The notes under the pieces were generated by a model. The model was given only the letters and a program-made list of their open reading frames with translations, was not told where the DNA came from and ran no database searches. A DNA stretch of 37,040 bases from Bacteroidia bacterium (lineage in GTDB: Bacteria; Bacteroidota; Bacteroidia; B-17B0; Aurantibacillaceae), in the NCBI GenBank assembly GCA_026415195.1, contig JAOAHO010000030.1, positions 1-37,040 of the forward strand, given 5' to 3'. Below, one piece after another: positions 1-37,040 of the stretch; the first letter of the stretch is position 1; each line of letters opens with the position of its first letter. Made by a program: the position numbers and the translations under genes.

Positions 1-913
1 TCTTGATATAGTCGGCAATTTGTTCTTTGGTTGGAAGACCACCACCAAGTGACTCCTTCAATTCCATAATCCAGACCAAAACCTCCTGGTTGGCCAAACC
101 GTGTAATGGGCCCGCTAAACCCGTCATGCCGGCAGCAAATGAGAGGTAAGGATCGGAAAGTGCAGAGCCTACCAAATGTGTGGCATGTGCAGAAACATTC
201 CCCCCCTCATGATCGGCATGAATAGTCAGGTAAAGGCGCATCAGCCGCTTCATATCGAAGGATTCCCACCCCAGCATATGGGCAAAATTCGCTGCCCAGT
301 CAAGTTTATGATCAGGTTCAATATGTACACCATTTTTGTACTTTCTTCGGTAAATATAAGCCGCCACCCTCGGAAGCCGGGCAATCAGGTTCATGCTGTC
401 TTCATAAACATAATCCCAATAATCTTTTTTACTGATTCCCTTGGCATAGGCTTTGGCAAACAAACTTTCCGTTTGCATGGCAAGTATCCCGGTTATGAAT
501 TGTGTCATGGGATGCGTATCAATCGGCAATTCTTCTATCACATCAAACACATGCTTAGGAACATTATTTCTTTTAACCCATTCCGTGGTAATGAACTGCA
601 CATCTTCCTGAGTGGGTAGTTCGCCAATCAACATTAAGTAAAAAATTCCTTCAGGCAAAGGTTCGGTACCTCCGGGGGCTTTTGGAAGAAGCTTTCTCAG
701 TTCAGGGATGGAATATCCCCGGAACCGAATGCCCTCGTTCGGATCGAGCCTTGAGGTCTCGGTTACCAGTCCCGTCATTCCGCGCATTCCCTGGTAAATT
801 TGTGCCACGGTGTATTCCCCCCATTTCATGTCACCGTATTCTTTAATAATCTTTTTAACCAGGACGGAAAGCTCGTCGGCTTTTTGTTTGAATTTTTCTT
901 TCAACTTATCCAT
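1..913 (-). CDS. gltA: citrate synthase, mitochondrial-like type (partial, 3' end off window)
   Basis: Condenses oxaloacetate with acetyl-CoA to citrate, the entry step of the TCA cycle. I translated it by hand from the ATG at 913; 304 codons are present and the frame runs open through the left edge, so roughly the last 130 residues are missing. Residues 232-250 ([19 protein letters not shown]) and 266-279 ([14 protein letters not shown]) carry the two catalytic histidines (H235, H271); the catalytic Asp lies beyond the edge. These blocks resemble mitochondrial citrate synthase ([35 protein letters not shown]) much more than the E. coli GltA type. The start follows the eno stop by 3 nt, so it is the third gene of the pckA-eno operon. 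Family call is firm; the gene symbol is by function only. Confidence 0.93.
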   Translation of the reverse strand, partial: [304 protein letters not shown]

Positions 914-916
914 AGT

Positions 917-3837
<2,921 letters not shown>

Positions 3838-3852
3838 ACCTTAAAATTTCGG

Positions 3853-3880
3853 CAAAGATATATAAAAACAACCGCCCAAA
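3853..3880 (-). promoter_or_regulatory. Bacteroidota-type promoter of the pckA operon
   Basis: On the minus strand a -7 box TATCTTTG (3853-3860) fits the Bacteroidota consensus TAnnTTTG. A TTTG (3877-3880) sits 16 bp further upstream and could be the -33 element, slightly closer than usual. The box ends 15 nt before the pckA ATG. Confidence 0.6.
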
Positions 3881-3908
3881 GGGCATAGATATTAAAATTT
3901 AATTAACC

Positions 3909-3932
3909 AAGGCAATGCCTTACAACAAGGCA
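3909..3932. repeat. three-arm inverted repeat between the pgm operon end and the pckA promoter
   Basis: Arms AAGGCA (3909-3914), TGCCTT (3916-3921) and AAGGCA (3927-3932) alternate. The first two form a near-perfect 13-bp palindrome; the last two form a 6-bp stem with a 5-nt loop. It lies about 65 bp upstream of the inferred pckA transcription start and about 40 nt after the stop of the upstream gene. It could be an activator site for pckA or part of a weak terminator for the mutase operon; the T-rich stretch after it is interrupted. Confidence 0.4.
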
Positions 3933-3972
3933 AAACAGCGTAATTTTAGATGTAGGAAAAGCGCGGTAAAAC

Positions 3973-5382
3973 CTAAAAAATTTCTTTGGCCGTCTCGTTC
4001 AGAATATCCTGAACTTTTTCCTTATTCTCGGCTTCGGCATATATCCTGAGTAAGGGTTCCGTACCGCTGGCCCGGAGCATGACCCAGGAATTCTCGTCGA
4101 AATGAAACTTAAAACCGTCCAAATCTTCCATCCGAATAACTTTATACTTACCAAAAGAGGTATATTTTTGTTGCTCACAATTTTTTAAAATTTCTTTTTT
4201 CTTTGACTCTTCTAAATGTACGTCGTTTCGTGCAAAAGAGAATGGCCCGGTAATTTCATAAATTTCCTTAATCAAATCGTCGAGATTTTTTCCGGTCTTG
4301 GCCATAAATTCCCAAAGCGTCAGTCCCATCCAGATGCCGTCGCGTTCGGGAATGTGGCCCATAATGGCAATGCCGCCGCTTTCTTCTCCTCCCATCAGCA
4401 CAGGTTCCTTCACCATGATACCGGCAATGTATTTGAACCCGATTTTCACCACATCCAAAGGCAAACCATAGTGTTGGCAGATTTTCGCAATTTTATTGGT
4501 AGAGCTGAAAGCTGTGGCTACTTTGCCTTTCAGCCCTTTGTATTTGGCAAGATAATGTATTAAGAGTAACATGATGTGGTGCGAGTCCACAAATTCGCCC
4601 CGCCCGTTATAAAGCCCGATGCGGTCGGCATCGCCGTCGGTGACCAAGCCGCAGTCAATATTACCGTTGTTCCTGATGAAGTCGGAAAATTCTTTCAGGT
4701 TTTTGTGAATGGGTTCAGGAGCTTGTCCATGAAAACCCGGATTGTGATCAGAATGCAAATGATGGATTTCAGGAAACAATCTTTTCATGATTTTCTGTCC
4801 TGCCCCAAACATGCTGTCGTAGGCCAGGCGCAAACCGGAATTTTTAATGGCTGCCAGGTCGAATTTTTCATGAACCAGGTTGAAATAATCTTGCTCCAGG
4901 TCGGCCTCTTTCCATTTTCCGGATTCTTTGAATTTTTGAAGTGACAGGGTATCCGTATCAAAAGGCGGATTTTCGGGAATCATTTTTTCTATCACTGAAA
5001 TTTCCTCGGGGCTGAGCGGGCCTCCGAAAGATGCTTTGATTTTGTATCCGTGCCAGGACGGGGGATTGTGGCTTGCGGTTAAAATGATACCCAAAGAAGC
5101 CCCGTAATTTCTGGTTCCCAGCGAAAGCATAGGGGTGGTAACAAATCCCTTGGCCTGAATAACCTCAATATCATGCTCCAAAAGTGTTTTTGCTACGGTT
5201 TCGGCAAAGATTTCTCCGTTAAAGCGGCAATCATGGCCCAAGACCACCCTGGGTGTAAGATTTTTTTGTTTGATGTATGCAGCTACGGCCGAACTGACCC
5301 GTATGAGGTTTTCACAATTGTAATCCTTACCGATGATGGCTCGCCAGCCATCCGTTCCGAATTTAATGCTTCTGTATAACAT
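3973..5382 (-). CDS. phosphoglucomutase/phosphomannomutase family protein
   Basis: Alpha-D-phosphohexomutase, moving phosphate between C1 and C6 of glucose, mannose or glucosamine; cytosolic. The 469-residue product shows all four family motifs in order: phosphoserine loop TASHNP (102-107, S104), metal-binding DGDADR, sugar-binding GGEESGG, and the C-terminal phosphate-binding RASGTEPLLRIY. The GEESGG form and FGTDGWRA start resemble archaeal/Bacteroidota phosphoglucomutases rather than GlmM, but substrate cannot be fixed from sequence. It begins 5 nt after the ribH stop, so it is the last gene of a TPR-ribH-mutase operon; no functional link with riboflavin synthesis is known to me. Confidence 0.93.
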   Translation of the reverse strand: MLYRSIKFGTDGWRAIIGKDYNCENLIRVSSAVAAYIKQKNLTPRVVLGHDCRFNGEIFAETVAKTLLEHDIEVIQAKGFVTTPMLSLGTRNYGASLGIILTASHNPPSWHGYKIKASFGGPLSPEEISVIEKMIPENPPFDTDTLSLQKFKESGKWKEADLEQDYFNLVHEKFDLAAIKNSGLRLAYDSMFGAGQKIMKRLFPEIHHLHSDHNPGFHGQAPEPIHKNLKEFSDFIRNNGNIDCGLVTDGDADRIGLYNGRGEFVDSHHIMLLLIHYLAKYKGLKGKVATAFSSTNKIAKICQHYGLPLDVVKIGFKYIAGIMVKEPVLMGGEESGGIAIMGHIPERDGIWMGLTLWEFMAKTGKNLDDLIKEIYEITGPFSFARNDVHLEESKKKEILKNCEQQKYTSFGKYKVIRMEDLDGFKFHFDENSWVMLRASGTEPLLRIYAEAENKEKVQDILNETAKEIF

Positions 5383-5387
5383 AAGAA

Positions 5388-5882
5388 TCAGATGGATTTT
5401 TTTAGTTCAATCATGTGAAGGCAGGTAAGGGCCGCTTCCACTCCTTTGTTTCCATGACTTCCGCCCGCCCTTTCACGGGCCTGTTCAATATTCAAAGTGG
5501 TGATGACTCCGAACACAACGGGTTTTTGGTATTGCAGGCTTACGTCCATGATGCCGGCAGCAGTGGCCTGAGCAATGTAATCAAAATGCGGAGTGTCTCC
5601 TTTGATAAGACAACCCAGGCAAATGACCCCGTCCACTGTCGGATCAGAAGCATGCCATGAAGCTGCCAAGGGCAATTCGAAACTGCCGGGAACTTCGGAA
5701 ATCAAAATATTTTCTTTTTTTACATTGCTTTTTTGAAGTTCTTCAACGGCTCCTTTCAGCAATGATTTTGTAATTTCACTATTCCAACGTGAACAAACAA
5801 CAGCCACTCTATAATTTCCACCGGATATTTTTTTTTTAAATTCAGGTTGGGAAAGGTTCAGGCGTTTACCGGAAATGGCCAT
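5388..5882 (-). CDS. ribH: 6,7-dimethyl-8-ribityllumazine synthase
   Basis: Condenses 5-amino-6-ribitylamino-uracil with 3,4-dihydroxy-2-butanone 4-phosphate, the penultimate step of riboflavin synthesis. The 164-residue product has family length. The motif VPGSFELP (64-71) binds substrate, GCLIKGDTPHFDYI contains the catalytic His (H99), and GVITTLNIEQARERAGG is the conserved C-terminal block. It lies 12 nt after the TPR gene. A TPR protein directly upstream of ribH is, from memory, a common Bacteroidota arrangement. No FMN riboswitch is visible, as expected for an internal operon gene. Confidence 0.96.
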   Translation of the reverse strand: MAISGKRLNLSQPEFKKKISGGNYRVAVVCSRWNSEITKSLLKGAVEELQKSNVKKENILISEVPGSFELPLAASWHASDPTVDGVICLGCLIKGDTPHFDYIAQATAAGIMDVSLQYQKPVVFGVITTLNIEQARERAGGSHGNKGVEAALTCLHMIELKKSI

Positions 5883-5894
5883 AATACAGGAAGC

Positions 5895-6677
5895 TTACCA
5901 AAGATTAGCCAATGTTTTTACCCTGGCAATTTCTTTTTCAATTTCTTTGCCTATTTCCGTGCCATAATACTCTTTTTCAATTTGTTCATAAAGTTCAAGT
6001 GCCCGGTTGTAATCTTTTTTTAATTCACAGGCAAAAGCAGCTTTTTTAAGAAAAAAAGGAGAAGTAAAATCGTTACGCTTTTTATCGGCTGCTTTCAAGT
6101 AATAGGCAATAGCGTCGTCGGTTTTTCCCAATTCCATGGATGCATCACCACAAAGTCCGATGGCCATGGGCCCCACAAATTCATCATTAAGGGAATATTT
6201 CTTCAGGCATTCGATGGCTCTTTCAAAATTGCCCAAACGCAAATGGCATACTCCGGCATAATAAGCAGCCAACTTGCCGGTTTTGGTTAGGGAATATTCA
6301 TCCATGATTTGTTCGAAGCCCATCATGGACTTTTGCCCGTCGGCAGAAAGCACCATTTTCCCCCCTTTCAATGCCACCTGAAAGCTGTCTTTTTCGAAAT
6401 ACTGTTGTGCCCAAAAGATTTCATTAGAAGCTTCTTTTTCTTTCTCAGGCAAATACATCATGAAAAAATAAACCACACCTGCTGCAATAGCAATAATTCC
6501 CCCCCCGATATATTGGATTGCTTTTTTGTTTTTCTGATAATACACTTCCAGCCATTCGAACCCCTCGCCCAGCTTGAATTTAGGTTTGGCTGATTCGGAT
6601 TTAATTTCATCGGTTACCGGCTCGGCACCGGTGGTTACATTTAAATCCTCATGAGTGTTTTTAACTTCTTCCGACAT
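5895..6677 (-). CDS. membrane-anchored tetratricopeptide repeat protein
   Basis: Unknown exact function; TPR proteins of this layout act as scaffolds at the cell envelope. The 260-residue product has a charged cytosolic N-terminus (1-55), one transmembrane helix (about 57-77, IGGGIIAIAAGVVYFFMMYL) and a C-terminal part with TPR-like helix pairs (about 85-255, for example LAAYYAGVCHLRLGNFERAIECL and DDAIAYYLKAADKK). The plan resembles YfgM/BamD-like TPR proteins, but no specific role can be assigned. It is the first gene of the operon with ribH and the mutase; a -7 box lies 27 nt upstream. Confidence 0.8.
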   Translation of the reverse strand: MSEEVKNTHEDLNVTTGAEPVTDEIKSESAKPKFKLGEGFEWLEVYYQKNKKAIQYIGGGIIAIAAGVVYFFMMYLPEKEKEASNEIFWAQQYFEKDSFQVALKGGKMVLSADGQKSMMGFEQIMDEYSLTKTGKLAAYYAGVCHLRLGNFERAIECLKKYSLNDEFVGPMAIGLCGDASMELGKTDDAIAYYLKAADKKRNDFTSPFFLKKAAFACELKKDYNRALELYEQIEKEYYGTEIGKEIEKEIARVKTLANLW

Positions 6678-6704
6678 ATAATGAATGAATTAAAAATAAG
6701 CCTG

Positions 6705-6712
6705 CAAATTTA
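6705..6712 (-). promoter_or_regulatory. -7 box of the TPR-ribH-mutase operon
   Basis: Minus-strand TAAATTTG matches TAnnTTTG and lies 27 nt before the ATG. A TTG 22 bp upstream could be the -33 element but is weak support. Confidence 0.5.
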
Positions 6713-6754
6713 ATTTTTTTGGTTGAAATAGAAGCAATGATTACAAATTAACCG

Positions 6755-8311
6755 TTAGCGTGCTATACTTGTGGCCCTTTTTTCACGGATAACAGTTACC
6801 CTCACTTGACCGGGATAGGTCATTTCGTTCTGGATGCGCTGTGAAATTTCAAATGCCAGTTCATCGGCACGTTGGTCAGAGATTTTTTCCGTGTTAACAA
6901 TAACACGCAATTCCCTTCCGGCCTGAATGGCATAGGATTTTTCAACCCCGTCATAATTCATGGCCAAGGCTTCCAGTTCTTTTATCCGCTTCATGTATTG
7001 TTCGGCGATTTCCCGGCGGGCACCCGGACGGGCACCGCTGATGGCATCGCACACTTGCACAATGGGGGCGTAAAGGGAAGTCATTTCTATTTCGTCGTGA
7101 TGTGCGCCTATGGCATTGCACACCTCGGGTTTTTCCTTATATTTCTCGGCCCACTTCATACCCAAAATGGCATGCGGCAATTCTGGCTCTTCATCGGGCA
7201 CTTTTCCGATGTCGTGTAACAATCCTGCACGCTTTGCTATCTTGGGGTTTAATCCGAGTTCGGAAGCCATGATGGCACACAGATTGGCCACCTCGCGGCT
7301 GTGTTGCAAAAGGTTCTGGCCATACGATGAACGATATTTCATTTTACCCACCAGACGCATCAGTTCCGGATGCAGGCCATGTATTCCCAAATCAATGCAG
7401 GTGCGTTTGCCTGTCTCGAATATCTCTTCTTCAATCATTTTACGGGTTTTCTCCACCACTTCTTCAATGCGTGCAGGGTGAATACGTCCGTCGGTAACAA
7501 GTTGGTGTAGTGCCAGGCGGCAAATTTCGCGACGTACGGGATCAAAGCAACTTAGGGTTATGGCATCGGGGGTGTCGTCGATGATGATTTCCACGCCGGT
7601 GGCGGCTTCCAATGCTTTGATATTACGCCCTTCCCGGCCAATAATGCGGCCTTTGGTTTCGTCGCCTTCAATATGAAAAACCGTTATGGCATTTTCAACG
7701 GCCACTTCGGTGGCCAGTCGTTGAATGGATTGAATGATGATTTTCTTGGCTTCTTTGTTGGCCGTCAGTTTGGCCTCGTCCATAATTTCTTTCACATAAG
7801 CCTGAGCCTGAAGGCGGGCTTCCTCGCGTATGGATTCAATTAACTGTTGCCTGGCTTCCTCGGCCTTCAAGCCGCTGATTTTTTCCAACAATTCCACCTG
7901 ATGGCGATGTTGCTTTTCCAATTCTTCACGGCGCGATTGAATTATTTCCAGACTTTGTTCATATTTTTGCTGCAATTGCTGAACTTCTTTTTCTTTTCGC
8001 CCCAACTCCTCGAACTTCCTGTTCAATTCAATTTCTTTTTGTTTGGCTTTGTTTTCCAATAACTGAATTTGCCGGTTACTTTCCTGAATATGCTTTTCGT
8101 GCTCGGCCTTCAGGGCCAGAAATTTTTCTTTGGCTTGCTGGATTTTTTCCTGCTTAATGGCCTCGGCTTTTACCTCGGCTTCTTTCAGCTTAAGTTCACG
8201 TTCTTTTTTTGCCGATGCATTGATACGGCTGTTCCCGATAAAAAAACCCACCAATACTCCAATCACGGCAGTGGCCGCAACAATAATGATCCACCAGGTT
8301 TGTGCTTCCAT
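6755..8311 (-). CDS. rny: ribonuclease Y
   Basis: Membrane-anchored endoribonuclease that starts mRNA decay. The 518-residue product has family length and order: transmembrane helix (7-26), long coiled coil (about 30-200), KH RNA-binding domain with [10 protein letters not shown] (221-230), then the HD phosphohydrolase domain with the metal-binding LLHDIGK (H366, D367) and GAHHDE. It is the third gene of the coiled coil-zapA-rny operon, 37 nt after zapA; zapA-rny adjacency is usual in Bacteroidota. The ATG lies in the 3' arm of a 9-bp hairpin, so translation may be controlled by folding of the leader. Confidence 0.97.
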
Positions 8312-8337
8312 ACATGTTTACGTTTTTTACATGTATG
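8309..8337 (-). promoter_or_regulatory. hairpin enclosing the rny start codon
   Basis: CATACATGT (8309-8317) and ACATGTATG (8329-8337) form a perfect 9-bp inverted repeat with an 11-nt loop. In the mRNA the rny ATG is the last three bases of the 3' arm, so the start codon is paired when the stem forms. The stem is AT-rich (3 of 9 pairs are GC), so only moderately stable. Confidence 0.5.
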
Positions 8338-8348
8338 AAACAAACAAG

Positions 8349-8681
8349 TCAGGGATTAGAATTGTCGGGATCAGGAGTGGATTGGATTTTAAGCACTTCT
8401 TCCTTGTGCCACTGAAGCATTCCTTTGATTTCTTCAAACATCTTTTGGAACACTTTCAGTTCTTCCCTCAGTTCGCTTTCTTTTTTTGCCATGATCGACA
8501 CCAGATACAAGGTAACCATGGCTAATAGTTCCGATTTATCTTTTATGGCATAGCTTTTTTCAAACTCTGCCATTTTTTCATTGATTAATCGAACTGCCTC
8601 CATTAAGTTATCTCGGCTTGACTCATCCACCCTGACCGGTAACTTTTTTCCCGCAATTTCTATATGCTCAACCCGGCTCAT
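8349..8681 (-). CDS. zapA: cell division protein ZapA
   Basis: FtsZ-binding protein that stabilises the Z ring. The 110-residue product has the N-terminal beta-strand region typical of the family (IEIAGKKLPVRVDESSRDNLMEAVRLINEKM, described here in two parts: IEIAGKKLPVRV and NLMEAVRLINEKM), then a helical C-terminal half (about 45-95) that would form the tetrameric coiled coil. It begins 26 nt after the large coiled-coil gene and is followed by rny. Short length and position between a coiled-coil gene and rny support the call. The C-terminal tail (TPDPDNSNP) is probably disordered. Confidence 0.88.
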   Translation of the reverse strand: MSRVEHIEIAGKKLPVRVDESSRDNLMEAVRLINEKMAEFEKSYAIKDKSELLAMVTLYLVSIMAKKESELREELKVFQKMFEEIKGMLQWHKEEVLKIQSTPDPDNSNP

Positions 8682-8707
8682 AATTCAGGGCAGATTTTAG
8701 CGATAAC

Positions 8708-11092
8708 TTAACCCAACAATTGTATGCACTTGTCTATTTCATACAATAGTTCGTTAATTTTATCTTTCAAACCCTCGTTTGAAGGTTTGTTTTGTGCTGC
8801 TAAGATAACATTTTTTCGGTGATCGTTCAGATGTTTTGTGTCAATTTGTTGAATATCAATATTTTGCGATAAATTTTCAAGAATTTCATTCATTTTCAAC
8901 AATTGGTCGGCAAGTTTTTCTTTTTCTTCCAGTAAATTCAATTTTTCCGAATTCAGTTCATCAATCTGACGGAATAATTTTCTGATGAATTTTTCTTCCT
9001 CTTCCGAACGTATTTTTTTATTGTTGGTGTGGAGTTTTTCAATTTCAGATTTTAATTCTTCATTTTCCTTTAACAGGGTCTTATTTGTTTTATTCAACCC
9101 CATGAATTCCGATTGCAAATCGAGATACAACTGTTCGAATTTTTCTTTTTCAGTACGTAAAGCAATAATTTCAGGCTCCAACCCCGACAAAGACAAAACT
9201 TTTTCCTGCAATGTACTGATTTGTCCTTCATAACTTTTTAATGTGGCATTCAGCCCCGCAATGTTTGCCTGGAGTTGAGTTATTTCAAAAGATTTATTAT
9301 CCAATAATTCTTTCCACTCATTAATCCTTCCTTCGGTTTTGGACACCAATTCTTCATATTCCGCACGCATTAATTGAAGTTCCGAACTCTGATGTTGATA
9401 TTTCTCTTCCCATTCTCCGATTTCCCTGATAAGATTCTCGTTTTCAGTTATTAACTTCAGATATTCATTATTTTTTTCGGTAAGCAGTTCCCTGTATTTT
9501 TCAGCGATCCTGGCTTCCAGAGTTTCCAGTTCCGAATTTTTGGAATCCAGTTGTCTTTGTAATTCCTTTTTCTCGGACTCTGCTTTGTAAGAAAATTCTT
9601 CGATAGAATTTTTAAGTTCAGCCAGTTCACGGTCGCGCGCAATAATTCTTTCGCTTAGTTCGGAAATACGGAAATCTTTTTGATTGGATTCATTCAGGAT
9701 AGCTTCAATCACTTCAGCCATCTTTTCCTGGCCTTCATGGAGCGAGGCAATTTGTTGTTCCTTATCAGAGATCAGTTTTTCATATTCCTCCCTGACCCTG
9801 GCCACCCTTTCCTCTATTTCAAATAAAGTTCCTGAGTGCAGGCTTGCCAGTTCGTTGTTGCGTGCCTGCAAACTTTCCATTTCCGACTTAATTCTATCCA
9901 ACTCCCCTTTAAGTCCTTGAATAATGAGATCTCTTTCATTTAATTCAGAATTAATCTGTTCCAATTCACGAGCTTTTGCTTCGGCTTCTTTTGCCAAACC
10001 ATCTTTTTGAATTTGGGCATGATAGACTAAATGCGAAAGTTTTTCTTCATATTCACGAATCAATGTCTGGTTATGTTCTTCATGCTGTTGTCTGAGGCAT
10101 TCCATTTCCGAAGCATGAATCGCTTCCAATTCATAAATTTTCCGATCATATATTTCTTTAAATTCATCGGAAATGCGGTTATACTTTTCCGTAAGTTCTT
10201 GCAATTCTTTTCTCAATGAATTTTCCGACTCACCTTTGGCTTGTCGTTCGGAACTTATTTGTTCCTGTAATTCGTTTATCCGAACCTGGAGGTCTTCAAT
10301 TTCATTTTGCTTTTCTGAAATTTGTTGCTGAAATTCCCGAATCAACTCCTCTTTAGAAAAGCTGAATTCGGCCTGCAATTCCTCCAATTCTTTTTGTTTG
10401 TTTTCAATTTCCGAATTCAATTTTTTTTGAATGGCCAAATTTTCTGCTTCCCATTGGGATTGCTTTGCTGCCAATATATTTTCATACTCTTGGCGCAGGT
10501 TTTCAATTTTGAATTGGTTTTCCTGCTGCAGTTCATTCAGTTTTTTCGACCATTCATTGTCTTTTTCGGCACTTATGCGCCCCAAAATACTTTCAAAATT
10601 TCTGATTCTTTCTAAATACTCAGATTCCACTTTAGCCCTGATTCCATAGGCTTCACGTTCTTTTTCCTGTAATTTAGCTTCCCATTCCGCATTCAGTGAA
10701 TTCCACTTCTGACCGAATTCTTCCGCTAATTTTTCCCGCTCTGCAAGATAGGCACTTTCAAGGTTTTTTAATTTTTCTTCCAAATCGGAACATTGTTTTT
10801 GGAGTTGCTGTATTTCCGCATCTTTGCCATTTAGCTGCTGGCGGAACGTATCGCGCAACTCACGAAATGCTTCCACTTCTTTTTTGTAGGAACTCAGCTC
10901 TTTGCCCTGATTTTCCAATTTGGTTTTAAGTACCTCAATATTCACTTCCTGCCTTTTGCAAATTTCTTCACTTGCAATCAGCTGGTTCCTGTATTGATTC
11001 ATAGCTTTTCTTAGCGACTCGTATTCTTTTCTTAGCTGCAAATCAGATTCTATGATTTGTCGCAATTCTAAGGTGATTTCAGCAGAATTCAT
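8708..11092 (-). CDS. long coiled-coil protein upstream of zapA (ZapB-like C-terminus)
   Basis: Function not established. The 794-residue product is almost wholly charged heptad-type coiled coil (about 20-740; rich in E, K, Q, L), without signal peptide, transmembrane segment or ATPase motifs, so it is cytosolic and not an SMC protein. The last ~45 residues change character: after a variable linker comes LKDKINELLYEIDKCIQLLG. From memory, Bacteroidota often carry a ~100-residue ZapB-like coiled-coil gene directly before zapA ending in a similar EIDKCIALLN tail. If so this is a greatly lengthened version, and a role as a spacer or scaffold at the division site is an inference. It is the first gene of the operon; only a degenerate -7 box (TAAATTTA) is visible upstream. 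Confidence 0.8.
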   Translation of the reverse strand: MNSAEITLELRQIIESDLQLRKEYESLRKAMNQYRNQLIASEEICKRQEVNIEVLKTKLENQGKELSSYKKEVEAFRELRDTFRQQLNGKDAEIQQLQKQCSDLEEKLKNLESAYLAEREKLAEEFGQKWNSLNAEWEAKLQEKEREAYGIRAKVESEYLERIRNFESILGRISAEKDNEWSKKLNELQQENQFKIENLRQEYENILAAKQSQWEAENLAIQKKLNSEIENKQKELEELQAEFSFSKEELIREFQQQISEKQNEIEDLQVRINELQEQISSERQAKGESENSLRKELQELTEKYNRISDEFKEIYDRKIYELEAIHASEMECLRQQHEEHNQTLIREYEEKLSHLVYHAQIQKDGLAKEAEAKARELEQINSELNERDLIIQGLKGELDRIKSEMESLQARNNELASLHSGTLFEIEERVARVREEYEKLISDKEQQIASLHEGQEKMAEVIEAILNESNQKDFRISELSERIIARDRELAELKNSIEEFSYKAESEKKELQRQLDSKNSELETLEARIAEKYRELLTEKNNEYLKLITENENLIREIGEWEEKYQHQSSELQLMRAEYEELVSKTEGRINEWKELLDNKSFEITQLQANIAGLNATLKSYEGQISTLQEKVLSLSGLEPEIIALRTEKEKFEQLYLDLQSEFMGLNKTNKTLLKENEELKSEIEKLHTNNKKIRSEEEEKFIRKLFRQIDELNSEKLNLLEEKEKLADQLLKMNEILENLSQNIDIQQIDTKHLNDHRKNVILAAQNKPSNEGLKDKINELLYEIDKCIQLLG

Positions 11093-11153
11093 GCACCATT
11101 ATTTTCTGCTAAATTTATCTTAACAAAATGTTAGATTTTAGAAAAGAAAAAAT

Positions 11154-11180
11154 TTAATTAAACAACGTAATGTTAATTAA
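11154..11180 (-). terminator. possible terminator after the DUF6702 gene
   Basis: TTAATTAA (11154-11161) and TTAATTAA (11173-11180) can pair as an 8-bp stem with an 11-nt loop, and on the minus strand the stem is followed by a T-rich run. It lies 12 nt beyond the DUF6702 stop. The all-AT stem is weak. Confidence 0.3.
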
Positions 11181-11191
11181 GTTTTTGATTT

Positions 11192-11704
11192 TCAATTCAA
11201 AATAACGCTTTTTTCAGGCTCAGTATAATTAAGAAAAAAAGTTTGATTTTTCTGTTGATAGTGAATTTTGACAATGTTCGTTTGGGAAGGGATACCGTCG
11301 AAAAGCATGCTGCATCTTATTTTCAAAGACTTCGGTTCGGCATCAAAACGTGCACCTAAAAAGATCAAAAACACTTCACCGTCGGATTTGTAGCTTACCG
11401 GGCTAAGTTCTGCCTGCTTATTGAGATCATACAACACAAAAAATTTTGTTTTGACATAGGTATTTAAAACAGGATGCAACTTTTCATATTCATCATGCAG
11501 TATATCTACATCAGGATGGTATTTCCTCAAGCAGGACTCTAAGTCGTTAACAAAAAACTTCATCACAATGTGGGCACGGTTGCCTTGAATGAACATATCC
11601 AACCATCCGAAATAGAAGGGATGTAAACTTTTCAAAGCATGATTTGTTATTCCAAAATATAAAAAGCAAAAAATCCATACATATTTTTGCAAATTAAAAA
11701 TCAT
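11192..11704 (-). CDS. DUF6702-like secreted protein
   Basis: Unknown function. The 170-residue product (ATG at 11704; a TTG three codons upstream is open but unlikely) starts with a hydrophobic signal segment (about 5-22) and then the family-like block HPFYFGWLDMF...VMKFFVNDLESCLRKYH near residues 28-60. The rest alternates short beta strands, as expected for a small periplasmic beta domain. DUF6702 is recognised from memory of Bacteroidota proteins with an HPFYVS..EI start next to M1 peptidases; here the neighbour is indeed an M1 peptidase, plus a HupE-like protein, divergently transcribed 30 bp away. A -7 box lies 6 nt before the ATG. Confidence 0.65.
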   Translation of the reverse strand: MIFNLQKYVWIFCFLYFGITNHALKSLHPFYFGWLDMFIQGNRAHIVMKFFVNDLESCLRKYHPDVDILHDEYEKLHPVLNTYVKTKFFVLYDLNKQAELSPVSYKSDGEVFLIFLGARFDAEPKSLKIRCSMLFDGIPSQTNIVKIHYQQKNQTFFLNYTEPEKSVILN

Positions 11705-11710
11705 ATAGGT

Positions 11711-11718
11711 CAAATTTA
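11711..11718 (-). promoter_or_regulatory. -7 box of the DUF6702 gene, nearly leaderless
   Basis: Minus-strand TAAATTTG lies in the 30-bp divergent gap and ends 6 nt before the ATG, so transcription would start at or next to the start codon. Confidence 0.5.
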
Positions 11719-11734
11719 GTTAATCGGGCGATAC

Positions 11735-12304
11735 ATGGAGTGGTTTTCATTAGGAATTAGGCATATAATCAATTTGGAATCTTTTGATCACTTGATTTTC
11801 GTTTCGCTTTTAATTCTGGCAGTTCCTTGTTGCCGATGGAGCCAAATTTTCTTAATGCTTACTTGCTTCACTATAGGCCATATGGTATCCATCTTCATGG
11901 CACATTCCTTCGGCACACCCATCCACTCCAGAACTACGGAAATACTGATAGCCCTCACGATTACCGCCGGGGCCCTTCATGCCCTTTATTCCCTGCATTT
12001 TACCAAAGCATCCATACAACTACACGGCATGTTTTACCTCTTTATATTTTCTTTCGGGCTCATACACGGACTTGGCTTTGCTTACGGAATTCAGGAGTTG
12101 ATGCGCGACGATGCCCAGTTTTGGAAAATATTGTTACTGTTCAACCTTGGCGTGGAATTTGGGCAATTGGCCGTAGCGTTTTGTACGTTGGGAATTTTTC
12201 TTTTAATGGGCCTGATTTTCGGTTCTGAGATAAAAAAAGTGAAAACCATTTTTTTCTGCCTGATTTTGATATCATCGCTTTACCTGATTTTTGTACGCAT
12301 CTGA
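11735..12304 (+). CDS. HupE/UreJ-like integral membrane protein
   Basis: Polytopic membrane protein of the HupE/UreJ_2 type; related families move nickel or other metals, but the Bacteroidota members have no proven substrate. The 189-residue product has about six hydrophobic segments. The family signatures are visible: GIRHIINLESFDHLIF near residues 7-22 (pattern G..HI..G.DH.LF, here with E-S in place of G) and IHGLGFAYGI near residues 109-118. It is divergent from the DUF6702 gene and 32 nt upstream of an M1 peptidase on the same strand, which suggests a shared envelope role. Substrate is unknown. Confidence 0.8.
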   Translation: MEWFSLGIRHIINLESFDHLIFVSLLILAVPCCRWSQIFLMLTCFTIGHMVSIFMAHSFGTPIHSRTTEILIALTITAGALHALYSLHFTKASIQLHGMFYLFIFSFGLIHGLGFAYGIQELMRDDAQFWKILLLFNLGVEFGQLAVAFCTLGIFLLMGLIFGSEIKKVKTIFFCLILISSLYLIFVRI

Positions 12305-12322
12305 CAAATCCTTCAAATTACT

Positions 12323-12330
12323 TACTTTTG
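12323..12330 (+). promoter_or_regulatory. -7 box before the M1 peptidase gene
   Basis: TACTTTTG matches TAnnTTTG and ends 6 nt before the ATG at 12337. No clear -33 TTG at the usual distance. Confidence 0.45.
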
Positions 12331-12336
12331 TGATGA

Positions 12337-14682
12337 ATGAATCTACACCGGGGCGCTATTTTAATATGTTGTTTTCATTTTGCCCTTGCCCAAAACATAA
12401 AAAACAACCCTGCATCAAACCACGGCAATAAATTCGAACAGTTGGGTTTCATACTCCCAACCCCCAACTCTTTCCGAAATGCTTCCGGAGCGCCCGGCCA
12501 TGCATACTGGCAGCAACGGGCAGATTATATCATTGATGTTACCCTGGATGAAAAAGAACGCATGATCAAGGGCAAAGAAAGAATTATTTATTTTAACCAA
12601 TCACCCGATGCCTTGGATTATTTGTGGCTTCAATTAGATGAAAACCAACACCATCCCGACAATCCTTATGCACAAATTGATGAAATACGCATTCCTCCCG
12701 GTTATGCACAGGAAAATTTTCTTGAGGCGCTTCAACTTAAAGAACGTTTGAAAGGGTACGGAGTACAGATTCTGGAGGTGAAAGACGCTCAGGGAAATCC
12801 GCTTCCTTATACCATACATCACACCATGATGCGCATTGATCTTCCCCGTCCATTAAAACCAAAATCTACCTACACCTTTGAAATTTCGTGGCAATTCCGA
12901 ATGGTGGATAGGCTTACCATCGGGGGCAGGTGCGGCTATGAATTCTTTCCGGAAGACAGCAATGATGTTTACATGGTGACGCAATGGTATCCGCGCATGT
13001 GCGTCTATTCCGATTTTCAGGGATGGCAACACAAACAATTCACCGGCCGCGGTGAATTTGCACTGACGTTCGGAAATTTTACCGTAAACATCACCGTTCC
13101 CTCTGACCACGCCGTATGCGCAACCGGTGAATGTATGAACCTTCCATCTTTACTCAACCCCACACAATACCAAAGGTATTTAGACGCCAAAAACAAAGAA
13201 TCGGTTGTGGAAATCATCACCCTGGACGAGGCAAAAGAAAAAGAAAAAAGAAAAGATGCATTAAAGGCTCCCAAAACCTGGAAGTTCGTGGCAAAAAATG
13301 TCAGGGATTTTGCTTTTGGTTCTTCAAGAAAATTCATCTGGGATGCCATGGCCGTCCGGTTGGGGAACAGAAATGTGATGTGTATGAGTTTTTATCCGAA
13401 AGAAGCGTACGGCTTATACAGAAAATACTCCACGAAAGTGGTGGCCCACACCATCAAAACCTACTCCAAATACACCATCGATTATCCCTATCCGGTGGCC
13501 ATCAGTTGCGAAGCATCCAGCGGAATGGAATATCCGATGATCAGCTTTAACTACGGAAGGACAAGGAAAGACGGAACATACTCTGAAGCCCTGAAAAACG
13601 GCATGATCGGCGTGATCATCCACGAAGTGGGACACAATTTTTTCCCCATGATCATAAACAGCGACGAACGCCAGTGGTCATGGATGGATGAAGGACTGAA
13701 CACGTTCGTCCAATATCTGACCGAAATGGAATGGGATGAGAACTATCCGAATGCCCGCGGGCCGGCATTCAAAATTACAGACTATATGAGGTTGCCAAAA
13801 GAATTTCTGGAACCCATCATGACCAACAGCGAAAACATTATTCACTTTGGTCACAATGCTTACAGTAAACCTGCAACCGCATTAAATATCCTTAGAGAAA
13901 GCATCATGGGCCGAAAGCTTTTCGATTTTGCCTTTAAAACTTATTGCAGGCGTTGGGCATTCAAACACCCCGAACCGGCCGATTTTTTCAGGACTATGGA
14001 AGATGCCAGCGGCTACGATTTGGATTGGTTTTGGCGCGGTTGGTTTTATGATATTGAACCGGTAGATATTGCCATCGATACCGTACGTTGTTATCGTGTT
14101 GAGAAAGGGGAAAGAAAACTGGAAAAAACCGACAGTGCTTTTGTTCCCGGAAGAATTCCCAACATTCATCATATCAGCTTATTGCGCAACCGCGAAGAAG
14201 GAATTATACCGTTGGTGGAAAAAGATACTTCATTACGTGACTTTTATTACTCCTACAAAAACTACCAAAAAATCTTTGCCGGCTTCAGTACCAAACCGGT
14301 ATTGCTTCCTTTTGATTCAAAGGAACCTTTCAAATATAAAGATGGTTATTTGTATGAGATCACTTTCAAAAACAAAGGAGGGCTTCCCATGCCCATATTC
14401 ATTCAATGGATTTATTCCGACGGAACCATGGATCTTGAAAAAGAACATGAATATGTGTGGAGAAAAAATGAACATACTTTTGTAAAAACATACTATAAAA
14501 AGAAAAAAGTAAAAGCCATCATCATTGACCCATACCGAGAAACTGCGGATATTGACGAGTCGAACAATACCTGGAATTGCAATCTGCAGCCGCCTGCCTT
14601 CGAGATATATCAGAACATTAAAGAAGAAAAGCGCTTTAATCAGGAAGAATTCAATCCCATGAAATTTTATCAAAAAAAATGA
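12337..14682 (+). CDS. M1 family metallopeptidase (aminopeptidase N-like), secreted
   Basis: Zinc aminopeptidase that removes N-terminal residues from peptides, exported to the periplasm or surface. The 781-residue product has a signal peptide (about 1-18, ending FALAQN), an N-terminal beta domain, the exopeptidase motif in the variant form GMEYP (396-400, GAMEN in classical members), the zinc site HEVGH (429-433) followed 18 residues later by E452 (HEXXH-X18-E), then a beta-rich C-terminal part (from about 590) without a helical ERAP-like domain. No C-terminal sorting domain is seen. The last 4 bases overlap the next gene (ATGA). Confidence 0.92.
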   Translation: MNLHRGAILICCFHFALAQNIKNNPASNHGNKFEQLGFILPTPNSFRNASGAPGHAYWQQRADYIIDVTLDEKERMIKGKERIIYFNQSPDALDYLWLQLDENQHHPDNPYAQIDEIRIPPGYAQENFLEALQLKERLKGYGVQILEVKDAQGNPLPYTIHHTMMRIDLPRPLKPKSTYTFEISWQFRMVDRLTIGGRCGYEFFPEDSNDVYMVTQWYPRMCVYSDFQGWQHKQFTGRGEFALTFGNFTVNITVPSDHAVCATGECMNLPSLLNPTQYQRYLDAKNKESVVEIITLDEAKEKEKRKDALKAPKTWKFVAKNVRDFAFGSSRKFIWDAMAVRLGNRNVMCMSFYPKEAYGLYRKYSTKVVAHTIKTYSKYTIDYPYPVAISCEASSGMEYPMISFNYGRTRKDGTYSEALKNGMIGVIIHEVGHNFFPMIINSDERQWSWMDEGLNTFVQYLTEMEWDENYPNARGPAFKITDYMRLPKEFLEPIMTNSENIIHFGHNAYSKPATALNILRESIMGRKLFDFAFKTYCRRWAFKHPEPADFFRTMEDASGYDLDWFWRGWFYDIEPVDIAIDTVRCYRVEKGERKLEKTDSAFVPGRIPNIHHISLLRNREEGIIPLVEKDTSLRDFYYSYKNYQKIFAGFSTKPVLLPFDSKEPFKYKDGYLYEITFKNKGGLPMPIFIQWIYSDGTMDLEKEHEYVWRKNEHTFVKTYYKKKKVKAIIIDPYRETADIDESNNTWNCNLQPPAFEIYQNIKEEKRFNQEEFNPMKFYQKK

Positions 14683-15047
14683 GCTTACTTCATCGCCTTA
14701 AACTTTACGGAATTGGTTTCATCATGGGTACGTTCTTGGTGTTTTTTTTCTTTGGATTTCGGACTTGTTCGGGAATATCCGACGTAAAGCTTTATGAATT
14801 AAGTATGCAGGAATTCCACTTCTCACCGGGAGCAAAGAAAATCCTTGATTCCCTGCGCATTCCCGTGCACTACTTCAGATATGCCTTCAAATGCGGCGAC
14901 TGGAAAGTGAATTTCGAGAAGAGCCAGACACGGCTGAAGCCCTGCAGGAAATACGTGATTGAACCCACAATTAAGTCGAAATACCGCTTTGTGATGGTTA
15001 CTGAAGATTGTGATCGCTTATTTATTGTTCATGAAATTCGATTCTGA
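14679..15047 (+). CDS. small membrane-anchored protein, DUF4258-like
   Basis: Unknown function. The 122-residue product has one N-terminal membrane helix (about 9-28, YGIGFIMGTFLVFFFFGF) and a soluble domain with three cysteines and the segment CGDWKVNFEKSQTRLKPCRKYVI. This resembles small Flavobacteriia proteins annotated as DUF4258 (GDVNFSKS....PCK.Y.I), recalled from memory and not checked. It overlaps the M1 stop by 4 bases and the tadA start by 1 base (TGATG), so it is translated with both. Confidence 0.6.
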   Translation: MSLLHRLKLYGIGFIMGTFLVFFFFGFRTCSGISDVKLYELSMQEFHFSPGAKKILDSLRIPVHYFRYAFKCGDWKVNFEKSQTRLKPCRKYVIEPTIKSKYRFVMVTEDCDRLFIVHEIRF

Positions 15048-15484
15048 TGGAAAGTTCCCATGAGTTTTTTATGTCGGAGGCATTAAAAGAAGCTCAAAAA
15101 GCAGCATTGGAGGGTGAAGTGCCCGTGGGCGGAGTGGTGGTGTGCGAGGGGAAAATCATTGCCAGGGCATACAATATGGTTGAAAAACTGAATGACCCCA
15201 CCGCTCATGCTGAAATGCAATTAATCACCATGGCTACCCATCATTTAGGGGGAAAATACCTGAATGAATGTGATTTGTATGTTACCCTGGAACCTTGTGT
15301 CATGTGTGCAGGGGCGCTTCATTGGGCACAATTGAAAAGTTTGATATTTGGCGCAAAGGATGAAAAAAGGGGATTCAGCAAATTTGGTACAAATATCCTA
15401 CATCCGAAAACGGAAATTAAAGGAGGGATTATGGAACGTGAATGCCGTGAAATCCTCTTAAATTTTTTTAAAGGGCTTCGTTGA
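15047..15484 (+). CDS. tadA: tRNA adenosine(34) deaminase
   Basis: Deaminates the wobble adenosine of tRNA-Arg(ACG) to inosine; cytosolic zinc enzyme. The 145-residue product has the cytidine-deaminase-fold motifs HAE (54-56, zinc His and proton-shuttle Glu) and PCVMC (83-87, zinc Cys 84 and 87), spaced as in the family, plus the N-terminal EVPVGGVVV. It shares one base with the stop of the preceding gene. A guanine or cytosine deaminase is the alternative, but DPTAHAEM and LEPCVMCAGA are TadA-like. Confidence 0.92.
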   Translation: MESSHEFFMSEALKEAQKAALEGEVPVGGVVVCEGKIIARAYNMVEKLNDPTAHAEMQLITMATHHLGGKYLNECDLYVTLEPCVMCAGALHWAQLKSLIFGAKDEKRGFSKFGTNILHPKTEIKGGIMERECREILLNFFKGLR

Positions 15485-15520
15485 ATGAGTGAATGGAACA
15501 TTTTCTTTTATTAAAGAAGT

Positions 15521-15528
15521 TAAATTTG
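15521..15528 (+). promoter_or_regulatory. -7 box of the small secreted protein gene
   Basis: TAAATTTG ends 12 nt before the ATG at 15541 and is followed by an A-rich leader. Confidence 0.5.
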
Positions 15529-15540
15529 TAAAAAAAAACA

Positions 15541-15906
15541 ATGAAAAATACCATCATTGCAATATTAACATTTACCCTTTTAAGTTTCGGGGTATATACC
15601 CATATCCCTAACAAAACCATTTGCATCAAACATCCGGATGCTTCAAACCTTGATGCTTATTTTCAAAAAAACCTTTCGATATTTTTTGAAATCAAAGGGG
15701 ATAAAAAACAAGCCATGGATATTTTTAATCAATTGAAAAAGAACCCCACCATTCAAAGCATCAATTGGGGAAAAACCACCGGGGAATTCCATGGGGTTCA
15801 ATTAACTTTAAAGAAAAACATTACATCTATTGATTTCAGGCAATTGCTTAAATCTGCCGGCGCTGAACATCTGAAAATCAATAATTCTGAACCTGAACTG
15901 TTATAA
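15541..15906 (+). CDS. small exported hypothetical protein
   Basis: Not recognised. The 121-residue product begins with a hydrophobic export segment (about 4-20) and continues as a small mixed domain: LSIFFEIKG (strand), KKQAMDIFNQLKKNP (helix), IQSINWGKTTGEFHGVQLTLKK (two strands, given as IQSINWGK and GVQLTLKK), SIDFRQLLKSAG (helix), HLKIN (strand). That order is the beta-alpha-beta-beta-alpha-beta pattern of ferredoxin-like/HMA domains, but the metal-binding CxxC is absent. It stands alone with its own promoter between tadA and a glycosyltransferase. The fold is an inference from the order of segments. Confidence 0.7.
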   Translation: MKNTIIAILTFTLLSFGVYTHIPNKTICIKHPDASNLDAYFQKNLSIFFEIKGDKKQAMDIFNQLKKNPTIQSINWGKTTGEFHGVQLTLKKNITSIDFRQLLKSAGAEHLKINNSEPELL

Positions 15907-16001
15907 TCATTTAAAAAAATCTTCTTCATTTTCTTTAACAAGTAATTCTTTTCTACTGCTTATCAACTCATTATTTTTTCATTTAAATCAGCTTAACTCT
16001 T

Positions 16002-16009
16002 TATTTTTG
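16002..16009 (+). promoter_or_regulatory. -7 box of the glycosyltransferase gene
   Basis: TATTTTTG matches TAnnTTTG and ends 14 nt before the ATG at 16024. The 117-bp gap around it holds nothing else recognisable. Confidence 0.5.
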
Positions 16010-16023
16010 TTCCATCATAAAAG

Positions 16024-16737
16024 ATGTCGGAATTTTTGGTCATCATACCTACCTATAATGAAAAAGAGAACGTTGAGAAGATGATCAGAAAAGTTTTTTC
16101 CCTACCTGAACAATTTCATATACTTATCGTGGATGACAATTCCCCCGACGGCACAGCAGCGATTGTTCAACAATTACAATCGGAATTTCCCGATAAGCTG
16201 CACCTGGAGGTCAGGAACAGCAAGGACGGTTTGGGTAAGGCCTATATCCATGGATTTCGTTGGGCTTTAAAAAAAAACTATCAATATATTTTTGAAATGG
16301 ATTGTGATTTCAGCCACAATCCCGACGACTTGCTCAGGCTTTTAAAAGCCTGCAGGGAAGAAGGTTTTGATGTATCTGTTGGATCGCGCTATGTAAAAGG
16401 AGGCGATGTAAAAAACTGGGATTTCAAAAGGATTTTTCTATCCTACATGGCATCGTGGTATGTCAGGTTTATTTTATGGTTTCATGTGAAAGATTCCACG
16501 GCAGGCTTTGTTTGTTACAAAAGAAAAGTACTTGAAAAGCTGAATTTGGATGAAATCCGCTTTAAGGGTTATGCTTTTCAGATAGAAATGAAATATAAAG
16601 CATATCGCCTTGGTTTCAGTATAAAAGAAATCCCCATCACTTTTGTGGACCGATTGTTAGGAGAAAGTAAAATGAGTTTTAAGATTTTCAACGAAGCCCT
16701 TTGGGGGGTGTGGCAAATGCGCCTGGGGCTGAAATAA
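16024..16737 (+). CDS. polyprenol monophosphomannose synthase-like glycosyltransferase (GT2)
   Basis: Transfers a sugar, probably mannose, from a nucleotide donor to a polyprenyl phosphate at the inner membrane. The 237-residue product has the DPM1-like order: VIIPTYNEKENVE near the start, DDNSPDGTA (donor binding), the metal-binding EMDCDFSHNPDDL near residue 90, GSRYVKGG near residue 120, and a C-terminal KMSFKI-type segment after the conserved acceptor region. It has no transmembrane tail, like the soluble DPM1 subclass. Spacing to panD is 19 nt, but panD has its own -7 box. Donor and acceptor are inferred from the family. Confidence 0.88.
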   Translation: MSEFLVIIPTYNEKENVEKMIRKVFSLPEQFHILIVDDNSPDGTAAIVQQLQSEFPDKLHLEVRNSKDGLGKAYIHGFRWALKKNYQYIFEMDCDFSHNPDDLLRLLKACREEGFDVSVGSRYVKGGDVKNWDFKRIFLSYMASWYVRFILWFHVKDSTAGFVCYKRKVLEKLNLDEIRFKGYAFQIEMKYKAYRLGFSIKEIPITFVDRLLGESKMSFKIFNEALWGVWQMRLGLK

Positions 16738-16743
16738 AAAGCG

Positions 16744-16751
16744 TAATTTTG
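16744..16751 (+). promoter_or_regulatory. -7 box of panD, nearly leaderless
   Basis: TAATTTTG ends 5 nt before the panD ATG at 16757, so the predicted transcript starts at or next to the start codon. Confidence 0.5.
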
Positions 16752-16756
16752 CCGCG

Positions 16757-17116
16757 ATGTTGATACATGTACTAAAATCAAAAATTCACGGATTAAGGGT
16801 TACGCAGGCCGAAATTGATTACATCGGCAGCATAACGTTGGATGAAGAACTGATGGAAGCTGCCGGTATTATAGAAAACGAACAGGTACACGTGTTAAAT
16901 AAAAATAATGGTGAACGTCTTATTACCTATGCCATCAAAGGTAAACGAGGAAGCGGTATAGTTTGCATGAATGGCCCCGCTGCTTTGAAAGTCAGGCCGG
17001 GCGATATTGTATTGGTTCTGGCATACGGATTGATTGATGAGAAAGAATCGGCCTCACACAGGCCTAAATTGATCTTTCCGAACCCGGAAACGAACCGATT
17101 AGAGAATATCGAATAA
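16757..17116 (+). CDS. panD: aspartate 1-decarboxylase
   Basis: Makes beta-alanine from aspartate for pantothenate and CoA. The 119-residue proenzyme cleaves itself between G24 and S25 in YIGSIT (22-27), giving the pyruvoyl group from S25; H11, RVTQAEIDYIGSI and NGPAALKVRPGD are all conserved. The ATG at 16757 gives the normal family start (MLIHVLKSKIH). The next gene starts 2 nt after its stop, an arrangement with a flippase-like membrane protein that I recall from other Bacteroidota. No panB or panC lies nearby. Confidence 0.96.
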   Translation: MLIHVLKSKIHGLRVTQAEIDYIGSITLDEELMEAAGIIENEQVHVLNKNNGERLITYAIKGKRGSGIVCMNGPAALKVRPGDIVLVLAYGLIDEKESASHRPKLIFPNPETNRLENIE

Positions 17117-17118
17117 AA

Positions 17119-18111
17119 GTGAAGCAAAACAAGCCCTCTCCGATACAAACTTTAATTTTTTTTGGTATCGGTGTGCTAATGGTTTGGCTTTCTTGGTTGA
17201 ATGTGAGGCCGGTTTGGGGCGAACTGAAAAATGCATTTTTGAAGGCCAATTATTTTTGGGTGGTCATTTCCATGGCCATATCCCTTTTGAGCCACTATTT
17301 GAGGGCTTACCGTTGGAATGACCTGCTGGAACCCATAGGACACAAAATTCCGGTGAGCAACAGTTTTATGTATGTTTTATCGGCTTACCTGATAAATTAT
17401 GGCATACCGAGGCTCGGGGAAATTTCACGCTGTACGCTTGCATACAAATACGACAAAGTGCCGGTTGAAAAAGGCTTTGGCACCGTCATACTGGAAAGGA
17501 TGACCGACAGTATTATTTTTTTGTTCTTATTTTCATTGGCGCTATTGGTGGATGCCCCCACCTACCTTGAATTGCTGAAAAGGTTCGTGATTACGAAATT
17601 TTCGGAACACTCAAATACCTTACCGAAGTTAATCCCGGGCATTATGGCATTAGGATTGGTTTTATCCATCTTGTATTATTTCAGAAAAAAAATAAAATCT
17701 GTTTTGGGAAATAAATTCACTTCTGTGATACGGGGTTTTGCCGAAGGAATTACATCCGTAAAAAAATTAAAGTATCCTTTCCGTTTTTTTGGCATTGGCC
17801 TGGGAATTTGGCTGTGCTATTTTTATTCCCTCTATTTTTGTATGCTGGCCTTTGAAGGAACATGCGAATTGGGGCATAAAGAAGCCCTTGTTTTGCTTTT
17901 GATTGGAACCTTTGCCGTCATGTTCTCGCCCGGAGGGCTGGGGGCTTATCCTCTGATGCTGGCCGGAATTCTGATGAACATTTACGGAACCGACAGGGCT
18001 TCGGCTTTTGCCATGCCCTGGATGGCATGGGGCAGCCAATTTTTGCTAATTTTAATCTCCGGACTGATTTCTTTAATGTTGTTGCCGATCATAAATTCCA
18101 AAAAAAAATGA
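17119..18111 (+). CDS. lysylphosphatidylglycerol synthase TM-region/UPF0104 family membrane protein
   Basis: Integral membrane protein of the AglD/MprF-TM family (PF03706 by recognition), thought to move lipids or lipid-linked sugars; no substrate known. The 330-residue product has about eight hydrophobic segments and the conserved GIPRLGEISRCTLAYKY (around residues 96-112) and FSPGGLGAYPLMLAGI (around 273-288). The start is GTG at 17119, two bases after the panD stop; no ATG gives a better N-terminus. It ends in an ATGA overlap with the nucleotidyltransferase gene, so panD, this gene and the next are one transcript. Confidence 0.85.
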   Translation: MKQNKPSPIQTLIFFGIGVLMVWLSWLNVRPVWGELKNAFLKANYFWVVISMAISLLSHYLRAYRWNDLLEPIGHKIPVSNSFMYVLSAYLINYGIPRLGEISRCTLAYKYDKVPVEKGFGTVILERMTDSIIFLFLFSLALLVDAPTYLELLKRFVITKFSEHSNTLPKLIPGIMALGLVLSILYYFRKKIKSVLGNKFTSVIRGFAEGITSVKKLKYPFRFFGIGLGIWLCYFYSLYFCMLAFEGTCELGHKEALVLLLIGTFAVMFSPGGLGAYPLMLAGILMNIYGTDRASAFAMPWMAWGSQFLLILISGLISLMLLPIINSKKK

Positions 18112-18599
18112 GTTTTAGGGAACATCTGAATAAAAAAATCATTCAGGCAGATGAAGCAGCCCGCCTTGTCCGCTCCTATAACATTTTTGGAAAAAAGGTG
18201 GTCTTCACAAACGGTTGCTTCGATATCCTTCATAAGGGCCATGTTTTTTATTTAGCCGAGGCAAGGGGGCTTGGGCACTGCCTGATGGTGGGTTTGAATT
18301 CCGACAATTCCGTAAGAAAACTGAATAAAGGGTCCGAAAGGCCGATAAACAAAGAAGAAGACAGGGCATTGCTTTTGGCTTCCCTATCTTTTGTTGATTA
18401 TGTTATTTTATTTGAAGAAGATACACCGCTGGAACTTATCCGAAAAATTCAACCGGACATTTTGGTAAAAGGAGGCGATTACACACCCGATAAGGTGGTG
18501 GGAAAAGATATTGTGGAAAAAAAAGGGGGAAGCGTGGTCATAATTCCCTACATTGAAGGTTATTCCACCACACAGACAATTGATAAATTAAAAAAATAA
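18108..18599 (+). CDS. rfaE2: D-glycero-beta-D-manno-heptose 1-phosphate adenylyltransferase-like protein
   Basis: Nucleotidyltransferase that would activate heptose 1-phosphate with ATP for lipopolysaccharide core synthesis. The 163-residue product corresponds to the C-terminal half of HldE: TNGCFDILHKGH (34-45) contains the HxGH motif (H42-H45), followed by VGLNSDNSVRKLNKG, RPINKEEDRALLLASL and VKGGDYTPDKVVG. The true start is the ATG at 18108, inside an ATGA overlap with the upstream membrane protein; an in-frame start further upstream lies within that gene. The kinase half (RfaE1) is not in this window. Its stop is one base from the stop of the convergent lipoprotein gene. Confidence 0.9.
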   Translation: MSFREHLNKKIIQADEAARLVRSYNIFGKKVVFTNGCFDILHKGHVFYLAEARGLGHCLMVGLNSDNSVRKLNKGSERPINKEEDRALLLASLSFVDYVILFEEDTPLELIRKIQPDILVKGGDYTPDKVVGKDIVEKKGGSVVIIPYIEGYSTTQTIDKLKK

Positions 18600-18600
18600 C

Positions 18601-18804
18601 CTATGACTCCAATTCACATTTGGTATAAGCCCCGATTTGTTTTTTCTTACACTCCGACTCAGCATCCGATTTCTTTTTTGCTTTAATGTCAAAATGTTGA
18701 TGAACGCCGGGGCCTTCACAATGGCATTCGTAAGTTTTTTTGCATGAAGCAGTACCTAATGCAAAAACTGCAACGATAGATAAAAACAATAACGAATTTC
18801 TCAT
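18601..18804 (-). CDS. small Cys-rich lipoprotein
   Basis: Unknown. The 67-residue product has a lipoprotein signal (1-21) with lipobox-like TASC, so the mature protein would begin at C21 and be lipid-anchored. The mature part is short, Lys-rich and contains further cysteines (YECHC, ESECKKKQIGAYTKC), resembling small Bacteroidota lipoproteins annotated as hypothetical. It has its own promoter, and follows the TonB-receptor cluster on the same strand by 63 nt, so a link with that cluster is possible but unproven. Confidence 0.7.
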   Translation of the reverse strand: MRNSLLFLSIVAVFALGTASCKKTYECHCEGPGVHQHFDIKAKKKSDAESECKKKQIGAYTKCELES

Positions 18805-18817
18805 AGTTTTTTGATAG

Positions 18818-18848
18818 CAAATATAATGTAATTTTTTAAATACAACAA
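18818..18848 (-). promoter_or_regulatory. promoter of the small lipoprotein gene
   Basis: Minus-strand TATATTTG (18818-18825) with TTG triplets 17 and 20 bp upstream (18843-18845, 18846-18848) is the most complete Bacteroidota-type promoter in the window. It ends 13 nt before the ATG. Confidence 0.65.
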
Positions 18849-18867
18849 TGTTGCGTTTAAATTTTTG

Positions 18868-19329
18868 TTAATTTTTTCTTTCCATCTTTAATACCACCTT
18901 TTTACCCGGATATGCATGGGCAGATTGGGTTCGGGCCGAAAAGCTATTTCTCTTGCATTCCAACACCTCATATTCCCCGCCGAAATCAATGCATTGCTGG
19001 GCGGCCATAATGTCTTCCATCGTGTGTGCGTGGCCTGCCTGATTACTGATAATTAATGTTTTACCATTATTTCGGATTTGCCAAAAGAACTTTGCATGCC
19101 CCGTATTGCCATAATACCAGGTACCCTTGCAATCTTCCTTGTAAATCTCGCACTCTGAAAATTTAAGCTCAGGCAGAACGGCGACGTTCACCCCATCCAC
19201 CGAAAGTTCCTTTACCAACCATCGCTGTCCGTCCAAACGGTTGGCATTTCGCTTGGTTTTGTTGCAAGAACAGAATATCCATAACCATAACGTGAAAGCC
19301 AATAAACAACAAACAACTTTTCTTTTCAT
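18868..19329 (-). CDS. lipoprotein, possibly lipocalin-like, in TonB-receptor operon
   Basis: Unknown. The 153-residue product has a lipoprotein-like signal ending FCSC (C22), then a beta-rich domain beginning LDGQRWLVKELSVDGVNV with a repeated strand pattern (GTWYYGN, FFWQIRNNGKTLIISN) that recalls lipocalin-like Bacteroidota lipoproteins. There are several Cys and His residues (KEDC, QAGHAHT, QQCIDF). It starts 7 nt after the stop of the 186-residue lipoprotein gene, so it is the last gene of the TonB-receptor operon. A role in metal handling is only suggested by context. Confidence 0.7.
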   Translation of the reverse strand: MKRKVVCCLLAFTLWLWIFCSCNKTKRNANRLDGQRWLVKELSVDGVNVAVLPELKFSECEIYKEDCKGTWYYGNTGHAKFFWQIRNNGKTLIISNQAGHAHTMEDIMAAQQCIDFGGEYEVLECKRNSFSARTQSAHAYPGKKVVLKMERKN

Positions 19330-19336
19330 ATTCGGA

Positions 19337-19897
19337 TTATTTTATTGCCATAGGAAAAGTTACATCCACGTCGGTCTCGCCAGGAGGTTCCGTGCCATTT
19401 TTGATACCCCCCGCCTGATGTTTTAATATCACCCTAACACTTCCAATACCGCTTGAATTGCCCGTCTTCCACTTTGTGGAAATGCCCACCGGCAGATGAT
19501 TATCATCTTTATCCATATAATAAAATTGTATGCTCACACCCTGAAAGTGATAGAAAAACTGATGTTCATTCCGCTCGTTCCAAATTTGATCGGTTAAGGT
19601 ATCTACGGGGTTTTTAGTGTGATCCATAAGTTGAACAGAAACCAAATAGGTTTTGTTTTTCAACAACAATACACTGTCTTTCACCGTAGGGTTATTTCCT
19701 CCGGGCCCATCAGGGTCTGCAAAAAGGGCATAGGAAATGCTTGTCGGATTGACAGAATCCTTAAAAACCAATCGAATTCCGGTTATCAATTCCGGAAGGT
19801 TATTATTCGGAGGCGGCACGGGCTTCAGGTGCTTGTCTTTTTTACAAGACCACATCCAAATAAGGATAACTGATACTATTAAAGTCATTTTTTTCAT
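19337..19897 (-). CDS. TonB-receptor-associated lipoprotein
   Basis: Probably an outer-membrane lipoprotein partner of the receptor encoded just upstream. The 186-residue product has a short signal ending at C18 (MWSCKKD), then LPELITGIRLVFKDS, FADPDGPGG and a conserved-looking NEHQFFYHF segment around residue 112. I recall the same pattern (ELITxxxLTF..., DPDGDGG, DEHQFFY) in lipoproteins that follow ZnuD-like receptors in Bacteroidota; this was not checked. Its ATG overlaps the receptor stop by 4 bases (ATGA), so the two are translationally coupled. Biochemical role unknown. Confidence 0.75.
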   Translation of the reverse strand: MKKMTLIVSVILIWMWSCKKDKHLKPVPPPNNNLPELITGIRLVFKDSVNPTSISYALFADPDGPGGNNPTVKDSVLLLKNKTYLVSVQLMDHTKNPVDTLTDQIWNERNEHQFFYHFQGVSIQFYYMDKDDNHLPVGISTKWKTGNSSGIGSVRVILKHQAGGIKNGTEPPGETDVDVTFPMAIK

Positions 19898-22221
19898 ATG
19901 TGCATTTTTTTTATGTTAAAAGGTATTTTTAATTTGAGTACAAAATTTCTGCCCGGCAGGTCAGTAAAATACCGAAAACGGTCTAAGTAATCCCTGTAAG
20001 CAACATCAAGCAAATTTTGAATTTCCAACATCAGCATCATGCCCGATAAATATTTTTGTTTCAGTAATCTAATTCCCGCCTGCAAATTCCACAACTGATA
20101 ACCGGCCGGTGGCGGGGCAAAATCTTCATTCATGGGTACACGGGCTTGCTTGTCAATCCAGGAATGCTGAATTTCTGCCCACATTTCTTTCAATTGCGTT
20201 TTGAAAAAATAGAACCTGAATGAAGAAAAAATCCTGTCAGCAGGCATGTAGATCAAATATTTTTTCGTTTTAGTATGAACAGCACGCAACAATGTTGCGT
20301 TTTGATGAAATTCAAACCGTGAATTAAAACTCCATAGCCAACTGCACTCCACACCTTGTATCCTGACGGCCGATTGCCTGTATTCAAATTCCGGAAATGC
20401 CCCTTGTATGCTCAGCACATAATTACCCGTGGGCTGCAGGTAAATGAAATTAGAAAAATCGTGAATAAAATACCCTGATTTAATATAAACGTTTTGCAGG
20501 TTCAGTTCAAAAAATGCATTTCCGTTCAACCCGGATTCCTTTTTAAGATCGGGATTTCCCTTCTCATAACCGCCCACGCCGTGATGAAGCCCGTTGGAAT
20601 AAAGTTCGTTGGGCCCGGGCGCCCTCCAGGCATTACCGCCCTGCAACACTATGTTCAGAAAAGAAAATGGTTCATAGTTCACCGATGCCTGAAATGCCAG
20701 GTTATCAAAGGTTCTTACCGGCTTTTGGATTTCATTGTTCAGATAATAAAATGATTGAAGAAAACGGTAATCGTAGCGTATTCCCCCTTCAAATTTCCAG
20801 TGAGGAAGGGAATAGGATTCGGTCAGGAAAAAACCTATATCCCTGCGGACGTAATTCGGAATAAAAAACCTTCCGAATGAATTATTGATCTGATGCAAAA
20901 ACTGCACCCCTCCCTTCCCTTTAAACCCTTTCATTAAAAGATGCTCCAGTGAACATTCCGACTGGGAAGTTTGCACCCTGTAATCCATATCGGGAACTTC
21001 AGCATTTTTATTATTGAATGAAGTATGCTTGTCAAACTCGCTTCGGGCATTGTACTGAAAAGCATAATGAACGTTCAGGATCCATCTTTTCCCGAGATTG
21101 GAACCGAATGCCGCTTTCACCATTTCATGGCTTATTTTTTGCATGGGCCTTTTTATTTCATAAGAAAATGCCTCGGATGTGTATGGCGTTGAAAGGCCAT
21201 GGAGTATGTTTTGAAGGTCGGTGAGGTTACCGATGTGCGCGCCGGTGAAAATACCAATCCTGCTGTTGAATTGGGTATAAAAAACATTAAAACGTGAGTT
21301 TTTCAATCGGTATTGCAATTCGTAGGCGCCATTCCATTCCCGGCTTCCGGTATTGGTGATGTAATAGGACGGGGCTCTTCTGTCGCCCAGGTGCTTGATG
21401 CTTCCCTGTATCCTCCAACTTAAACCCTTTAAAAAATTAAAATTTCCCTGTAATTTTCCCGACATTTGCCCTCCCCTGCCGTTAGTTTGGGCCACCGTAA
21501 AGACCTCGCCATGCAGGCCTGTTGTGTCGGGCAATTCGGAAGGGGCGGAAGCAATAACCCCCGCCACGGCATCGCTGCCATAACGAATGGTTCCGGCACC
21601 TTTTATGACTTCCGTACGATCATAAACAAAAGGATCCATTTCCGGGGCATGTTCGCTTCCCCATTGCTGGGCTTCGTGCCTGATGCCATGGTTGACAATC
21701 AGTACCCTGTAGCCATGCATGCCGTGAATCATGGGCTTAGAAACGGTAGGCCCTGTCTGCAATACACTTACTCCGGGTATCTTACGAATTATATCGGCCA
21801 AATCCGTCCCGCGCGCTTCATCCATTTTATTTCCTTCCATATTGTCGGATACGGTAATGTGCCTGAATTCCGGCAACTTTTCGCTGACAGGAATTTCATT
21901 CAATTCATTATAGTAATGATTAAGGTTAATCTTTAATTTGATATCCTTTTGAAATTCAAGATTCAAGGTTGTGTCAGGGCAGATCCTATGGCGGATGAGG
22001 ATTTGTTTTTTTCCGTAGCAAACGTTCGTGAACCGAAATTCACCATGAGGATCGGTTTTTTGGGTGATGTTTTCAGGAAGCAGGATAACATCGGCATCCC
22101 CGAGTTCTTCCTTACTATGGCGATCGGTAACTTTTCCGAAGATAATACCCGGACATTGCGGCCACAGCATGCCGCAACAAAGTGCAAAGCAAAGCAAATA
22201 TGTAATGCTTTTTACAGACAT
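19894..22221 (-). CDS. TonB-dependent receptor, ZnuD-like
   Basis: Outer-membrane beta-barrel that imports a ligand with energy from TonB. The 775-residue product (ATG at 22221; an upstream GTG would add 17 residues but spoil the signal peptide and overlap the previous gene) has a signal peptide (1-23), a carboxypeptidase-regulatory-like domain (about 26-105), a plug domain (about 125-225) and the barrel to the C-terminus. The plug segment VNHGIRHEAQQWGSEHAPEMDPF (176-198, here HEAQQWGSEHAPEMDPF) resembles zinc-type ZnuD receptors. Together with the His-rich small protein upstream this suggests metal uptake, probably zinc or copper. The last residues LKIPFNIKK are beta-barrel-like. Confidence 0.92.
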   Translation of the reverse strand: MSVKSITYLLCFALCCGMLWPQCPGIIFGKVTDRHSKEELGDADVILLPENITQKTDPHGEFRFTNVCYGKKQILIRHRICPDTTLNLEFQKDIKLKINLNHYYNELNEIPVSEKLPEFRHITVSDNMEGNKMDEARGTDLADIIRKIPGVSVLQTGPTVSKPMIHGMHGYRVLIVNHGIRHEAQQWGSEHAPEMDPFVYDRTEVIKGAGTIRYGSDAVAGVIASAPSELPDTTGLHGEVFTVAQTNGRGGQMSGKLQGNFNFLKGLSWRIQGSIKHLGDRRAPSYYITNTGSREWNGAYELQYRLKNSRFNVFYTQFNSRIGIFTGAHIGNLTDLQNILHGLSTPYTSEAFSYEIKRPMQKISHEMVKAAFGSNLGKRWILNVHYAFQYNARSEFDKHTSFNNKNAEVPDMDYRVQTSQSECSLEHLLMKGFKGKGGVQFLHQINNSFGRFFIPNYVRRDIGFFLTESYSLPHWKFEGGIRYDYRFLQSFYYLNNEIQKPVRTFDNLAFQASVNYEPFSFLNIVLQGGNAWRAPGPNELYSNGLHHGVGGYEKGNPDLKKESGLNGNAFFELNLQNVYIKSGYFIHDFSNFIYLQPTGNYVLSIQGAFPEFEYRQSAVRIQGVECSWLWSFNSRFEFHQNATLLRAVHTKTKKYLIYMPADRIFSSFRFYFFKTQLKEMWAEIQHSWIDKQARVPMNEDFAPPPAGYQLWNLQAGIRLLKQKYLSGMMLMLEIQNLLDVAYRDYLDRFRYFTDLPGRNFVLKLKIPFNIKKMHI

Positions 22222-22249
22222 TAAAAAAATAATTGAATGAAGAATTTTA

Positions 22250-22600
22250 TCAGGACAGATAAGGAGGGGCACGCCCTTTGCAGGAGGTAACTGAAACCGA
22301 GGAATAAGATAATTTGAGATTAACGGTAAAAAACGGTCGGACGGAAAAAACCGAGAGTCCGAAGAAGAGAAACGTCAGGAAAAAGGTTTGTGCTTTAAAA
22401 GATAAGATCGGACAATCTGCAACTGATTCCTCAATATGCACGCCCATGTCTTTATGGTGAAGCGCACAATGCAGGTCGTCTTTAAGGTTATGCGATGAAA
22501 ACAGGTGATGCAAAGTGGAATGCGGCAAAAGAGACAAGAAAAATATACCCGAAAGGATAATTGAAAATTTCCGGAGAATATGCTTTTTATCAAATGCCAC
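22250..22600 (-). CDS. small His-rich membrane protein upstream of TonB receptor
   Basis: Not assigned to a family with certainty. The 116-residue product has two hydrophobic segments (about 12-26 and 70-90) separated by a His/Cys/Asp-rich stretch (HSTLHHLFSSHNL, DLHCALHHKDMGVH, DCPI), a plausible metal-binding face. The C-terminus is CKGRAPPYLS; short proteins ending RGPP or RAPP before TonB receptors are known in the DUF2946 group and in Bacteroidota. The start is GTG at 22600, 7 nt after a -7 box; no ATG exists at the N-terminus. It is the first gene of the receptor operon, 28 nt before the receptor ATG. Confidence 0.7.
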   Translation of the reverse strand: MAFDKKHILRKFSIILSGIFFLSLLPHSTLHHLFSSHNLKDDLHCALHHKDMGVHIEESVADCPILSFKAQTFFLTFLFFGLSVFSVRPFFTVNLKLSYSSVSVTSCKGRAPPYLS

Positions 22601-22609
22601 TTTGTGGCA
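22595..22609. promoter_or_regulatory. inverted repeat over the operon start, candidate operator
   Basis: TGCCAC (22595-22600) and GTGGCA (22604-22609) form a perfect 6-bp inverted repeat with a 3-bp centre. It lies between the -7 box and the first codons and includes the GTG start codon, a position where a bound repressor would block transcription. The same bases could form a short mRNA hairpin. Confidence 0.45.
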
Positions 22610-22615
22610 AAAATA
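22608..22615 (-). promoter_or_regulatory. -7 box of the TonB-receptor operon
   Basis: Minus-strand TATTTTTG matches TAnnTTTG and ends 7 nt before the GTG start. It overlaps the inverted repeat by two bases. Confidence 0.5.
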
Positions 22616-22683
22616 ATAAAAATATCCGATAAAGGATGATTAAGATTTTTTTTTATGATTTAATCCCTTAAAACACCGGTACA

Positions 22684-23103
22684 TCAATTCAGAATGGAGT
22701 CCTGTGGCAATCCCTGATCATAAATTATATATTTAAAAATTTTTCCTCTTTCATCATAGATTTTCCATTTTCCGTACCAATAATAATGCATGCGTGAATC
22801 TTTTTCATCTATCCTGGCAAATCCCGATTTAACTTTTCTTCCTGCCGAATCGAATAATTGTATGTAAATTCTTTTATTTTTCAGATATTTTTCTTTCATG
22901 TAAAGAATGCCATCCGATGTATAATATTTCCATCGGCCAACCGGATTTCCGTGATTAAATTTTCCGCAACTTTGAAGGCATTTGTTTTGATTGTCGTAAT
23001 AAAACCTCCATTTTCCATGACGGTACCCTCTATGGTCTTTTTTATTATAGATTTGACATGCCCCAATTAAAATTATAAACAAGAGGCATGAAAGAAATTT
23101 CAT
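22684..23103 (-). CDS. lipoprotein with MORN-like repeats
   Basis: Unknown role. The 139-residue product starts at the ATG at 23103: the preceding in-frame stretch lacks a proper signal and runs into the tRNA gene. MKFLSCLLFIILIGAC gives a clear lipoprotein signal with lipobox IGAC (C16). The mature part has repeats of the form GYRHGKWRFYYDNQ, GNPVGRWKYYTSDG and YWYGKWKIYDERG, the G.W.yY.. pattern of bacterial MORN-like/antitoxin-YwqK-like proteins that form extended beta sheets. It stands 48 nt downstream of tRNA-Pro on the same strand and may be read through from the tRNA promoter. Confidence 0.75.
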   Translation of the reverse strand: MKFLSCLLFIILIGACQIYNKKDHRGYRHGKWRFYYDNQNKCLQSCGKFNHGNPVGRWKYYTSDGILYMKEKYLKNKRIYIQLFDSAGRKVKSGFARIDEKDSRMHYYWYGKWKIYDERGKIFKYIIYDQGLPQDSILN

Positions 23104-23151
23104 AAGTAGAAAACGAAAATGGGAGAAATAAATTGCAGTGGATAAAAAAAG

Positions 23152-23226
23152 TCGGGATGACTGGATTTGAACCAGCGACCTCACGCCCCCCAGACGTGTG
23201 CGCTAACCAGGCTGCGCTACATCCCG
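23152..23226 (-). tRNA. tRNA-Pro(GGG)
   Basis: 75 nt. On the minus strand the acceptor stem CGGGATG pairs with CATCCCG, the D stem is GCGC/GCGC, the anticodon stem CACGT/GCGTG encloses the loop CTGGGGG with anticodon GGG, and the T arm has GGTTCAAATCC. The CCA end is not encoded; a run of seven T follows the discriminator and one C. Confidence 0.95.
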
Positions 23227-23240
23227 ATTTAAAATTTGGG

Positions 23241-23248
23241 CAAAGGTA
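23241..23248 (-). promoter_or_regulatory. -7 box of tRNA-Pro
   Basis: Minus-strand TACCTTTG matches TAnnTTTG and lies 14 nt before the 5' end of the tRNA. Confidence 0.5.
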
Positions 23249-23269
23249 AAGTTTTTTTTCGAATTTGCA

Positions 23270-24673
23270 TCAGGGATGCTGAAGCATAAGTTCCAGCAGG
23301 GTCAACCGAAACAGGGCTTCATAAAGCGCCTGGGCCTTTTGAAATTTTGCCACGGAAAGGCGGTTTTTTGCCTGAAGATAATCCTGCATATTTGCAGCAC
23401 CGTTGTTCAGGCGTTCTTCATTCATCTTGAATGAAATTTCGGCCGCTTCTTCGTTTTTTATGGTTCCCTTATAGCGCAAATAGGCCGCCTGAAACTGGCG
23501 AACATTTTGTTCCACGGTTCTTTTAAGGTTTTGAACGGCAAGTTCCTTGTTTAATCGGGCATTTTCCATCCTGATTTTGCTTTGTTCGGCAGCCGTGTGC
23601 GTTTGGAAATTATTGAACAGCGGCACAGTGAGTGTGATTCCGAAACTTTTATTCACGTTTTCTTTATATTGATCGAAAAACGGTTTGGTTCGTGTTTGAT
23701 AATCAAGTTTGGGCACAAATACAAACTGGCCTCCGGAAGTAAAACCCACGGTATCAAAACCGGCCACGCTTATGGACGTTACTTCCGATGCCAGGCCGGA
23801 ATATCCGGTTCCCACAGCGCCATTCAAACTGATTACGGGAAATTTAGCGCCCTGAGCAGCTTTCCTTGCCATTTCCGATGCCTTTTCGGCATACTCGGCA
23901 CTTTGAAGGGCCGGATGACGGGCACTTATTTTTTGAAAAACCTCGTCCGGATTGGCTTCCATCCATTTTTCCATTTTGCTTAAATCAGTATTCAAATCCG
24001 GCGGAGCCACCTCAAACTCTTTCTCGTTATCCAGGCCGCAAATTTGCTTAAGCGTAAGCATTTGCAATCGCAAGTTGTTTTCCGCATTCAACACGTTCAG
24101 GTTTTCGTTTTCCATTTGAGCCTGCAAGTCGGCCAGCGCTGCCTTTGCTAATGTACCGGCCTCTACCATGCTTTTCATTCTTTTCAATTGAAATTCCGTC
24201 AGGTTCCGCTGGCTTTGAGCAATGTTAAGGTTTTCCTTTGCCAATAAAGCATTCAGGTAAGCCGTTCCCACATTCATGCGTAAATCCAGCAGGGCATTGC
24301 GGTAGGCAGCTTCCTCCGATAAGTAGGAATAATGCATAGCCCTTAATTGGTGATAACGCGACATCCCGTTAAATAACACCCAATTTGAACCGATGAAAAA
24401 ATTCTGCGACAACACATTTCGGTTTGCAAAAGTGTTGGTAAAACGGTCGATGGTCTTACCGAAATTATAAGTGTGCGAGGCCCCCAGGTTCAATGTAGGC
24501 AAAAAGTTCCCTTTTGCCTGCAGCAAATTTGATTTTGAAATCGATAGGTTGTTTCTGGAAATTCTGAAATTAAGGTTACGCGCTTCCGCTTCAGCAAGCA
24601 GTTTTTCATAAGTCCACTGAGCAGGAACAGGAAAGCAAAAAAAAATGTAGCACAAAAATAAAATCCTCTTCAT
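23270..24673 (-). CDS. TolC family outer-membrane protein
   Basis: Outer-membrane channel of efflux or type I secretion systems. The 467-residue product has a signal peptide (about 1-20, ending PVPAQW), then two repeats of long helices joined by strand segments, the usual TolC plan; [32 protein letters not shown] (quoted parts: [14 protein letters not shown] and [12 protein letters not shown]) is the family-typical first helix start. Length is normal. The ATG at 24673 shares a base with the purQ stop (TGATG). No periplasmic adaptor or RND/ABC pump gene lies beside it, so the partner pump must be elsewhere. Confidence 0.92.
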
Positions 24674-25377
24674 CAAACCAGGAGTTCGCCGTGGACGGAT
24701 TTCAATATGCTTTCAAAAATAAAAAGTCCATCTTCGTTAAAAAGTTCGGCATCGGCGGCCCTTTCCGGATGTGGCATCATGCCAAATACATTGCGGTTTT
24801 TGTTGCATATTCCGGCAATATTATGCAACGAACCGTTCGGATTCGCCTCATGTGTAACATTTCCGCCCGCATCGCAATATTTGAAGATAACCTGATTGTT
24901 GTCAAGAATCTCCTTCATCATTTCTTCAGGTGCATAAAATTTTCCTTCACCATGGGCTATGGGAATTTTCAAAACGTTTTTATCGGAGATGGCACATGTT
25001 AGCTGTGTATTCAAATTGACCGGTTTGATGAAAACATTATCGCATATGAATTTTCTGCTGTCGTTATGCAAAAGCACACCCGGCAATAAACCCGCTTCGC
25101 ATAAGATCTGAAATCCGTTGCATACCCCCAACACAAACCCGCCTTTTCCTGCATGTTCGGCCACCGATTCCATGATGGGTGAAAAACGGGCAATGGCGCC
25201 GCTACGAAGGTAATCTCCGTAGGAAAAACCCCCGGGCAGGATGATGTGCGTACAGCCCTCCAAATCCCGATTCTTGTGCCACAGTTTTACGGTGGGTAAT
25301 TTAAGAATGTCGCGAAAAACATAAGCCATGTCTTCATCGCAATTCGAACCCGGAAATACCACCACTCCGACTTTCAT
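24673..25377 (-). CDS. purQ: phosphoribosylformylglycinamidine synthase subunit PurQ
   Basis: Glutamine amidotransferase subunit that supplies ammonia for FGAM synthesis in purine biosynthesis. The 234-residue product starts [17 protein letters not shown], has the nucleophile Cys in GVCNGFQIL (near residue 86) and the catalytic His-x-Glu in MMPHPERA near residue 202. Length is normal for the separate subunit, which implies a separate PurL and PurS elsewhere, since neither is here. A -7 box ends 4 nt before the ATG. The stop overlaps the tolC start by one base. Confidence 0.96.
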
Positions 25378-25381
25378 ATCA

Positions 25382-25389
25382 CAAAATTA
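25382..25389 (-). promoter_or_regulatory. -7 box of purQ-tolC, leaderless position
   Basis: Minus-strand TAATTTTG ends 4 nt before the purQ ATG. Confidence 0.5.
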
Positions 25390-25493
25390 TTTGCATGGTA
25401 AATTTATGCTAAAAAAACAGCATTTGCCATCATTTTAAAAAGCAAGTTTTTAAATTTATCAAGGGATTACGGGAAGTTAAAAAATCAATAAAA

Positions 25494-25682
25494 CTAATCT
25501 TTAACTTCCTCGAATTCGATGTATTCCCCTTTGTCCGACAAGCTTTCATTCACTTTTTCGGAAGGTTGAGAAGGGCGATGGCTTTTGGCATGTTCGATAT
25601 TTTCCTTATTGCTTCTGTCAAAAAAACGGAAAATCCTGTAGGCAAACCAAATGCCGATGATGGTCCAGATTAAATCTTTCAT
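25494..25682 (-). CDS. small membrane protein, DUF4834-like
   Basis: Unknown function. The 62-residue product has one N-terminal membrane helix (about 4-20, LIWTIIGIWFAYRIFRF), a hydrophilic middle, and the acidic C-terminus GEYIEFEEVKD, which matches the GEYVDFEE tail I recall from Bacteroidota DUF4834 proteins. It overlaps the preceding thioredoxin-like gene by 4 bases (ATGA), so it is translated with it. The 115-bp gap beyond it to purQ holds only the purQ promoter. Confidence 0.75.
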   Translation of the reverse strand: MKDLIWTIIGIWFAYRIFRFFDRSNKENIEHAKSHRPSQPSEKVNESLSDKGEYIEFEEVKD

Positions 25683-26275
25683 TCCAATCTTTTAATGGTG
25701 CAACCTATGGACTTTGTTTCTTGTGTCTCGGGCTTCTTTCCTGCCAGCAGGGCTTCCATGGCTTTGATAAGGAAGGCATTTTTAACCTGAGTTTCATCTT
25801 TTACGTTATCGTCAATGGCTCCCTTGTAAATTAATTTTCCGTTTGCATCAAAAAGAAATGCCTGCGGAGTTCGGGTAGCCCCAAACGCATCTGCCAATCT
25901 GGATTTTTCATCTACGGCATAAGGAACACCGGGCAAATGTTCTGTCTGATATTTTTTCATGGCTTCGAAGCTGTCTTCATCATTGCGCTGGGCCTCATTG
26001 CTGTTCAATACAATAATGCCGATATTGTTTTTGTTTACAAATTCAATGATTTTTTTTATTCGGTTCTCGTATAATTTCACATAAGGGCAGGTATTACAGG
26101 AAAACAAAACCAAAAGACCTTTTTTGCCTGATGCAGCATCTTTCAAAGAAATACTTGATCCCGATACTTCCTTTAAAGTTTGTGTGGATAAAGGAATTTC
26201 AGAACCAATGCTTAATTCCTTAATGTTCTGAGCCAAAGCGAAACTTAGTGTAAGGAAAAATGATAATAACTTCAT
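25679..26275 (-). CDS. exported thioredoxin-like (AhpC/TSA-type) protein
   Basis: Thioredoxin-fold oxidoreductase or peroxiredoxin-like protein in the periplasm. The 198-residue product has a signal peptide (about 1-16, ending FALAQN), then a thioredoxin fold with the CxxC site in SCNTCPYV (around residues 59-66) and the cis-Pro region FGATRTPQAFLFD. The NTCPYVKLYENRI sequence is typical of the thioredoxin-like group annotated as redoxin domain proteins in Bacteroidota. A lone Cys near the C-terminus (SIGCTIK) may be a further redox partner. Substrate unknown. It overlaps the small DUF4834 gene by 4 bases. Confidence 0.87.
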   Translation of the reverse strand: MKLLSFFLTLSFALAQNIKELSIGSEIPLSTQTLKEVSGSSISLKDAASGKKGLLVLFSCNTCPYVKLYENRIKKIIEFVNKNNIGIIVLNSNEAQRNDEDSFEAMKKYQTEHLPGVPYAVDEKSRLADAFGATRTPQAFLFDANGKLIYKGAIDDNVKDETQVKNAFLIKAMEALLAGKKPETQETKSIGCTIKRLE

Positions 26276-26279
26276 AACT

Positions 26280-26287
26280 CAAATTTA
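26280..26287 (-). promoter_or_regulatory. -7 box of the thioredoxin-like gene, leaderless position
   Basis: Minus-strand TAAATTTG ends 4 nt before the ATG at 26275. Confidence 0.5.
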
Positions 26288-26360
26288 TGCATTTTAAATG
26301 CCTTAATAATCTTTTTCCGAAAACTTAACATTTATGTTTTTTTACTTGCCCGGAAATATG

Positions 26361-26368
26361 TAGTTTTG
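26361..26368 (+). promoter_or_regulatory. -7 box of the SpoIIE phosphatase gene, long leader
   Basis: TAGTTTTG matches TAnnTTTG and lies 115 nt before the ATG, so the transcript would have a leader of about 110 nt, unlike the short leaders elsewhere in the window. Confidence 0.4.
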
Positions 26369-26416
26369 CATTGTTGATTAGGGCTATATCATATTTATTC
26401 TATCGTCAAAATCCAT

Positions 26417-26431
26417 GCCACTGCATGTGGC
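26417..26431 (+). promoter_or_regulatory. hairpin in the SpoIIE gene leader
   Basis: GCCAC (26417-26421) and GTGGC (26427-26431) pair around a 5-nt loop; a TTTAATTTTTT stretch follows within 15 nt. This could be a weak attenuator in the leader, or a protein-binding dyad. Confidence 0.35.
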
Positions 26432-26483
26432 GCTTGATTTAATTTTTTCTCCTTAACATCCAGTTTTTCTAATTTAAAAAATT

Positions 26484-27641
26484 ATGAAAACCAAATCGGT
26501 GTTTGCCGTAAATATGCTCTCGCACCCGCGGATGATTTGCCTGATTGTGAACCGCTGGGGGCAACTGGAATTTGCCAGCAAAGGGCTGTTGCAATTCCTT
26601 GGAAAATCCATTACGGAACTGGAAGGTGACGCATGGATAAAGTTGATTAAAAATCCTTTCCAGCGCGCTGAAATTAAAAATAATCTATACACCAAGCTTT
26701 TATGCTCGGATGGCGAAGGTTTGTATTTCGAAACGGAACTTTTGCTTACACCCGGCAATACTAAGTATATGCGCTGGGATGTGTCGTTGCTGGAGGACGG
26801 CATGGTGCTATGCCTGGGGCAAGACATTACCGATATTAAAAAATCGGAACGCCTTATCAAACAACAGGTGGAAGCCCTGAATGAAAAAAACAAAAATATT
26901 TTTGAAAGCATCCGGTATGCCGAGCGCCTTCAGGGGCAAATCTTACAATCGGAAGAAAACATCCGGTTCATAAACCCTGAAAGCTTTGTTTTCTATAAAC
27001 CAAAGGATATTTTAAGCGGTGATTATTATCGGGTAGAACAAAAGGGAGATACGGATATATTAGTGGTGGCCGATTGTACGGGGCATGGCATACCAGGGAG
27101 CATGATGTCGTTTTTGGCACACAGTTTTTTTCATGAAGCTTTTGGCAAACTTCCGGATAACCCCTCTGACCTTTTGTTCGATGCGGAGAATTATTTTTAT
27201 CGTGCTCTAAATTCATTTCACGATGAGACCTGCATGGACGGCATGGACGTGGCCGTGGCTTTCATCGACCGGAAAAGGCGAAGGTTAAAATTCTCCGGGG
27301 CATCCAGATATGGTTTGCTGTTCTGCCGTGAGAAAACAATCCTTTTGCAGGGTTCGAAATTCTCCGTTGGTTTCTCGGGTTATCAGAAAGATTATTTTAA
27401 CCTGGAATATGATATAAACAAAGGAGATATGCTGTATTTATTCACAGATGGATATGCCGATCAATTCGGCGGGCCCAACAACAAAAAACTAAACAGAAAA
27501 AATTTTTTGGAAATTCTGAAGGAAGCAAAAAATTTTTCGGCTGTTGAGCAACACTCTTTTCTGGAATACAGTTTAAACAACTGGATGCAGAATGCAGAAC
27601 AAACCGACGATATTACGGTTTTGGGCTACAGGATAGGATGA
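26484..27641 (+). CDS. PAS domain-SpoIIE serine phosphatase
   Basis: Cytosolic PP2C-type phosphatase with a sensor domain; such proteins usually dephosphorylate anti-sigma-antagonist (STAS) proteins. The 385-residue product has an N-terminal PAS domain (about 10-125, with QLEFASKGLLQFLGKSITELEGD and the C-terminal GQDITDIKKSE), a short helical linker (about 125-160), and the SpoIIE domain (about 165-385) with KDILSGDYYRVE, VVADCTGHGIPGSMMS, LYLFTDGYADQFGG and the final TDDITVLGYRI. The metal-binding Asp residues are present, so it should be active. No STAS or anti-sigma partner lies nearby. Its end faces tRNA-Leu, 14 nt away. Confidence 0.9.
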   Translation: MKTKSVFAVNMLSHPRMICLIVNRWGQLEFASKGLLQFLGKSITELEGDAWIKLIKNPFQRAEIKNNLYTKLLCSDGEGLYFETELLLTPGNTKYMRWDVSLLEDGMVLCLGQDITDIKKSERLIKQQVEALNEKNKNIFESIRYAERLQGQILQSEENIRFINPESFVFYKPKDILSGDYYRVEQKGDTDILVVADCTGHGIPGSMMSFLAHSFFHEAFGKLPDNPSDLLFDAENYFYRALNSFHDETCMDGMDVAVAFIDRKRRRLKFSGASRYGLLFCREKTILLQGSKFSVGFSGYQKDYFNLEYDINKGDMLYLFTDGYADQFGGPNNKKLNRKNFLEILKEAKNFSAVEQHSFLEYSLNNWMQNAEQTDDITVLGYRIG

Positions 27642-27655
27642 AAGTTGAAATTGAG

Positions 27656-27742
27656 TACCCGGGACGGGACTTGAACCCGTACGGACTTTTTAGGTCCACA
27701 GGATTTTAAGTCCTGCGTGTCTACCAATTCCACCACCCAGGC
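27656..27742 (-). tRNA. tRNA-Leu(UAA)
   Basis: 87 nt, class II. Minus-strand acceptor GCCTGGG pairs with CCCGGGT (with wobble pairs); the anticodon stem CAGGA/TCCTG encloses CTTAAAA, anticodon TAA; a long variable arm follows, then the T arm ACGGG/CCCGT around TTCAAGT. CCA is not encoded. Confidence 0.95.
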
Positions 27743-27761
27743 AAGAGGGGAAATAATCATT

Positions 27762-27784
27762 AAAAAAATAAGGCCGCGAAGGCC
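27762..27784 (-). terminator. terminator-like hairpin between tRNA-Gly and tRNA-Leu
   Basis: On the minus strand GGCC-TTCGC-GGCC (27772-27784) is followed by TTATTTTTTT. The stem is short but GC-only and the T run is good, so tRNA-Gly transcription may end here. Confidence 0.45.
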
Positions 27785-27799
27785 GTATTTAACGTTTAG

Positions 27800-27872
27800 A
27801 GCGGAAAACGGGGCTCGAACCCGCGACCTTAACCTTGGCAAGGTTATGCTCTACCAACTGAGCTATTTCCGC
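27800..27872 (-). tRNA. tRNA-Gly(GCC)
   Basis: 73 nt. Minus-strand acceptor GCGGAAA pairs with TTTCCGC; D arm GCTCAGTTGGTAGAGC; anticodon stem TAACC/GGTTA with loop TTGCCAA, anticodon GCC; T arm with GGTTCGAGCC. CCA is not encoded. Confidence 0.96.
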
Positions 27873-27881
27873 TTGCAGGTG

Positions 27882-27889
27882 CAAATATA
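27882..27889 (-). promoter_or_regulatory. -7 box of tRNA-Gly
   Basis: Minus-strand TATATTTG ends 9 nt before the tRNA 5' end. No such box precedes tRNA-Leu. Confidence 0.5.
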
Positions 27890-27917
27890 AAGATTTTTTA
27901 AAATTCCGTAAAGAATT

Positions 27918-30761
27918 TTATGGCATCTCCAAGGTAATGGTTACCCTTGTGCCGGCTGGCAGCCCCGCATCATTTTTCAGTTCTTCCATGTGCACTTCCT
28001 GCCTCAGATTCTTCAGGCGTGCATTGAGTTCAAGAATATTTTTGATGGTGGCGGTGGCGATGCTTTTGTGGCCGCGCTTTTCCGCATTTTTACTTTGCGA
28101 CAACCCTACCCCGTTATCTTCAACTATTATCTTAATAAAATTACCTTCTTTTCTGAAAAAAATCTTCAGCAATCCTCCTTCCCCTTTGGGTAAAATACCA
28201 TGAAGTATAGCATTTTCCGCATAGGGCTGGACAATCATGTTGGGAAGGGAAGGATTCAACTCCAACAAAGCATCATCGGCTTCCAATACATAGTCAAATT
28301 TACCGGAAAAGCGTTCTTTCTCCAGATCAAGGTAGAACCGCAACCTTTGAATCTCAATATTCAGGGGAATATCCGGATCGGCTGCGCGTTCTATGATCAT
28401 ACGGATGAGACGTGAAAACTTGGCTAAATACTCACTTGCCTTTAATGGATTATTGGAATTGATGTAATGTTGAATGGAGGTAAGGGAATTAAAAATGAAA
28501 TGAGGGCTAAGGAGTGCATTCATGGCCTGATGCTTAAGTAAATTCATGCTTCTTTCTTCCTCAAGCTTCTGTTTTACTTTCCTTCTGATTCTGCCATACA
28601 ACAACCAGGTAATGGTTCCGGAAATCCCCAATACCAGAATTCCGAGGGAAGCCCAGAAAAAAGGAGTCTCGATGAATTTTTTTTCTTTCTCGATTTCAAG
28701 AAAAACCTCCGAAGATTCCGTAGCCCATATTTTTATTTTTGAATGCCCCCCTTTTAACTCATTCAAAACAATGGTGGGTTGATTGGATTTTTGAACATTG
28801 CCGTCATTTACGGTGTAATAAAATTCTCTTAATTCAGGAAAAAAAAATTCCGGGCACGTTACCAATATTTTCAATGTCTGGTCTTTTTTTACATATATTT
28901 TTCTTCCGAATTCTTGCAAAGAGTCGCCAATCAGAATTCTGTTGATGCTCAACGGAGTTACTTTATCTTTTAATTTCTTGAGATCGGAATATTGAATTCC
29001 GTTTGCTCCGGCAATGAAAACAAAACCCTTACTAAAAATCAGATGCCTGATGGTTTGACTGAGCAAACCATGAAAACGATTGTACTTGTGAAGAATTTTA
29101 AATGCAGAATCGGCTTCCAAAACCCCAAACGAACCAGCCAGATATATTTTATTGCCATTTTTTGCGTAAGATAACACCCCATCCTGATTTATTAATGGCA
29201 ACAGGGTATGATCAGATAAAATTTTCATCACTCCACCCTGATGAATAAGAATTTTCTCGTTTTTACTTTCGATTAATTCAAGACAATGAAAATTTTGTGT
29301 TCCGGGCCATACCTTCCATTGTTTTTGTTCTTTAATGTAAATTCCTTTGTTGGTCAGGACATAGAAATCCTGATTTATTTTTTTTAAGGCATTGACCCTG
29401 ATCCTGAAATCGGCTAAACTGAATAGCGTATCCAAAGGTTTAGTAAAATCGGAATTCCAGTGCAGGATATTCTCATAGACATCGGTTGCATAAAATTCAT
29501 TATCGATTAAAAATATTTTCTTAGCAGGAACTGTTACAATTTGCTTACCGCGCTTAGTAATGATTTTTGATTTGCTTCCCGAAAGCATGGCAAGAGTGGG
29601 TAGGTACAAATTTCCTAAATGTTCGACACAAGGACCGCAGGCATACTGAAAAACGGGATCGGGTTCAACAACAGTATGGAGTTCACGCGTTAGAGGATTA
29701 TATTCAAAAAATCCGTTGGAACTGGAAATGAAAAGTGACAAGCCGTCGAAATATAAATGTTCAGGAATAATGTTTTTACTGTTTTTACTAATACTGACTG
29801 CTTCAAAAACCGGTTCCCGAATGCTGATAGCTCCCACGTCGAAAGTGCCCAACCATAAGTTACCAAGAGCATCAATTTGTACATCAGTAATAAAAGATGT
29901 TGGCAAAGCATTGGAAGCATGAATGGAAATGCACCGCTCAGGATGAAACAAAAACAATTCGTCACCAGGTGAAGGAACAAGCCAGAATCTTTGCATTCGA
30001 TCGAAGTTTAAAAATAAAATTTCCCTTTCTCCGCCCGGAAGGAATATCCCCCCCTTACCGGGAAATTTTACGTGAACAAAGGGCCTTAAAACTTCATTTT
30101 TCAAAATAAAAATTTTTTCTCCCGAACAGATAAAAGCCGTGTCAGCGGAAGGATGAATAAAATCTACCGCTAATTCGACCTTTTGGATTTTCCTGAAATG
30201 TTTGTTTTCAAAAATTAAAAGTCCTTTATCATGCCCTACCCATAGCTTCCCGGAAAAACATTTCATGGTGGCGGGGCGGATGTTATTCATTTCCGGAAAA
30301 TCCAAGGGTACACCTTCTTTTTCATCGATAACCAGTAGCCGTACCTTGCTAATCAATAAAAAAATATACCCTTCGTGCACAAGCAATTGGTTTGCATTCT
30401 GATTTTGATCCATGGGGATTCTCTTCAATAATGTTTTACCCGATGAATCGTAAATAAAAATTCCCTTGTTTTTAGTCAGGACATATATTTTACTGTTATT
30501 AAAATAAAGATAAGAAAGTGGTGCTCCGGTTTGATCGGAACTGATCCACTTTTCCATCATGTACCCATCATGAACAAAAAGAGCATCTTCCGTCAGTAAT
30601 CCTACCTTTCCGTTTTCAAAAGGGATTATCTGAAGTATGTTATTCTTAGTTAAGCCGTTTTCCTGATTAAATATCCTGTAATGAACCGGAAAATTCTGAG
30701 CAGTAAAAAAACTCCCGTAAAATAAAAAAAAAGAAAAAATAAAAATATTTCTATAGATCAT
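27918..30761 (-). CDS. propeller-type sensor histidine kinase (LytS-like)
   Basis: Membrane sensor kinase; signals the response regulator encoded just before it. The 947-residue product has a signal peptide or first helix (1-22), a large periplasmic beta-propeller region (about 25-610, with repeated IYVLTNKGIYIKE-type strands, NLWLGTFDVGA), a Y_Y_Y-like beta domain (about 620-695), a transmembrane helix (about 699-722), a His-kinase region with the phosphoacceptor H754 in LSPHFIFNSL, and an ATPase domain with N850 in YAENAILHGI and the G box VEDNGVGL. The start is in an ATGA overlap with the regulator gene. Ligand unknown; relatives often sense polysaccharide, but no sugar-use genes are here. 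Confidence 0.93.
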   Translation of the reverse strand: MIYRNIFIFSFFLFYGSFFTAQNFPVHYRIFNQENGLTKNNILQIIPFENGKVGLLTEDALFVHDGYMMEKWISSDQTGAPLSYLYFNNSKIYVLTKNKGIFIYDSSGKTLLKRIPMDQNQNANQLLVHEGYIFLLISKVRLLVIDEKEGVPLDFPEMNNIRPATMKCFSGKLWVGHDKGLLIFENKHFRKIQKVELAVDFIHPSADTAFICSGEKIFILKNEVLRPFVHVKFPGKGGIFLPGGEREILFLNFDRMQRFWLVPSPGDELFLFHPERCISIHASNALPTSFITDVQIDALGNLWLGTFDVGAISIREPVFEAVSISKNSKNIIPEHLYFDGLSLFISSSNGFFEYNPLTRELHTVVEPDPVFQYACGPCVEHLGNLYLPTLAMLSGSKSKIITKRGKQIVTVPAKKIFLIDNEFYATDVYENILHWNSDFTKPLDTLFSLADFRIRVNALKKINQDFYVLTNKGIYIKEQKQWKVWPGTQNFHCLELIESKNEKILIHQGGVMKILSDHTLLPLINQDGVLSYAKNGNKIYLAGSFGVLEADSAFKILHKYNRFHGLLSQTIRHLIFSKGFVFIAGANGIQYSDLKKLKDKVTPLSINRILIGDSLQEFGRKIYVKKDQTLKILVTCPEFFFPELREFYYTVNDGNVQKSNQPTIVLNELKGGHSKIKIWATESSEVFLEIEKEKKFIETPFFWASLGILVLGISGTITWLLYGRIRRKVKQKLEEERSMNLLKHQAMNALLSPHFIFNSLTSIQHYINSNNPLKASEYLAKFSRLIRMIIERAADPDIPLNIEIQRLRFYLDLEKERFSGKFDYVLEADDALLELNPSLPNMIVQPYAENAILHGILPKGEGGLLKIFFRKEGNFIKIIVEDNGVGLSQSKNAEKRGHKSIATATIKNILELNARLKNLRQEVHMEELKNDAGLPAGTRVTITLEMP

Positions 30762-31504
30762 GAACGAGGAGATAGGCTCCTGGATTTAATGAAGTCGTTG
30801 AATTCGTTAATTTTGTTTTTACTGACACTGATATGTTCTGAATTCGACATAATGACGGCACCTTCTGAATGAATGTATTCCTTCACGTGTTGCATGTTGA
30901 TTAAGGCAGAACGATGTACCCGAAAAAACTGATTTTTAGGAAGTATATTTTCAAATTCTTTTAAAGTTTTACTTGCCATGATCTTTCTGTTTTCGGTCAG
31001 ATAAAAATTTGAGTAATTATCATTTGCTTCAATCCAGATGATGTCTTTGAATTCCAGTAAGGTAAAACCCTTATTATGGTTTATGACTATAACGTTTTTA
31101 TTTTCATTATTCGCATCGGGAACGCGCTTAGGTTTTTTCTGATAGTAATCTATTACTTTTTTAACGGCTCCTTGCAGTTCAGATAGAATTAACGGCTTCA
31201 TTAAGTAATCAAGCGCACCCGCTTTCACTGCATTAATGCCATAATCGGAATAGGCTGTCACAAATATAACGCAAAATTCACGCTCATAAATACCTTCCAG
31301 CATTTCAAAGCCGCTCATGCCGGGCATATTGATGTCCAAAAAAACCACATCGGGCTTTTTTTCCAATATCATTTTTTTGCCTTCCATGCCGCTTCCGGCC
31401 TCGCCCACCACTTCAATTTCAGGGCAATATTGCTGCAGCATGTGAATGGTATTTTTCCGGCTGTTTTCTTCATCGTCCACCACAACGGCTTTATACGTCG
31501 TCAT
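30758..31504 (-). CDS. LytTR family response regulator
   Basis: DNA-binding partner of the propeller kinase. The 248-residue product (ATG at 31504; a longer in-frame start at 31549 adds 15 residues not typical of receiver domains) has a receiver domain (1-122) with VVVDDEEN, the phosphoacceptor D57 in FLDINMPG, T83 and K103, then a linker and the LytTR DNA-binding domain (about 140-245) with FKDIIWIEANDNYSNFYL and FFRVHRSALINMQHV. The regulator precedes the kinase and overlaps it by 4 bases. Likely target promoters cannot be read; the divergent peptidase gene 110 bp upstream is one candidate. Confidence 0.95.
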   Translation of the reverse strand: MTTYKAVVVDDEENSRKNTIHMLQQYCPEIEVVGEAGSGMEGKKMILEKKPDVVFLDINMPGMSGFEMLEGIYEREFCVIFVTAYSDYGINAVKAGALDYLMKPLILSELQGAVKKVIDYYQKKPKRVPDANNENKNVIVINHNKGFTLLEFKDIIWIEANDNYSNFYLTENRKIMASKTLKEFENILPKNQFFRVHRSALINMQHVKEYIHSEGAVIMSNSEHISVSKNKINEFNDFIKSRSLSPRS

Positions 31505-31588
31505 AATTTTTTTTTGACTAAAATAAGGAAAAAAATTCATCTTTGCCATGAATTATTAAAACACAAATTCAATTGAGTAAATACTCCT

Positions 31589-31596
31589 TATCTTTG
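31589..31596 (+). promoter_or_regulatory. -7 box of the DPP IV-like gene
   Basis: TATCTTTG matches TAnnTTTG and ends 18 nt before the ATG at 31615. Confidence 0.5.
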
Positions 31597-31614
31597 AGTT
31601 AAATCATATCCCTT

Positions 31615-33801
31615 ATGATGAAAAAAATTATTTGCTCTACCTTAATTCTCTCTTTTGTTTTTGCTCCTTGTCAAAATAAAAAAATTACCCTTCAGGATAT
31701 TTGGATTAATTATAGTTTCCATCCAAAATCGCCTGAAAACGTATATGTATCAAACGATGGAGAACATTATTTTCAAATCTGCGATGATAGTGCCTCTGCT
31801 GGCATTGTCAAAATTCCCGTCAATGACACTAAAAAAAACGCCATCCCGCTGGTGTCAAAAAAAGATTTATACTTTCAAGGAAAAGAAATAAACATCAACG
31901 ATTTTCAATTCTCACCTGATGAACAATATATTCTTTTTAAAACCGATCATCAACATATATACAGATACTCACAAAAATACAACGCTTATGTTTTTTCCTT
32001 ACAAAGAAAAAAAATGTTCAAAATACCCGGTGATCACAACATCATGTTGGCCAAATTTTCACCGGACAGTAAAAAAATTGCATATGTGAAAGATAATGAT
32101 TTGTACATTTTCTTTTTAAATGAGGAAAAAGAAATCCGCATAACTTTGGATGGCAAAATAAACGAAATCAAGAACGGCTGGGGCGATTGGGTTTATGAAG
32201 AAGAATTCGGAAAACCCGATTATTTTGAATGGAATGCAGCGTCAAACCGTTTGGCTTTCATTCGATTTGACGAAAGTAAGGTTAAAGAATTTACCCTATA
32301 TTACTATCATGACTCGCTCTACCCGGTGCCCTATACTTTCAAATATCCCAAAGCCGGTGAAGACAATTCTTTGGTTACATTCCATGTTTTTGATTTAACT
32401 ACAAATAAAACTTTTACCCCTTCCATCGGTGATGAAAAAGACATTTACTTGCCCCGAATTTTTCGCCCCGTTCATCATAACGGATTCTGTCTGCTTCGCC
32501 TTAACAGAAGGCAAAACAAACTGGAATATATCTTCTACGATGAACAACAAAATGGCAAAGTTTTATATACGGATTCATCCGATACCTACGTGGATGTTCC
32601 TGACAATGTTTACTTTTTGAAAAACGGGTTTATCTTCCCCAGTGAAAGGAATAATTACCAACACATTTATTTTTATGAATTTAAATCGGGCAAAACAAGT
32701 CCGATTACCTGGGGAAATTTTGATGTCATGAAAATTTACGGCATTGATGAAAAGAAGAACATTTTATTCTATCAATCTACCGAGAATGGAGCTCACCGTC
32801 GCGATATCTATAGTATCAAATTCAACGGTACCGACAAAAAACGACTTAGCACCGAAGACGGTTTTAACGATGCCGAATTTTATGCCGGTATGAAATATTT
32901 CGTACTTTCCCACTCCAGTGCCAATCTTCCGCCAAAGTATGAATTATGTGCCTCCGATGGGAAAAAAATTAAACTTCTGGAAGACAATGCGGATTTAAGA
33001 AAATTTCTATCCAAGTTTGACCTTCCCAAAAAGGAATTCATAAAAATCAAAAATCGCCTGGGAATGGAACTAAATGCATGGATCATGAAACCGACAGGTT
33101 TTGATCCAAACAAAAAGTACCCGGTGTATATGTATGCCTATAATGGTCCGGGCAGTAATGAAGTTAATGACAGTTGGGAAGGCTTGAAAATTTCGTGGCA
33201 CTATTTATTATGCCAGGAAGGGTTTATTGTTTTTTGTATGGACGGACGCGGCACCATGGGCAGGGGACGGGAATTTAAGCATTCTACTTACCTTAAGCTG
33301 GGCGGTCCGGAGTCGGACGACCAGATTGATGCTGCAAAATATCTGGCATCATTACCTTATGTTAATCCAAAAAAAATCATGTTTCAGGGATGGAGTTACG
33401 GGGGGTTTATGGCAACTTTACTCATTACAAAAGGAGCCGATTATTTTGCCGGGGCAGTGGCCGTGGCTCCGGTAACGAATTGGAAATTTTATGACAATAT
33501 CTACACCGAACGCTATATGCGAAAACCTTCGGAAAATAAAGAGGGCTATGAAAAAAATACTCCGATGTATTATGCTAAAAATTATAAAGGAGGCTTATTG
33601 CTCATTCATGGGGATGCCGATGATAATGTGCATATTCAAAACAGTCATGAGTTAGCCAAAATCCTGGTTAATTATGGAAAACCATTTGAATATTTTGTCT
33701 ACCCTAATAAGAATCATGGTATTTACGGTGGGCTGACCCGCTACCATTTGTTTGAAAAAATTTTGAACTTTGCAAGAAGAATCCGAGACGCGTCCCATTG
33801 A
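31615..33801 (+). CDS. dipeptidyl peptidase IV-like S9 serine peptidase, exported
   Basis: Removes N-terminal dipeptides, mainly X-Pro, from peptides in the periplasm. The 728-residue product has a signal peptide (about 1-19), an eight-bladed propeller domain (about 30-470) with the N-terminus-binding double Glu in DWVYEEEF (E196, E197), and the alpha/beta hydrolase domain (about 475-728) with the nucleophile S594 in GWSYGG, D669 in HGDADDNVH and H701 in NKNHGIYGG. All catalytic residues are present. The signal sequence carries a Cys (FAPCQNKK), which might make it a lipoprotein. The last 4 bases overlap the sirtuin gene. Confidence 0.95.
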   Translation: MMKKIICSTLILSFVFAPCQNKKITLQDIWINYSFHPKSPENVYVSNDGEHYFQICDDSASAGIVKIPVNDTKKNAIPLVSKKDLYFQGKEININDFQFSPDEQYILFKTDHQHIYRYSQKYNAYVFSLQRKKMFKIPGDHNIMLAKFSPDSKKIAYVKDNDLYIFFLNEEKEIRITLDGKINEIKNGWGDWVYEEEFGKPDYFEWNAASNRLAFIRFDESKVKEFTLYYYHDSLYPVPYTFKYPKAGEDNSLVTFHVFDLTTNKTFTPSIGDEKDIYLPRIFRPVHHNGFCLLRLNRRQNKLEYIFYDEQQNGKVLYTDSSDTYVDVPDNVYFLKNGFIFPSERNNYQHIYFYEFKSGKTSPITWGNFDVMKIYGIDEKKNILFYQSTENGAHRRDIYSIKFNGTDKKRLSTEDGFNDAEFYAGMKYFVLSHSSANLPPKYELCASDGKKIKLLEDNADLRKFLSKFDLPKKEFIKIKNRLGMELNAWIMKPTGFDPNKKYPVYMYAYNGPGSNEVNDSWEGLKISWHYLLCQEGFIVFCMDGRGTMGRGREFKHSTYLKLGGPESDDQIDAAKYLASLPYVNPKKIMFQGWSYGGFMATLLITKGADYFAGAVAVAPVTNWKFYDNIYTERYMRKPSENKEGYEKNTPMYYAKNYKGGLLLIHGDADDNVHIQNSHELAKILVNYGKPFEYFVYPNKNHGIYGGLTRYHLFEKILNFARRIRDASH

Positions 33802-34496
33802 AAAAGAAAAATCTGGTCATATTTACCGGCGCAGGCATAAGCGAGGAAAGCGGTTTAAAAACTTTCCGCGATTCGGGCGGGCTTTGGGAAAATTATCGCA
33901 TCGAGGATGTAGCCACTCCGGAAGCATGGGAAAGAAATCCGGCTCTGGTTACCGAATTTTATAACATGCGCCGTAAGCAGATCATGGAAGCCCTTCCCAA
34001 TCGTGCCCATGAAGTTTGCGTGGAACTGGAAAATTATTTCAATGTGCAAATCATCACCCAGAACATTGATGATTTGCATGAAAGAGCCGGCAGCAAAAAT
34101 GTTTTGCACCTTCACGGAGAAATCATGTATGCCCGAAGTTCGGGGGATGAAAATTTGTTATATAAGCTCAATCATTGGGAAATAAAAATCGGGGATAAGT
34201 GCGAAAAAGGTTATCAACTCAGGCCGCATGTGGTATGGTTTGGTGAAATGGTACCTATGATGGAACCTGCCATTCTAAAGGCATCCCATGCCGATTTGTT
34301 TGTGGTGGTTGGAAGTTCCTTGCAAGTATACCCTGCGGCAAGCCTGATTCATTATGTTCCTGAAGAAGCCGAAAAATGGCTGGTTGATCCGGGAAATTTT
34401 AACCTGAGTCATATTCAAAAATTGCGTCACATACGAAAAAAAGCCAGCGAAGGTATGGAAATATTAAAATCCGAATTAATACAAAAACATTTGTAA
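33798..34496 (+). CDS. cobB: Sir2-family NAD-dependent protein deacylase, SIRT5-like
   Basis: Removes acyl groups from lysines, using NAD+. The 232-residue product has the NAD-binding GAGISEESGLKTFRDSGGLW (11-30), Y55 and R58 in EFYNMRRKQ (the pair that in SIRT5/CobB favours succinyl- and malonyl-lysine), QNID (88-91) and the catalytic H106 in LHLHGE. The zinc-binding CxxC pairs are missing; only one Cys (KCEK) remains in the zinc region, as in other short bacterial sirtuins of this subclass. The start is TTG at 33798, overlapping the peptidase TGA (TTGA); no early ATG is available. Confidence 0.92.
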   Translation: MKKKNLVIFTGAGISEESGLKTFRDSGGLWENYRIEDVATPEAWERNPALVTEFYNMRRKQIMEALPNRAHEVCVELENYFNVQIITQNIDDLHERAGSKNVLHLHGEIMYARSSGDENLLYKLNHWEIKIGDKCEKGYQLRPHVVWFGEMVPMMEPAILKASHADLFVVVGSSLQVYPAASLIHYVPEEAEKWLVDPGNFNLSHIQKLRHIRKKASEGMEILKSELIQKHL

Positions 34497-34561
34497 CCTG
34501 ATTTTCAAACTTAACATTTTCTTAATCTATATTTATTTGAATTTCAGGAACTTTCCAACTC

Positions 34562-35971
34562 ATGTTCGACGACCTTTCCACCACGATTATTGTTCTTTTT
34601 GTATTGGGTATTCTTTTGGTTTGCTTCTTTGAATTTATTAACGGATTTCACGATACGGCCAATGCTGTGGCCACCGTTATTTATACCAACAGCTTAAAAC
34701 CCACTTATGCCGTTATTTATTCCGGAATATTGAATTTTCTTGGAGTTATCACCGGGGGCATTGCCGTAGCCATGACGATTGTGAATCTTCTTCCGGTAGA
34801 TCAGATTATCGACGGAAATATAGTCAGAAGCTTGTCGATGATCTATGCCCTGATTATTTCTGCCATTGTTTGGAATTTTGGAACCTGGTATTACGGCATA
34901 CCTGCATCCAGTTCACATACCATCATTGGTTCTATTATTGGAATTGGAATTGGTTTTTATTTTTTACCAGGAAACTACGGATTAAGTGCCGTAAACTGGG
35001 ATAAAGCAAAAGAAACAGGCCTTTCTTTATTGCTATCTCCATTACTCGGTTTTGCTTTAGCCATTTTTATTATGTTTATTTTTAAACGCCTGGTAAAAAA
35101 TGAGTTCGTTTATAAAGAACCCATACCCGGAAAAAAGCCTCCGATTTGGATAAGAATGATGTTGTGGGGCACATGCGGACTGGTTTCATTCTTTCATGGC
35201 CAAAACGATGGCCAAAAAGGTGTAGGAATATTAATGTTGGTGTTAATTATTGTCATGCCTTTTAAGTTTTCCCTGGACAACAAAGTGAACCTGCAAAGCA
35301 TAAAAGGAAATCTTACATCTATTCACGATATTGTGAATGCTACCGATACTATCAGCTTCGGTAAAGATGAATTTTACCACTACTATAACGTGAAAAAACA
35401 CTACCAACTTTTCATCCGGGAAATAAGCGACAAAAAATATGCTGATGAACTGGATAAATCCAAGCGATACGATATAAGAAAAAACGTATCAAACATTACA
35501 AAATCAGCCGATAAGCTTTTAAAAAGTGAGAATTTCGCCATAACAAAAAACAATGCTTCCAAACTGCGGAAGGAAATCAGGCAAGCAAAAAAATTAATCG
35601 AGTTTGCTCCGGCCTGGGTTATTTTATTAATATCACTTTGCCTGGGAACCGGAACCATGATCGGATGGAAGCGCATTGTGGTTACGGTGGGCGAAAAAAT
35701 CGGAAAGCAGCACATGAGTTATGCACAAGGTGCAAGCGCTGAAATTGTGGCATCCATGGGAATCGGCATGGCTTCCTATTTAGGGTTGCCGGTATCCACC
35801 ACACACATGCTTTCCAGCGGCATAGCGGGCACCATGGTAGCCAAAAAAGGCCTCAAAAACCTTCAGAAGAAAACCGTTACCAATATCGTAATGGCCTGGG
35901 TTCTGACTTTGCCTGTAACGGTAATTTTATCTTGCAGCTTGTTTTTATTGTTTGTTAATATTTTTTCCTGA
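34562..35971 (+). CDS. PiT family inorganic phosphate transporter
   Basis: Inner-membrane transporter that moves phosphate (often as metal-phosphate) with protons. The 469-residue product has the two inverted PiT repeats: the first with GFHDTANAVATVIYTNSLKP (27-46) and ASSSHTIIGSIIG (about 119-131), the second with FFHGQNDGQKGVGIL and LPVSTTHMLSSGIAG near the C-terminus. Between them lies a hydrophilic, helical insertion (about 235-350) on the cytosolic side. No PhoU gene or DUF47 gene is beside it. Its 3' end overlaps the convergent lipoprotein gene by 27 bp. Substrate specificity cannot be read. Confidence 0.93.
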   Translation: MFDDLSTTIIVLFVLGILLVCFFEFINGFHDTANAVATVIYTNSLKPTYAVIYSGILNFLGVITGGIAVAMTIVNLLPVDQIIDGNIVRSLSMIYALIISAIVWNFGTWYYGIPASSSHTIIGSIIGIGIGFYFLPGNYGLSAVNWDKAKETGLSLLLSPLLGFALAIFIMFIFKRLVKNEFVYKEPIPGKKPPIWIRMMLWGTCGLVSFFHGQNDGQKGVGILMLVLIIVMPFKFSLDNKVNLQSIKGNLTSIHDIVNATDTISFGKDEFYHYYNVKKHYQLFIREISDKKYADELDKSKRYDIRKNVSNITKSADKLLKSENFAITKNNASKLRKEIRQAKKLIEFAPAWVILLISLCLGTGTMIGWKRIVVTVGEKIGKQHMSYAQGASAEIVASMGIGMASYLGLPVSTTHMLSSGIAGTMVAKKGLKNLQKKTVTNIVMAWVLTLPVTVILSCSLFLLFVNIFS

Positions 35972-36574
35972 TTTTTTTTCAGGCCTTACGGGAACAAATA
36001 TTTGAGTTAACCATTTTGTTGAGTCGTTTACTTTAGTGGGATTGGTTCTATATACTTCCCTCATCACTCCGCTTTGATAAAAATTATTTTCCTTCATCCA
36101 TTTCCTGATTTCATTGTAAGAAAGGAAAAGATTTTGATAAGGCCCATAGTGGTTAAATAAAACAACAGTGTCGGATTTTAAAACATCAAGCTTACAATGG
36201 TTAAGAGAGTCGGCCGTTGAAGGTTTATTTTTTAAAACTGCAAAAACATCATATTTAAAATTTTCAGGGTCGTTGGTATAAATCAATGATCCCGTTATGG
36301 GTTCCCCTTCGGGTTCAATCTGAAAATAATCTTCCAATAGTTGAACAATGCTTTGGGAAAAAGAATTTTTTATTTCTGATGCCGTTGATGAATCACGTAA
36401 TAGTATGATTTGATACTCTGGCAGGATTTTTAAGCCGGCCAAACCGGGAAGTGTATCGGAAAATTTATATTCATAGAAAGATATACCGTTCCAGGATTTC
36501 TCCGTCAAATAGGGCGTTTGGTCACGACATGAAAATAAAATTGTTAATAAAAAAATTAACAAACATTTTTTCAT
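35945..36574 (-). CDS. lipoprotein with GyrI-like (AraC effector-binding-like) domain
   Basis: Unknown function. The 209-residue product starts at the ATG at 36574; a longer reading frame to 36619 lies inside the aminotransferase gene. MKKCLLIFLLTILFSC gives a lipoprotein signal (C16). The mature protein, especially HYGPYQNLFLSYNEIRKWMKENNF and the final WLTQIFVPV, follows the GyrI-like/AraC effector-binding (SOUL-like) fold, which binds small molecules. An exported, lipid-anchored version suggests ligand binding in the envelope; the ligand is unknown. It overlaps the aminotransferase stop by 4 bases (ATGA), and its 3' end overlaps the PiT gene by 27 bp. Confidence 0.75.
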   Translation of the reverse strand: MKKCLLIFLLTILFSCRDQTPYLTEKSWNGISFYEYKFSDTLPGLAGLKILPEYQIILLRDSSTASEIKNSFSQSIVQLLEDYFQIEPEGEPITGSLIYTNDPENFKYDVFAVLKNKPSTADSLNHCKLDVLKSDTVVLFNHYGPYQNLFLSYNEIRKWMKENNFYQSGVMREVYRTNPTKVNDSTKWLTQIFVPVRPEKKSGKNINKQ

Positions 36575-37021
36575 GACGGCCTTCTTCCGGAATATATTTC
36601 CAACGCTTTTTTCAGGCATTCCACAGCATTTTTAAGGTCTTCGATTTTTAAGACATAGGCTATACGTACTTCATGTTTTCCGAATTCCGGCACAGAATAA
36701 AATCCGCTGCCCGGAGCCATCATCACTGTAGCTCCCTGATAGGAAAACGACTCCAGGCACCACTGGCAAAACTTGTCGGCATCGTCCACCGGCAAGCGAA
36801 CCATAGCATAAAATGCACCGGCAGGCTTAGGGCAAAACACCCCCGGAATTTCATTCAGGGCCTCCACTAAAAAATTTCTGCGTGCTATATATTCTTCTTT
36901 TACCCTAATAAAATACTCCACCGGAGTATCGACCGCTGCCTCCGCCCCGATTTGGCCCAATGAGGGAGGACTAAGGCGAGCCTGTGCCATTTTCATGCAG
37001 GCATCGAACACTTCCTTATTC
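36571..37021 (-). CDS. class I/II pyridoxal-phosphate aminotransferase (C-terminal part only)
   Basis: Aspartate/aromatic aminotransferase-like enzyme; only about the last 149 residues are present, the N-terminus and the PLP-binding lysine lie beyond the contig end. Real sequence begins near NKEVFDACMKMAQARLSPP; then come GQIGAEAAVDTPVEYF, the small-domain segment PGVFCPKPAGAFYAMV, and HEVRIAYVL, whose Arg would bind the substrate carboxylate. QARLSPPSLGQI.AEAA resembles Bacteroidota aspartate aminotransferases recalled from memory. A longer frame that starts MCIRDR at 37038 reads through sequencing adapter and is not real. The stop overlaps the lipoprotein start (ATGA). Confidence 0.88.
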
Positions 37022-37040
37022 CTGTCTCTTATACACATCT
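37022..37040. other. Tn5/Nextera mosaic-end adapter (sequencing artefact)
   Basis: The last 19 bases read CTGTCTCTTATACACATCT, identical to the Tn5 mosaic-end adapter used in Nextera libraries. Read from the minus strand it gives the well-known false N-terminus MCIRDR. These bases are not part of the genome. Confidence 0.97.

Follow-up and report, generated by a model that had tools for sequence, protein, structure and literature searches.

The locus lies in a 37,040-nucleotide window (the whole stretch of DNA analysed) and consists of genes that all run in one direction on the minus strand, in the order SMP, receptor, LP1 and LP2. The leader ORF, SMP (22250–22600), has a GTG start and encodes 116 residues with a hydrophobic N-terminus, a His cluster, a cysteine (Cys63) and a C-terminal RAPPYLS. 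The receptor gene (19894–22221, ATG start) encodes a 775-residue ZnuD-like TonB-dependent receptor with a CarboxypepD_reg-like N-terminal domain, a plug and a barrel. LP1 (19337–19897) encodes a 186-residue lipoprotein modelled as an Ig-like β-sandwich, and LP2 (18868–19329) a 153-residue lipoprotein with a lipocalin-like fold. The junctions are 28 nt, a 4-bp overlap and 7 nt, so that the coordinates bear out the layout given in an earlier sequence-only reading of the region. That reading counted two lipoproteins. A third, encoded by gene 5 (18601–18804, minus strand), had been overlooked, as had the candidate operators; it is a Cys-rich small lipoprotein of 67 residues (SCKKTYECHCEG...HFD) whose gene starts 63 nt after LP2. 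No Pfam family matched the gene 5 protein. Since gene 5 recurs behind LP2 in five relatives (L034, L161, L162, L163 and L164), the operon probably contains five genes, not four.

Relatives of LP1 were found in 31 of the 61 same-family genomes and, across Bacteroidota, in 86 of 393 genomes and 56 of 180 genera, and this receptor adjoins LP1 in nearly every fetched locus. Of the 87 genomes searched from the order, 8 contain LP2, which was also seen in a Salibacteraceae genome (L032); within the phylum sample, it was found only in the window's own genome. The conserved unit is therefore the receptor with LP1, which are paired phylum-wide, and LP2, confined to few genomes, is a local addition together with gene 5. 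The four-gene order, which the sequence-only reading had proposed to look for in other Bacteroidota, is thus kept across the phylum for the receptor and LP1 only, LP2 being lineage-restricted.

A MORN-like lipoprotein gene precedes the operon, with tRNA-Pro(ggg) (23151–23226) upstream of it; tRNA-Leu(taa) (27655–27742) and tRNA-Gly(gcc) (27799–27872) also lie in the window, all three on the minus strand. In about ten same-family genomes (L037–L057), a YidD-like gene of 69 codons is located between leader and receptor.

The receptor and its probable lipoprotein partner

The receptor contains a TonB plug and a β-barrel, both scoring over the Pfam cut-offs (PF07715, 55 bits; PF00593, 96 bits). 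It remains under every NCBIfam cut-off: the best match is the haem family TIGR01785 (154 bits, 317 required), which scores above the ZnuD model (72.8 bits, 950 required). Because the NCBIfam cut-off for ZnuD is missed, the receptor is termed ZnuD-like, not ZnuD. Assigning the metal from a family profile alone was rejected, as haem, zinc and copper models all match the receptor below cut-off. When solved structures were compared with a receptor-family profile built from 23 relatives, ZnuD was the best match (157 bits, E 4e-45), with the haem receptor PhuR at 93 bits and the copper receptor OprC at 90 bits.

ZnuD of Neisseria meningitidis (PDB 4rdr; PMC4557270), the best solved relative, binds zinc through Asp99, His100, Glu340 and His499 (PMC4557270). 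Hand-counting along the printed alignment (offset 14) places Asp99-His100 at receptor Glu190-His191, in the apical loop of the plug (21649–21654, minus strand), and His499 at His546 (20584–20586, minus strand). Across 77 receptors, the first position is an acid (Glu or Asp) in 76, and His191 and His546 are each present in 76. Glu340 has no resolved counterpart, as the profile leaves this region unaligned; the stretch around it contains His365, which is invariant, and His329, which is present in 96% of the 77 receptors. The plug segment QQWGSEHAPE, which the sequence-only reading had singled out as a pattern of zinc-type receptors, spans receptor residues 185–194. The receptor shares with ZnuD the acid-His pair of the plug, the loop histidine of the zinc site and FRAP/NPNL-type boxes; it differs in its N-terminal carboxypeptidase-regulatory-like domain, the unmatched Glu340 and its lipoprotein companion. 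None of the columns across the 77 receptors conserves Cys or Met at 85%, which speaks against a copper site of the OprC type. On this alignment, the receptor family is ZnuD-like and keeps three of the four ZnuD zinc ligands almost throughout the 77 relatives.

LP1 matches neither HmuY nor any Pfam family. Its membership in a Pfam or NCBIfam family was rejected, the only matches being scattered and weak and probably due to the signal peptide or to Ig-like character. The LP1 model (pLDDT 91) is a β-sandwich, for which a fold search gave nothing significant (best E 5e-3, TM below 0.4), the weak matches being Ig-like. Among 88 diverse sequences, Cys18, His112, Gly138, Leu158 and His160 are conserved in 100%, Asp176 in 99% and Asp131 in 97%. 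Cys18 is the lipobox cysteine, equivalent to Cys22 of LP2, and both are kept in relatives. With the strands ordered as 112–119 up, 123–127 down, 140–145 up, 150–160 down and 174–185 up, His112, Asp129, Asp131, His160 and Asp176 are predicted to cluster at one end of the sandwich. Some members carry His-rich inserts (13 histidines in L033). For LP2, the lipocalin-like model gave a best fold match with an E of 1.3e-3 and a TM of about 0.5.

LP1 and its receptor resemble BtuG and BtuB and other pairs of surface lipoprotein and TonB receptor of Bacteroidota (PMC10404256, PMC6143338) in that the genes are adjacent and kept as a pair. A further possible likeness is an acidic stretch behind the lipid-carrying cysteine, a candidate surface-exposure signal seen in many LP1 members: 58 of 85 LP1 sequences have at least two acids in the seven residues after this cysteine, and LP1 of the window has one. 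Unlike BtuG, LP1 has no significant match to a known family or fold, and its candidate ligand is the bare metal. The lipoproteins had been proposed as metal-capturing partners of the receptor. For LP1, with two invariant histidines, a near-invariant aspartate and coupling to the receptor, this role is plausible, and it may extend to the other lipoproteins; LP2 is only a lineage-restricted addition.

In one locus (L142; G344 contig 90, 4628–8608), LP1 is flanked by two COG0523 GTPase genes with no adjoining receptor, and LP1 may therefore function, or be controlled, independently of the receptor that normally accompanies it. A plasmid search returned one Bernardetia record, in which LP1 occurs without an annotated receptor. 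A second LP1-like protein in the window's genome (C58, E 1e-5) was set aside, as it sits in a different operon.

The leader ORF

The first ORF has an R[AGP]PP motif at its end in 61 of 77 operons (RAPP or RGPP in 57; one of the rest ends in KPPP), and this motif lies 2–5 residues ahead of the stop codon in 60 of the 61 leaders. A CXXC motif is present in 32 of the 61, and 28 of these 32 motifs sit 41–45 residues before the end motif. In addition, 11 further ORFs with an R[AGP]PP end, among 281 ORFs of similar size that were not called SMP, also precede such a receptor. The window leader has a single cysteine, Cys63, in place of a CXXC, then 46 residues, RAPP (22262–22273, minus strand), three residues and the stop (tail ...KGRAPPYLS), with 28 nt to the receptor gene. 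In L058 and L061, one more small ORF that ends in RGPP is found between receptor and LP1, apparently as a second leader within the operon.

The arrangement of the first-ORF leaders is that of CruR, the leader of the Bordetella operon CruR-bfrG, which consists of CXXC, 45 residues, RAPP, three residues and a stop; copper relieves the arrest of the ribosome on CruR and the downstream receptor gene is turned off (PMC9426467). The window shares with CruR-bfrG a small exported leader ORF in first position of a TonB-receptor operon, and with both CruR and CutF (CutF-cutO, PMC9973294) a Cys motif about 45 residues before RAPP and a RAPP three residues from the stop. The differences are one Cys and a His in place of CXXC, relatives that often end in RGPP, no match to DUF2946, a zinc-type receptor and a gap of 28 nt, which is short for the Rho-dependent mechanism of CruR; no RNA stem-loop beyond shuffled sequences was found in this gap (z −0.77). 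Since it agrees with the CruR and CutF leaders in its R[AGP]PP end, in the distance from Cys to RxPP and in standing first, SMP is probably a metal-sensing leader read by the ribosome, which regulates the operon through arrest and is not a part of the transport machinery.

The sequence-only reading had instead taken the first gene for a metal-uptake membrane protein, DUF2946-like with a RAPP end. The architecture and the RAPPYLS tail hold for this description. The Pfam profile of DUF2946 (PF11162) matched neither the window leader nor 10 relatives, and membership by Pfam was rejected, two CXXC-containing relatives giving weak matches below cut-off (best E 0.0056); the window leader is DUF2946-like in architecture only. 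It is unlikely that the gene product is a genuine metal-binding protein, small and located in the membrane or periplasm, whose conserved end serves in sorting or folding. The hydrophobic N-terminus and His cluster do resemble metal-binding proteins, and the arrest itself is only predicted; however, sequence identity in the body of the leader falls to 14–27%, whereas the R[AGP]PP motif is retained at a constant distance from the stop, the gene directly precedes the receptor, and no arrest cores of this kind are known to be stronger than RAPP and RGPP, which proteomes otherwise avoid (PMC12992588).

Candidate promoters and operators

The −7 box of Bacteroidota promoters has the consensus TAnnTTTG. 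A candidate −7 box of this type, TATTTTTG, lies at 22608–22615 (minus strand) immediately before the leader; if it is used, the leader mRNA would be almost leaderless. The end of this box and the leader start codon are overlapped by a perfect palindrome, TGCCAC-AAA-GTGGCA (22595–22609), the best site upstream of the operon. Another candidate operator, CGCAACATTGTTGTA (18841–18855), is located 15 bp upstream of TATATTTG (18818–18825, minus strand), a candidate −7 box of gene 5.

A dyad scan of 84 upstream regions from across the phylum detected TGCAAC-N3-GTTGCA in five loci, exceeding every shuffle. Sites with at most one mismatch to TGCAACANTGTTGCA number 9 in 50 kb of upstream zones versus 5 in 990 kb elsewhere (p 2e-9), and none were found in 2.2 Mb of shuffled sequence. 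The three top-scoring matches in the 37-kb window are all inside the operon: the best, CGCAACATTGTTGCG (20285–20299), is within the receptor coding sequence, and the others are the sites at 18841 and 22595, the latter scoring third at 3 mismatches from TGCAACA-N-TGTTGCA. Genome-wide, the remaining nine sites with at most two mismatches are mostly intragenic. The 18841 and 22595 sites stand in repressor-like positions and are candidate operators; the Zur sites that the sequence-only reading suggested searching for may thus be present. The case for such an operator is strong for the motif and only moderate for the window, because L115 sites similar to those of the window formed part of the training set for the scoring matrix and the 22595 site has three mismatches. 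Most relatives of the same family lack the box, and a search of them by eye revealed no shared palindrome.

Solo LP1 genes in L098, L103 and L109 have the motif as well, and two sites precede a Zur-like gene in L115. The palindrome occurs in 7 of 16 operons without a leader versus 1 of 61 with one (p 3e-5), a comparison that covers several families and ignores their phylogeny. Palindrome and leader thus look like alternative sensors of one metal, and the window seems to carry both. The system would resemble the Zur regulon of Caulobacter znuK/znuL (PMC4176598), with a Fur-family repressor and palindromic operators over promoters of zinc receptors; the Caulobacter operator is GTTA-N5-TAAC, as compared with TGCAACA-N-TGTTGCA here.

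Metal specificity and proposed mechanism

Genes near LP1 point to zinc. Fur-family genes adjoin LP1 or share its run of genes at five loci (L109, L110, L111, L129 and, farther off, L115), MerC genes at about eight (L031, L104, L117, L128, L130 and L131, plus L115 and L098 with MerC-like ORFs) and COG0523 GTPases at five (L031, L036, L117, L142 and L162); a cation diffusion facilitator occurs in one locus (L031) and a HupE/UreJ protein in L162. Some COG0523 members have a link to zinc homeostasis (PMC2770081). The window's genome encodes, besides an ordinary Fur (L178), a second, Zur-like protein (L177) of the same subtype as the Fur-family genes beside LP1; it matches the regulator of L110 with an E of 3e-24 and the ordinary Fur of its own genome with 7e-6. 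This genome contains one partial ZIP gene and no ZnuA, the latter being a point against the zinc reading.

A His-rich coiled lipoprotein of about 162 residues with EH repeats (e.g. MEEHEKMKAEHEQLIADHKKM), possibly a metal buffer, accompanies COG0523 and the receptor in L031/L160 and L036, and in L031 also MerC and the cation diffusion facilitator. Genes for GTP cyclohydrolase I (FolE-like, a zinc-dependent enzyme) are found near the operon in L115, L121 and L135, in L115 together with the MerC-like ORF and the Zur-like gene.

Zinc is favoured over copper or haem because of the ZnuD-like receptor, its conserved ligands and the Zur-like Fur-family, COG0523 and MerC neighbours. The choice between zinc and copper, which the sequence-only reading held to be undecided by sequence, now leans clearly to zinc on the receptor ligands and the neighbours, and its proposal of an operon for metal acquisition that includes a ZnuD-like receptor is supported; His/Cys positions, which it had named as a test, are conserved. 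That the leader is zinc-responsive is argued mainly from the mutual replacement of box and leader: if the two do replace each other, they most probably respond to a common metal, which for a regulator of the Fur family with zinc genes as neighbours would be zinc.

An operon for copper acquisition, with a copper-sensing leader of the CruR kind and a copper-importing receptor like OprC or CrtA, is improbable. It would agree with the copper response of the two leaders of such architecture that have been examined by experiment, CutF (PMC9973294) and the CruR that precedes a TonB receptor gene (PMC9426467), with the CXXC in 32 of 61 leaders and with the reach of the receptor profile to OprC at 90 bits. 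However, the receptors keep the ZnuD ligands and lack conserved Cys or Met, and the LP1 neighbours are of the Fur, COG0523 and MerC type. Moreover, an EMBO J 2025 survey found no copper-type RAPP leaders in Bacteroidota, whereas RAPP/RGPP small proteins before TonB receptor genes are general in Gram-negatives (PMC12992588). Uptake of haem or of a metallophore-bound metal, with LP1 as a haemophore- or metallophore-binding lipoprotein like HmuY, XusB or BtuG, is quite unlikely: TIGR01785 is the top NCBIfam match of the receptor, which has WRAP/NPDL boxes with HH between them, and gut Bacteroides lipoproteins of this type serve B12 and siderophores, but ZnuD itself has conserved motifs in common with haem receptors and was originally misannotated as one (PMC4557270), LP1 matches neither HmuY nor Pfam, and the neighbours are zinc-type.

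The locus is thus rather likely to be a zinc-starvation operon that combines a repressor, an arrest leader, a ZnuD-like receptor and hand-over by LP1. When zinc is short, the Zur-like repressor would leave the palindromes at 22595–22609 and 18841–18855. With the His/Cys segment of the leader unmetallated, the ribosome would stall on RAPP and receptor expression would be kept on; metal on this segment would release the stall and turn the operon off, as in CruR. The receptor would import zinc through the plug-plus-loop site of Glu190, His191 and His546. LP1, anchored in the outer membrane, may bind surface zinc, either free or on a carrier, and deliver it to the receptor in the way BtuG serves BtuB. 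The LP2 and gene 5 lipoproteins may bind metal too.

In kind, the locus is an ordinary metal receptor operon; what is new or unassigned in it are a common but unnamed lipoprotein family, a candidate leader for zinc-responsive arrest and a candidate Zur box. The sequences, their conservation, the gene context and the motif statistics are observed, whereas the metal, the arrest, capture by the lipoprotein and repression are inferred. Literature searches returned neither an arrest peptide that responds to zinc nor a lipoprotein of the LP1 kind that captures zinc for a TonB receptor, and the Riemerella ZntR paper does not mention this operon type. It is possible, at a little under an even chance, that zinc-receptor operons of Bacteroidota pair a dedicated surface lipoprotein for zinc, LP1, as the zinc counterpart of BtuG, with a zinc-sensing RAPP/RGPP arrest leader for which a Zur operator can substitute and vice versa. 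If the leader is zinc-responsive, it would widen metal-responsive arrest of the ribosome, which has so far been tested with copper, to include zinc, and it would bring such arrest to a phylum reported to be without copper-type leaders. The palindrome provides a directly testable candidate Zur box for Bacteroidota. LP1 is present in about a fifth of the sampled Bacteroidota genomes and has no Pfam family, and a role in zinc capture would put a name to this common protein.
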